Assembly (NCBI RefSeq): GCF_030864355.1
Contig: NC_083398.1
Location: 1,984,001-2,048,000, forward strand
Reading direction: 5' to 3'
From: Cutaneotrichosporon cavernicola
Taxonomy: Eukaryota; Basidiomycota; Tremellomycetes; Trichosporonales; Trichosporonaceae
DNA: 64,000 nucleotides
The translations under genes and the position numbers were made by a program. Positions 1 through 64,000 of this stretch are shown piece after piece. Each line of letters opens with the position of its first letter. The stretch's first letter is position 1. Under the pieces are notes generated by a model. It was not told where the DNA came from, made no database searches, and saw only the letters and a program-made list of their open reading frames with translations.

Positions 1-164
1 TTCCTATCTTGATATCAGGCTTTCGCTCCTCACGTCTCCTTGCGTGCCCTGCCCGCCTCATACGGCACTCGCTACATTGTCTTGACGCCGCGACTCGCGG
101 CGGTTCTCGACCTCGCCCTCGCACCAATCTGGCTGCCCGACTCACTCCGCTCACAGCGGCGTGA

Positions 165-623
165 CTAGACGTCGTGCGAGTACTGCACGAAATCCGTCTT
201 AGTCCCAACTTTAGTGTAAAGCAACTGAGCGCGGTGGTTAAAGTGCTGCGTGTGCCAATAAACCCTCTTGATCCCCTTGGCCTTTGAATCGGCATAAACA
301 AACTCCATGAGTTTACGCCCGGTCCCGACGTTCCGCTGCGCCTCGTCACTCCAAAGATCGTGGAGGTATACGACATCCTCGATCGAGCCCGTGTAGATGT
401 GGGGCAGCCAGGTGACAAAGCCGATGACGTTTGCGCCGTCTTCCTTGTCGGAATCGACGGCCACGGCGCAATATACAGGCGAAGAGGGGTCCAGGAAACG
501 GCGCCACTGTTCCTCAGTCACGTCGGCGGGGACGGTGCGCTTGTAGAACTGGTTGTAGAGCTCCCACCTGTCGAGGAATTGCTGCTTGTCGGCAGATTGG
601 GCGAAACGGACGGTGACGGTCAT
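165..623 (-). CDS. GNAT-family N-acetyltransferase
   Basis: Single-exon gene of 152 codons, the usual size of a one-domain GNAT enzyme. Such enzymes move the acetyl group of acetyl-CoA to an amine. The fold is visible: an N-terminal strand and helix (about residues 1-25), the central strands around 'VIGFVTWLPH' (about 66-75), a 'VVYLHDLWSDEAQRNVGTG' segment (about 84-102) in which 'RNVGTGRKL' stands where the acetyl-CoA-binding R/Q-x-x-G-x-G/A loop belongs, and a C-terminal 'HFNHRAQLLYTKVG' element (about 128-141) typical of the last helix and strand. The start is the first ATG, and the frame opens directly into the fold. The substrate cannot be told from sequence. It is likely cytosolic, since no signal peptide or membrane segment is visible. 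Confidence 0.85.
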   Translation of the reverse strand: MTVTVRFAQSADKQQFLDRWELYNQFYKRTVPADVTEEQWRRFLDPSSPVYCAVAVDSDKEDGANVIGFVTWLPHIYTGSIEDVVYLHDLWSDEAQRNVGTGRKLMEFVYADSKAKGIKRVYWHTQHFNHRAQLLYTKVGTKTDFVQYSHDV

Positions 624-990
624 GGCGGTGGTGGCTGGGTGGGTGCGATGGTGGACTCAAGACGGCGCGATTCAGAGTTAGTCGACTTGTCTCATATATG
701 ATGTAGTTGTGGATTGCCCACCATTCATTCCGCCAACTTGAAACTTGGCTAAACGGAGATAACCGAATGTTGATCCCCGAGTTTATCCGGTGACACAGTA
801 TGATCACCATTCCTCGCTTGACCCGTCAACCACAACAAAGTTCGCATCAAGCGAGTCTGACTGAGCACGTACATATGTACCAGTCGACTCCCGCCCGACT
901 CTGGCCTGACTCAACATGACGATGCACATACATCTACACATTATCTAGGCGAGTGGAGCGATTCCCAGCTCGTTTCGCATGCCTCGCACG
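624..990. other. Intergenic, promoter side of the acetyltransferase gene
   Basis: These 367 bp lie between the start of the acetyltransferase gene and the 3' end of the xylulokinase gene, both on the minus strand. I see no coding frame with good codon usage, no RNA gene and no repeat. Confidence 0.6.
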
Positions 991-2928
991 TCACAGACCC
1001 TTCTCGCCCGCCTTGCCCTCCCTGATCGCGCGCGCTTCAAGCTCGCGCCACCAAGGAATAGCGCGCTTGTACGCCGCCGCAGCCGGCCCAGGGAGAGCAG
1101 CATCGTACTTTCCATTCTCGCCCGGCGCACCTGCAGCACCAGCAGCCTCCACAGGTAGGGTAGAGCGTTCGCGCGCGTGTGCAGCTGCGACAAAGTCGTC
1201 GAATGGTATATTTGCCCGCGTCCTGTCTGATGCCCGTGCCCATCCCCATGCGGCCTTATACGCCACACCGACAGAGCACGCATTCGTCTGGGTCTCGCCC
1301 CACGCCTTCTTCTCAGGATCATACTCGACCGCCTTGGAGACCGGGCAGCCCAGCGCGTCCGCCATGACGTTTAAGAGGGACTTGTTGCGGGCTGCCCCGC
1401 CGGCAGCGTATACGCGTGCGAGTCTGGCCGAGTCATCTTCAGAGAGGATGGCGGCGGAACGGGACGCATAGTTGAGCATCTGACATTGGAGGATTGCCAG
1501 AGCTTCCATCCCCACGTCGGTGAAAGCATCGACCCGCTTCGCCGTCGCCGCATCAACACCCTCGTATTTGTATACTCCGTGGGCTCCAGAAGGCTATTGT
1601 CAGCTTTTGAGGGGACAAGTTGGAAATTGGAGAGCTCACGATAATGGCGGGGAGGAGCCACCAGAACGCCATGCGATTGAGCACTGCGTCCGACTCCTTC
1701 GGGCGGAGACGCTCAACCGCGGCGTTGAAGTCGTCCCACGACGATCCGCTAAAGTACTTGTGGCGCACGTGTTCGCGCGCAAGCGATCCATCTGCTGTCA
1801 GATCTAGTACACCCATCGCTCACTCTTATACACGAGCATGTTGAAGTATCGGAGCGGCTCGGACGTGTCTCTAGCGCTATCCTGAATTGACGGCGGCGCG
1901 ATCATGGCGGGATGAAAGAAGGCGTGGAAGTCGGGGTGGGGGTTATACGCCGCCGTCGAGACGAGGACAACATCACTTGTACCCAGCGAAACCATGCCCT
2001 CCTTCTCGCGGAGGGAGAAGGCGAGGAACGTAGCTGGGTTGTCTCCGGTGCCGGGGATGACAACACATTCAGGGTCGAAGCCGTAGCGCTCGACGAACCA
2101 GCGTCCAATGGTGCCGACGACACGTCCGCCGTCGGTCTCAACCCGACCAAGCTTACGGGCCAGCTCGGCGCCCTCTCCAGGCGCGATGACGTCCAGCACA
2201 GCCTGGCTCCAGCCACGCCCAGGACTTGCCATGTCCCACAAGTTCATGCCGCATGCGTCACTCTCGTCGATGCCCTTGACCTCGCCATCTGCACAGAGCA
2301 GAGTGGTGACGTAGCTCGACACGAGCGAGATACGGTCCGTCACCGCGTACGCTTCGGGAAAATGGGTGCGGAATCGCATGATCTGCGACGCCGTGAAGCG
2401 TGTGTGGGCCTTGGATCCCGTAATCCTCGCGAGCTCGTGAGCGCCCCCAACGCCGGCCTCGAGTGCCTTGCACTCCTCTACGGTGGACGAGTCCTGCCAA
2501 TTGGGAATGATGTCGCGCGAGAATGCGCCCTTCATCTGGGGTGCCATTGGCTGCCCAGGATCAAGCGAGGAGAGGAGAGCACTCGCTTCCTTTGACCAGT
2601 ACACCGAGGCGTGTTGCTACGTCAGCTCTGTTGATGGGTCCTCCCTCACCTGTCCAGCGGCCGAGACGGCCTTGATGTTCTGGATCGGCCACTTGGCCTC
2701 TTTCATGCGGTCGAGGAGAATATCGAGTGCCTCGATGGGCTGCATGACTGGCGAGAAAACCTCTCCGCTCCCTTCAGACCCATGGAGCACGCCGCCGCGG
2801 GTATTGAAGTGCGCGAGGTCCGGGTCGAACCGCACCTCGACCTCGGAGAGGACGCCAAGGTCCTCGTCGAGAAGCGAGGCTTTTAGAGCCTGCGTCGAGC
2901 TGTCGAAGCCTAGGAAGAGGTTGCCCAT
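991..2928 (-). CDS. XKS1: Xylulokinase (FGGY carbohydrate kinase)
   Basis: Phosphorylates D-xylulose to xylulose 5-phosphate with ATP, feeding pentoses into the pentose phosphate pathway in the cytosol. The protein opens with 'MGNLFLGFDSSTQALKA', the FGGY phosphate-1 motif (D-S-S-T-Q). Further on it has 'VSAAGQQHASVYW', the xylulokinase substrate signature, then 'GMNLWDMASPGRGW' and the ATP-binding half with 'VIPGTGDNPATFLAF', 'VSLGTSDVVLVST' and 'VYAAGGAARNKSLLNVMADALG'. Coding sequence is interrupted by at least three short introns, about 2617-2649, 1795-1823 (29 nt) and 1593-1638. The first two joins restore 'AGQQHASVYW' and 'LVYKTDGSLAREH'. The start is the first ATG before the phosphate-binding strand. 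The upstream region is a GA-rich tract shared with the divergent F-box-like gene. Length is in the family's normal range. XylB/XKS1 assignment is strong; the activity itself is inferred. Confidence 0.92.
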
Positions 2929-3756
2929 GTTAGTGAGTGAGTGGTGAGGGGAGAGGAGAGGAGAGGAGAGGAGAGGAGAAGAGATAGTGAGGCATATAAG
3001 TATGAAGAGGGGTTTGATGTCAACTTGGTTGTTGGGCCATGCCATTATCCGACGTCATTATGGCTTGTGCCGGAAACCCCCCGGAAATGCGCCGGGGGTG
3101 GGTCACCCTGTTCTGTTTACTTGATAGCCTGTTTGAAATCGGAACAACCGGATTGTTTGGTTCCGCATTCAGCTTGAAATGATGCTTGACACTCGACTCT
3201 GGACACTCTCAAAGATCTTGAGTCGTATGGAACACGTCAAGACATCCAGAAACGTACAAAACAACCATGCTCGGTGAGTAACGCCCAGGGGGAACGTGCA
3301 AAGCCCGCAATCCGCGGCCTGACGGTGATCGGGCAACATTCCTCCGTTGCCAAACCACGTTTGGTGACGCTGTGCGAGTTGTACAACAACGGTCACACCC
3401 TCATTGATGGCGTCCTCTGGCTGCCCGTGAACGCTAACATTGTTCTTGCTGGGCCGGGGCGGTGTTCAATGGCACCGAGTTAGTCACCATTCAGCCTTGA
3501 GCCATTTGGGTGGTTGAAATGTACCTGATGCAGCGCTGGGGCGGATTGATGGTAGGTAGAGTTGGTTGACTGGACTGGAAACGATTAGGGCTTGATTCAT
3601 CATTACCCCTTTTCCTCTTCCCGAACCTTTGAACACCGTCATCTCATTCCCAACAGCCTTCTCTTGGAAACACACTCATCTCTACTCATCTAAACACTTG
3701 TACTTAAGCCTCATTGACGATACCTCTTCTCTCATCCACATCCAAACGGCAACGGC
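2929..3756. promoter_or_regulatory. Divergent intergenic region with a GAGAG microsatellite
   Basis: This 828-bp region separates two divergent genes. A 5-bp GAGAG repeat of about six units lies at about 2948-2985, just upstream of the xylulokinase ATG, giving that gene a polypyrimidine leader. A 'CCGGAAA' direct repeat and a GC-rich patch sit near 3070-3110. The last 200 bp before the F-box-like gene are C/T-rich, as is common before fungal start codons. No coding frame is convincing. Confidence 0.5.
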
Positions 3757-5194
3757 ATGACACGGACCAACCCGAAACGGCGGTGCGTGCGGCCATTTGT
3801 CGCCACCCGAGTCCCCTCACCTTCGCCCTCGCCCTCACCTGCGCTCACGCCCCAACCTCCAGAAGATAACGAAACTGCCGCCGTGGTCAAGTACCTCGAG
3901 GCACGGGGATTCACATCAGCGCTTGCCGCGCTCATTGCGGACCTCGCCAACGAGAAGACAAGTGAGGTGGCATCCTCCTCAACCGCCTCTTTGGTTTGGG
4001 GGAACGACGACATCGTCGCTGAGATCGTCTCCTTCCTCGGCATGTCTGACTTACGAACGTGCCTCACCATCTCCAAGACATTGTAAGTTGCCTCACAAAC
4101 CGAGTTGACTTAGTTGCCGTGCCGCCGCGCCGCGGCTGTACAAGTGCCTACGCGTACAGCTTCTGAACTGCTACTGCCGCCCTCCTCCTAACCGGGATAT
4201 GGACCTCGTGACGCGCTGCACGACAGCCGTCGAGCTCTTTCCTCACCAACACGTTCAGCACTTTGTCAAGCCACTGGACGTGCCGCGTATCCGCACTCTT
4301 GTGCTCAATTATGATCCCAACGCGAAAGCTGAGATGATGACGGGCAAAGGTTCATCGCTGCACATGTGCAGGCTCTGCCCTAATGAGGCGCCGAAAGCGC
4401 CGCGCGTCGTGGTGCGGCCCATCGCGGGCCTCTTTCGAGGAAGGAAGCCCGCCACTGTGATTCTGGTGCCTACCTCGGACGCCCGAGACACCGACCACAC
4501 CCACCATGCCTCGACCATTGCGCCGGAGACAGTTGTGCACATCGCGCGGATGACGAGTCAGACAAAGTACTCGCGCCCGCATTGGTATTGGAAGTCCCCG
4601 CGCACTCCGCAACCCAATCCCTCACGCGCCATCACCTTCGTCCTCCTCCCGATCATGTGGGACCACGGGCCGGTGGGCAACCGTCGCCCTCCGTGGGGCG
4701 AGGCGAAGAGTATCGGCAATCTGGGCACCTCGCTCATTGTCGCGCTGAGCGAATACGCACTCCAGTTCGGTGACCACCGTATCACCATCGTGGGTCTAGA
4801 GGACGCAAACCCTTTCGCGAAGGCCGAGCACTGGGACGCGCGCGTTGAACGGCGCAAACTGTTCGAGGACGAGTTTCGGGAAACGCTCGAAGGGACGATG
4901 CTGGTCGATCACCGCTTTGGGGTATGGAACGGCGAAGAGCGCGAGTGGCGCTGCGAGAGCATCACGCTCACGACTTTCGCAGACTACCTACGGTCAGGGG
5001 CTTGGGGGGAGGAGATGGACTGGCAGCTTGTTGGGCGGTGGCTCAACTCGTATGAACTGCGCGAGTGCAACGTGCTCGGCACGCTGGCGCCGAAGCCCAA
5101 GACCCGCAAGGGCCGTGGTAGAAAGCGCAAGATTGTGAGCCACGACTCGGACGCCGCGAGCGACAACAGCGAGGACGAGGACTACATGGTTTGA
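3757..5194 (+). CDS. F-box-like protein with CxxCP motif and acidic tail
   Basis: Two exons joined by a 31-nt intron at 4083-4113, which gives 'ISKTFCRAAAPRLYKCL' across the junction. An N-terminal proline/serine-rich region precedes an F-box-like segment, 'DDIVAEIVSFLGMSDLRTCL' (about residues 84-103), followed by 'RLYKCLRVQLL', the typical end of an F-box. The rest has a 'CRLCP' pair, 'ITFVLLPIMWDHGP', 'ITIVGLEDANPF' and 'LVGRWLNSYELREC', then a Lys/Arg-rich stretch and an acidic end. The same order of motifs appears in the minus-strand gene at 19906-21447, so the two are paralogues. F-box proteins usually choose substrates for SCF ubiquitin ligases. That role is inferred here and no target can be named. 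The basic stretch 'KTRKGRGRKRKI' could be a nuclear signal. Confidence 0.75.
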
Positions 5195-5434
5195 AGACGT
5201 CACGATACCAGTACGTATACACTCTATCCCTACTCTGGGCTTATCCACTGTTCTGGAGACGCAGCGTGTCTGTAATCGTACGTCTGGTTGGGTTATCATT
5301 TGTACATTGGGTGAATGTCGCATGAGCTCTTTGCGACTGCAGTGGGGTGAGGGGTATGCCGTGCCCGTGAACTGTCTGGTACTGAAACATGGTGTCGCAT
5401 ACACGGAACACGGAACACGGAACTGATACAGTCT

Positions 5435-7372
5435 CTACCACCCCGAAAAGTCGCCAAAACCCCCCGGCTTGCGCTTCTTCTTCTCAACCCCAAACTCGAC
5501 CGGCGCAACCTTGGGCGTCTTGGCCTTAGCCTTGGCGATATACTTGCCAACCCCATCATCCTCAGCTTTGCGTTTCCGAGCCTCCCTCTCCTCCCGACTC
5601 TCGCCCTTGGCCCCAAGATCCGTCCCGAGCCAAGTCGTGCGGTCCTTCTCGCGCTTCTCCCTTGCAGCAGCCCGCTTAGCCTGCGCCTCGGCGCTCTGGT
5701 CCGACCGGGCGACCTTGGCAGCCAACCGAGTCTGGTACTCCTCAAAGGGGTCCTGGAGAACCTGCACGCCGGTGATCTTGATCGTCTTCGTGGGTGTATC
5801 CCCTCCCGGCCGGACGGGGATACGTTCAACGGTATTCAACACGTCCTCACCACCGACGAGTTTGCCAAATACCGTATGTTTGTTGTTGAGGTGCGGCGTC
5901 TCGCGGAACGTAATGAAGAACTGCGAGCCGTTCGTGTTTGGCCCACTGTTCGCCATGGAGAGGACACCGCGCGCATCGTGCTTGAACGCGCCTTTGGCGG
6001 CAAATTCGTCCCGGAACGGCTCGCCCCAGAACGACTTGCCACCCCGTCCCGTGCCCGTCGGGTCTCCTCCTTGAATCTGATGTCAGACATACTACAGAAA
6101 AGACATACCATAAATCCAGGGATGAGGCGGTGGAATACGACGCCGTCGTAGTATCCCTTCTTGGCGAGCTGGATGAAGTTGTATACCGTCTTCGGGGCGC
6201 GGTCGCCGTACAGCTCGACGTTGAGGCCACCAAAGTTGGTCATGATCGTCGCATACGCGCGCGACTTTAGCCTGTCCTTGTCCTTTATTGGCTTTGACAG
6301 CTCGTCGAACATGACTAATGTCAGTTTTCACTGGGCTACGTAACTCACGCTCTTCCTCGTCATACATTGCGCGCTCGTTCTTGACCTCTGGCCCCAAAGT
6401 TGTGCTCGTCAGCGACGCGGCTGCTCGCCCAGTCGTAAAGTTGGTTGCGTTATCTGGCGTCAGCTCGACAATGCAAGAAAGCTCACAGGCCAGAGTCTCT
6501 TTCCTAGGCTGGACCACGACGCCCTCCTTCTCCTCCGGTGCCGGCGACGGCGACGGCGACGGGTTCTCAGACCGTGTCTGCAGTCAGCTACAATCATCAT
6601 AAATAGCTCACCTTCTCCGCAAGCATCTTGAGCACCTTACTCGCTCCGCCCGCCGCATTAACGTTGATCCCCTTCAATGGATCCGCCATATCCTCCTCTG
6701 CCGTCAGCTACCACCAAGCCACAAGCTCACGCGACACCTTCTTCTGGTTCTTGACATAGTCAAAATCACGCGCATCGCGGTTCTTGGCATTCGCCGGATC
6801 CTGGATTGTGATGATATCCTCGCGGGTAAACGGCTCGTCGCTAACCAAATCCCGCCAAGTCTTGGGCTTGATAGCGAGGAGCTGGAGCGAAGCCATATCG
6901 AACACATTCCCTGTATTCTTGAGAAAGACGATATGCACATGGTTGGAGAAGACCTTGAACGTGATCGGGTCGTGATAGTTCCCTTCGACGTTCTTGGAGA
7001 AGTTGAGCTTGAGCAGCTGAGATGTATTGAGCGGCTTGCCGGTCACGGGATCTGGGTTAGCGCAACCTAGGCGTGACGTACTGGTCTTGAACTTGCGCAC
7101 GTAAGGGACAATGTTGACAAGGTCGAAGACGTCGGCCCTCCGTTCTTCACCGGGCTTGGTATCTTGTATGACTGCGACGGGGTTCTTGAACGGCTGGAGC
7201 GAGAGGGCACAGCAGTCACTGTCGTTAGGTTGATTGGAGGAGAGACGTACAATGGAAGCCGCATCATCTCCTGCCGGCCCTTCTCGGCCGCCTTGCCACC
7301 ACTCGAGGCCGTGTGGCCGCCAGCAGCGTGCTCGGAGTACGTGACGTAGATCTTGTCCGAGTTGTTACCCAT
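5435..7372 (-). CDS. PPIL2: U-box cyclophilin, peptidyl-prolyl isomerase-like 2
   Basis: A nuclear cyclophilin with an N-terminal U-box, linked in other fungi and animals to the spliceosome and to ubiquitin ligase activity. The N-terminus '[15 protein letters not shown]' and the following '[16 protein letters not shown]', '[17 protein letters not shown]' and '[15 protein letters not shown]' match the family's U-box half. The C-terminal cyclophilin domain shows '[20 protein letters not shown]', '[16 protein letters not shown]', '[17 protein letters not shown]' and '[18 protein letters not shown]', with the catalytic-region Arg in FHR and the QFF motif present. The tail is Lys/Arg/Glu-rich and ends 'GGFGDFSGW'. 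About six short introns break the gene. It is divergent from the ALG11 gene, with only 244 bp between start codons and a CACGTG palindrome in between. Confidence 0.9.
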
Positions 7373-7482
7373 GGTGGAGGCGGTTAGGTGGGGGTGGTGG
7401 AGGCGAAACAACAGTTACATTCAATGTAAGAAACCCCGCCACCCAGATTCCCAAGTTTCCAAGTTTCCCACGGTAAGCTTCC

Positions 7483-7488
7483 CACGTG
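7483..7488. promoter_or_regulatory. CACGTG palindrome between PPIL2 and ALG11
   Basis: A perfect CACGTG in the shared promoter, 129-134 bp before the ALG11 ATG and about 111 bp from the PPIL2 ATG. Fungal bHLH factors of the Cbf1 type bind this core. The same element recurs at similar distances in other promoters of this window. Confidence 0.5.
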
Positions 7489-7616
7489 GACGTGGACTGA
7501 TGACGCGTACCCTCTCTAGCTTACCTCCACCTGACGCGTTCAACTGGACAATTACCAGAATCCATCGCTACTCACCACCACCACACTCTTTGTCACTCTC
7601 ACACGTCCCACTCACA

Positions 7617-10600
7617 ATGGCAGACCTCAGTACAGAAGTACTGGTCAACTACGCCATCTTGTATGGCTACTTTGCCATTATCTTGGCCTGTTTCGCTGCC
7701 GTCATCGCTTCCATTCTCGGTCAGAGTCCTACCAAGAAGGCGGTCCTCAGTGGTCGTCCGTTCCTCTTCATTCGGTGTGCCGTCGGAGGGCTCATATCAA
7801 CATGGTACTGTGAGTGGGTTGATGGGGCTTGATTGGGCTGCTCATGAATTCCCTTGAGCAGTTCTTCCAGGTTGAGCAAGGTGCTGACATACAGTCATGA
7901 TCCAGTTCATGAAGGTGAGTTGAGCCGATGTGGCAAGTCGAGGGCCGAAAGCTGCATGAGCACGAGGGCTGTGCAGGGATGATCACTTCTTTTACATCTC
8001 TCTGAGTAGATTCGAGGAAGGATGACGTACCCTCCCATGCTTGCGCTGACCACAGTGGTCGTACACATCGTACATCTCCGTCCGCCCTGGTGCTACGGCA
8101 GGCGACTGGCTCGTCAACACATCGCTCTTTGCCCAAGCCTGGCGAGCGGTCTGTGTCGGCGCCCCCAACTGGTGGTGGAGCAGCTGGATCTGCACCGCCG
8201 CCATTCTCTTCGCAGCCATCATTTGGTCTGAAAGTGAGCTAGACAGTGCTTATGACGCGGCTGACAGCAGCATTCCGTCGCGGAATCAAGTACCCCGCCG
8301 TGTACATGATCCTCGGGCAGCTCGTCGCCATCTCGGTGGCGCTCGCGCTCTTCCTCACCGCCGTGTACCTCCATGAGCCGATCCCGAACCGAAAGCCGAA
8401 AGCTCCCCTCATGCTCTGCTTCCTGCTCATCTCAGCACAGGTTGCCATGTTTATTCTCCCCGAGCTTGCGGACCAGCCAGCGTTCGTGTATGTCCTCGCA
8501 TTTATCCACGGTGCGGTAGTGATTCCGCTCTTCTTCATCCCCAAGAACGGGCGGAACGAGTCAGGCTCGCTCCCGTTTGGCGGCCTCTTGCCACTGCTTG
8601 CTGTCCTCGCGGCAATCATCCACACCTTGACCACTATTCGTGTCCTGGACATGCTCCCGTCCGCCAAGTGGCTTCCGACCTACCTGTACAGGATCTTCCT
8701 CGCCCACCCGGCCCAGGCCTCGGTCTCCTCTGATGTCGTGTGGGTTGTAATTACCTCCATCACGTGGTGGTTCGTCAAGGGCTCCATAACGAGCATCATC
8801 GTCAAACTCTCCCTTCTCGCCGCTGCCGTGGCCGTTGCTGCGGCGCGACACTTTGGTGTGAACTGGTACTTTATCGGCAGCTGCGTGCCCATCCTTGCGC
8901 TTCTTGTCGTTGCTGGCGCGGCTTTTGTCCTGTCCAACGTACGCTCGCGCAACGACGAGAAGCGCGCGGCAGTCCTGGAGAAGCTGGGCATCAAAGAACA
9001 GGGTGTGATCCCTGGCACATCAAAGGAGCCACCTACCATGGCCAAGAAGCGTCTGGTTGTAGGATTCTGGCACCCGTACTGGTACGCTGCGCCAGCCACG
9101 AGATTTGCTGACCACAGTAATGCCGGAGGTGGTGGTGAACGGGTGTTGTGGACCGCGATCGCGTGGCTCCAGCGCGTTCACCCCAAAGTCGTCATCGTCG
9201 TTTACAGCGGCGATTACCCAGCTGCGTCGAAAGAAGAGATCATTGCCAAGGTCAACGTGAGTTGACATCCCCGACCTCTCTAACCTGCAGGATCGCTTCT
9301 CGATCAAACTGTCCCCAGCAACCCTCGCTTTCATCCCGCTCCGATCGCGGCATCTCATCTCCGACACCTACTGGCGCCGCTTCACGCTTCTTGGCCAGTC
9401 CTTCGGAAGTGTGCTGCTAGCGTGGGAAGGGTTGTGTAGTCGCGACGGTCTGTGGGGTGACATCTTCATTGGTAAGCCTGAAGCTTGTCCGTTTTGTCTG
9501 ACGAAAGACTCGATGGGTTACGCCTTTACGTTACCCTTTGTGCGCCTTGTTGCGGGTGGAGACATCGCCATAGGCTCGTACACGCACTATCCCACGGTCA
9601 GCAGCGACATGGTTAAGCGTGTGCGTGAGCGTGTAGCCGGAGTTGAGAATGGCGGTGCCTCAAGCAGCGCGTTCCGAACATGGGCTAAGCTTGTGTGAGT
9701 TAGGTTGGCGCTTGTTTCCGAATGTGATTTGACGGAACTAACACACGTCAGGTACTATAGGATGTTCACGTCGCTGTACTCGGTGGCGCTGTTGTTCTCG
9801 CAGCACACCATGACGAACTCGTCGTGGACTCAGGCGCATATCAAGTCGCTGCTCAACGACGGCCGCAAGTCGCTGCTGGCTCAGCTGCTGCTGATGGACG
9901 ACGCTTCGCGGAATGCCGGTGACACGGCGCGGGTGTGCGAGGTAGTGTTCCCGCCGTGTGACACGGCGGAACTGTCCAAGCTGGGGAACCTTGATTCTCG
10001 CAAGCGCCAACTGGTATCGTTGGCCCAATTCAGGTGCGTTGCGACGAGGTTGGGTTGGAGCTTGCGCTAATCGTTAGGCCTGAAAAGGACCAGGCCAAGC
10101 AACTGCAAGCATTGAGCACCTTGTTCGAGAAGCACCCCGAGTACAAGACGGGACCTGGTGGAATCCATCTCACGTTGATGGGTGGATGCCGCGACGCCGC
10201 TGACGAGGCCCGTGTAAATGGTCTTAAGAAACTCGCGTCCAAGCTGAATATTGAGGTGAGCCGAGACTTGGTTGCAGAGCAACCCTAATTTGAAGGAACA
10301 GGTGACGTTCCTGGTCAACGCGCCGTACCCCGACATTGTTGCCCACCTGAGCACTGCGTCGGTCGGCCTGAACACGATGCAGGACGAGCATTTTGGCATT
10401 AACGTTGTGGAATTTATGGTTGGTACAAGGTCACGCGGAAAACCCGGCTTCATTAAGTGTGACGCTGACGCCGAGGCCGCTGGGCTTATTCCTATTGTTC
10501 ACGCGTCTGCTGGACCTTTGCTGGATATTGTCGTGTCCCATGACGGCAACAAGACAGGTACGTTTACAGTCTCACGCGCCGTGGAGCAAATGTCACGCTC

Positions 10601-10915
10601 CGGGACGAATCCAGGCACGCACACGTAGCCATGCTCCGAAGGTTGACGGGGCCGCTGACTTTAGGTTTCCACGCAACCGACGCCGAGTCGTTTGCGGATG
10701 CTATCCATGAGGCTCTGTCGCTGTCTCGGCAGCAGGAGCTGGCGATGCGGCGGGCGGCCCGCTCGCTTGCCCGTGACAAGTTTTCGGAAGCTGTGTTTGA
10801 GCGAGCCTTTGCTCGGGGATGGAGCCGCCTTGCGCGTGCGGCTGGCGGCGCGGAGTTTGCTGAGGATGTTGGGGGAGCGGGAGGCAAGCTCAAGGCGCCG
10901 GGTCGACCGTCATGA
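7617..10915 (+). CDS. ALG11: ALG11 mannosyltransferase with an in-frame N-terminal multi-pass membrane domain
   Basis: The C-terminal part is ALG11, which adds two alpha-1,2-linked mannoses from GDP-mannose to the dolichol-linked oligosaccharide on the cytosolic face of the ER. Removal of a 36-nt intron (9082-9117) yields 'GFWHPYCNAGGGGERVLW', the family hallmark. Later come 'FIDSMGYAFTLP', 'GSYTHYPTVSSDMV', 'TMTNSSWTQAHI', 'VNAPYPDIVAHLSTASVG', 'LNTMQDEHFGINVVE' and 'AAGLIPIVHASAGP' (glycosyltransferase family 4). Before it, the same frame (8246-8940) codes for several hydrophobic helices, such as 'VYMILGQLVAISVALALFL' and 'LLPLLAVLAAIIHTL', and short exons from 7617 on add about three more. 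The family normally has one N-terminal anchor, here 'CVPILALLVVAGAAFVL'. No ATG lies in this frame between the membrane helices and 'MAKKRLVV' at 9038, so ALG11 with its anchor has no separate start. Exon borders at 7806-8100 are not fully settled. Confidence 0.85.
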
Positions 10916-11905
10916 CGTGGAGACGGGATGATGTGGATGATGTAGATGATGTAGATGGAGTTGGATGGATGATGTAGACTATGGGTTTAGCAGATGAGAT
11001 GTTAATTGTTTCAGGGGGATCCCGTTGGAGCTGCGGGAATCCAACCCGTCCGCTGTCGCTTTCCTCCCTTTATTGATCTCGCAGCTAGCTCACCCTGTGG
11101 GTTCTGTTTTTGGCATGCAAGTTGAGTTGATTACTTTGGATTTTGATGTTGATGAAATCGTTAATGGGAAGAGAGTTGTTTCAAACAAGAACTGGTGTTT
11201 CAAAATCATGTTCCCTTGACTACCCGTTAAATCGTGTTTGATGCGGTGCTTGCGACTGTCCTCACCATCAACCATGCATGCATCTGCATCATTCATCTTC
11301 TCTTCGCTATCGCAAACCTCATTGATTCTGGTCTCCAGTGTCTCGTAAGAAGCGAGGCACGAATGACGACTGGCTGCGCGGCGGCTCGTCTCATGCCGCA
11401 TCATGTTGATCGGGCCAGGATCTGTGGCGTGGCGATCAAACTCTGGGCAAACTTAGCATATCGCTAAAGTCTACATTCCACCAGGTTCAAAGGCACGTCG
11501 ACCAGACTCAGCAACCAGGGCTCTTGGACCATCCCCCCCCCCACTCTCTCTGTCACCCACTTGGATATAAGTCTAGACGACTTGAACTTGATGATACCGT
11601 CTCCATCGCCTGGTGCGTCTCTTGGTTAGACCGTGAGTCGGCTCGCATCTCGGTCGAATCGTCCGTGGTTCGTGGTCTGTGCAGTGGACTGTCGATCCTC
11701 GCCCTTGTCCCCTGCCCAGGCTAAATCCCGGGGAGAATCCATTCTCGTGGGTAGCAGTTCTGATCATCAGCAACCCCAACTCGTCCTTCTTCTCTCTACT
11801 CATTCCCACCTTCCCAGCGCCTCGAAGCTCGACGCTCGGCGCTCGCAACCGACGTCAAAGTCAAAAACCCACAAGTCTGTTCTGTCACTATTCATCCTCC
11901 CCAAA
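10916..11905. other. Intergenic region, no gene seen
   Basis: About 990 bp. The first 90 bp after the ALG11 stop carry short GATGATGTAGAT-like repeats. The remainder has only short frames with poor codon usage (for example 11025-11219). The right end, from about 11520, becomes C-rich and probably holds the promoter and leader of the next gene. Confidence 0.5.
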
Positions 11906-12553
11906 ATGGACGCGGCCGAATCACTCCTCACCGTATCCCGCCTCGGGCTCGACCACGTCGGCCTCGACCACGTCCTCGACTCGGTAAGTCCTAGGAAAGA
12001 ACGACTTGACACTAGATCCCATTCCCACTCGTGATCGTGTTCTTCTTCGCATGCCTCACCTTTCTCTTCCGCTGGCCGTGAGTCAACCCCAGTCATGTTC
12101 CCATACGAGTCACAGAGACGCGCCGTCGTCAAGGTGTGCGTGCACACAAACCGGACAAAGTGCCAGTGCCATGGTGCCGAGGCACCAACCCACCAACCCA
12201 CCCAACCCAGTTCACTTCAGTTCAGTTCACACTCACTCCTTCCCACCCACCCCTCCTCCCACCACCCACCACCCACCCCCACCCCCACCCCCACTCACAC
12301 CAGAACGGCCCGCCCACGGCTCCCCAAGACGCACTTGGTGCACCTCCCGTCACCCCGTGGCGACTTTGTGTACCTCGACACCCCGTCTCGACGCCTAGTC
12401 ATCTCATCCATCCCCCTCCTCCCTCCACCTCTACCAAAGGAGAAAAAGACCCGGCCAAACCAACTCAAACGCCTTCTCTCGACGTACCGCCCACTCCGCG
12501 TCGTACCCGAAGACGCGGTCGAGGCCATGTGGGGACCATCTAGTCCCGTCTAA
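11906..12553 (+). CDS. Small single-pass membrane protein, unrecognised
   Basis: I do not recognise this protein. Four exons can be joined in one frame: 11906-11983, a 32-nt intron ending TTGACACTAG, an exon from 12016 coding 'IPFPLVIVFFFACLTFLFRW', a short third exon ending about 12138, and a last exon from about 12303 that gives 'TARPRLPKTHLVHLPSPRG' and stops at 12553. The product is about 137 residues: a short N-terminal part with the duplicated words 'GLDHVGLDHVLD', one strong membrane segment (about 27-46), and a basic, proline-rich C-terminal half that would face the cytosol if positive-inside holds. Codons in the last exon end mainly in C or G, unlike the two competing frames. The third intron (about 164 nt) is long for this window, so the exon 3-4 join is the weakest part. 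Confidence 0.5.
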
Positions 12554-12713
12554 CTAGATCCTAGATTATCTCGGTTGGGGGTTGACAGAGCCGCCGGCGG
12601 CACATCAAGCCAGCATACACATTCACAAGCACACACTACATACAAGCTCGGGCCATGCTTTTCGGCACTGTAGGACAACAGGACAATAGGACGCTATGTA
12701 TATATACTGCGGG

Positions 12714-12829
12714 TGGGTAGTGGCCCGGTGGGTAGTGGCCCGGTGGGTAGTGGCCCGGTGGGTAGTGGCCCGGTGGGTAGTGGCCCGGTGGGTAGTGGCC
12801 CGGTGGGTAGTGGCCCGGGTGGGTAGTGG
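12714..12829. repeat. 15-bp minisatellite, eight units
   Basis: Eight tandem copies of a GGTGGGTAGTGGCCC unit, with an exact 15-bp period until the last unit, which carries one extra G. The array lies in the 3' side between the small membrane protein gene and YAE1. On the minus strand it would read Gly-His-Tyr-Pro-Pro repeats, but that frame has no other sign of coding. The G-rich strand has GGTGGG and CCCGG blocks. Confidence 0.95.
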
Positions 12830-12883
12830 CGTCGGGATAGATACATGCCCATCGTAGCTCAGTCATCCTATAGTCGAAAGCTT

Positions 12884-12945
12884 GATCTCTAAGCAAGCAC
12901 GCGCGCCTCAGCCTGATCTCTACGCAAGCACGCGCGCCTCAGCCT
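12884..12945. repeat. 31-bp tandem duplication over the YAE1 stop codon
   Basis: Two adjacent 31-bp copies (12884-12914 and 12915-12945) differ at one base: GATCTCTAAGCAAGCAC versus GATCTCTACGCAAGCAC at the start of each. The YAE1 stop codon lies inside the second copy, and the first copy falls in its 3' untranslated region. Confidence 0.95.
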
Positions 12946-13528
12946 CGTCAACCCTCGTCTCCAAGGACGCCAACAGGGCCTCCTCCCTCAATCCCTCCTT
13001 GCGTCCCCCGATCCCCTCCATGCCCCGCTCCAACCCCTCCATATCCCGCCGCTCGTTCCGATCATACTCGAACGCATAGTCGTCGGCATCATGATGTTCC
13101 GCCTCGTGCGCCACAGCCTCGTGATCGGGCGCAAGCACGTCGTCACGCCGTACGGCAGCTAGATCGGCCACCAGTGCGCGCAGGCTTTGCACCTCTTGAG
13201 AGGACTCGTGAGAGGACTCTTGGGAGGGCTCTTGGGAGAGCGCAATGGCCAGGAGAGCCGCCGCGCGGCCGCGCAGTTGGCCGACAGTCCGGGCGGGCGG
13301 GACAGATGTCGCGAAGCCCTCGTCAAAGCCCGACTGGAGAGTTGAGAGCTTGCCTTCGCCTATACCTTCGCGGTATCCGGCCTTGCGTCAGAATGTACGG
13401 AAGACGCAACTCACATCGGTGTAGCGCTGCTGTAAGCGCGCATACTCTGTATCGACAAGGGGGTCAGATACGCCGCCTTGGGAGTGGGAGAGGGAGTGGG
13501 AGACGTCGTGAAAGTCGTCCGTGTCCAT
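12920..13528 (-). CDS. YAE1: YAE1-like Fe-S assembly adaptor
   Basis: Yae1 works with Lto1 to hand Fe-S clusters from the cytosolic assembly machinery to the ribosome-recycling protein Rli1/ABCE1. The diagnostic deca-GX3 motif is present across the splice junction: 'YTDVGYREGIGEGKL' then 'LQSGFDEGF', with glycines spaced four residues apart. After it come 'VGQLRGRAAALLAIAL' and a Glu/Ser-rich and then charged region with a long predicted helix ending 'ETRVDEAEARVLA'. One short intron lies at about 13387-13416. The start used is the ATG before 'DTDDFHDVS'. A longer version from 13582 ('MPPKPPPPPSQSS') is in frame, but its proline run looks like leader sequence. The 3' end lies in a 31-bp duplication. 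Confidence 0.85.
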
Positions 13529-13754
13529 AGTTGTGGAGAGGAAGGAAGATTGCGATGGAGGTGGAGGTGGCTTTGGTGGCAATTGTCCATTCTCCCTTGT
13601 CTCCTTTGTCTCCCTTGTCTACGCATCCAGCATCCACGTATCTCCTCTCTGCTCTCTTACAGGCATTAGAAGAGCTAGACACGCTCCCACTACACATTCT
13701 CCCTCTTACTATGCATGGGTAGACAGCCTCCACTAGGTGCTCTGGGTGGCAAAT

Positions 13755-13760
13755 CACGTG
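13755..13760. promoter_or_regulatory. TCACGTGA palindrome upstream of DIM1
   Basis: A full eight-base palindrome, TCACGTGA, with its CACGTG core about 60-65 bp before the DIM1 ATG, in the 291-bp divergent region between YAE1 and DIM1. Cbf1-type bHLH factors bind this sequence in other fungi. Confidence 0.45.
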
Positions 13761-13819
13761 ACATGAAAAGTTGTCCCCCTGTCATCGTCAACACTGAATT
13801 TGATACATCACCACACACC

Positions 13820-15266
<1,447 letters not shown>

Positions 15267-15396
15267 TAAGACACGCAAGGGTCAGGTGTGTTCGTGATGC
15301 GAGCAGCAGGCAGCGAGCGCAGTTCATGGCTGGCCACTTGCCCACTCGCACGCCGGCCACGCATCCTCGCCCTCATGCTGCCCGCTCGACCCACCT

Positions 15397-17840
15397 CTAC
15401 TTGTCGCCCGCCTCGCTCTCGTTCTCCGCAACGCTCGTCCCCGGCGTCATGCTAAACTTGCCCTCGTCACTGGCAAGCACGCTCGCGCTCGAGCTCACAG
15501 CCGCACTCCCACCCTGGCGGAGGAGCGCGTTCTCAACGTCAAACTTGGGAACAGGCGAGGTCGGCACATCCTCGATACCGAGCGTGCTCCCGTCGCCGTC
15601 GTCCGTAAAGTTGACATTTGGCGGGATACCGTGCGAGACCTCGGTCTCGCCGCTCTTCTTCGGGCTCGTACTCAACGCCCCCAGTGCGTTGACCGGCTGG
15701 GCGTCCGGTAACACCCAGCGGCGCCACTCGCTGTTGCCAAGGCGCACCCGCTCGCCGTCGAGTTCGAGCAGGTCGCTAAGCCCCATCACCTCCGTCACAA
15801 TCGCGACATCGGCCGTAAGCGTCTTGATCCGGTTGAAGCTCGCAATCATCGCAATCTCGATCCAGCCCTCGGCGTCCATCTGCTGCCGCAGGAAAAAGTC
15901 CATGACCAGGTTCTGGATCGAAAAGTAGTACTCGACCTGATGTCAGCTGCAGTCAGAGGCAATGAGCTCACCTGTCCGAGTACCCAGTAGCGCAGCGGGT
16001 CGATGTTTGGCACCGACGTGACCGGGACCGGCGGTGGCGGCATGTTGCGCTGGAACAACGCATACTGGACCTGCGTCGCGTCAAAGCCCGACACGGCTGC
16101 CACATTCGCCATGTTCACCATGCTCGCGGGGATCGGGTAGTACCCGTAACCCATGCCGTACCCCGCCGCGTACAGGTTCGCGTTCGTGCCAACCGGCGAC
16201 AAGTCGAACATCCGGTTCATGGGCGTGTTCGACGCAGAGCGGTGGTACCCACCGCGGCCGCGACCACCGTACCCTCCCCGGCCATCGCGGTCCCGCCCGC
16301 GTCGAGGCGCAGTGCCAAAGTGGTGGGAGAGCGGCGCCGCACCAGACTCTGGCGACAGCGGCGTGGATCCAGAGCGGGGCGACGGTCGCTTAACCGGCGT
16401 CCCGGGGTTGCTCCCATGCCTGGAAAGGGGTGCGCTGGCCGAACCATTGGCGCCCGCATGCACATCGCCGTTCGCAGCATCTCCAACCTCGCTGCACGCA
16501 CTCCCCGGCGCCAGTCGACCGTTGGACACAGTCAGTGGTGGCAGTGTCGAGCTGCCGTGTGAGCCTGACCGATGCGTACGGGGTGGTTTCTGCGCCGCCA
16601 TCTTATCCTGCTGTGCCCTCTGCTTGTTGACACCCTTCTTGACAGGCTCGTCACCGCCCTCTCGAAGCCTTTGCTTGTGCTTGGTTTGCCGCCTGCTTGT
16701 CTCGGCCGCCACCTTATCCGCCGCCTCTTGCAGTTCAGACGCCGACATTTTCGTCCATTTTTGCTTCCTGCCACCCTGAGCCGACAGTCCGTCGTCAATC
16801 GTCGAGTCGCTTGACTGCTTGGCGTGCTTGCCCTTCTTGTCCCCAGACTTGGCCTCTGCTGAAAGCGAGACCTCAGGCCAAGCGGTCGCGTCACCGCCGT
16901 GTGTGTCTGCGCCCTTCTTCTTCAGCTTCTTGCCCGATGGCTTGGCGTCCTTGCTCTCGGCTGGTTGCGAGGAAGCCGCCGCAGCCATCGACGCCTCAGC
17001 GACGACGACAGTGGTGGCCGATGCGGCACGCTTAGCAGCCTTGGTAGTGGCCTGGGCCGGTGTTGGCTCTTTCGAGGTCGACGCTGATGAGACAGGTTGT
17101 TGCTTCTTTCTCAAGTTCCACGCGTTGACCGACGGAGGTGGCGCAGCCTTGGCTGGCACCGCTGGCACCGGGGTGGGAGCAGGGGCAGGTGCAGCGGCAG
17201 GCGTGGGCATGGGCGCGGGCTCTTTGCGACGCCAGTTGTCCTCCTCGTCCGCCTTGGTAGGCGCCTTGTCAGCAGAGGGCTTATGGGAATGTCCTCTTTT
17301 TTCGCCGCTCTGGTTGGCTTCCAGCTCGGCTGGTTTGTCGGCTGGCGCGGATGTGGTGTCGGCAGCCACGCTTGAGGGCGTGGGCGGACTGGCAGGGCCC
17401 GTCGCGGCCCATGCAGACTTGGTTGGTGTGCCAGCGGCTGATGCGCGGGGCGTCGCGGCCTTGGACGACGAGGCTGCAGAGGCAGAGGCGCCCTTTTTGC
17501 CGCTGACATCCTTGTCTTTGTCAGCGACCGTCGTGGACGTCGTCTTGTCGTCACCGCGCTCGCGCCAGTTGCGCGAGTTAGACCGCCCCTTGTCCTCTTG
17601 CCGCTCCGTACGCTCCGGGTTGCGCTCGGAGCGCTTCTTGTGCCGGATCGTCGACACGGTCTCCCACGAGCCGGCGTCGTCGTCCTCGTGGTGCTCGGTG
17701 GAGCGACCGGCTGCTGGCGACGGCAACGGGGTCGACGAGTCCGAATTGGATCGGCTGTTGCCGTTACTTTGCTCGGGCTTGATGCGATCGGCATAAGAGC
17801 CAAGAGCGTGGAACACGCTCGCCGACTTGGATTGTGACAT
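15397..17840 (-). CDS. La-motif RNA-binding protein (LARP1/Sro9/Slf1-like)
   Basis: Two exons. The large first exon is a low-complexity region rich in Ala, Ser, Pro, Lys and Thr, with a Gly/Arg-rich '[19 protein letters not shown]' stretch near its C-terminal side. The La motif sits at the junction over a 35-nt intron (15937-15971): 'PLRYWVLGQVEYYFSIQNL', 'FFLRQQMDAEGWIEI', 'MIASFNRIKTLT' and 'EWRRWVLP'. Proteins of this class bind mRNA and act in translation or mRNA stability in the cytoplasm. There is no visible RRM after the La motif, which fits Sro9/Slf1 and LARP1 rather than genuine La. The start chosen is the ATG before 'SQSKSASVFHALGSYADRI', because Sro9-like proteins have a similar beginning. 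An upstream in-frame ATG at 17888 ('MDPLPTALF') is possible. Confidence 0.85.
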
Positions 17841-19141
17841 GGTCCCTGGTGTCAAAGGAGGGAAGAGGGCTGTTGGGAGGGGATCCATGATGGAGGTGAT
17901 GAGCGGCGGAAAAGTTATCATCAATCCAGGGGAGGGCGAAAGCGCGTCAGCACAGAGTCTTGTGTCTTTGAGCAGTCTCTTTATAATGCGAGCGGTGGAG
18001 GCAGTTGGGGAGTTGGGACCGTGCTGGGAAAGTTGCAGGCTTGGTGGCGCCGCGGCGCCAACGTCACAGCAAAGGGAGGGTGGTGGCGGAGGAGGTGGGG
18101 GGGGGGGGGGGGGGGGGGAAGGGGGAAAGAGGAGGGACAATATGTGCGGGACAATGCTGGCAGCGCACGCGGCACGCCAATGCTTGACCGTGTAGCGGGG
18201 GTTTTGTCTGGGTGTGGACGCGCGAAGCTGCCCGCCGTGGCTTGGGATGGGGGACAAGAGAAAAGTGAAGAAGAAGCAGCGAGGCCGCGCTTGCGACGTG
18301 CGACGTACTTGGTGGCTTGAACCTGAAAGCGACGTGCGGAGGAAGGGGCGAAGGTCTGCTGGGTGCGATGGCACTAGATACGCGGGAGTAGCACAAGAGC
18401 TGCGTCGATTCCGGCTGCGTTAAACTGCGGCTCCAAAGGTCCAGAGGTTGGAGATGGACGATGGGAGAGTTGCAACTATTGCGTGGACGAGGTGAGGGTT
18501 GCCACCGTGCGGTGTGGAGGTCACTAATTTGCCCCGCCCGCACTGAGAGCAGGAGAGGTTGAGGTAATACGGGTTACGCCGGGGCGCTGGCGCGTCGACA
18601 CGAGGTGGTCAAAAGCGGCGATGGTTGCACTGCAGTGGCGGTGATGAGTCGCGCTGCGGATCCGGTCGTCTGAGCAATCGGTTACTGGGTGACTGGTCGT
18701 CTAGCCAAAGTAGCTGGATAGGAGGGGAGACGGAGACAAGTTAGCCGAGGGCCGTAGGTGATTATGTGCGTGGAAGGGGGAATAGGAGCGAGTGCGATAG
18801 AGAATGGGGACGAGGTGGTGATGAGGAGGAAGAGGATGAAGAGGATGAAGAGTGGTGCTTATCCAAGATGACTCTGCTATCCATTACCTACAACTGGCTG
18901 GCACACTACCTTCCTGCCTACCGGATTGTACCCGGATAACTGAGCGGTTTCGGCATCTACAGCAGGGGCTCAAATAAGCATTTTATCTGTATTAGAATAT
19001 TCATTAATTCATACGGAACCTAATCTGTTTATATGACGATGGCAACCAGAATTTTGGTTGATCCAACTGGGTACTTGGTGGCAAGCATCTTACACTCGGC
19101 TCCCCTCTGCATCTTCATCATCAACACGCACAACCCACACA
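17841..19141. promoter_or_regulatory. Divergent promoter region with a 22-G homopolymer
   Basis: 1.3 kb between the La-motif gene and IMP3. An uninterrupted run of 22 G lies at 18097-18118, inside a G/A-rich patch. Farther right are GAGGATGAAGAGGATGAAGAG-type purine repeats near 18825-18850 and an AT-rich patch near 18980-19010. The frame running through the G tract as proline on the minus strand looks like a byproduct of the homopolymer. Confidence 0.6.
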
Positions 19142-19728
19142 ATGGTCCGCAAGCTCAAGCATCACGAGCAGAAGCTCCTGAAGAAGGTCGACTTTCTCGA
19201 CGTGCGTAACTCCCTTCCACAGCTAGCTGACAACAGTGGAAGCAGGATGCATCTCACCGCGAGATCAAGGTCATGCACAAGTACCATATCCAGGACCGCG
19301 ACGACTACCACAAGTACAATAAGCTGTGCGGTTCCTTGCGGTCTTTGATCCACAAGATCTCCCTGTTACCCGCCAATGATCCCTTCCGCGCACAAAAGGA
19401 GGGCGAGATGCTCAATAAGCTTTACGATATTGGCATTCTCGACGTCGGCTCAAAGCCCTCTGATATCGAGAACAAGGTTACCGTTAGCAGCGTCGCACGT
19501 CGTCGTCTCGCCGTCGTCATTACGCGTCTCAAGCTCGCAGAGAGCGTTAGCGATGCCGTTCGTACCATCGAACAAGGGCATATCCGCGTTGGACCCACTC
19601 CTATTACAGACCCAGCAATGCTCATCACTCGTCGCCTGGAGGATCACATCACATGGGTCAACACTAGCGCACGCAAGCGCACCATCATGAAGTACAATGA
19701 CGAGCTCGACGACTTTGACCTTCTCTAG
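19142..19728 (+). CDS. IMP3: U3 snoRNP protein Imp3
   Basis: Imp3 helps U3 snoRNA pair with pre-rRNA in the small-subunit processome. It is related to bacterial ribosomal protein S4. A 35-nt intron (19202-19236) follows 'MVRKLKHHEQKLLKKVDFLD', and the protein continues 'WKQDASHREIKVMHKYHIQ', 'DDYHKYNKLCGSLRSLIHKI', 'LPANDPFRAQKEGEMLNKLY' and an S4-type RNA-binding domain, 'RRRLAVVITRLKLAESVSDA' and 'IEQGHIRVGPTPITDPAMLI'. It ends 'KYNDELDDFDLL', the usual C-terminus. Length (about 183 residues) matches the family. The start is the ATG that opens the conserved MVRKLKHHE sequence. Confidence 0.96.
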
Positions 19729-19905
19729 GCAACCGTGTCGACCTCATCTAGACGACCGCGTTTGGGCATTCGAGAGGATTGTATCACTTCACTGTATTCT
19801 ATACATCATTACCAGCCTACCGACGTCTTCTGTTGCGACTAACATGAACAGGGCATGGAGGATCTGGTACGATACTGCTGTGCTACAACATACTACAGCG
19901 CCACT

Positions 19906-21447
19906 CTAATAGTCCTCCTCCTCCTCTTCCTCCTCCTCCTCAAACTCCTCCTCCTCCTCAAACTCCACCTTGATGGCCCCCACATTGGTGGCCTTGTCCT
20001 CGTTGCGGTGCTTGAAGTCCTCAATTTCCTCTTCCGAACTTAATTCCGCCTCAGACTCGGTGTCGGATTCGTACTTGCGCTTCCTTCTCTTGCGTTTGTT
20101 GGCCGCCTTCTTCGGGGCCGCCTTACCCCTCTTGGCGCCGGGAAGCGCAGGCGTGATCATGCGGCCGCTCTCGCGCGCATCGAGGGCGTTGAGCCAACGC
20201 CCGACGAGCTCCTGGCTAAGTTCCTCGCCCCAGTCGCCGTGTTCGAGGTAGTCGCGCAAGGTCTGGAACGTGACCTTGTTGCGAACGCGGTTCTTGTCCT
20301 CGGCGGACCAGGCGGTACTAATCGGCCAACAGTCAAATTGCCTCTCGAGCTCGTTCATGAACTGCGTTCTGGAGACCGCCTGGCGGACCTCGTGCAAATA
20401 CCACTCCCACTCAGGAGCGAAGGGATCGCGGACCTCGAGACCGACGATGTGAATGCTATGGTCATAAAGCTTAGTAACGTGGCTGGCGAGCGAGTCGCTG
20501 AGACTGCGGAGAAGCATGGGTCGACGTTGTTCCAGAATGATGGGACCGCAGTCCCAGAACGCTGGGAGAATCACGAACGTAAGTTTCTTGGTAGGAGTGA
20601 TGGGTTTGGGCTTGGGGCTATATCGCCCTGTCGAGAACGCCGACTTGCCCATGTTGAGAGAGATGTGAACAATCTTGTCGGTACACTTGGTGCCCAGAGG
20701 GATCATGACGCGTTTCAACTTCCTGTCGCCCTTCTTGATAAAGTTGGCAACGGTGCACCCAGGACGCAGAATGAGACGCTTGGGTGGCGCTGGGGCCTTG
20801 GGGCATTGCGGACATTTGTAGGTGCCCCACGCTGCTGTACGGCCATGGATATCCTCGTCAGTGCTCTTGTTGTTCCAGTCGTAATTGACAATGTGGGTTG
20901 TGATGCGGCCGGTGTCTAGGCGGGGGAGATGTGTGCGGTGCGAGTGGGGGAAGAACTCGATCGCAGTTGTGTATTTACTAACGAGCTCGATGTTACGGTC
21001 GTACAGCCCAATGCAATCGCAGCCGGCGCGCTGTTTGAGGACGCGGTAGAGGTGGGGGGTGGCGGCGTTGTACTCGGGTCAGGAATGCAACTATGTGCAG
21101 AGCGGACTCACGAATGCATTGTTGATGGTGAGGGCCTTGCTGAGATCACCAGGGCCGAGATACGAGCAGATCTCATGGAGGCAGTCCTCGTTCACCCAGA
21201 GGTTGGAAGGTTTCGCGGGGATGGCGTCTTCCTTCTTGACCCCATTCTTTGGCGTCTTGGTGCGGCTCTTGGTCGCCGCCTTGCTCGAGGCTGCCTTTTT
21301 GGTGGGCTGAATGGGTGGGGAGGGGCCGGTATGGTTGGAGGAAGGCGTCTCGGCGGCTTTGTTGCGGAGGCGGGCACTGGAGCGGGTCGGCGCCCTGGTG
21401 AGCCGTTCTCCCTCCACGGCCGTCTTGAGGCGCTTGGCTGGCGGCAT
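19906..21447 (-). CDS. F-box-like protein, paralogue of the gene at 3757
   Basis: Two exons split by a short intron near 21075-21105. The N-terminal 80 residues are basic and Ser/Thr/Pro-rich. An F-box-like segment reads 'NEDCLHEICSYLGPGDLSKAL', and after the intron comes 'HLYRVLKQRAG'. Shared with the gene at 3757-5194, in the same order: 'TTAIEFFPHSHRTHLPRLD', a 'YKCPQCPKAP' cysteine pair, 'LTFVILPAFWDCGPI', 'IHIVGLEVRDPF', 'DYLEHGDWGEELSQELVGRW' and a Lys/Arg-rich segment followed by an acidic end. The last 20 residues are almost all Glu, coded by a CTC/TCC repeat. An SCF adaptor role is inferred from the F-box only. The cysteine pair could bind metal if partner ligands exist, but I cannot see a full zinc site. 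Confidence 0.75.
19913..19966. repeat. CTC/TCC trinucleotide repeat coding a poly-Glu tail
   Basis: An impure CTC/TCC repeat in the 3' end of the F-box-like gene. On the coding strand it reads GAG/GAA and gives the Glu-rich C-terminus. Such repeats change length easily. Confidence 0.85.
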
Positions 21448-21572
21448 GGGTGTTTTGTTGGGAAAGGGGGGGAGGGGGGAGGAAGGGGGGAGTGAGGAAA
21501 TGTGGGTGTGTGGGGTCGGGGGAAGGTGGTGTTGTTGGTTGTGGGAGTGAGGAAGCTAGTGAAGGATGGTGA

Positions 21573-21632
<60 letters not shown>

Positions 21633-22176
21633 GTCAGAGAATGCAGAGAATGTGAGTTGAGTGAATGTGTTTTGAATGCAAGTGTGTGTGACGAATGTGG
21701 GAGTTGGGGGTTTTGAGGCGTTAGGGGCGCTGTTGGGCCCGTTTGGGGCGTTGATCGCGTTATGTTTGTTAGATGCACAGATGAGTGATCTTCCCAAGTG
21801 TGTGCGTTTCTGTAAATCTTAGATGACATGTAAAGACTACGTTTTTGGTCGAATTGTGTTGTTACAACTAGTACAGTAATCAGTGGCTGTCATAATATCG
21901 TGGTTAATTGGTCAATAAACGTTCTTACACCCACCCACGCCACCTGCCGTCCGCCACTCAATCACTCAATCACTCAATCACTCAATCACTCTGCACTCCA
22001 CCAGCCCACCATCATCATCACGGCCACCGATGGCCGACACCCTTCTCAGCACTCTCAGCTTGGTAGCAAGCGCACAACGAACAACACTTGCATTGGATTG
22101 GGTTTACATGACTACCATTTCGCTGCCGTCAACACCAACCTACTTCTGAACCGACCTTGACTTCTGATCACTTCAA
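21448..22176. repeat. Intergenic region with a GA microsatellite and an 8-bp repeat
   Basis: A GA dinucleotide tract of about 60 bp, with a few interruptions, lies at 21571-21632, about 125-185 bp before the F-box-like ATG. A second array at about 21955-21991 repeats the 8-bp word CACTCAAT four times. The rest shows no gene. Confidence 0.85.
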
Positions 22177-22395
22177 CTAAGGGCTCTTGCCCGTACTGCC
22201 CTCGGATGCCTGGCTTGCGCGGCGGCGGTGCTCCCAAGCCATTCCAGCGGGTCCGACACTGGGACGCTGCTGGGCCTGCATGGCGGCGGTGGCGGCCTGT
22301 GCCGTCTGGCTCGGGTGGCGGGCAGGCGGCATCGGAATTGCACTGGTGCTACTCTTACGCCGTGGGATCCACTGCTTAGACTCGTGCGGGTTCAT
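22177..22395 (-). CDS. Small basic protein with two RRxS motifs, unrecognised
   Basis: A single-exon frame of 72 codons. I do not recognise the family. The product 'MNPHESKQWIPRRKSSTS' continues with Ala, Gln, Pro and Met-rich sequence ('TAQAATAAMQAQQRP') and ends 'HRRRASQASEGSTGKSP'. It contains two matches to the protein kinase A consensus (R-R-K-S and R-R-A-S), no membrane segment and almost no hydrophobic core, so it is probably disordered. Codon usage matches neighbours. A TATA-like TATATAG, read on the minus strand, lies about 110 bp before the start (about 22506-22514), which suggests a regulated gene. It could be a stress-related hydrophilin-like protein, but this is a guess from composition only. 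Confidence 0.55.
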   Translation of the reverse strand: MNPHESKQWIPRRKSSTSAIPMPPARHPSQTAQAATAAMQAQQRPSVGPAGMAWEHRRRASQASEGSTGKSP

Positions 22396-23195
22396 GATTG
22401 TGTGGTGTTGTGATGTGTTGGTGTTGTAGAGAGCAAGTAAATGGGTGGGTAGGGTGGGTGGGGTGGGTGGTTGGGCAGGTGGGTGGGCGAGAGGGAGGGC
22501 GCGCACTATATAAGAGCCGGCCCCTCCCAGCCTAACAGGCTGTGGGAACCTCGGCCTTGTCCAGCCTGTCCAGCCGAGAATCAGAGTAAGCGATCGCCTT
22601 GTGTGAGGCTTGTGAGGGGAAGCTTAGATGGGAAAGGGAAGAGGGGGGCGGATGCGTGGACGTCATGATCAGGTGATGCTGGAATCAGGTGATGGCCGAA
22701 GGTGTCGTCAGACCAGGCCCTGGGCCAAGTGGCTGTTAGAGTTGGCGTGGCTCGAATAGATGAGATTGAGAATGTGGGGTCGGCGGTGGGTGCCCGATTC
22801 CGCCAAGCCCACCTCTCACGTACTTGTAAGCATGTAGAGGTCTCGATTCATGTCTCGTCAGTCAGCGTGTCAAGTTATCACCGCGTCAGCGTCTCAGTGT
22901 CAGTGCCTCCGCACCAACCCGCTCTCATTAGGTTTGCAAGCTGATATGGTGACAAATCGATCACTTGATGGCTTAATCCAATTAATCCAACGGAGTTGTG
23001 CTCCCTTAATCGTCCAACAACCTCGGCCCAAATAATACGGAACCAAGTCCAGTGGGGCTCCAAGTTTCCCACGTGTCTGGTGCTATGACTGTTGTCGCGT
23101 TTCACCTTGACTCCACCAACTCAGCTCTCTCAGCTCTCAGCTTTACACCACTCCAATTTAACAGCGAATTGTCAACAAAGACAGAGGTGACCAAC
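22396..23195. promoter_or_regulatory. Divergent promoter with TATA-like element and CACGTG
   Basis: 800 bp between two divergent small genes. It holds a GGGTGGGT-rich stretch (about 22440-22490), the sequence CTATATAAGAG at about 22506-22516 and a CACGTG at 23070-23075 in the context TTTCCCACGTGTC, about 121-126 bp before the next gene's ATG. No convincing frame is seen. Confidence 0.5.
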
Positions 23196-24091
23196 ATGCA
23201 CTGCTTACGGCACCTCGCCCTCCTCTCCGTCCTCGTCCCCTTCCCGGTAAGTCTTTTCCATCCCAGGTCACTGAGTGCTGACATGTCCCCGCCCATGGAC
23301 CTTGACCATGACCATGCCGATCGGTACGCAATACCCACAGTCGACATCGCCGTATCTGCTCCTCCTTGTAGCGATGGTGGCGTATATGGCAGTCAGGCCA
23401 TGCGGATACTGCCTAGCCACGGTGAGTAGGCTCGTCGCTTGCGGCACTTCACATACCTATACCTTCCTTCCGTCCCACCACACTCGCCCTTCGCCCTTCC
23501 TTCCTCCTCCTCCGTACCTCACCAAAATACGCCACAAACCACTAACCTCAGCTTGCTGTCGTCTTCTTCTCCACCTCGCCCTCGTCTCCCTTCCTCGCCG
23601 CCCTCGGCCCTGACCCAGAACCCACCCTAGCCCCACCAAACCCCGACCTACATCTCTCGTCCCCAGTCCCAGACCGCGGAGCCTTCTATCTCAACGGAGG
23701 AAGAATCTTTGACCCAGTCCTCGAAGGATATGCGGCCATGCAAAAGGTCTGGGTATCTGAAGTTGCCAAGGAACGCCCAGCCACGCTGCCAGCCACGCTG
23801 CCGGCCAAGCCGCTGCCCAAGTGGTATCATGACCTGCGTCTTGGCGGTGTTGGCCTGGTGCTCGACTTTGGGTGGCGTCGCACGGATGAGGGACTGGCGT
23901 GGGAGCTGGCTGAGCAGAAGTACGCGGCCGAGGTTGCGCAGTATCGCCGTGCAGCGCGGGCTGAGCGGCAGGGCGAGAAGAAGGAGCCAAAGGAGGCGAA
24001 GGCGAAGGAGGTGAATGCCAAGGTGGAATCAGGGAGTGGAAGTGGAAGTGGGAGTAGATGGATTCGCTCGCCGTTTGTTGGTGCTTGGTAG
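23196..24091 (+). CDS. Small membrane protein with acidic/basic C-terminal helix, unrecognised
   Basis: I do not recognise this protein. Three exons join in phase: 'MHCLRHLALLSVLVPFP', then a hydrophobic exon 'STSPYLLLLVAMVAYMAV' ending in 'RPCGYCLAT', then 'LAVVFFSTSPSSPFLAALG' and a long last exon. Two hydrophobic segments within the first 60 residues suggest a membrane hairpin or a cleaved signal followed by one anchor. The soluble part has 'RGAFYLNGGRIFDPVLEGY' and 'WYHDLRLGGVGLVLDFGWR', both with the look of a conserved small domain. After that comes a charged helix rich in Ala, Glu and Lys, a Gly-Ser linker and 'RWIRSPFVGAW'. The long first intron (about 90 nt) may hide another exon. 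Probably real, given codon usage and phase-matched introns, but orphan here. Confidence 0.6.
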
Positions 24092-25752
24092 TTGTTTCGT
24101 CGTTTCGTCATGCATGTACATCTAGTTGTGATAGTGTGTGCATTTCAGGGAGGTTTGTCTCGTTAATGACCGGGGAAGCAGCCGAATATCCAACCTAGTG
24201 TGTTGATGGAAGCTTAGAAGTGGAAGCATGGTCGGCCCGCTTTCCCGCGTTGTTTGATCCTGTCGTATCTTTGCCGGCCACGACCGCCCCGCTCAAATGG
24301 CAAAAGCGGCCCGGAAAATCCGCCGCACACTAGTCCCGCCCCAACACCACCCAAGCCACCACTCGCCAATGCACGCCATGCATCAATGCGCATGCAGACT
24401 GAGAGACACACACACCACATACAGTAATTTGTACCTCACACCTGGGCTTCTTTGATTATTTTTTTTTTTTAAAAAAAAACAAATGCTGTTGGGAAGAAAA
24501 GGTCATGCATCGCTTGCTGAGGTGCTGAGCTTGGTGATGTCAAGAGGATCAGAGGATCAGATATCAGAGTTGGATGGATGAGCGGATGCAGATCTGTTTA
24601 CATGCCTTGCCCACCTGTGCACCTGTGGCCACCTTGACGACTTCTTGGGGCTCCAACTTGATCCGAGGATAAGCTGGACAATTTGACAATACAAACAAGG
24701 GGTGGGTCAATTTCGGCCAGAACGGCGTTCTCGGCGACACTCCGGCTAGATCCTAAAACATTGTACCTGGGTCCCCACCACTTGGTCACCCAATAGCCTA
24801 TAGCCTTATAGCCTGTGCGCGCGAAGATCTGCAGTCCTGAATCCTTGAATGCACGGTGCTCGCGTGCTTTGCTACTCCCCTTTGGAGGCTAGGCTTGGAG
24901 GCGTAATCGTAAGCGTAAGCGCTGGCGTGAGTGTGAGGCGTAAGCGTTGATTGTGCGTGCCCGACTCACTCTTGTGACAATGTCCAGGAGATCAGGAACG
25001 GCCAATTTGCGGCAATGGCATAGAGTAGGGATAAGTGGACGTTAGGGCAGACCACATGATCTCCTCCGTTCAGGCCGTCCACTTGCCAATGGCTAACACA
25101 CTGACAAAAGACACTGTTTTTCACTCAAAAGCTCTTTCATAACTACATTCATCCATCTGTCGTCCAAGTGATCAAATACTAGTGGTCAAGTGAGGCTTTG
25201 ATGCGTGTTGGCCCAAAGTAAGAGGTAGGAGGTATGAGGTAAGGTGCGGCTGGCATGAATGGAGCATAGAGCGAGCAGTGACGAAGATTTGGGCCTAGAC
25301 CCTGAAATTGATTCGGTCACCATGCCTCATCCATGGTCTAGGGTCAGGGTAGACTATAGTATGGGCGCATTCATGTTCCCGCTCAACTGACATTCTACTG
25401 GCCTTTCTTGGCCCCACAATCTATGACTCAAAGTCAACTTGTCCCTTGTCCCCTCTCCTCTCCCCTACCCCCCAGCCGCTCACTTGACCCCACCCCCACT
25501 CATCCTCATCATCCTCATCACCCTCATCACCCTCATCCTCCCCAAGAAACATCTCTTCATCTTATACTTCTACATATTTCCCTCCACATCTCCCTACTCA
25601 TCCTCCACTTGATCTACATCCTCTAGACAACCTCACATCTTAACAAAGCCGTTCAACGATCTTAACGTTGACCAGCGGCCTCATCTCTCCTCCCTAGACT
25701 CTCCTACCCTTCCTCCTCAGCTCCAACCACCCCTCACTTCCTTCCCCTCGCA
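24092..25752. other. Long intergenic region upstream of glycogen synthase
   Basis: About 1.66 kb without a gene. A T-run joined to an A-run lies at about 24459-24479. Repeated GTAAGCG/GCGTAAG words occur near 24905-24950. From about 25438 to the glycogen synthase ATG the top strand is strongly pyrimidine-rich, with CATCCTCATCAC-type repeats (25500-25545), and probably forms the promoter core and leader. The length suggests extensive regulation, as expected for a nutrient-controlled gene. Confidence 0.5.
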
Positions 25753-28300
25753 ATGGCCGTCCAGCGTAACGTTCACCAGCCGCTCCTCTTCGAGTGCGCT
25801 TGGGAGGTCGCAAACAAGGTCGGCGGTATTTACACCGTCATCAAGACCAAGGTTCCAGTCACTGTCAAGGAATATGGAGACCGGTGAGTAATCCTGACCA
25901 TCCTGACTGTCACCGGTGCGATGGCGTGTGCGCCCCCCGTCCAAAGTGGTTGGTACGAGGCGCACACGCACTGTCCTGCACATGACGACTCTCACCAAGC
26001 GAACAAGCACTGACATCAAGTTACTGCCTTATCGGGCCCCTTAGCTACAAGACTGCCCCCATCGAGGTCGAGTCGATGGAGCCGTAAGTTGCCGACTCTG
26101 TGGAGCCGAGTGGAGCGATGGTGCCATGTGCTAATCTGCAGCGAGCCGGGATCGCCGATGGAAGGCACTCTCAACGCGATGCGCGACCAGGGCGTCAAGT
26201 ACCTCTACGGCCGTTGGCTGATTGAGGGTGCCCCTACAGTCCTTCTCTTCGACACGGCCAGTTGCTACAACCGGTACGCTAACAAGCTCACAACGAGCAG
26301 GAGCTGACCAATAGCATGGATGAGTGGAAGGGTGACCTCTGGAACGTGGCTGGCATTCCGACGCCCCCCACCGACCACGAGACCAACGAGACGCTCGTGT
26401 TCGGCTACATGGTCGCATGGTTCCTTGGCGAGGTGAGCTGCGACCCCGAATTCAGCTGAAACCAGTTCTCTGGCCGCTGCCTTGACACTGCCATTATTGC
26501 CCACTTCCACGAGTGGCAGGCTGGTCTTGCCATTCCCCTCTGTCGCAAGCGCAAGATTGACGTCACCACCATTTTCACCACCCACGCCACGCTCCTCGGC
26601 CGCTACCTTTGCGCCGGCAGCGTTGACTTTTACAACAACCTGCAGTACTTTGACGTCGACCACGAAGCGGGCAAGCGCGGCATCTACCACCGGTGAGCTT
26701 GAACGTGTCCGAGTAGCAGCTGACGGCAGCTACTGCATTGAGCGCTCAGCGGCGCACTGCGCCGATGTGTTCACGACCGTCTCGCACATCACGGCGTACG
26801 AGAGCGAGCATCTGCTGAAGCGCAAGCCTGGTGAGTAACTCGGCCGTAACCTCCATGAAGCTAACATCAGACGGTGTCCTCCCCAACGGCCTCAACGTCG
26901 TCAAGTTCGCCGCGATGCACGAGTTCCAAAACCTCCACGTCAAGGCCAAGGAGAAGATCAACGACTTTATCCGCGGCCACTTCTACGGACACTACGACTT
27001 TGACCTCGACAACACGATCTACATGTTCACCGCTGGCCGGTACGAGTTCCGCAACAAGGGTGTCGACATGTTCATCGAGTCGCTCGCTCGCCTCAACCAC
27101 CGTCTCAAGGCGATGAACTCTAAGATGACCGTCGTAGCGTTCATCATCATGCCCGCGGCAACCAACTCGTACACGATCGAGGCGCTCAAGGGTCAGGCCG
27201 TCACTGGCCAGCTCAAGGACGTTGTCAAGCAGATCACGGACAGAATCGGCAACCGTCTCTTTGAGCACGCGGCGCGGTACGACGGCACGCACGGTACCGA
27301 GGTCCCCAAGGCCGAGGACCTCATGTCGGCCGAGGACCTCGTGTTGCTCAAGCGCCGCGTGTATGCACTCAAGCGCAACTCGCTCCCACCTGTTGTCACC
27401 CACAACATGCAGGATGACGACAACGACCCCATCCTCAACCAGATTCGCCGCGTGCAGCTGTTCAACCGCACTTCGGACCGCGTCAAAGTCATCTTCCACC
27501 CCGAGTTCCTCAACTCGAACAACCCCATCCTCGGCCTCGACTACGAGGAGTTTGTGCGCGGCTGCCACCTCGGTGTCTTCCCGTCGTACTACGAGCCGTT
27601 CGGCTACACGCCCGCCGAGTGCACTGTCATGGGCATCCCCAGCGTCACGACCAACTTGTCTGGTTTCGGCTGTTTCATGGAGGACCTCCTCGAATCGCCC
27701 GAGGACTACGGCTGCTACATTGTCGACCGTCGCGGGCAGGGTATCGACGACTCTGTCGAGCAGCTTACGCAGACGCTCACCGAGTTTACGACCAAGTCGC
27801 GTCGCCAGCGCATCAACCAGCGTAACCGCACCGAGCGTCTTTCGGAGCTGCTCGACTGGAAGTCGCTTGGTCTCGAGTACGCCAAGGCGCGCCAGCTCGC
27901 TCTCCGCCGCGCATACCCCGACTCGTTCAACGACGACGAGCCCGAGTTTACGGGTGTCCAGAGGGTCGGTGTACCTCTCTCTGCGCCCGGCTCGCCGCGC
28001 TACCGCTCTGGCATGATGACTCCTGGCGACTATGCGACCCTCACCGAGGAGATGGAGCACCTGAACACGAGCGACTACAAGGGTGTCAAGCACCCGTGGC
28101 ACTGGAACAAGGATGACAGCGATGAAGAGGACGGCTACAACTTCCCTATCGCGGGACTGAAGCCTCGCGGGCGCTCGGACTCGCTGGCATCGGCCATCTC
28201 GGGCACGATGACGCCGGGCGGCAAGCACTTCCTGGATGACAAGGACCTGGAGCATGCCGACAAGAAGTTGGAATCGCACTCGTCTACGAACGGAAACTAA
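25753..28300 (+). CDS. GSY1: Glycogen synthase
   Basis: Transfers glucose from UDP-glucose to the non-reducing end of glycogen in the cytosol (glycosyltransferase family 3). The N-terminus has '[20 protein letters not shown]', the UDP-glucose-binding K-x-G-G region. Further marks are '[20 protein letters not shown]', '[19 protein letters not shown]', '[20 protein letters not shown]', '[20 protein letters not shown]' and the C-terminal '[19 protein letters not shown]' with the catalytic Glu pair, then '[16 protein letters not shown]'. The regulatory arginine cluster is visible as '[20 protein letters not shown]'. The tail carries likely phosphorylation sites ('[18 protein letters not shown]', '[11 protein letters not shown]'). 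Five or six short introns lie in the first 1.1 kb and the last exon is long. Full length for the family. Confidence 0.96.
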
Positions 28301-29281
28301 GCTTGGGCGTGGGTATGATTGAGTTGTGGTGAGAGGAGAGGACAGATGGGAGTGAGTGAAAATGGCTCCGCTGAGTGATGACGATATGATCCGTAGCGTA
28401 ATAGCCCCAGACCTAGGTTATGCAATGTGGGTATGTGTGTGTGATTGTTTGTGTGTTGAGCCGAGTTTGGCTGCTAATCTTGAATCTGAATTATGGGCCG
28501 GCTGTCGCTGAACCGGATGCGGTTGATAAGAATGCTTTGCTTACGGATGACAAGTCGCCAGACTAAAGGTCAACGGAAGGTCAGCAATGACTTAGCCGCT
28601 AGTAGGAGGGTGAACCAGACATTGCCGCGTGCTGCCGCATCCTGCCCAGTGCCGAGTGCGCCGAACAGTTATTGGTCAGTGACACGGTATGCTGAGTTGT
28701 CACATCTCATCCATCAGCCATCAGCTCAGCAATCCATCTATTTGGAGCGATTACCTTTGCTAGTCAGCACCGGGTTCTCCGCCACCAACGCCCATTAAGC
28801 GGCGATTAAACCTTTTGACTGCGGTATTTCAATGACGCCATTCCGCTTTTCACTTTCTGCGATGCCCAACCTCCACCTCGGCCTCGTGACCCTGTATCTT
28901 ACCTCGGGTACCGGAAGCTAAGGGGAAGGCAGAGCATCCCGTCGCCGCACGCCGCTCGGCGATCGGCGTCGGCCAGATAATCATCCAAGTTAAAGAGTAT
29001 ATATATAAGATTCCAAGATTCTGAGATCTACTTCTCATCATCATCACCACCCCTCAACCATTATCGGAACCGGAGTCATCAGGTCATCAGGTCAGAGCGC
29101 TGCCATAAATAGACTTTGTATCGACATTACTTAACAGCTTGCTTGCAAGCTTCCAAGCTCTCAACAAGTTTTCCCCCACACCTTCTCTCCCTCCTTCCCT
29201 ACCATCTCCCATCTCCCAATAGCCTCCCAAGTCACCGCACACAATCCTCTTCCTCCTTGGGCCCAGACCCCCAAAGCCGCA
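28301..29281. promoter_or_regulatory. Intergenic region with a TATA-like run
   Basis: About 980 bp between two plus-strand genes. A TATATATATAAGA run lies at 28997-29009, about 275 bp before the next ATG. Farther right are ATCATCATCACC and TCATCAGGTCATCAGG words and a pyrimidine-rich leader. No coding frame is convincing. Confidence 0.45.
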
Positions 29282-30997
29282 ATGTCCTACTTTCCACACA
29301 CTGCCGGCACTTCCAGTACCGCCGACACGCGCGACACATATGAAGATGAAGCGCGCGACAAATTCGCCGAAGACGACACGGACGTCATCTTCGGCGTCCC
29401 CCCAAGTCGGGCAAACTCACCTGGCTCACCCCTCTCGGCCCGCTCTGCCCCGCTTTCTCCAAGCTACTCGCGTCCAGGCGTGACACGCACAATCACTCAG
29501 GGGACGGTGGCATCCCGCATCTCACGGGTCGTCATGAACCCCGAACGAGAATGTGCCGAGGGCCGACACGAGGAGAAGATGGAGCCTCCGGCTTACATCA
29601 AGAAGTATGCGTACCACTGTGCGTGATATCGGAAAGATATCGGAAATAGTGCTGACGCCAGTCTTCTCGCCGGAGATTAAGCCGTTCCGAGCACTCGTGC
29701 TCAAGGTGCTCGTGGGGGTGATTGTGATTACTACGTTCATCATGTGGGCTGCGGCGCCATTTTACTGGGGATCGCGTGAGTGATGACCAATGGAATTCGC
29801 TGATCCCAGTGTGGAAGGCCAACCATTACACGGACAGGCTCGCGATTCGAGTAGTCGACCGCGATGGCGGCGAGATCGGCTCGGCTGTTACCGCGTTCCT
29901 ACTCTCCCAGCGAAAGAAGTTTGGACTGGGCTACTTTGTCACCTCGCCTTCGGAATTCCCAACCGACGCAGAGCTGTCCCACAACATCGTGCAGGAAGGC
30001 GCATGGGGCGCAGTGGTCATCAATGCCGGCGCAACGGCAAACCTAGCTAGCGCACGGGCAGGGGGTAACACGTCATACGACGGCCGCGACGCGATCCAGT
30101 TCATATACGCACAGGCGCGAAACGAACTCGCGAGCGGAAGTTACATGCTCCCAATGGTTACGGCTCACCTCAACGCTATCACCGACACCGTTGGAGTACA
30201 GAGCGTCGCCTCGTTCCTCCAATCCGCTGATGAGGCTGTACTGCGCGCGGCCCCTCCTTCGACCCTCTCCTCCCCAGTCGGATGGAACATCGTCAATCTC
30301 CGACCGTACAACCAGCCGGTCGCGCAGGCTATCACCCTCGTTGGACTGATTTACATGCTCATCTTCTCGTTCATCTGTACAATGGCGAATAATGGGGCGC
30401 GCGAAATCATCTCTCCTTACCTCTCAAACAAGGCGTATATCACATACCGCATCGTCGCCCCTCTGCTACTCTATCTCCCACTCTCGCTATTCTTCGCAAT
30501 GGTATCACTGCCATTCAAAGTATCGTTCGACGCTCACTTTACCTACGCCGGCGGCTTCTTCCTCTTCTGGATGGTCATGTTCCTCGGCATGGCCAGTGTT
30601 GGTCTAGCCACAGAGTTCCTGATCACGGTCATTGGGCCTAAATTCGTCTCCTTCACCCTCATCCCACTCATTATTGCAAACGGTACGTCTCCCCGCTCCA
30701 ACAAAGCTGATACAAGTATCCGTCGCTTCCTTGCCGCACGAACTCCAGCCCTGGATTTATCGGTATGGTGTGGCCATGCCATTCTACAACTGTAACCGGG
30801 CCATCCGGGCTATCATCTTCGACACCAAGAACGACCTGGGCCAGAACTTTGGTATCCTCCTCGCTTGGATCGTGTTCAGCATCCTCACCAACTCGGTCAC
30901 GACGTACCTCTATAGGCGTAAGGCGGTGAACGAGCATATGAAGGACGATGGTGAGCAGGAGAAGGATATCGCCTTGCCCGATGGGCGCGTCGTGTAA
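29282..30997 (+). CDS. Sng1-type DUF3533 membrane protein
   Basis: A multi-pass membrane protein of the DUF3533 family, whose yeast member Sng1 affects resistance to nitrosoguanidine and 6-azauracil. The N-terminal 100 residues are cytosolic, Ser/Pro-rich and acidic. A first membrane helix, 'LVGVIVITTFIMWAAAPFYW', precedes a large loop with 'RLAIRVVDRDGGEIGSAVT' and 'GAWGAVVINAGATANLASA'. The family motif 'GWNIVNLRPYNQPVAQAITL' leads into the C-terminal membrane block: 'VGLIYMLIFSFICTMA', 'PLLLYLPLSLFFAMVSLPFK', 'FFLFWMVMFLGMASVGLATE' and 'FGILLAWIVFSILTNSVTTY'. At least three short introns are present; the one after 'PFYWGS' joins to 'LWKANHYTDRLA'. A transport function is often assumed for the family but not shown here. 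Confidence 0.88.
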
Positions 30998-31455
30998 CCC
31001 GACATCATATCCGAATAGAGCCGTTACTAGACTACAGAACATGTATACCTAATGCTGTCGCTCGTTAGTCGCAACATGCGGTGTTCTGCTGGAGAGCGTG
31101 CGGTGACGTGGGATGTGCACCTGGCCCATTGTTTAGTATGGTAAGTACAGTACTTCCCATCATGTCTGAGGAACAGACCGACCAGGACCAGTTATCCCGT
31201 ATCGCGGCGCAAACGTGTGTTGTGGAGCAACGTTTCTTCATGGTATAGGTGTGGCGACGGGCTCATGACAGACGCCCTAACGGTCCTTGAAGAACTGCGT
31301 CGATTCCCGAGGCAAGTCGAGTAGACGCGACCCAAGCTAACAGTGTGAGCTGTCATTTGTCATAGCGCCAATATCACGCCCCTCACTCAGAATAGGCCAT
31401 TAGAAAGTTAGACTTGGATCCTAGCATACATCCACGTACAACACGTCCCAGCCCG
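30998..31455. other. Convergent intergenic region, nothing seen
   Basis: 458 bp between two convergent genes. No repeat, RNA gene or plausible coding frame is visible. Confidence 0.5.
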
Positions 31456-32124
31456 CTAATACTCGCCCGCCTGCGCACCGCCACCACCGACATGCCACAG
31501 CTTGAAAAGGAGCCAAAGGGCCACGACGGCACCGACAATCCATGCGATGGTGCGGTACTGCCGCAGGGTCGAGTTTGAGGCTATGCTGCGACCATGGTGG
31601 CGCGAGGTGGAGAGGAGCGAGTTGGCGAACTGCGAGAAGGTGCTGTTCTGGGGTCAGTGGGGAGGCGAGGGAGGATAGGCGAGGGGCGCGGAAGAGAGAG
31701 TGCGGTGGTGGAGTGAACGAGGAGGAAGGCGAGGGGAGAGGAGAGCGAGACGCAAGGGTAGTGAGTGAGAGGACAAGGACGAGGAGAGGAGACGAGTGCG
31801 CCAGCTGAGCGAACGGAGCTGAGCTGGTGAGGGACAGGCGCCGCCGCGCGAGTGGGGAGCGGATCGGGAAGGTGAGGAAGATTCATGAACAACGATCACA
31901 CTCTACGACACTCACCGTCTGGTCGAGCTGGTTGTTCTGCCGGCCCGAGTCGTCTAGGATATCAATCGTGACCTGACATCAGCAGGTGTGCGACGCCACG
32001 ACCCACCGAACGCAAGTTCTTGATCTTGTTGTGCAGCGAGCTCAGCTCTTCCTCGTTCTGCTGCTCGAGTGTCTGGTCTGTTGTGCTGGTGTGAGCTAGG
32101 CCGGGGTGGAGTAAACCTTGGCAT
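31456..32124 (-). CDS. SFT1: Qc-type SNARE, Sft1/Bet1-like
   Basis: A tail-anchored SNARE for Golgi or ER-Golgi vesicle fusion. Four short exons join to about 111 residues: 'MPSTTDQTLEQQNEEEL', 'SSLHNKIKNLRS', 'VTIDILDDSGRQNNQLDQT', then 'FSQFANSLLSTSRHHG' and the C-terminal anchor 'IAWIVGAVVALWLLFKLW'. The coiled SNARE core has the expected heptads, and the zero-layer Gln lies in the 'GRQNNQLDQ' region. The size and the lack of an N-terminal domain fit Bet1/Sft1/GS15. The rather long post-SNARE linker resembles Sft1 more than Bet1. The start was set by the only ATG that keeps the frame across the first intron, with its 3' splice site at CACACCAG. Confidence 0.8.
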
Positions 32125-32418
32125 TGCGGTGGCAGCGCGTCGGCGCGGATGGGAATGCGGCAGTCGAGCCGGAAGATCGTATGCAGAGAGCGGGAGGAGA
32201 CGATAGGATAATGAGAAATAGGAGACGAACAGACGAACGGACGAAAAGACGAAGAGACGGAGAGATGGAGTGTAGTAGTGTGGATGATGGATGATGTGGA
32301 TTCAGTTGTGTAAGTGAAACAAAGCCCCGGTGGAGGCTCAGTGGCCCTTGGTGGCAAATTGAGCCCAATAATACCGATCCCATTAACAATAACAGCAAAA
32401 TCCATGCATCTACTAATA

Positions 32419-33473
32419 CTATGAATGATCCTTGTTCAGGAGGAGGAAGATGGCCACGCCGCCTAGCAGCGCGACCTTGAGTTGTGGGAAGTCGTTCTGC
32501 CGTCAGTGTGCTACCCCTCAAGACTTACCATTGCAATCGTAACGTAGCCAACGTATGGAAGGAAGCTGGAGTTAGCTTGTACTGGATTCTCGTGCCTGTC
32601 TCGTATACTTCGCGCTGCCTATGGGTCTCCGTCTCCTCCGTCTCCGGCCTTCCGGATTCACTTACAGCCCACGAACCCACCCCCCATTGCGCCCCTCCCT
32701 CCCTACCTCCCGCTACCTCACGCCCCAAACACTCTCTCCCTCCCCCGACTCACCCTTGCACCTTGCCAACAACGAGGTCGGCGTCAAGCCATTCCGGACC
32801 GCGGTACAGCGCAACGTCGTCGGCGCCGTTGTTGTCGCCCTTGGTGAGGAGCATCTGTGATCCGTTCGGTCTGGTGTCAGCTCAAGGTGCGGTCAAGGAG
32901 TTAAACGTACGAGAGATGCGACTCGATGACGCGATGCACAATCGGTGTGCCGTTGGGGTCGCCAGGCCTGCGGTCAGCTCTCGTCGACTCGGACAGCTGT
33001 TTCATTCAATTAATTGAATTGCTCGCCGCTTCCTATGCCGAGGCTGGGTCGGCTTGCAACCAGCTCTCCCACCCCACCCCACCTCAGCTCGCCCCGGCCC
33101 GACTCCCGCCTCACTTCGCGCGCACTCACACCTTGTACACGGTAATGTCGCCAATATCGAATGGCGTGTTAGCAGGGTTGGTCAGGAAGAGGATGTCGCC
33201 GCGGTAGAACGCCGGTTCCATGGACCCGCTGTTGTCAGCTCAGGTGCCGTATGAGGGACGCACGAGAGCACCACGACAATGGGTGACTCCGAGTTGGTCA
33301 CGAGACACAGCGCCTTCCACATCATAAGGCCGGACGCGACGACATTGAGAAGGTTGAGCAGTTGGAAGAGTACCTGCTATCAGCGAGCTCGCGTACAGGC
33401 AAGGTCGTCGCGAATCGCAACTCACTCCGTGAACTCCGAGTTTTCGGATACGGGCAATCTCTTCTCCGAACAT
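32419..33473 (-). CDS. SEC11: Signal peptidase complex catalytic subunit Sec11
   Basis: Cleaves signal peptides in the ER membrane. Spliced from about six short exons. The N-terminus '[16 protein letters not shown]' precedes the membrane anchor '[19 protein letters not shown]' and the catalytic box '[20 protein letters not shown]', which contains the active-site Ser of the SGSMEP motif. '[20 protein letters not shown]' carries the His that replaces the bacterial Lys. The end, '[17 protein letters not shown]' followed by '[17 protein letters not shown]', is the expected C-terminal hydrophobic segment. The gene is divergent from the TrpRS gene, with 247 bp between start codons and a CACGTG in that space. 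It is on the same strand as, and close behind, the SNARE gene. Confidence 0.93.
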
Positions 33474-33591
33474 GGCGGGTAGAAGGGGTGTGGGATGATG
33501 GTGAGCACAAGGTTAAGAGGGTGATATCAGTCAGTCACTATCAACTATTGACGACACCGTACGTGGCTTGCCTTTCCTGGCACGGAGATTC

Positions 33592-33597
33592 CACGTG
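33592..33597. promoter_or_regulatory. CACGTG palindrome between SEC11 and WRS1
   Basis: Perfect CACGTG in the context GATTCCACGTGTCC, 124-129 bp before the TrpRS ATG and about 119 bp from the SEC11 ATG. Same core and similar distance as in other promoters of the window. Confidence 0.5.
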
Positions 33598-33720
33598 TCC
33601 ATATCCGGTCCTCCCGCTTTTCCCCATCTCTCGATCGAGTCGCGCTTCGAGTTCCAGCCCAACACAGCACAACATTGTTTCTCACATCTCCCACTTCTCC
33701 CACCTCCCCACCCACAAACA

Positions 33721-35709
33721 ATGTCTCTCACCCCAAACGAAGCACCTCGTTCGGGTCAGCGTACTCCCGGCACCATCGCCACCGAGCTGTCCAAACTCGA
33801 GTTCCCACCTCCGACCAAGCTGCAGCTCCAGGGCCAAGGCGGTGACCCAAGCTCGCCCCGTGACGGCAGCGACCTCAGCGCGCAGCTGTCCAAGATGACT
33901 CTGCCCGAGCCCGAGGCACTCCGCAAGGCCAATAGTCACCGACGCTCCGAGAGCGCGAGCCAGGACCTCTCGGAACAGCTGTCGCGCATGAACCTCCCCC
34001 AACCCGAGCACATCTACGGACCTGATGACACGCGGGCGGCGGGGCGCAAGCAGGGTGTTTCGGCAGACGACTGGGCAAAGGTCAAACTCGACGACGAGGT
34101 TCCCGAGGCCGTCAAGAGCCCCACTGAGATGCACTTCCGCCGCAACTCGCGTGCCGCCAGCATCTCTACTCGCCTTCCCCCCGCTGCTGCCGCACCCAAG
34201 GCGCCAGCGAGCCCTGCCAAGGCCACCGCCCACGGCGCTGCGAAGGAGCAGAAGATCACGCCCTTTGATGTGCAGGGTGGTGTTGACGACGAGGGCAAGG
34301 ATATCGGAATGTACGTTGTGACTGGGAAATGGCTGACATTAGCGACTACGACAAGCTCGCGAAGCGGTTCGGTGCGCAGAAGATTGAGCCAGCGCTGCTG
34401 GAACGCTTCGAGAAGCTCACGGGCCACAAGCCGCATCCGCTCCTTCGTCGCGGGACGTTCTACACCCACCGCGACTTCCAACATATTCTTGATCTGTACG
34501 AGCAGAAGAAGCCGTTCTACCTTTACACCGGACGTGGGCCGTCGTCCGACTCGATGCACATGGGTCACCTCATCCCCTTCCTCTTCACAGCGTGAGCTCA
34601 TGCAACCCGACCACCCAGCTAACCCCAGGTGGCTCCAGAAGGTGTTCAACTGCCCCTGTGTGATCCAGGTGACCGACGACGAGAAGTACTTGCTCGATCG
34701 TGACGCCAAGAAGCAGCAAGCGCTCATCAAGAAGAACCCACAGGACAAGCGCTCCCCTTTCTACATCCTCGAGAAGTACCACCAGATGGGACAGGACAAC
34801 ATTGCCGACATTATCGCATGTGGCTTCATCCCCGAAAAGACGTTCATCTTCTCCAACCTCGACTACGTCGGCAAGGAGTTCTACCGCAACGTCGTGCTCA
34901 TGGCCAAGACCATGACCGTCAACCAGAGCAAGGGTGTGTTTGGCTTTACCGACAATGACAACGTCGGCATGCTCCACTTTGCTGCGATCCAGTCGACACC
35001 CTCCTTCTGCAACTCGTTCCCTCAGATCTTTGGCTCACGGACCGACATCCCGTGCCTCATCCCCTGCGCCATTGACCAGGACCCCTACTTCCTCGTGTGC
35101 CGCGACGCTGCCGACCGCTTGAAGTACAAGAAGCCTGCGCTTCTGCACGCAAAGTTCCTTCCCGCCCTCCAGGGTGCTGGCACCAAGATGTCGGCGTCCA
35201 ACCCCAACTCGAACATCACCCTCACCGACCCTCCCAGCACCATCAAAAACAAGATCCGCAAGCACGCGTTCTCTGGTGGTGGTGCGACTCAGGAGCTCCA
35301 CCGCGAGCACGGAGGCAACCCCGACGTCGACGTTGCCTACCTCTACCTGTCGTACTTTGAGGACGACGACGCGAAGATGGCCGACCTGGCTGCGGTGAGT
35401 AGTTGCGGGTGACGTTGTGCCGAGACGCTCTTGAAGCTGTCAAGGGAGTGCGCACAGCCGGAATCCACTTTCCTGGATGGCATGCACGGGCCCCGTGCAT
35501 CTCAACCTCTCCTTGCTCAAGCATGCTGACCCCAGCGCTACCGTGCTGGCACGCTCTCGACGGTCGAGATGAAGGATGCGTGTATTGAAAAGCTGCAGTC
35601 TGTCGTTTCCGAGTTCCAGGAGCGCCGCAGCAAGGTCACGCCCGAGACGGTCAAGTACTTCCAGGACAACACGCGCGCGATCGACCCCACCCCGAGCCGC
35701 ACTGCATAG
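33721..35709 (+). CDS. WRS1: Cytosolic tryptophanyl-tRNA synthetase with a long N-terminal extension
   Basis: Charges tRNA-Trp with tryptophan. The core is eukaryotic TrpRS: '[20 protein letters not shown]', '[20 protein letters not shown]' (HIGH-type box HMGH), '[11 protein letters not shown]', '[20 protein letters not shown]' and '[19 protein letters not shown]' (KMSAS box). Three short introns follow codons for 'GKDIG', 'PFLFTA' and 'MADLAA', and the last exon ends 'PSRTA'. The first 195 or so residues are extra: low-complexity, Ser/Pro-rich, with three copies of a short motif, '[10 protein letters not shown]', '[11 protein letters not shown]' and '[11 protein letters not shown]'. No WHEP domain is visible. 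The start is the first ATG of a continuous frame after a C-rich leader; an internal start later in the extension cannot be excluded. Confidence 0.93.
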
Positions 35710-35970
35710 ACGTTAGACATGGTTGTAGGATGCAGCGGCTATCTTGGTATTTGATGTGGGGTCGCAGACGAGGCTTGCGGAGGTGATACGAGGGGATGAG
35801 GTATTAATGAAGCCGGGACTTTGGTTGGGCCGATTGCGTGAGGAATGTTATCTGGGCAATGACGTCCCACTCCACAAGCTTAGTTCCTCTTAACTAACCT
35901 TTGGGATATTTTGGGACACAGCTGCAGCGACATCGACATCTTCCTCTACATCTACATCTACCTCATCGCC

Positions 35971-37020
35971 ATGTCCGCCCTTCTCGCCGCTTTGTCGCCA
36001 GTCCCTCTGCCCACTCCATCTCAGCCGGTGCTGGACGGCCGTCGCCTTCCCCTCCCTCCCGAGATTCTGGTCTTTGCGCTCCAGTCCCTCCCCACAGCGG
36101 ACCTCGCGTCCTGCCTCCGCGTAAACTCTGGCTTTGCTCACCTCTCCCTCCCCCTCCTCTACCAGCACGTGCGACTAGGTGACCGCGCGTGGCCAGGATA
36201 CGACGACGCCTCCATCTCTGGCCCGCTCAGCCTCTCGCGCCCGACATACTTATCCCTCGCTCAGCTCGTTCATCGCACTCGCACAGTTGACATCTACTCC
36301 CACTCAACCACGCGATGCACCGTACACACCCTTCCCCCCCTTCCTAATGTGGCAGTCATCCGCCTCTTCTTAGGAACGGTATGGAGCGGCAGGCGAATTT
36401 ACCACACCGACGCCAACCCCTTCCCCTCCCCATGTTCCGCCCTCTGCTCGATGCACGCCCCGAAACTCGTCGTGCACGGCCTCACACTCGCCCACTCGCG
36501 CATACCCCACCTCCCGAGGTCATTGGAAAGCAGCGTAAACCACTTGGTGGCCGTCTTCGAGCCCGAGGCGCCCTTCATCCTCCCGCGCAATGGGCTCGCT
36601 GCGGCTCGAACAGCCGCTGCCCATTTCCGAGCCACCCTGCCCGAAAATACCTTGCACTTGACCCTCGTGTTCAGAAGGCGGAATTGGCGGAACTGGCGGA
36701 ACTGTAACACGACATTGTCATGGGCACTGGTACATGCCTACGCGTCGGCACTTTGGGCACAAGTCATCGGGTGGGTGTGTAAGGGCGGGAGACTGACCAT
36801 CGTCAACGTCGGTGCCCTTACTGCGGCTGAAGAAGAAGAGACCCCGTGCGCTGCAGACTGTGCGGCACTGCAGGCGGCTATACGGCGGTACTTTGCGGTT
36901 GATATCGCCGAGCGGATGGGGGACGATGCGGGCGCTGTGCTGGAAAACCTCGCGTTCTGGAGTATGGATCAGTTCCTCGCTTTAGAGGAGGCTGATGACG
37001 TGTTTGACGCGGACGAGTAG
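35971..37020 (+). CDS. F-box-like protein, first of a tandem pair
   Basis: Intronless frame of about 350 codons. The N-terminal 'LPPEILVFALQSLPTADLAS' and 'CLRVNSGFAHLSLPLLYQHV' form an F-box-like helical module (about residues 29-68). The rest resembles the long C-terminal domains of fungal F-box proteins, with no clear LRR or WD repeats. Motifs shared with the next gene are 'LTIVNVGALTAA' (there 'LTIVNAGAISPA') and a C-terminal 'LENLAFWSMDQFL'. Start set at the ATG giving 'MSALLAALSPVPLPTP'; an upstream in-frame ATG at 35911 would add a non-typical hydrophobic leader. An SCF substrate-receptor role is inferred only. The segment 'RRNWRNWRNCN' is a small triplicated 'NWR' word. Confidence 0.7.
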   Translation: MSALLAALSPVPLPTPSQPVLDGRRLPLPPEILVFALQSLPTADLASCLRVNSGFAHLSLPLLYQHVRLGDRAWPGYDDASISGPLSLSRPTYLSLAQLVHRTRTVDIYSHSTTRCTVHTLPPLPNVAVIRLFLGTVWSGRRIYHTDANPFPSPCSALCSMHAPKLVVHGLTLAHSRIPHLPRSLESSVNHLVAVFEPEAPFILPRNGLAAARTAAAHFRATLPENTLHLTLVFRRRNWRNWRNCNTTLSWALVHAYASALWAQVIGWVCKGGRLTIVNVGALTAAEEEETPCAADCAALQAAIRRYFAVDIAERMGDDAGAVLENLAFWSMDQFLALEEADDVFDADE

Positions 37021-37201
37021 TCGTGGATCTGGATCGTGGATTGTTGAGGATGGGTTCAGGATGCCACGATGCTGGACCATCCGTCGTTCCGCACCGCCAC
37101 CGCCACGTCGCACAAACACAATCACCCATCCCGATTCATCATGTACACATACATAAACAACTCTCGTCTCCCAGTTCCGCCTCCCAACCAACCAGTTCAC
37201 G

Positions 37202-38434
37202 ATGGGAGCTGCCGCCAGTTCGATCGCTTCATCCGCCGTCGTCGCCGCCGCTGCCAAATCGGAACAGGTGGCGCAGGGACCACTCTCACCGTTCCCGCTC
37301 GAAATCGTCGACGCGATGCTCGACTACCTCGAGTGGCGCGAAATACTCGCCCTCCTGCGCGTGAACAGCCTCTTCTACACCGCCATCGCATGGCGTATGA
37401 TTAACCGCGTGCGCATTATGGAGCGCGACGGGGTCCTCGAAATGGAAGGGCAACATACCGAGAGCCGTCTCTTCCTCCCCGCACGCCTCGTCTCACGCTG
37501 GCTTCCGTCTTTCGTGGAACAACTCGACCTATACCCACACGACGTCAAGGTTATCAAGGACTGTGACTGGGCGCATCTTTCCGAGTACGAGCGACACAAG
37601 TCGGCAACCCTACAAGCGCTCGTGGGTCCATTGGGACGGCCTGAGCTGCCGAACTTCCGCACCCTGCGCCTCTTCTTCAACGGCGTTCTCCACACCGATA
37701 TGCCAAAGTACGAACCGCAGGTGCTATCGTGTCTCGTTCTCCCGACTCGTCGACCAGAAACTATCACGCTCAGAGGTGTGCCGGCCAAAGCACTCAAGCA
37801 CTTAGACACGCTCTTCCCGATGAACTACTGCAACTCGCTCGTGCGGCAGGTCCATGTAATCGGTCCAGAACTTGTTGGGGAGGACGGAACTGTCAACGGC
37901 ACAATCTACCTCAACTGGTGGGCGGGCGGACGGGCACTCGACACATTGGAGAGTGTCGAGGTAGTCTTCTGGACGCCTACGGGTGGTGAATGGCTCCCGA
38001 TCCCTCGCTCTCGAGAGGAAGAGTGGACCCATCTTCTACAACGGTGGTTTGACCGCATGCTGCGTACCCTTCAAATGAGCTTTATTGAGCTATCTGGTCC
38101 TGCACCGCTAATGGATCTGGTACTGGGGACGCCGCAGCCGCGCAAACAACCCGCGCCGCGACTTACAATTGTCAATGCAGGCGCTATTAGCCCCGCATGC
38201 TATGCGCGTCCGGGTGACGTGACCCTGCCGGATAAGTGGGCGAGTTATCGCGCTCGAGAGGACGCTGTTGCTGGTGCATTTGATGCGCTTTGGGCGATGA
38301 CGTTGCCGCCGACGTTGGCGGGAAAGCGCGCACTACTTGCTCAGCGGGTGCGGTTCGTTTCTCTCAATGACTGGGTGCAAGAGGGGAAGTGGCGGGGCGT
38401 GTTTGACCCGGCTGAGGTTGGGCTCGAGGGATAG
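37202..38434 (+). CDS. F-box-like protein, second of a tandem pair, with a myristoylation-type N-terminus
   Basis: Intronless frame of 410 codons, 181 bp after the first F-box-like gene and on the same strand. 'MGAAASSIASS' fits the N-myristoylation consensus (Gly2, small residue at 6), which is unusual for an F-box protein. The F-box-like module is 'FPLEIVDAMLDYLEWREILA' and 'LLRVNSLFYTAIAWRMINRV' (about residues 31-70). Downstream are 'LPNFRTLRLFFNGVLHTDMP', 'LTIVNAGAISPACYARPGD' and a final 'RFVSLNDWVQEGKWRGVFD', which recalls 'TLRDYLEHGDWGEEL' in the gene at 19906. It is therefore probably part of one diverged family with the other three F-box-like genes here. The target is unknown. Confidence 0.7.
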   Translation: MGAAASSIASSAVVAAAAKSEQVAQGPLSPFPLEIVDAMLDYLEWREILALLRVNSLFYTAIAWRMINRVRIMERDGVLEMEGQHTESRLFLPARLVSRWLPSFVEQLDLYPHDVKVIKDCDWAHLSEYERHKSATLQALVGPLGRPELPNFRTLRLFFNGVLHTDMPKYEPQVLSCLVLPTRRPETITLRGVPAKALKHLDTLFPMNYCNSLVRQVHVIGPELVGEDGTVNGTIYLNWWAGGRALDTLESVEVVFWTPTGGEWLPIPRSREEEWTHLLQRWFDRMLRTLQMSFIELSGPAPLMDLVLGTPQPRKQPAPRLTIVNAGAISPACYARPGDVTLPDKWASYRAREDAVAGAFDALWAMTLPPTLAGKRALLAQRVRFVSLNDWVQEGKWRGVFDPAEVGLEG

Positions 38435-39259
38435 AGGGAGGGATAGGTATATAATGCACTGTGGGCTTTTGTTGTGCGGAGCAAGATGTGTGAGCCAGGT
38501 TGTGGAGACGGGGTGAGGACAGGATGGAGACAGAGACGACTGACCAGCTCAACGGCACGAGCGTCAGCGCGGCCAGAACAGCAGTCATTCAATCATTACT
38601 GAATATGCATTGAATCGAGCAGTCGCATTTCATTCTCACCAAACACTGGCTGACCCCTTGTTATCATCTCTCCTTTTAATGGCCACTTATCTCAACAGCC
38701 ACTCCGCCGTGAGAATGGTGCGCCGTCCCGTCGTCACCAATATCACGCACTCATGGCCTCGAGTTGCATCCAGTTAAACCAATTACTTGGTTGACCTCGG
38801 CAGATTGGACTGCCTTGTCCCCGACTCGACTCGGCGCTCTCTCCTCACTCGTACTCGCAAGGACCGCCACATTCGAGGTCGGACTACCCCAAGGGTCCTG
38901 GGATGGACTGATGCCAATTGAAGTTGGAAGTCTCTTTTCGTGTCGGGACCAGAAGGAGTGTCAGACCAGAAGGAGTGTCGGTGCCCAACTCTGCACCGCG
39001 GCAGCGGCATCGCTTCACAGTGGCCATTGCCTCACCATTCATTCACAAAGATGCCCATCGTGACACGGACGGATGAGAGAGGTCCAGTGGCATGAAAGAG
39101 CTTCCGAGGCATGGTCCGGCTGACAGAATAACAACATGAAGCGCAAAGGATCCGATGTAGCACGTACAACGACAATGTCAACCTACCACACAGTGGGCGA
39201 ATCAAAGCACTTCATATCCTACAACTCCAACTCCAGCACAACACCCTACTTTCACACCT
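38435..39259. other. Convergent intergenic region, nothing seen
   Basis: 825 bp between convergent genes. A short direct repeat 'CAGAAGGAGTGTC' occurs twice near 38949-38979. No gene-like frame is visible. Confidence 0.45.
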
Positions 39260-40692
39260 CTACTTGAGCTTGTACTTGCCACCGTTCTCGGTGATCTCGA
39301 CGCTGCGCTGCTCGTCAAGCGAGATACGGCCCGCATTGAGAATGGCAGTGGTGAGCACAGTCGCCTTGATGGTTGGCAAGCCCTTGCCATCAAAGTCGGC
39401 AGCCTTCTTCTCGCCAGCATTGACAGCACGCGCAGCGTCGATAAACTTCTCAAGCGAGAGATATCCGTACCCGCGCTGGCCGTCGAAGAAGCCATTCTCA
39501 TCAGGCGAGTACTTGACGTAGAAGGGGTTGTAGTCGACCTTGCCAATGTCGTCCTCGACAATGCTGTATCCGCGGTGCGCCTGGTCGACAGTCACCTCAC
39601 CCTTGCTCGCCATGTAGTGGAATCGCTGCTCCGAGTGCACGCCGGCCTTGAGCGGCGCAGCCCACGAGGCAGTGTACACGGCCGTACCGCGCTTGGTCTC
39701 GTCCGAGATGTTGACCCAGTCAACGAGGAGGGTGATCGTGTCCTCGGTGCGGGGGTCACAGCCCATGGAAGTTGCAATGCCCTTGGTCGCGCTCGCCGTC
39801 ACCTTAGTCGGGCGGTAGCGGCCCTCGACCATCCAGCAGTGAATCTGGTGTCAGCTGCAAGTATAACAGGGATAGCTTACGTCAATGTGGTGCGAGTTGA
39901 GGTAGTAGGAAATGTCCGAGTCGATACCGGCCCAGCTCTTGAACGTTTCCAACTGGAACTTGGGCTGGGACATGTACGAGTTGTAGAAGTTGAAGTCGCC
40001 GAGCTTTTGGGCGCGAGCGCGGGCGTCGTTGTATGCGGGGCTGATGTTAGTTATCTCGCCAGCTGTGGGGTTGGGTTGACTCACTCGAAGCGCTTGTGGT
40101 GCTCGACAAAGCAGACGAGGCCCTTCTCCTCGGCGAGCTCGACGAGCGCCTGGTGGTCCTCGAGCTTCTGGGTCGCGGGCTTGGTGACCATGACGTGGTG
40201 ACCCAGGTTGAGCGCCTCGCTGGCGATGGGGAAGTGGGTCGAGTCGGGCGTGAAGATGATCACCGCCGAGCCCTTGGGCAGGGCGCGCAGCGCGTCCTTG
40301 TACGCCTCGCCGTTACGCACGTTGCCCTCTGGGAAGCCGCGGAAAGTGAGGTCGAGGCCCTTGTACACGTCGCCAATGTTCTTTTGGAAGTGCTCGCGGA
40401 TCTCGGGGAACTTGCCACCGTTCGTGCCGGCCATAATGACACTGAGGTCAGCGACGTCTGGGAGGGGACTCACTCTCCAACCTTGCCGCGGCGACGGAGG
40501 TCGAACATTGTGATGCCGACGACACCGATCTAGCGTTAGCCACATCACACACTCAGTTTACCTTCTTGTCCGACTTGGACTGGCCGGAAGGCGTGATACC
40601 AGTGGTGTACTCGCCCTAGAGTCAGCCGGCTAAGAGGAGGTGCTCACAGTGCCCATGAGGCCGACGTTAATGGGCGCTTCCTGGGAGGTCAT
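39260..40692 (-). CDS. Gfo/Idh/MocA-family oxidoreductase
   Basis: NAD(P)-dependent sugar or sugar-acid oxidoreductase. The first exon begins '[20 protein letters not shown]', a Rossmann-type G-x-G-x-x-T dinucleotide fold, and continues '[19 protein letters not shown]', '[18 protein letters not shown]', '[20 protein letters not shown]' and '[19 protein letters not shown]', where the Lys of the T-K-P motif is the family's conserved EKP-type Lys. '[19 protein letters not shown]' and '[20 protein letters not shown]' hold the expected C-terminal-domain histidines. Introns are short. Fungal proteins with this beginning have been annotated as possible D-galacturonate reductases, but the substrate is not shown by the sequence. 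The gene is divergent from MSS116 over 400 bp. Confidence 0.85.
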
Positions 40693-40959
40693 GATGGTGT
40701 GACGGATTGGGTAGAGGGGAGAAGGGAAGAGTAGTTGTCAGAGAGAAGGTGGGGGGCTGATGAAGTCAGGTGAGCTTTGTGCGAGAATAAGAGATAGTTA
40801 TAGACTTGACAAGGGAAGTTGACTCTTGACAGACATCCGGGCCGGTGTATAACCCTCCGGCGTTCGGCCCGGCGGCCCGTGACGCCATGTATGGCACTTT
40901 CACCCTAACACACCCCGTCCACTTCTCGTCCATCTCTTACGTGAAACCCACGAGACCAC

Positions 40960-40975
40960 CACGTGTTTACACGTG
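40960..40975. promoter_or_regulatory. Paired CACGTG elements upstream of MSS116
   Basis: Two CACGTG palindromes, at 40960-40965 and 40970-40975, have starts exactly 10 bp apart (about one helical turn). They lie 118-133 bp before the MSS116 ATG. A CGG/CCG-rich patch (about 40846-40885) sits nearer the oxidoreductase gene and could hold sites for Zn2Cys6 regulators. Confidence 0.55.
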
Positions 40976-41092
40976 ACCTCCACCGGGACCTTATTTTCGG
41001 ATTGTGTAGGCCTCTGTATTTTTGCAGGTGGCAACCGTCTTCAAAGTCGGCGACGAGACATCCCAACAACCCATAAAACCTCTAAAAACGCC

Positions 41093-43506
41093 ATGCTTCC
41101 TCGCACGGCACTCCGCAGCTCCAGGGGGGTAGCATCCCTCTTTGCGGCTCGTCCCGCCTTTGCGGCGCGGGCTACCGCTCGTCCCGTCACGCTATCGGCT
41201 GCTATGGTCCCCCGGCCATCACGTGAGAACCGCACGCGCCAACATTGCTGATCCCAGTGACTCTTGCTCTGCGCGCGTACTCTGCCGCAGCCAAGCTCAA
41301 GGAGGAGGAGGACTTCTTCTCCATGGCTGAGGACGCGCCCGCCCAGCCCGCGGCAGCTCGCAAGTCGGATTCTTTGATTCCCGACGATGTTGTGTCCAAG
41401 GACGGGTTCTTCGCCGACGAGCTCACGCACTCTGAGAAGCCGGAGAAGGCGCAGAAGGCGCAGAAGTCGCAAAAGTCGCCTGACGCACCCGACGACGACA
41501 AGGCCGCTACCGCGCTAGTCCCTTTCCACTCGCTCAAGGGGCGGATGAACGCCGACCTGCTCAAGGCGCTCACGTTCAAGCCGTTCAACCTCATCGCCAT
41601 GAGCGAGGTGCAGAAGCGCGTGCTGTCACGCATGCCCGAGCTCGCTGGAGGCATGACGCAAAAGTCGGTGCGCGAGAACGAGACTCCCGAGCAGTTGGCG
41701 GCGCGCGAGGAGCGCGAGAGCCGGGGCCGCGAGGACCTCCTCGTCAAGGCCAAGACGGGGACAGGCAAGACCATCGCGTTCCTCGTTCCCGGCATGGAGG
41801 CGCGCGTGCACCAGATCGACAACATTGTTGTTCAGCCCAAGAGCGACGGCAGCATTCCCTCCCTGGCCGAGCAGGGCCAGCTTCGTCGCGAGGCGACCCG
41901 CTCGCACGTCGGCACGCTCGTCATCTCGCCGACGCGTGAGCTCGCGACCCAGATCGCCAACGAGGCACTCAAGCTCCTTACCTGGCAGAAGGAGAACCAG
42001 GTGCAACTGCTTGTTGGTGGTGAGAGCCGCTCCGGACAGCTCCGTAACTGGTCGTCGATCCGTTACGGACGCAAGGACGTTGTCGTGGCCACTCCTGGCC
42101 GTCTGGTCGACATGCTCTCCGAGCCCGCGGTCGCCAAGGCCATCGCCAACACCGACACTCTCGTCCTCGACGAGGCCGACACACTCCTCGACATGGGCTT
42201 CTCCGAGGATCTGAAGCGCATTCTGCAGCACCTGCCCAAGAAGCGCCAGACCTTCCTCTTCTCGGCGACTGTGTCGCAGCGCATCAGGGGTGTCGCGCGC
42301 GAGTTCCTCGACAAGAACCACTCGTTCATTGACTGTGTGCCTGCCAACGAGTCCAACGTCCACAAGCACATTCCCCAGTTCCTCACCGTCCTCCCCTCGC
42401 CCAAGGAGCAGCTCAGCCACATTGTCCGCCTGATCGCCCACGACCAGCTCACGAACGAGGGCGCCTCCAAGATCATCATCTTCCTCCCCACCACCAAGCA
42501 GACTATGCTCACGGCCACACTCCTGCGTGAGATGTCGTCGTCGCTCCCCCACCGCCTGGCCGTGCACGAGATCCACTCGCGCCTGAGCCAGAACCAGCGC
42601 ACGCGTGCATCGGAGCGCTTCCGCTCGGACAAGTCGGACTCGATCCTTGTCACCTCGGACGTGTCGGCCCGCGGGGTCGACTACCCCGGCGTCACGCGTG
42701 TCATCCAGATCGGTGTCCCCTCGTCCGCTGAGCAGTACGTGCACCGTGTCGGCCGTACCGGCCGTGGTGGTGTGACTGGTGGTCGTGGCGACATTGTGCT
42801 CCAGCCCTTCGAGGCCGGCTTCGCAGACGCCCTCAGGAGCTTCCCCATCACCAACGTCGCCGTGGACCCGTTCAAGGCCGAGGTCGAGGGGCTCGCCAAG
42901 GGCTCACCAGCCGAGGCGCGCCTCAACGGCATCGACGCCAAGGTCGAGCAGCTCCTGCCTCTCCTTGACCCCGCCGCCATCGAGGACGTCTTCATGTCGC
43001 TCCTCGGCTACTACCTCGGCAAGTCGGACGTCATGTCCCAGTCTCCAGAGGAGATCTACGAGGGTATCAAGGTGTGGACGATGGAGGCCGGTGGTCTCCC
43101 GCAGCCCCCACACGTCAGCCCGAACATGCTCTCGCGTCTCGGCCTCTCGCCGAAGCGCAACTCTCGCTTCGGCGGTGGTGGTCGCGGTGGCGGCGCGCCC
43201 CGCAAGACGTTTGGTGTGAACCGCTCCGCGGATGGCGACGACAGGCCGCCTCGCCGTTTCGGTGGCGACGACCGCCCTCCTCGTCGTAACTTCGACCGGA
43301 GCGACCGTGGCGGCTCTGGCGACCGCCCGTCCCGTAACTTTGGCGACCGGAATGACCGGAGCGAGCGCCGTGGCTTTGGAGGGGACCGCGGGCGTGGTGG
43401 CTTTAACCCTGACCGCGGCTTCAACCGCCACCGAGGTGACCGTGGTGACCGTGAGGGCCGGACGGACCGCCCCCACCGCTCCTTCAACCGCGACCGCGAC
43501 CTGTAG
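41093..43506 (+). CDS. MSS116: Mitochondrial DEAD-box RNA helicase Mss116-like
   Basis: An RNA chaperone for mitochondrial intron splicing and RNA turnover. The N-terminus 'MLPRTALRSSRGVASLFAAR' is rich in Arg, Ala and Ser without acids, as in a mitochondrial targeting signal. One short intron lies near 41220-41257. Helicase motifs appear in order: 'LVKAKTGTGKTIAFL' (I), 'LVISPTRELATQIA' (Ia), 'VVVATPGRLVDML' (Ib), 'TLVLDEADTLLDMGF' (II, DEAD), 'TFLFSATVSQ' (III, SAT), 'LVTSDVSARGVDYPGV' (V) and 'QYVHRVGRTGRGG' (VI). The Q motif is less typical. A Mss116-type C-terminal extension follows, then an Arg/Gly/Asp-rich tail with repeated 'GDDRPPRR' and 'NFGDRNDR' words that probably binds RNA. Single-strand codon bias is strong. 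Confidence 0.92.
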
Positions 43507-44671
43507 ACGTCTTGCATCATCATCGCATTACTAGTACCCCTCAATCCTTGGCTTTTACCCCACTCAGAACGATAGACTGTTGTTCCAGTAGAAATGCACT
43601 ACACTGTTCAGCATGACAATGGCGGGGAGCAGGGTCGGAAGAGATGGAAGCAGCTGCGGCCTGGGTTCCAGGAGCTGGCATGTCCAAGCGTCACAATGCT
43701 GATCTGCAACGGGAACTGGATACCGCTGCACGTCCATTTCAGTCATCTACAGCGTACAACACCAGCATCTGACGGGAGCACGGCAGTCTGTGCTGCCACG
43801 AGTGCCAAGTTGGCCAGCTGCAGCTGCGATTCAACTCGGTGAATGTTGCAGCTACCAGCTGTCTGTTGCAGTAGACAAGTAGACTGGACAGTGATTAGGC
43901 CACGACTGTATTCCTCGCACCACGCTGACAGAGTCATCTAGCCGTTCTCTACTTGCACCCTGCTGCCGTGGTCTGAAGTCTTGGCTGCTTCGGCCGTCTT
44001 GTTCCAAGTCGAGCGCCAGCGGGGTGTTCCCACCACCACAGGGGGTGACGCAGCTAGCAGCGCATTCAGGCCACCTGAATGTCGCACCTGTTGACGCTCT
44101 AGGATAGCACTTTGTCAGCCCCGGGAGAGAATCTGAACGCAGGGATTACACCAGACGGGGGTTGTTCGCAAGTTGTTGGCAGGAGAGCGAAATTCACGGC
44201 GAGGCACAACAAGTTTTGGAAGTTTCGGCAAACATGTGGCGAAGACGCAAACAGGTAAAGAATTCATCGCAAAACCGCAGATACAAAGAAAAGGTTAGTA
44301 GCATCAGACGCGTTAGTCGACATGACCCTCTCAGTCACTGGCACGTCGCTCGTCTCTCCTCAAGACAGTAACGAGCACAACGCGGCGGCGCGGCTCAGGC
44401 CCTCCCACACGACCACTCCGGCCTCCAACTAACACCAGACGGCCCATCCCCCTTCACCTTCCTTCCCCTCGTTTCCTCCGCCTCCCTTGGCTCCTCCGAC
44501 TGCGTAGCCCCTCCTCAACACACCTAGACTTGCTGACCAAACTTGGGAAGCGAAAACTTGCCCCGGGATATTCGAGAACGGCACTCCGGCCTGGCGATAG
44601 CCATACCACAAGGGTGGGCCAATAGTACATCTCCCGGGAATATGCAAAGAGGAGCGAGAAGCAAAACGAGT
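43507..44671. other. Convergent intergenic region, nothing firm
   Basis: About 1.17 kb between two convergent genes. A CAGCTGCAGCTG patch and its partial inverted copies occur near 43815-43875. Frames are short and have poor codon usage. No RNA gene was recognised. Confidence 0.45.
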
Positions 44672-45330
44672 TTACTTCTTGGCGGCAGAAGCACCGATCT
44701 TCTTGACGCCGCGGAACTCTGGGCGTTAGGGTGTTCGCGACAAACAGATAAGAGCCTCGTGGCCCAATTTGACTCACTCTTGGCACGGTTCTTGCGCTCC
44801 TTGCGCAGCTTGCGCGAGGGCTTCTGGACCTTCTCGGCCATGCCCTTGCGAATGAGGCGGTACTTGGGCTCAAACTTGCGCTGGGCCTCCTCGTCGTCGT
44901 AGACAAGACCGAAGCCAGTCGAGACACCACCACCGAACTTGGCGCGGAGGCCGAAGACGACAACACGCTCCTTCTCCGACTTGTAGAGCTGGGCAAGGCG
45001 CTCGGCAACCTCGTCACGCGAGAGGTTGGCGCGCGTGGGGTGGGTGATCGTCACCACGAACTGCTTGCGCTGCAGCAGGCGGTTCGTGATGAACTTGGAG
45101 GTACGGAGAGTGACGGGGCCGTTGGGGTCCTGTGGTTAGCTTGCCACATCGTTTCAAGCTTGACGACAGCAACACGAGAGCGCAAGTCCAAGTGCACATG
45201 ACCATCTCCCATCTCCACATCTCCATTCCCCCTCCCATATCTCCATCCCACACTCTCGAGATCGCGCTGGCGTGCGCGCGCTGGTCCTGGTCGTCGTGTC
45301 GCCGTCGCCGCCTTGGGCCGTACTCACCAT
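44672..45330 (-). CDS. RPS24: 40S ribosomal protein S24 (eS24)
   Basis: A component of the small ribosomal subunit. Exon 1 is only the ATG (45328-45330). A roughly 195-nt intron starting GTGAGTACGG follows, then '[20 protein letters not shown]', '[20 protein letters not shown]', '[20 protein letters not shown]' and '[20 protein letters not shown]'. A second intron (about 44725-44787) precedes the last codons '[14 protein letters not shown]'. The match to eS24 is nearly complete in length. The start is set by splicing, because no ATG lies directly before 'DPNGPVTL'. An ATG-only first exon is a known form in fungal ribosomal protein genes and often goes with a regulatory first intron. Confidence 0.95.
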
Positions 45331-45569
45331 GTTGGGCGTCACCTTTTTACTTGAAGTGTAAGAGACCAACTCCCTGTGTGCTAACCATGCCACCTCGAAT
45401 TCGCCTCCCGGCAAATTCCGGAAATTGGGTTGTGGCAACTTTCGACCGCTCGGGGTTATAACAAACTCCCAGAGTGGCGAATTGTCAGGCACGACCTCCA
45501 CTTTCGACGTCCACCTGGATTCTGATGAGCGGGGGTTGTTGACAATGATGTACCGATCACAACTACAGT

Positions 45570-46292
45570 ATGCGGAGCGACGGCTCGGACTCGGACTCGG
45601 ACTCGGATTCGCTCGATTCTCTGTTTGAGGAGTCTAGTCAAGAAGAAGAGATCCATGCCGCCTCGCGCGACCCACCCCCCATTCCGGGGCTCTACGTCTT
45701 CCCTTCCCTCCTCCCCGCCACCGTTGCCAGTAAGCCCAATCCAAACTCGAGCTGACCAGGCTCCGCCCTGCGCGCCATCTCGGACGCGGACCACTTTGGC
45801 CAGCGCGACCAAGTCATGCTCTTCTCCCGTCCCCCGTCAGAAGGACCCTCCTCCCTCCCAACCCACTTGATATCTCTGGACACCACCTTATCCTCCCTCC
45901 TCCAACCCCTCCTCCCCTCCCAAGTACACGCACTGGCCTTCAACCAAAACCTAGCCCGACAAGCCATCCTCAACCTTTACGCCCCTGGAACGGGTATAAG
46001 TCCGCATATTGACCTGCCGAATCGGTATGCGGACGGCATTGTGGGCGCGAGTCTGGCGGGTGGGTGCGTGATGACTTTCACTCGGGATGAGGAGAGGTTC
46101 GACATCTATCTCCCGCCTCGAAGCGTCTACGTCATGTCTGGTGAGGCGCGGTGGGGTTGGGCGCATGGGATTGAGTATCGGTCCGAAGATGTCGTGCTGA
46201 ATGATGATGGGGAGGAGAGGACTATTCCGCGAGGGTTGAGGTTGAGTGTTACCATGAGGTGGATGAAGCCTGGAGCTGGGCTTCTGTGTTAG
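45570..46292 (+). CDS. AlkB-like 2-oxoglutarate/Fe(II) dioxygenase
   Basis: Two exons with a 30-nt intron at 45730-45759. The N-terminus is a Ser-Asp repeat ('MRSDGSDSDSDSDSLDSLFE'), then 'DPPPIPGLYVFPSLLP'. The catalytic domain contains 'AILNLYAPGTGISPHIDLPN' with the metal-binding H-x-D, 'VGASLAGGCVMTF', 'YLPPRSVYVMSGEARWGWAH' with the distal His, and 'RGLRLSVTMRWMKPG', where the Arg pair binds 2-oxoglutarate. The order and spacing match the AlkB superfamily. The tight 'NLYAPGTGISPHID' reads like ALKBH8/ALKBH6-type eukaryotic members rather than DNA-repair ALKBH2/3. No RRM or methyltransferase domain is attached. The substrate, nucleic acid or protein, remains open. Confidence 0.85.
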
Positions 46293-46908
46293 TCTTAATC
46301 TCGAGTTTGGGATGGCTTGTTGTATGCATATGTGGCAATGATGTGTGGAATGGTCAAGAGGCAGGAGGCAGGATGCAAGGGGCGGGAGGCGAGGCATGGG
46401 AAGCGCCACTTGGTGGCGTAGTGGTCGCACACCTTGTCCACTCACTTGACATTCACACTCGACAACGATTACTCGTCTGGATATCCATCCACGCTTAAGA
46501 CTTGTCACCTCGCTTCATCCGTCTCTGCTTCACGCAGAGTCTCCCCCTCGTCCGTCATCATCTTTGGCTCTTTAAATCAGTCGGGTACTTCATTCGACCC
46601 CCGAATGGGACTGAAGTTGATGTCATCTGTCGTCCATCCAGCCGCAATAGTATGTCCACAGAATGGTACGTCCACAGGCAATCTCACCATTGTCGACATT
46701 GATCATTCAAGCGTCAGAGTTTCCAGGCCAACCGATGTCTAACCTGGTAGCTATTCAAAAAAGTCAGTCAGCCCCAAGCCTCCTTTCTCCCCAAGTCGCC
46801 AAAGGTATCTTCTTCCAGCCGACCAGCAGATCGCCATGGCCCGTTCCCCGCCCTTCGCATGAGTTGGGCAGGCCAAGCCTGGTTCAGGGGCAAAACGAAG
46901 TGTGATGT
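46293..46908. other. Intergenic region left of the tRNA
   Basis: 616 bp after the AlkB-like gene. It contains short frames only, and nothing I can support as a gene. Confidence 0.4.
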
Positions 46909-46999
46909 AGCTCGGGCTGGGGATCGAACCCAGGTTTCCACAGGTGACGATGGTTGGTGTCCATCAAAATGAGGCGTACTGCCTCTGTACGACCCGAAC
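46909..46999 (-). tRNA. Probable intron-containing tRNA, tRNA-Gln(UUG) is the best fit
   Basis: Read on the minus strand, the acceptor arms GTTCGGG and CCCGAGC pair over seven positions (one G-U). The T arm CTGGG-TTCGATC-CCCAG is perfect and contains a good B box. The D arm has GTAC on both sides of the loop and an A box differing at one position. A TTTTGAT segment fits a Gln UUG anticodon loop. With a roughly 20-nt intron after position 37 the anticodon stem pairs at four of five positions, with one U-U mismatch. That mismatch, and the forced intron, leave the isotype uncertain; it might be a pseudogene. Confidence 0.5.
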
Positions 47000-47140
47000 G
47001 AGGTCACGTTAGCGTGGTTTTAGAGGCGTATTTGTACTGATACCAAACCTGTCTCTGTTCCGTCGAGAAATGGGCAGTTGATCATCAGTTAGCCCAAGGT
47101 CTGCCCTTGGTCCAATATCCAAGGAAACGTTGCATACAGG

Positions 47141-48993
47141 TTACCCAACATAGCCCTCCTTCGGGCCATAGTCGAGCTTGTCAATCACCATTTGGTCGAG
47201 CACCTTGGTATTGAGCTGGTATCAGTATCACTTGGCGTGTGAGAAACGTACCAGATGTGGACCGAGTTGGTCGAGCCTGGTCACGCCGAGGAGCTTCATC
47301 GTGACCTCGATCTCGTCCCGCATGATATCGATAGCGTGGACCACCCCTTCCTGACCATATGTGAGGGCGTAAAGGAACGGCCGGCCCATACCCACGCCCC
47401 GCGCGCCGAGACAGAGTGCTTTGACAACATCTGTACCCCTCCTCACACCACCATCGATATACACTTCGCACCGGTCGAACACGTCCGGTCTCAATCTTCT
47501 CAATTCGAGTAGGGTGAATAGCGCAGGGGGGGAAGTATCAAGCGCCCGACCGCCGTGATTGGAGAGATAGATGGCGTCTACTCCCATATCGGCGCAGCGT
47601 ACCGCGTCCTCGACACATTGGATTCCCTTCACCCCGATGGGGAGGAAGGTATGTTGCCGAATCCACGCCAGATCTTCCCACTTGAGCCGGGGATCGATAT
47701 ACGCCCCCGTGGTGCGTCCAACCCCGCCGCCTTTCTTATCCCGCCCCGCAACACCTCCAGCCAACCCCGAGGACGCCTCAACCGTGGCGCGGTTACGTTC
47801 GTCCGCCTCGCGCTTGCCGGGGGACGCGCAGTCGACCGTCACCACGACGCCCTTGAGACCGAGAGAGGTGACTTTGTGCAGGAGGGCCTCGGAATTGGAT
47901 CGCTGCTTGTTGACATAGAGCTGCATGATTTGGGGCGCTCCTGCAGCGTTGACAGTGGCTTCGAGGGATGCCGAGGCGTTGGTCGAGATCTGGTCAGCTC
48001 GACTTTGGGGAGACGTACCATTTGGACAATATCGCATTCTCCAGCCGCCGCCGCTAGTCCTGGCTCCCCCTCGATCCCGGCGAGCTTACTCATCCCCGTG
48101 GGCGCAATAAAGATCGGCAAACTAGTCTCGCACCCCATAATCGACGTGCGCGTATCCACTTCTCCTACATCCACCAAAACCCGAGGCCGGAAGAGGATCC
48201 AGTTCCACGCTCTCCTGTTCAAGTCGAGAGAGTGTTCGTCGGTGGCTCCGGATGAGATGTAGCTCCATGCCTTGGAAGACATGTTACGTTTCGCTGCTTC
48301 GTGCAAGTCTGGGAGGCCTATGATTTCGTCTAGCGGGATTTGGTCATCGTCAGATCTGGTTTCTGGAATGACAGGTCGCGGAGGTAGGGTGGCCAGGTCG
48401 ATGGAGCCTACAAGAGCGGAGGGGTCTAGGCGGTCCTCTATGATTCCTGGGGAGTGAATAGGTGTGAAGATCACTGTTGCGTCGCGGCCGGCGACTTTAT
48501 GGATTGGGGTGGAGCCGCCGGGGTGGATGTGGGCGAACTGGTGTTAGGAGGGGGGGGGGGGGGAGGAGGAAGGCACTGCGGGAACCGTGACGCGCTCTAG
48601 GGAGAGGAGGGGAGGGGCTGTCTAGGAAGGAGAGGTCATGGGCCGAGCTCAGTGACTACATGACGAACACACCTTGGTCAAATCATACACCTTGTCTCCA
48701 ATAACGACCCAACAGTCGTCCTGAGAGTTATGCTTCTGCACTTCGGCGTAGGTGATGAGCCTCTCCTTGGGAGCGTCGAGCTGGGTCTCCTGCGCGAGGG
48801 TGGCGTAGAGTATGGCGCCGAGGGTGAGGCCGCCGAGAATGGCTCGGTGGGGGTTGAACGACCAACTCGAGCTGGAACTGGAGCCAGGGGAGGAGGACGA
48901 GGCGGTGGAGTTGAAGCGCGAGCTCAAGCGTACAGTCGATACCGCTGGGCGCTGGACGCGCGATGCCAAACAAAGACGGGCTCTAGCTAGCAT
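47141..48993 (-). CDS. CYB2: L-lactate dehydrogenase (cytochrome b2), mitochondrial
   Basis: Oxidises L-lactate to pyruvate and passes electrons to cytochrome c in the intermembrane space. The N-terminus 'MLARARLCLASRVQRPAVS' is an Arg-rich targeting signal, followed by a Ser-rich linker and a membrane-type stretch, 'ILGGLTLGAILYATL', typical of a two-step import signal. A cytochrome b5 domain reads 'ITYAEVQKHNSQDDCWVVIG' and 'DKVYDLTKFAHIHPGGSTPI' (heme ligand HPGG). The FMN domain shows 'AWSYISSGATDEHSLDLNRR', 'LPIFIAPTGMSKLAGIEGEP', 'GVKGIQCVEDAVRCADMGVD' and 'AIYLSNHGGRALDTSPPALF' (catalytic His), then 'VYIDGGVRRGTDVVKALCLG'. Several short introns are present, one with a 14-G run at 48550-48563. 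Ends 'LDYGPKEGYVG'. Confidence 0.93.
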
Positions 48994-49442
48994 GGTTGAT
49001 TGTCGAGTACAACGTTGCTGTTGCTGTCAGCGCATGTTGAGGTCATTGATGTTCTTGAGTCTCGGGCTTCGGAGGAGCATTGTGCCGAGCGGTGGGCTGG
49101 CCGCGAGATGCCGGCCTGGGCCGGGCCGTACCGGGATTAATGGAGTCCGATCGACAATAGAGATCAGATATTTGGCTGGCGCAGAGTGTAGCATGTGTAT
49201 GCATGCCATCTATTTCTGTCGCTGAGGCTGGTGGAAATCACCTATGGAGCTGCCGACAAGGCTTGGCCCGATGTCGCCCACATTAATCATCGAGTCGTAC
49301 TGGGAGATGTGGCGAGGTAGGTTCGGGTATCTCCGACGTCCGAAATCACTCCAAGACCCACACTTGAGTTATGCATGACCCATCGCTCGATCGCAATCGT
49401 AATCGATAACCATCTATGTTCTATCGCTTATTCTATCCTCGC
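48994..49442. other. Intergenic region upstream of CYB2, nothing specific seen
   Basis: 449 bp between the CYB2 start and the 3' end of the lipase gene, both on the minus strand. It should hold the CYB2 promoter. No clear TATA or other named element stands out. Confidence 0.45.
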
Positions 49443-51028
49443 TTACATATCTATAGTTGGCGTGACGTGTTCGCGTGACGAGATATCTCCTTCTCCAGGG
49501 AGAGAGGCCTCAAGCGCCTCCGTGACTGCCGCGACGACCTTGCGCGCCCACTTTTGCACGACTTCGCGGCCCTCACCCTGGAAAGCCCATCTCGGATTGC
49601 GAGCGTTACGCGCAATGATGACTGCGTGTGCGTTGAACGCTCCCGGAAACCAGGCAACGATGCGCTCGAGTTGTGGTAGGTCGTTGAAGGCGCGGACTAT
49701 TTCTTGTTGGAGCGGGGTTATGAGTGGTTGGGAGGGGTTCGCGGGTGCGCTGGCGAGTGGGGGCGTCGACGCACCCTCTGCGTCAGAGTGGTGGGGAGTT
49801 GTGGGTCGCGATTGGGGCGTCTCAGCCGGTGTGATATCTTCCGCTAACAGCTTGCGCCGCTCCTCCGAGTGTAGCCGGATGCGCTGGGCACTGATGTCAG
49901 CTACGGTTCACGGACTTGCTCACGATTGGAAGGAGTGGAATGCAAAGGTCAGGGCGCTGGTGTGAGTTGAGGGCTGGGGGTGGGTGGACTCACACAATGG
50001 TGAGTACTGTTGGCAGGAGGAATGGGATGAAGGGGAAGAGGGCGTAGCGCAGCGGCCCACGCCAATTCGTATAGAACACTGGCGGGAGCCATGGCCTATC
50101 GAGCGCCTTTTCGAGTGGAGGCGTTATCGGCGGTGAGGGTGCAATCTCGAGCTCGACTTGGTCTTCCTCGGGGTCGGGCGAATAATACCTCGTAACCGTC
50201 TTGCCCTCGAGCTCAACGCAGAGACAGTCACGGACATGGTCGATGAAGGGATCGTGCGTACATATAGCAGCCGTCGCATAGGGGACAGTCAAGTCGTTGA
50301 CGGCGTTTGCGATGATGACAATACGAGGGAAGGCGTTGAGTGCGCCGAGGTATTTGTTGTCTGAAAAAAGTCAGCGTAATTGGAGCCAGTACAAACTGGG
50401 ATCGGCTAACTGTGCGAGGAGGGGTCGGCCAATGTCGTGGTCGAGACAGAAGAGCTGTTGCCCCGTGCGGCTGAACAGGCGCTGCCCGACTGCATGTACC
50501 CATGTACTGCGCCACGAGCCGTAGCGTAGGACGCCGAGGTGGGGTGTTGCGATGGTGCAGAACGAAGCTGGGCGATGGAGAGTAAAGAAAGAGGGCGTGC
50601 GGGCGTGCAGCTCGCCCACCAATGCGCGAGCGATCAATCCGCCGAGCGAGTAACCCGTCTGGCGTTAGTCACAGCAAAATGAGGACTTGCGATGCTGAAG
50701 AAGGTGACTCGCCGTCCTTGCTGCTCGAGGCGCACAATCTCATCGTCGACCTGTCTTCCGTTAGCCCTGCCACACCTAATGAGGATGAGCCCACCTCCTT
50801 GGCAACACGATGAGCATTCACGTCGATACCGTCCCATGTTAGCGCGCCGCCGTAACTGTGGGCATTGAGGATGCAGAGCTCGAGCCCGCAGTCAGAGGCA
50901 GCGTGGGCGCGCGATATCTCTTCCTCGAGACACCAGAGGTTGTTCGAGGAACCGTACAAGCCGTGTAGGAGGAGGACGAGGTGGACGTCTGTGGGTGGTT
51001 GTGGTTGTCGATCTGCTGGTTCATTCAT
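49443..51028 (-). CDS. DUF676 serine esterase/lipase (Rog1-like)
   Basis: Alpha/beta-hydrolase of the DUF676 group, which in yeast includes Rog1, a monoacylglycerol lipase. 'DVHLVLLLHGLYGSSNNLWC' begins the fold with the oxyanion-hole HG motif. 'LCILNAHSYGGALTWDGIDV' follows, then, across an intron, the nucleophile elbow 'TGYSLGGLIARALVGEL' (G-Y-S-L-G). 'ASFCTIATPHLGV' is the family's CTxATPHLG block, and 'AVNDLTVPYATAAICTHDPF' carries the Asp/His region. A late hydrophobic segment, 'LRYALFPFIPFLLPTVLTIV', could anchor it to a membrane or lipid droplet. The C-terminal part is Ser/Thr/Pro-rich, then 'DLPQLERIVAWFPGAFNAHA'. About six short introns. The substrate is inferred to be a lipid ester. 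Confidence 0.85.
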
Positions 51029-52637
51029 GGTGGAAGGTGGGGAAGGTGGGGAAGGTGAGAGAATTGTGTTGTGGCTGGTGGCACGTTGCGACTGGGTGGC
51101 GGAAGGGGTGACGGATTTTGGGCCCTGTGCTGTGGAATGACAGGATGGCTACTGTGGAGCGATTGAGCGGTTGAGCGGTTGAGTGGCCTGAGCGGCTTGT
51201 TATCGCAACATCTCTCCACCCATCTCACAGCTTACATCTCGCATCTCCTTCGCCACTTGTTCCTCTTGGCAGTCAGAAGTTGATTCCGTTATTTCAGTAA
51301 CTCGGGCCCCGCTTATCCACAAGTTTGATTTTAGAAGCAGGAGCAAAAGCGATTGACGTTGGTACTCCAGGCATTCATTCCCTTTGATGAGCTGCGCATC
51401 ACGGCATGGTTTTCCTCCTTGCTCCTCCCTGAACTTTGGAATCCGCGCTATAATAGTCCAAGATAATACAATGCAAGCTTTGTCATCTAGGCAGCGGGAC
51501 GTGGAGGCTGGTTGTGTAGAGGATCTGTGGAGTCAAGGGACCCGATTTGGAGGCCATGCGTGTGTCCCGCATGCCAATATGCCCATTGGGTTAGCATGCA
51601 TCTTTTGGCCCACTACAGCTCGAGTTAATTGGCTTCAATGGCTGCGCAATCTCACCCTAGGGGGACTTGAACTAGCGCAGCCCTACAGTTTTCGGGAGCT
51701 TAGTGACCGTTCTGCCTGTGCCTGTGCAACTCTGCAGGCTGACCAGAGTAAAAGAGTGGTCAACCGGGCCCCGACGGATTTTTGGAACACGGGTATAGCG
51801 CAAAGGTCCGAAGGGGTCTGGTTCCCACGAGCCTTGCATGGTATAGCTGGTAGGATGGTAGTAATGATAGTCATGGTAGTGGAGCTGTGAGCTTATGGGC
51901 TGTTGGAGTGGTGAAACAGTGGCCATTCCAAGGAATGTGGAGTAATCCACCACAGGGCATCCTCCCTTGGGTGGTGCTATAGTGTGAGCCGATTGACCGT
52001 GACGGTCGTAGAAGGAGAAAGAGGGAGGCTGATACGTCTTTCGGTTCTAGGTAATGTTCCCTGTATTATCTCATATTCCTCTTGTTAGTAGCATTATTTT
52101 GAAGTGGGTTCATCCCCACCTTATGGATCCCTTTTAGGGATCTCTAGTTGTCATTACCAGACTGACACTGAACCCTTGGTCCTTGATACCCCCCTGGCTT
52201 TCCCTTTGGTTGTAGTGATGCAATCACCCCTTTGCATCGTTGATCGCTGAACAAATCTCTCTGCTCATTTACCTCTCTCTCTCTCTCAAAAGCTCTCATC
52301 TTCTTCTCTTCCGTCTGGTGTCATACACGCACGCCGTCGACTCCCATTTCCCATTCCATTCCATCCTCCTCTTCCTCAGCATCATCCACACCATTCACAC
52401 ACGACTCTTCCCTTCAACTTACTCCCGACCTTCCCTCCCGGCACACTTGGCGCCTTGCGCCCATTTCCTAGCAAGATCACCTCCTCGCACTGAGCCTTTC
52501 ACCGATACCCACGCCCATCGTGGCACACCTATAACGCACACCACTCCGCATTGCCCGTCTCATTGGCACAAGTACAACTCGCATCTCATACCAAATTTAC
52601 CCCTTGCTCCTGACGTTGTCGCATCACCGTCGCCACA
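51029..52637. other. Long divergent intergenic region with clustered hairpins
   Basis: About 1.6 kb between the lipase gene and the channel gene. Perfect inverted repeats lie close together on the right side: 51924-51937, 51937-51950, 51995-52007, 52104-52119 and 52126-52142. The stretch 51660-52150 has no good coding frame. From 52260 to the next ATG the top strand is pyrimidine-rich and probably forms a promoter and leader. The hairpin cluster may be a structured RNA or a chance cluster. Confidence 0.45.
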
Positions 52638-55600
52638 ATGTGGGACAAACGTGATGACAAGTGAGTCTAATCTTCCTTTTGTTGATGCTGGCAATCACCA
52701 TCACTCATGTCCACCATATCACCCAGCCCGCCGCCAAGCCCCACGATGCCAGCGCGTCACCTGAAGAACACATGCTAACTCTTGCTAGCACCGACTACTC
52801 CCAAAACACGCTCGATGCGGCCGCAACAGCCTCAACGGCAACGTTTGTCACTGCGTTTGCAACCAACGCGGCTGTCGCTGGCGCTCAGTTCCTTGCATGG
52901 ATAATTATTCGTGGGTGGATCAAGGCAGTGTGAGTGTCGTGGACTCGCGCCTTGCTTTTCGAACATTTAAGCTTGAATGGCGGTGGCTGGCGATGGCTTG
53001 GGTCCCATTCTGTCTCACACATCTGACTCTAGTTATGAGCCTCGGACATACATCCCCGCGCGTGATAAGCAAGCCAAGCCACTGGGCAAGAACATCCTCA
53101 AGCCAATCTGGACGATCATCACTGGTGGGTCAAGACGGACAATGAACCAAACTGACTGCAGCCGACCCCAAGGACATCTTGAGAAAGAATGGTGTCGACA
53201 CCTACCTCTTCCTCCGCTTCGTGGCGATGCTTTGTAAGGCCCTCGTACCCATCTGGTTCGTGTCCTGGGTCATCCTCATGCCCGTCAACGCGGCGCGCAT
53301 GAGTACAGGCATGGACGGCCTGGACCAGTTCACCTTTGGAAACGTCGCCAAGAACCAGCAGAATCGATACTGGGCTCACATTATCCTTATTTACATGTTC
53401 AACGGTGTGTTCCTATATCTGCGCGCGTTTGACTAATTGCATAGGGTGGTGGTTCTACCTCATCTGGCGGGAGATGGCACACTGGCTCGAGATCCGGCAG
53501 CAGTACCTCGTCTCGCCAATGCACTCGAAGCTGGCGCAGGCGAGTTCAATCTTGGTCACCGGCATTCCCGAGCACCTCATGGAGGAGCGGGCACTGGCAA
53601 AGCTGTTCTCACACCTTCCAGGCGGTGTGAAGCGCATTTGGCTGGTCCGCAACCTTAAGCATATGCCTGACGTATACGACCGTCGCGAGACTGCGTGCAA
53701 GGTCCTCGAGACGGCACAGGTCGCGCTCATCAAGAAGGCCCAATTGCGCAAGAACAAGCTCAGCCGGGAAGCCAAGAAGGCGACTCACAAGGGCCGTCCT
53801 ATCCCGGAGCATTGTACTGCTAGCGCCAACCCTCCCAATGAGGATGGAACGCCGCTCTCCCTCGCCGACGAGCTTGTGCCCCGCAAGGACCGTTCCTTGC
53901 ATCGCATCAAGCCGAAATGGGCGCCTTTCGGACTCGGGTTTTTTGGCATTGGGAAAAAGGTCGACGCCATCGAGTGGGCACAAAAGGAGATTGTCGAGTG
54001 CACTGCAATTCTCAAAGAGGAGCGCGAGAAGCTCGCAAGAGACATTGACACGCCTGGATTCAGCAATGAGAACTACCCCGCTAGAGCGTCCGCATTCATC
54101 CACTTCAACCAGCAGATCGCCGCGCACATGGCAAAGCAGTGCCTGACCTACCAGCAGCCGTTCCGCATGAACTATCGCTTCATCGAGCAGTCGCCTGAGA
54201 ATGTCATATGGGGCAACATGAGGCTCAACGCGTACGAAATCAACGTCCGCAGAGCCATTTCGTACGCGATTACGGGCGGCCTCATCTTTGCATGGGCCCC
54301 GCTTACCGCTCTAATCGGTGGTCTCGCTAACGTCGTGACCCTCGTTGAAAAGTGGAAGTGGCTCTCGTGGCTCATTGGTGACAGCTTTGGCAAGCAGCTT
54401 CTCCAGGGTATCTTCACCGGTATCATTCCTCCAGTCCTTCTTGCGCTTCTCACCATGATCTTCCCGGCTATTCTGCGTATTCTGTCGACCTTTCAGGGGA
54501 CGGTGAGCAAGACAGAGGTCGAGCTTGACGTCATGGGCCGCTACTTCGTCTTCCTCGTCATCGTGAGTGAACCTCGGCTGCCCTGCTAACAGCTTAGCAC
54601 GCTTTCTTGATCACGACGCTGGCGTCTGGTCTCGTTGCAGCCATCAAACCAATCATGGACAACCCGGCTTCGATTGCATCGATTCTCGCCTCTAATCTCC
54701 CGACGGCCTCTACGTTCTTTATCACTCGTATCCTCCTGCAGTTCACTGGCCTCGTCGGCAACCTCCTTCAGCCGGTTACGGTTATTCTCTATTACGTTCG
54801 TGTGATTCTCGGCGGCAGTACTCCCCGAAAAATCTTCAACTCCCGCTACCAGCTCGAGGAGCCCGAGTTTGGCACAGAGTACCCAAACGTCACTGTCTAT
54901 GCCAACATCAGTAAGCGCTCTGAACAACTCAACCTGACCGCAGTGATCACGTACATGATCATCTCACCTGTCATCAACGGCTTCGGCGCCTGCTTCTGCA
55001 TCCTCGCGTACTTTGTGTACAAGTACCTCTACCTATGGGTCATGGACCTTCCACCGTCGGCCGACACGGGTGGTCAGTTCTTCCCCAAAGCTGTCACCCA
55101 GATCTTTGTCGGCTTCTACATCCAGGAGGTCTGTCTCTGTACCCTCTTCTTCCTTGCCCGCAACGAGCAGAACAGGGTTTCTGCGCTCCCGCAGGCCATT
55201 CTGATGATCGTCCTGATTGTCATCACTGTAAGTTGTCTACAGGGGTCTGTTTAACACTTCCAGGCAGCTTTCCAATGGCTCATCAAGACTATGTACAATC
55301 CTCTCCACGTCTCCCTTCCTCTGTCTATGGCGGACCTGTCGTATGGCATGCCCGACGCGAATATGGAACTCAAGCTCGCCGAGTCCCGCGACGAGATTAT
55401 CCCCCAAGCTGACCAGGAGAAGCAGCTTAAGTCCGAGGACGTCCGCTGGGACGACAACGCGCAGAAGTGGACGGAGGGAGCAAGTTTGGGTGACGACGTG
55501 GAGTGCACCACATCGACGACTTCTGCAGGCGAGTCGACATCACCCTGCAACGTGACGCCCGAGAAGAAGCCGTCGTATAGCGAGGACGATCCACACCCGC

Positions 55601-56038
55601 AGCCGTTCCCTCAGCAACAGACTGAGTCGTTCGAGCTTGCGGAGATGGGTGACACCAAGCGGACAAGGAGCCGGTCACGCCGCAGCTCACGCATCTCTCT
55701 GCGGCGCTTGAGTAGAGTCTACGACGACGAGGAGCCCGAAGAGGATCCCGAGGCCCAGTACTTTGCGCTTCCCGGTGGACCTGGCGTCATCATCCACAGT
55801 GAGGATGACGCTGACGACCCGAGCGCCTTCTTCCACCCAGCGACCAAGGAACCTCAGACCCCGATCTGGCTCCCTGTGGATGAACTTGGCCTCGGTCGCA
55901 ACCAGAATAGTGCCAACCTCGCTTTGGGCGTGAGGTCGAGCACGAAGAACGCTACAATGGGTTCCAAGGTGAAGCTGGTGAGCTGGGCATCGCTGACAAA
56001 CAGGGTCAGGTCAAGATCATGGGCGTGCCGCCCGAGTA
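52638..56038 (+). CDS. CSC1/OSCA-family calcium-permeable channel (RSN1/DUF221 type)
   Basis: A large multi-pass membrane protein of the OSCA/TMEM63/CSC1 family, stress-gated cation channels of plasma or internal membranes. The order of domains is complete: the RSN1 N-terminal membrane part ('TFVTAFATNAAVAGAQFLAW', 'LRKNGVDTYLFLRFVAMLCK', 'IILIYMFNGWWFYLIWREMA'), the cytosolic PHM7 part ('SPMHSKLAQASSILVTGIPE', 'DVYDRRETACKVLETAQVAL') and the seven-helix core ('DVMGRYFVFLVIHAFLITTL', 'FFITRILLQFTGLVGNLLQP', 'ITYMIISPVINGFGACFCIL', 'CLCTLFFLARNEQNRVSALP'). The C-terminal tail is acidic with a 'RTRSRSRRSSRISLRRLS' basic patch that could be phosphorylated. Exon 1 is tiny ('MWDKRDD'). The last short intron joins 'SKVKL' to 'GQVKIMGVPPE'. 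Confidence 0.93.
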
Positions 56039-56305
56039 GTTGTACATCTATGTATCTTGGGATTGGGAGTAGGTGTACATCATTGCTTATAGTTTGCATA
56101 TGCATCTCATGGGTGTGAGGGAGCACGAGCAAGGTGGGATGTCTCTAATCTCTGAGATGGTGTTCAATACATTAGAATAGTGGCCTGTTGACGGAGATCC
56201 GACCAACTCCGATGACGTGCCATGGATCATGTCGTGCGATCCATGTTCGATGTTGGATTCATCTACTACTCCACACATTCTCTCACTCCTTCATCGTCGT
56301 CCATC

Positions 56306-57537
56306 ATGTCCGGTAAGCAACGAGACGGGGATGAGCTCACTTCAGGCTTCCAAAATGCCGGCGTGACGAAAGGCATAATGGTCGTCCTAGGCATCACGAC
56401 ATTAACAATCTCGCTCCTCGGCGCAAAGCCCTACGCGCACCTCCAACTAGTCCCCCATATCACCAAGTACCGGCAGGTATGTTTCACCTCACTTCTAGCT
56501 AACAGGAGTACTTCCGCGTTCCCCTACACCCCTTCGCATTTGCCAACTCGACCGAGCTGCTGGTTGGCGAGCTTTTGCTCTACAACATTGGGAGGGGGAT
56601 CGAGCGTTCCTTCGGCGCCAGGAAGTTTGCTTCCTTCGTCGTGGTCGCTACGGCTATGAGTGCTGTGCTTTGTTGTGCTGCACTGGTGGTGCTTCATCGG
56701 TTTGGGGTTAATGTTGTTCCTGCGGGTCCTTATGGGCTCATCTTTGCGCTGTACGTTGCTATCTTTCTCTTACCTTTCCCAAGCCAACTCGGTCATGCGT
56801 AACGTAAGCTTACCCCAGACTGTGGCAATACACCCGCACCGTCCCGTCACTGTATACCTTCAAAGTCTGCGGCATTCCCTTCTCCTCCAAGACATTCGTA
56901 TACATCCTAGCGGCGCAACTAGCATCCTCGTGGATGCCAGGCTCGATCCTCGCTGCCATCGCAGGTCTTCTTACAGGATACCTGTATAGGACAGACACGC
57001 CCTTCCTTCTCCCCTCTCTCTCCCGTCCGCGTCGTCTCTGGCGACCACTCAAAGCCTACCGTATCCCCGACTCGGTCTTCCGCCTCCTCGAACGCCTCTT
57101 CGCCCCCCTCGTTGGATCCAGCACCGCCCCGAGACGCAGCGCAAGAGTCCTACCTGGACAAGTACGCGATGGGCGCGAAGAGTTCGAAGGCGGTATCCGG
57201 GGATTACTGGCCGCTCGGGCAGGCCTTAATATCCCGGCCCGCGCGGTTCAGACCGGCACTCCACAGACGCCTGGCGGGCGCGGCGCACGTGCGGCCGTCG
57301 GCGAGTGGGTGACCGGCCAGGGCGGGGCTCGTGCCCCTACTGAAGCGGAGATCATTGCGTACGTCTATGTCAAGATGGGACGCGCTGACACCAGTATCTC
57401 AAGCATGTTCCCAAACTTGAGCCGCGATGCTATCGTGCAGGCCCTCCAGCGACAGTGAGTTTCAGTTGGAAGAAGCTGACACCAGTGACTACAATACTGC
57501 GCAGGCAGTAGAAGCACTGCTCGACCAGGGAGGGTAG
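56306..57537 (+). CDS. DSC2: Rhomboid-like protein with C-terminal UBA/CUE domain, Dsc2/UBAC2-like
   Basis: In fission yeast, Dsc2 is a subunit of a Golgi ubiquitin ligase that activates SREBP; UBAC2 is the animal relative. About five membrane segments are visible: 'GIMVVLGITTLTISLLG', 'TELLVGELLLYNIGRGIERS', 'FASFVVVATAMSAVLCCAAL', 'AGPYGLIFALLWQYTRTVPS' and 'KTFVYILAAQLASSWMPGSI', with no catalytic Ser/His of active rhomboids, so it is a pseudoprotease. A loop rich in Arg and Gly follows, then a C-terminal UBA/CUE domain, 'ISSMFPNLSRDAIVQALQR', continuing over a short intron as 'DYNTAQAVEALLDQGG'. Introns are short. Choosing Dsc2 over UBAC2 is by analogy; both share this architecture. Confidence 0.8.
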
Positions 57538-57692
57538 AGGGTAGTATGTACTAGTACTAGGTATCGTGATGCTGGGTATGTATAGAGGCTGGGGCTGTGT
57601 AGGCGGGGCGGCAGCACAGCGGAGCTGGGCCAGCTGCGCGAGGGATGCACAGGGAGATCGGGGTGCTGGGTGGTGATGAAAGAGTCGGCTTC

Positions 57693-58097
57693 CTACGCCT
57701 TCTCCTCGCCCGGGCTCGCCTGCGCCTCAAGCTCGCCAAGATGCGCGAGGAGCGAGTCAAGCCGATCCTCAATGGTATCCGCGACGGAACCCGCCGCATC
57801 GAGCTGCTTCATAATGTCCTCGACATCGAGGCTGTCGAGGGTATCGTCCGAGGCGCGAAGAGCATCGATAATGGGCAAGAGGATGGCGCGTTCCTCGACC
57901 GAGAGGGACGAGAGGTCGATGTCGCCGATGGTGTCTAGGTGGGTGGGCGGATTGAGGTTGGCAGAGTTTGTGGACGGGGTGTTGGCGCTCCCGTTCGTAG
58001 TCGAGGTCGTCCCGTTGGCGTGAACGGAGCCGCGTGCATTGGCAGGCTCGCTGCTCGCCATAGCTTGCGACACGAGGTCGAGGTCGGAGAGAGTCAT
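57693..58097 (-). CDS. Small fungal protein with C-terminal helical region, unrecognised
   Basis: Single-exon frame of 134 codons. I do not recognise it with certainty. The N-terminal 50 residues are low complexity (Ser, Thr, Asn, Ala). The rest, 'LSSLSVEERAILLPIIDALR' and 'DTLDSLDVEDIMKQLDAAG', then 'VADTIEDRLDSLLAHLGELE', forms amphipathic helices and looks conserved in type. It ends 'QASPGEEKA'. It is acidic, has no membrane segment and is probably a small soluble adaptor. The start is the first ATG, 'MTLSDLDLVSQAMASSE'. Codon usage resembles neighbours. It lies tail-to-tail with the Dsc2-like gene, 155 bp apart. Confidence 0.65.
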   Translation of the reverse strand: MTLSDLDLVSQAMASSEPANARGSVHANGTTSTTNGSANTPSTNSANLNPPTHLDTIGDIDLSSLSVEERAILLPIIDALRASDDTLDSLDVEDIMKQLDAAGSVADTIEDRLDSLLAHLGELEAQASPGEEKA

Positions 58098-58488
58098 TTT
58101 GTTGTGGATGAGAGGGCAGTTGAGAGAGTTAGGGAAAGTGATGACACACTATCTCGGTCGCAGGGTCGTGGGATTCAGGATATACCACGGTTATACAAGG
58201 ATCAGGTTACGTGTGAGGGTGAGGTGCCTACCTCCACTTTGGCTGGCTGTTTGTGTCCACTCATCACTCATCCACTCATTCACAACACCACACCCCAACT
58301 ACATCTTAACCACATCACTCGTATACTCATAGCAGAATAACCCCGGTCAATCCCCAGTCGCTCTCATCCCGCTACACCTTCAAACTCAGCTGCTCGCCCA
58401 CCTGAACCCACTCCCCTTCCTCCAACCCCCCCTGTCCTCCAACCCGACCCAACCTCTCACTCCTTCCTCAACTCCTCCCACCACCATA
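58098..58488. other. Divergent intergenic region before KU80
   Basis: 391 bp. The right half is C-rich with CCTCCAACC-type words directly before the KU80 ATG. No gene or repeat array is visible. Confidence 0.45.
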
Positions 58489-61254
58489 ATGGCCTACTCA
58501 GTATGCCTCTACACGTTAGACCTCTCTCCTTCCATGTCCACCTTCACCAAGGACGGGTCCCACCTCTCCCTGGCACAGGAATACATTGCTCGCCTAGCCG
58601 AGCCCAAGATCCAAAGCGGGCGGAAGAGCGAGCATGTTGGTCTCGTGTCGTTTGGGGGACGGACACATAACCAGGCCCATTCGGCTTGGGTCGCGGAACA
58701 TGGAGACGACGATCCGCCTTATACCGCGATTTCGAGCGATGTGGCCATCCAGAGCGCCAAACCTAAGATGCTCGAGGTGCTCATGAACCTCGAGGTTGGG
58801 GAGGAGGCGGGGAATCGTGAGCCTCTCTCTCTCTTTAATTCCCACCACTCACCCTCTAACCCCAGCCGTCGGTGCCCTCATGGTCGCGCTGGACATGATA
58901 GAGCAGCATAAACATACGAAACGGTGGAGTATTGAGATTAAGCTCGTTACGGATGGCGAGAGCGTTTTCGTGCAGGAAGAATACGAGGATGCAATGACGC
59001 GGCTTGATGCGCTTGGAGTCAAGCTCACCGTCATGTAAGTTGCTTCTCTGCGGTGTGCTGACAACAGCGGAATCGGTTTCGACGATCCCGCCGACCCGAT
59101 TGACAAGACCAAGTCCAAGCCCAAACGACTCAGCGAGAAGTTCTGGCGCGCCTTCATTAATGGCTTGAACGAGCAGATGTCCAAGACTACAGACAGCGAC
59201 CTCTTCCTTCCCCGCCTGCTCACTTTCGACTCCGAACTGGAAGAGGCGCGCCGCCCGCATCCGGCCACAACCGAGGGCACGGTCAGCGGGATCCACCTCT
59301 ACATCGGCGCGGCGGGGGTGGATTCCGACGCGGCCATCTCGATCCCAATGCAGTACTCCAAGGCGACGATGAAGGCACGGCCGCCGAGCTTGAGCAAGAC
59401 ATGGAAGACGGCGGTCGACGTACAGGCCCCGGCACGGGGCACGGAGGCGTCCCAGCTCCTCTCGCAGATTGAGAGCCAGGGCGCTCTGGTTGGGGCTATC
59501 TCAGGCAAGATCAACCGCCACATGCTGTACTTTATCCGCAGAGCCGAGGCTGCCTCGTTTCAAGCAACGCAGTCACAGCCACAGTCGCAGCGGATAGAAG
59601 ACGACCCGGACTTCATACTCCCAACTCAAACCCAGACCCTAACCCAAACTGTGGAGGAGGAGCCAGTAGAGAAGGAGGATCTCGTCAAGGCGTGGCGCTT
59701 CGGTTCGTCACTCATCCCCGTCGAGGCAGACACGTTCGAGCCACTTCCCACTCAGAAGGGCATCGAGGTGCTCGGCTTCATCCCACAGGCGCATGTACGC
59801 AAATACATGCTGATTGGGGAGGTGCGATACCTGTGGCCTGACCTTGCGTCGGGACGCGCACAGATCCAGTTCTCGGCGTTCGTGTCGGCGCTCTTCACGA
59901 CGGGATTGGTGGCGGTTACCCGCTTCGTGACGCGCGACAACGCCGAGCCTGCACTCGGGGTTGCGATTCCGCAAATCGACTATCTTGGCGACGACAAGAG
60001 GTTGGACTTGATGTACTGGATCCGGGTGGGTCCGGGTTTAGGAGGCGCTGACCCCAGTTACCCTTCGCGGACGACGAGCACAAGTTCTGGTTTCCCAGTT
60101 TGGACAAATACGTCTCGACAACAGGCAAGGAGATCACGGAACATCCCTTCATCCCGACAAAAGAGCAATGTGCGCTTATGGACGAGCTGGTAGCGGGCAT
60201 GGATCTGGACACTGTGCCGCCTCCGGGAGAACAGTCTGCCGACTCGGCGCGTTCCGATTCTGAAGAGGAAGAAGACTTTGGCACGTGGTTCTCCTCTGCG
60301 CGCGCGGTCAACCCAACCATCCACAGGATAAAGGAAGCGATCCTACACGCGTCGCTGACCGACGGGCCTCTCGGCCCGCCACATCCCGAAATCACGCAAT
60401 ACTTCTACACGCCAACCCAAATCGCGGAACGGGTGGAGAAGGTGTCTGGACGCCTCAAGGACGCACTGGACATCAAGAAGGTGCCACTGCGCCAGCGACG
60501 CCAGGCTGGCAAGGAGGTGATGAAGGAAGACGAGGGGTTCTTGGACATTGACGACTTGTTTGGTGCCGGACCCAGTAGTTCTGGGCCGAGCAATGTGGTC
60601 CAGGACAGCCCGAGCAGTGTGGTAAAGGACGAGCGGACTAGTTCGGTCAAGCCCAATGGGGCCGATGACGGGGTCAAGGTCGAGGGCGGGGATGAGGATG
60701 GGGATACGAAGCCCAAGGCTGAGCCCAAGGAGCCAAAGATCGAGCCTAAATCCGAGCACACTTCCCCTGTCAAGGCCCGGCCCAAGCCCGGCCGGCTCAT
60801 CAGCAACGAGAACCCGCTGGAGGATTACCACCGCCTTGTACAGGCCGAAGGGGATATGTTCCGCAAAGCAATTACAGACCTCGCCGCTGTTGTGCGTGAG
60901 AACATTGCGGCTAGCTTTAGCAGGCAGGCGTTCCCGCTAGCGCTGGAGTGTCTTGAGGCTATGCGGGCGACAGCGTTGACCTTTGAAGAGGTCGAGACGT
61001 ATAATGCGTAAGTAGCTGGGGGTAGTTCTGAAGAGAAGAGCAGGTAGAGGAGAAGAGAATGCTGACACCAGCGCGGTCGACGAGCTGGAGAAGACTGTCA
61101 AGGCGGCCGGGTTCAAGCACCTGGATTTCTGGAAACGTAAGTTCCCTATTTTCCCGGCCGGCTAACGACAGACTTTGAGAAGGCAGGAAGCAGGGTCGCG
61201 CGTATCTCGGAGGACGAGGCCGAGGCCGCGCTCGAGGAGGAGGAGTACGATTAG
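58489..61254 (+). CDS. YKU80: Ku80 DNA end-binding subunit
   Basis: Partner of Ku70 in the ring that binds double-strand ends in non-homologous end joining and helps protect telomeres. The N-terminal von Willebrand A-like part reads 'SVCLYTLDLSPSMSTF', 'IEIKLVTDGESVFVQEE' and 'LDALGVKLTVIGIGFDDPAD'. The beta-barrel region has 'VEKEDLVKAWRFGSSLIPVE', 'KGIEVLGFIPQAHVRKYMLI' and 'FSAFVSALFTTGLVAVTRFV', a standard Ku core. The C-terminal arm follows with 'NPTIHRIKEAILHASLTDGP', a Lys/Glu/Pro-rich low-complexity linker, then a helical domain: 'DYHRLVQAEGDMFRKAITDL', 'ALECLEAMRATALTFEEVET' and 'AVDELEKTVKAAGFKHLDFW'. It ends 'DEAEAALEEEEYD'. Four or more short introns. Confidence 0.92.
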
Positions 61255-61297
61255 CTGTACGGCATATGCACCTGTTGTGTCTAGATGGGCATTGTCT

Positions 61298-64000
61298 CTA
61301 AAGCTCGTCCTTGGGCCGCTCGGTGTCGGCCTGTCCAGCCTCAGCAGGCTGAGCCTCATGGGCAGAGTCGGGCCGGTCTCCGACCGCTCCAGCGCCTGCA
61401 CCACCCGGTCCGCTGGCCAGGTCGTCGACGTTGGCCGCCAACCCGCCGTCGCCGAGCGTGGCCGCAAACTCGGCAATCTCGCGGTCGTAGCTGTCCCACT
61501 CGGGGATCTGGCGCGCGCGACTGAGCTTGGGCTCCTTAGTCAGCGGGTTCTGGCACAGGTCGATCGTCTTTGCGGTCGCGAGACTCTCGTCCGAACACCA
61601 GGTCTGGCACCACAGCCAGTCCCTGTCGAGGGTAAAGATGGGCAGCTGGCGCTGCATCGAGTTAGGCAGGTCCTGGTCGAGGTTGGCGAGCGAGTTTGGA
61701 TCAGCCGAGAGGGCCTGGTACGTTCCGCGAAGGCGGTCGCCAGCAGCCTTGGCACGGAAGGCACGCAGGTCGACAACATACAGCGCGGAAATGTGGTACG
61801 GCCGTCCCTGCAGTTCCTTTACCCAGTACCCCGTCTTCCAGAACCGGAAACCCTCCATCTCGGTCCGGTCGTCGCCCATCGGCGGGTACGCGTATACGTG
61901 TCCCTGCAAATCGAGATCCACCAGGGCCCGCATGTCGGTGCGCACGATCTGGTCGGCATCGACGAAGATGACCTTGTCGAGGTCCATGGGGAAGAGGACG
62001 TCGAGGAAGAGAATCTTGTATGCCCAGATGATGCGCTGTTTTTCTGTTTGGGCGCGCAGCCAGTGCGGCCACTTGTAGGTTACCAGCTCGTATTGGAAGC
62101 CGTATTTTTCTGCAAAGGCGGGGAGGAAGCGCAGGAAGGTGGGCGAGAGGAAGTTTTCAATAAACCAGAACTTTACAGTGCTGTCTGTGTGTTTGAGGAC
62201 GGAGAGGATCATGATGGAGGCGAAGCGCTCGTAGAGGAGTCCCGAGGCGACCGTGAAGATGTTGATGTCGGCGTGGCGGGAAGCCGGCTTGGTAGGAGCG
62301 GGTGCGAGGCCGACGAGGGACTTAAGCCTGTTGTTAGCGGGTGGGCGGAGGGGTGGAGACGGGTGAGTGGAGACGGGTGGATTGAGGGGGGTGGGTGAGA
62401 GGTGAGTGGACAAGTGGAGACGGTGGGAGAAGAAGGGGGAAGTCGGGTGAAGGAGGTCTGGAAGATGGTGACTCACTTGGACACGATACTGCCCGCGAGT
62501 GACTCGGCCACCTCCTCGCCCACAAGCACGTCGGCGTCCTCCATACCCGCCCGCCGCAAGAAGCGGGGGTACAGCGTCATGCCGTCGAAGCTGTCCACGC
62601 GGATCTTCGTGCCGCTAACATTGGCTGGTGGCGAGTCCCACCCGTCTGCCCCGGCGCTCTCAATCTCGAACACTTCGCGTCCGCGGCCGGGCCGGATCGC
62701 GAAATCGTACACGCCCGGCCGCGCCTTGAACTGGAAGTAGCCGAGGTTGGCCATGACCTGTGTGTCGCTCATGGTCTCGTTGGCAGTCGAGAGCTGGAGC
62801 TGCAGACCGCGCGGCGCGATCGAGGCGGCCTCGCGCGCATGCCCGTCAACCACTAGGAGCTTGAGGTCAAATGCCACTGTTGTTGGAGAGGAGAGGGTCG
62901 AGAGCAGGATGTTGTCCAGGTCGAGCGGGGAGTCTTTGGGGCTCACGATCCACGACGGGCTCACTTCCATCCCCAAAGTGTAGATGGGGGTTGAAGGGAG
63001 ACCATGGAATGTCGGGGCGGGGAGAACCTCGTTGCCGTCCACGTCGAAGGTTAGGCAGGTGCGGAGGGCGGAGCGGTAGAACCGCTTCACCTTGAAGTCG
63101 TCCATCTGGATGTCTGGGTCGAGCCAGACTGTGGTTGACACGCTGTCGAGCGACGAAATCCACTGGATGAGTGCCGACCATCTCTGCGCCTCCTCGGACA
63201 CGGGGTCCAGCACCGCCGCGACGCGCACAAGCGCGCCGTCCTTGTTACCGACCGAGAACGAGCTGTCGTCAGTTGTCATTCCTCCCTAAAGCCCACATCT
63301 CGCCCTCGTCGATGCTCTCGTAGCTGCGCGACCGCGAGGGCTGCTGCTGGATCCAGATGCCCTCAGAGCCGTGCGGGGTGTATGCGGCAGCAATGACCGA
63401 CGACGCGACCGCGACCATGTCCGCGAAGTGGTCCCTGCGGTGAGCTGTGATCAGAGTCTATTAACTCACCTTGACATGTCGGCGTCTGCGAAGTAAGTCT
63501 TGAGGAGACTCACGACAGGCTGCACACGCTTGCGCAGCTCATACGCCTCGAGCGCGACAAAGTCCTCCGCCGTGAACTGCTGGACTGAAAGCACGCGGCC
63601 GTTGACCAGCAAACCCAACCCCTTGAGACCGAGCACGTCGGCGACCTGCGACCCGACGGTTTCCCAGAACCGGGCGGCGAGAGCCGTGTCCGGGCCGCTC
63701 CAGCCCTCCTCCACGAAGGAGTTGAGCGGCGCGTTGGGGTCGGCGTTAGCGCGGATCTCTCCCACCTCCACAAGGTTAGTGCGGATACGCGCGACCTCCT
63801 CCATCATGTCAAGCAAGTCCCCGGCCTTGACGGAGCTGTCCTCCTTGGCGGTCAGCTGGAAGAGGACGGTGCTGAGGCGCGGACCGGGGAGGTTCTTGGA
63901 CGCCTCGTTGGGGACGTGTACGAAGGAGACACGGGTGGCGCTACCTTCCCGATCGATGTTTCGCAGCGCACCCTCGAGCAAGGCGTGGCCGTCTTTGCTG
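61298..64000 (-). CDS. UDP-glucose:glycoprotein glucosyltransferase, C-terminal part (5' end outside window)
   Basis: An ER folding sensor that reglucosylates misfolded N-glycoproteins. The start lies beyond the right edge. Visible N-to-C: part of a thioredoxin-like region ('[19 protein letters not shown]'), '[20 protein letters not shown]', '[20 protein letters not shown]', '[20 protein letters not shown]' and '[11 protein letters not shown]', then the family 24 catalytic domain: '[20 protein letters not shown]', '[20 protein letters not shown]', '[20 protein letters not shown]' (D-x-D), '[20 protein letters not shown]', '[20 protein letters not shown]', '[20 protein letters not shown]' and '[20 protein letters not shown]'. 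The C-terminus 'DTERPKDEL' ends in KDEL, an ER retrieval signal. It lies tail-to-tail with KU80, only 43 bp between stops. Fungal KRE5-type forms often lack activity, but here the D-x-D is intact. Confidence 0.93.

Follow-up and report, generated by a model that had tools for sequence, protein, structure and literature searches.

A lineage-wide fusion of ALG11 to a nine-helix, DUF2834-like membrane protein in the Tremellales and Trichosporonales

Results

A gene of Cutaneotrichosporon cavernicola joins ALG11 to a polytopic membrane protein

Within a 64,000-nucleotide stretch of the C. cavernicola genome (referred to as the window; positions below are those of the window), the gene at 7617-10915 on the forward strand encodes a single protein in which nine predicted transmembrane helices precede a complete ALG11 that retains its own anchor. 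ALG11 attaches the final two mannoses that the N-glycan precursor receives before its passage across the ER membrane, yielding the lipid-linked heptasaccharide. The fusion, its conservation and the strong constraint on both halves are established here at the level of sequence; the explanation that we favour, and hold to be somewhat probable, is that of a real and old fusion tying ALG11 to a basidiomycete ER membrane partner, which probably handles its dolichyl-linked substrate or product.

The gene comprises 12 exons separated by GT..AG introns and encodes 874 amino acids, beginning with the ATG at 7617 and closing with the stop codon at 10913-10915. Exon 1 (7617-7809) carries the start codon, helix 1 and the beginning of helix 2, with an N-terminus nearly the same as that of P0001, the protein of Cutaneotrichosporon sp. 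HIS471; exon 2 (7895-7914; 20 bases) lies inside helix 2; exon 3 (8056-8233) encodes a conserved loop, WL..LF.QAW..V..G..WWWS, and helix 3; and exon 4 (8271-9081) spans helices 4-9, the junction, the ALG11 anchor and the start of the catalytic domain. Exons 5-12 follow on the same strand at 9118-9256, 9291-9471, 9508-9694, 9752-10033, 10078-10255, 10296-10418, 10476-10557 and 10665-10915, the last including the stop codon. The starts of exon 4 (8271) and exon 10 (10296) were set by comparison with P0001, an earlier model having had 873 residues, and exon 4 has two candidate acceptors three bases apart, 8271 or 8268. The spliced protein is identical to P0001 in 838 of 874 aligned columns.

The intergenic region at 7373-7616, to which no strand is assigned, is presumed from a reading of the sequence by eye to be the promoter of the fusion gene. 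This upstream region of about 240 bases is shared with a divergent gene on the reverse strand (5438-7372), which encodes a cyclophilin-type peptidyl-prolyl isomerase domain at 5438-6327; its N-terminal part resembles a U-box PPIL2/Cyp8-type protein, but no Pfam match was found for 6711-7364 at E 1e-5. Elsewhere in the window, the forward strand bears a long open frame for a glycogen synthase (26819-28297; PF05693, 669.5 bits), a CSC1/PHM7-type 10TM channel in pieces (53303-56115; PF14703, PF02714, PF12621) and a Ku70/Ku80 beta-barrel domain (59039-60190), and the sole tRNA found by ARAGORN, a tRNA-Lys (TTT), lies on the reverse strand at 46909-46999.

The enzyme half is a complete ALG11

The first 40 residues of the ALG11 part (8864-8983, residues 329-368), which form the anchor helix and the beginning of the linker, align with the N-terminus of unfused ALG11. 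They are followed by ALG11_N (PF15924; 9053-9851 with introns; E 1.1e-77) and by Glycos_transf_1, the C-terminal half of the catalytic domain, which includes EHFGINVVE (9981-10762 with introns; E 6.7e-21), all on the forward strand. When residues 388-873 of the 873-residue model were scanned against Pfam, these two domains scored 261.3 bits (cut-off 29.8) and 75 bits (cut-off 26.4), respectively. The E-x7-E motif and the glycine-rich HPYCNAGGGG motif, presumably both of GT-B/ALG11 type, are present in the spliced protein, and the best matches in a structure search with the full model were glycosyltransferases such as MshA and BshA, which we take to be of the GT-B fold (E down to 4.1e-12). By its domains and motifs, the fused enzyme is thus identified as ALG11, which adds two alpha-1,2-mannoses to Man3GlcNAc2-PP-Dol. 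Its anchor and R..N..R linker align with the N-termini of free ALG11 from Naganishia and Agaricomycetes, so that a whole ALG11 appears to have been joined behind a whole membrane protein. With nine further predicted helices ahead of the anchor, the protein departs from the single transmembrane segment expected of ALG11 and represents a variant architecture. A search of the genome (20.2 Mb, 8 contigs), in which the best candidates were scored, turned up no further match to the membrane part or to ALG11.

The reading frame is coding throughout the junction

A first-pass annotation of this DNA had proposed either a real fusion or two genes with a hidden boundary, and had described the frame 8246-9265 as running without a stop. 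The frame is indeed open, over 8243-9265, but 8246-8270 is intron, and HPYCNAGGGG appears only once the short intron at 9082-9117, itself open in frame, has been removed. Codon log-odds, calculated for exon 4 in overlapping 120-base windows with a codon table derived from the other exons of the fusion gene, were positive for the coding frame in 12 of 12 windows, including the junction, and negative in 12 of 12 for the other two frames. Between 8651 and 9060, the only ATGs downstream of 8651 itself are an out-of-frame one at 8733, which the annotation had placed near 8732, and the in-frame one at 9038 (MAKKRLVV). The accompanying claim that no in-frame ATG separates the helices from MAKKRLVV is valid for the stretch that matters, after 8651; an in-frame ATG does exist at 8651, at the end of helix 7.

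Of the 27 fused relatives described below, 21 lack a methionine from the start of helix 9 to the anchor, and one of the 27, P0002, lacks one as far as HPYC; an anchored free ALG11 would therefore have no AUG start in these proteins. A hidden gene boundary at the junction, the second of the two possibilities raised initially, was accordingly rejected as very unlikely in view of the Met-less relatives, the coding signal running through the junction and the architecture that the relatives share. The first possibility, a real fusion of ALG11 and a membrane protein, is borne out by the 27 relatives, by the grouping of the fused ALG11s and by the lack of a match to either part elsewhere in the genome.

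The fusion is shared by one lineage

Among the best 120 of 271 ALG11-type matches, 27 relatives cover at least 91% of the query and have the fused architecture. Most of them are database gene models, and predictors sometimes merge neighbours. Organism names are available for 26, namely Cutaneotrichosporon, Vanrija, Cryptotrichosporon, Kwoniella, Cryptococcus, Tremella, Naematelia, Kockovaella and two Tremellales without genus; all 26 belong to the Tremellales or Trichosporonales, three of the genera having been checked in the taxonomy and the others being placed there on our own assumption. Unfused ALG11 proteins assigned by name to the Tremellales or Trichosporonales are absent from these best 120 of 271 matches. 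The ALG11 of two Naganishia (P0028 and P0029; Filobasidiales, taxonomy checked) is without the membrane domain, as is that of mushrooms; three of the listed models from mushrooms (P0056, P0071, P0099) carry extra sequence or domains of other kinds and are probably merged gene models.

In a midpoint-rooted tree of 49 ALG11 catalytic parts, comprising the 27 fused and 22 selected unfused proteins, the fused ones form one group (97/95; one change, a value reached in 0 of 500 shuffles), to which Naganishia is the next to attach, at 100/99. The tree supports a single origin of the fusion. A further source of sequences is metagenomic: in all five predicted proteins inspected, out of 13, the membrane domain continues to GF[WF]HP[YF]W, through the junction and into an intron. 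Two of the metagenomic proteins (P0127, P0130), which are 35-40% identical to the membrane part of the window protein, have GFFHPYW or GFFHPFW at the junction, and the fusion may thus occur in lineages as yet unnamed.

The membrane part also exists alone. A profile search returned 132 matches, of which the best 120 were listed; the named stand-alone ones come from mushroom-forming fungi and their kin, presumably Agaricomycetes. A separate search added the smut relative Ceraceosorus guamensis (Ustilaginomycotina, taxonomy checked). None of the best 120 of 132 in the profile search is named as Ascomycota or Tremellomycetes, in a search that needs shared short words and could miss matches elsewhere. 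On two stand-alone proteins the names 'alpha-1,3-glucosyltransferase' (P0167) and 'putative alpha-1,2-mannosyltransferase' (P0191) were discarded as transferred, DUF2834 alone having been found in them. Both ALG11 and the stand-alone membrane protein are listed for 19 species, and in all 19 their contigs are of unequal size; for 13 of them both entries are single-member, single-contig clusters, which places the two genes on different contigs, and for the remaining six a cluster has more members or contigs. On this distribution, an ancestral unfused state with a later, derived fusion is the most likely history. Orthologous loci with two distinct genes, which the first-pass annotation had named as evidence against a fusion, were found only outside the fused group, as expected if the fusion is derived.

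The membrane half is constrained and resembles DUF2834

In the AlphaFold2 model of the fused P0001 (pLDDT 91.1, pTM 0.68), the helices span residues 6-34, 46-80, 107-134, 139-164 (broken), 177-196, 201-219, 233-258, 277-299 and 303-325, with the anchor at 329-368, the pTM being such that the relative placement of the parts is not fixed by the model. The prediction is thus of nine helices plus the ALG11 anchor, rather than the approximately eight counted at first. The long helices of the stand-alone Mycena protein P0135 (pLDDT 86.7, pTM 0.88) were read as the same nine. A structure search with the membrane domain gave no clear match to a solved fold, and the positive charges of the loops do not decide the topology. 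From what is known of ALG11, the membrane domain is inferred to lie in the ER, with the catalytic domain at the cytosolic face; a cytosolic C-terminus following nine helices and the anchor would also place the N-terminus in the cytosol.

Retention of individual residues was counted in the 27 fused proteins and in 97 stand-alone ones with a length of 300 residues or more. At each of 24 positions, among them Q147, S152, H210, those of the HPAQ.S motif (276-281) and D285, the residue is retained by no fewer than 26 of 27 fused and 89 of 95-97 stand-alone proteins, the lowest values among the latter being those of A161 (89/97) and W111 (89/96). These positions were preselected as invariant or nearly so in 15 sequences, so the counts describe retention and are not a test against chance. 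Mean pairwise identity among P0002-P0027 is 54% for the membrane part and 69% for the catalytic part. Since the 24 positions are retained in at least 26 of 27 fused proteins, the membrane part probably keeps a function of its own.

The sole Pfam match of the N-terminal part is DUF2834, with 15.1 bits in the early model (residues 1-387) and 22.5 bits after correction of exon 4 (residues 1-328). The latter score corresponds to a first DUF2834-like unit at residues 51-160, covering helices 2-4 (7767-8359, forward strand, spanning introns; E 1.4e-4), and falls just short of the cut-off of 22.9. All 15 members of alignment A3 match DUF2834 (PF11196) at E up to 0.1, the best at 3.5e-8, and all six stand-alone proteins scanned exceed the cut-off. 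The membrane part therefore appears to belong to DUF2834 or to lie near it. We found no paper on the function of DUF2834 among those whose titles and opening lines of the abstract were considered.

A second, weaker unit is suggested at residues 239-320 approximately, covering helices 7-9 (8594-8839, forward strand; 13.5 bits). In this second half of the window protein TrpP scores slightly higher (14.4 bits) than DUF2834, whose score reaches 25.1 bits in the relatives. Pfam places two DUF2834 stretches in four of the six stand-alone relatives scanned. When C-terminal halves were scanned alone, DUF2834 was matched at E up to 1 in 8 of 9 and 10 of 10, that is in 18 of 19 related rather than independent sequences, with three of 19 over the cut-off; it was matched in none of ten reversed halves, one of which matched another family (MASE2) at E 0.0034, so single matches near E 0.001-0.01 mean little. 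A direct profile-profile comparison of half with half found no significant internal repeat (P 0.058-0.17). The membrane part may thus contain two diverged DUF2834 units, at helices 2-4 and 7-9, which on the predicted topology would be inverted, there being five helices between their starts.

Bacteria have single DUF2834 genes: in the phylum of a Picosynechococcus genome, 8 of 59 genomes have a match at E up to 0.001 and 7 of 59 one over the cut-off. The matches lie in open frames of 110-174 residues, of which three were read as sequences, and these leave room for one unit only. The bacterial proteins are thus small and apparently single-unit, and the fungal family may be a duplicated form; dual topology in the bacterial proteins would be a natural conjecture.

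Discussion

On the evidence presented above, the gene most likely has a single origin, in the common ancestor of the Tremellales and Trichosporonales, where an in-frame joining placed a stand-alone basidiomycete membrane protein of nine helices ahead of a complete ALG11 and turned the anchor of the enzyme into helix 10. One gene would now give one 874-residue ER membrane protein, in which the membrane domain holds the ALG11 catalytic domain at the cytosolic ER face. More than a mere anchor, this domain would be a tethered partner that handles the dolichyl-diphosphate glycan beside the enzyme, either by delivering Man3GlcNAc2-PP-Dol to it or by receiving Man5GlcNAc2-PP-Dol from it and handing this on. 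The mushroom counterparts would work as a pair of unfused proteins. That a gene which is separate in mushrooms was joined once to ALG11 is a classic sign of proteins acting near each other, although fusion alone is no proof of two functions on the same molecule; handling of the dolichyl-linked glycan is inferred as the simplest task that the two halves could share. The Alg11 of S. cerevisiae is reported to span the membrane with a single N-terminal segment and to be active in vitro without it (PMC6472349), and a constrained extra domain on such an enzyme suggests a function beyond anchoring. A core role of the membrane domain in the pathway is unlikely, as its named stand-alone relatives are only Basidiomycota among the best 120 of 132 matches.

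In short, the catalytic half is ordinary and the membrane half is what calls for explanation. The window protein shares with S. cerevisiae Alg11 the ALG11_N and glycosyltransferase domains, the HPYCNAGGGGERVLW and EHFGINVVE motifs, the anchor and the R..N..R linker, but has nine further helices before the anchor where PMC6472349 gives the yeast enzyme a single N-terminal segment. Its membrane part is similar in length to the stand-alone mushroom DUF2834-type proteins (P0134-P0136, P0138-P0140 and others) and shares their near-invariant residues, and P0135, the one modelled, likewise has nine helices; these are uncharacterised products of separate genes, not joined to ALG11. The bacterial DUF2834 proteins match the same Pfam profile as the fungal domain but have room for a single unit. 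Fusions of Alg13 and Alg14 in other eukaryotes, as reported in PMC4973528, also occur within the dolichol-linked pathway; they unite two known parts of one enzyme, whereas the present fusion unites a complete enzyme and a protein not assigned to the pathway. Literature searches, mostly outside subscription journals, for Alg11 together with Cryptococcus, gene fusion or Tremellales listed no description of this fusion.

The most serious alternative, which we regard as possible if distinctly less probable than a tethered partner, is a passive fusion: a membrane domain with an older ER-membrane role that has nothing to do with ALG11 would have become linked to the enzyme by chance while retaining that role, and the fusion would persist since neither half is harmed. 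Each half does keep its own conservation, the yeast enzyme is reported to work in vitro without its anchor (PMC6472349), and the position of the unfused genes on contigs of unequal size in 19 of 19 mushroom species suggests no obvious functional cluster. A neutral fusion might, however, be expected to undergo occasional fission, and no unfused ALG11 is named from the Tremellales or Trichosporonales among the best 120 of 271 matches; nor was a free copy of the membrane part found in this genome. Both observations weigh only weakly against a passive origin.

We consider it doubtful that this domain serves as a lipid transporter or scramblase to which ALG11 directly hands Man5GlcNAc2-PP-dolichol for its move to the lumen. 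ALG11 makes the last cytosolic intermediate, and the two possible DUF2834-like units have opposite predicted orientations; inverted paired units are an arrangement common in transporters. Moreover, the main carrier of M5-DLO scrambling is called controversial or open in PMC11365447 and PMC7809446. Rft1 is nevertheless present in this genome, and the purified protein is reported, in PMC11182771, to be sufficient for translocation. Named stand-alone relatives restricted to Basidiomycota among the best 120 of 132 matches are hardly those of a general scramblase, no fold match supports transport, and the two halves, compared directly, show no significant repeat. Like the fusion protein, Rft1 is a polytopic ER protein, acting just after ALG11, but it is encoded by a separate gene here, and the membrane domain matched only DUF2834 in Pfam at the thresholds used. 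If, as seems equally doubtful, a duplicated, inverted-repeat DUF2834 transporter did take Man5GlcNAc2-PP-dolichol from ALG11 and help it across the ER membrane, with mushrooms using the pair unfused, the fusion would be a synthesis-and-translocation machine and would give a first function to DUF2834, its small bacterial members included. Finally, it is most improbable that an anchorless ALG11 is made on its own, in addition to the fusion or in its place, from a hidden promoter or from an internal start at Met 387 (9038). The ATG there is in frame and its ACCATGG context is favourable for a start, but a methionine occupies this column in just 9 of 27 relatives, P0002 is free of methionine from the start of helix 9 to HPYC, and the coding signal is continuous across the junction.

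As for other steps of the pathway, Alg6_Alg8 and DIE2_ALG10 had no match in this genome, though Rft1 and ALG11 were found, but the control genomes were likewise without matches, so that the genes may have been missed. Absence of Alg6/Alg8 and of Alg10 is reported for C. neoformans in PMC12113280 and PMC4973528, in agreement with this result. We found no link between this pattern and the fusion.

Returning to a real fusion with a tethered membrane partner, its presence throughout a lineage of yeasts and jelly fungi points to an unrecognised and unstudied membrane family as a likely neighbour in the step at which the product of ALG11 crosses the ER membrane, and would offer the first clue to what DUF2834 does. 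The fused lineage includes Cryptococcus, in which the N-glycan pathway is described as unusual (PMC12113280).
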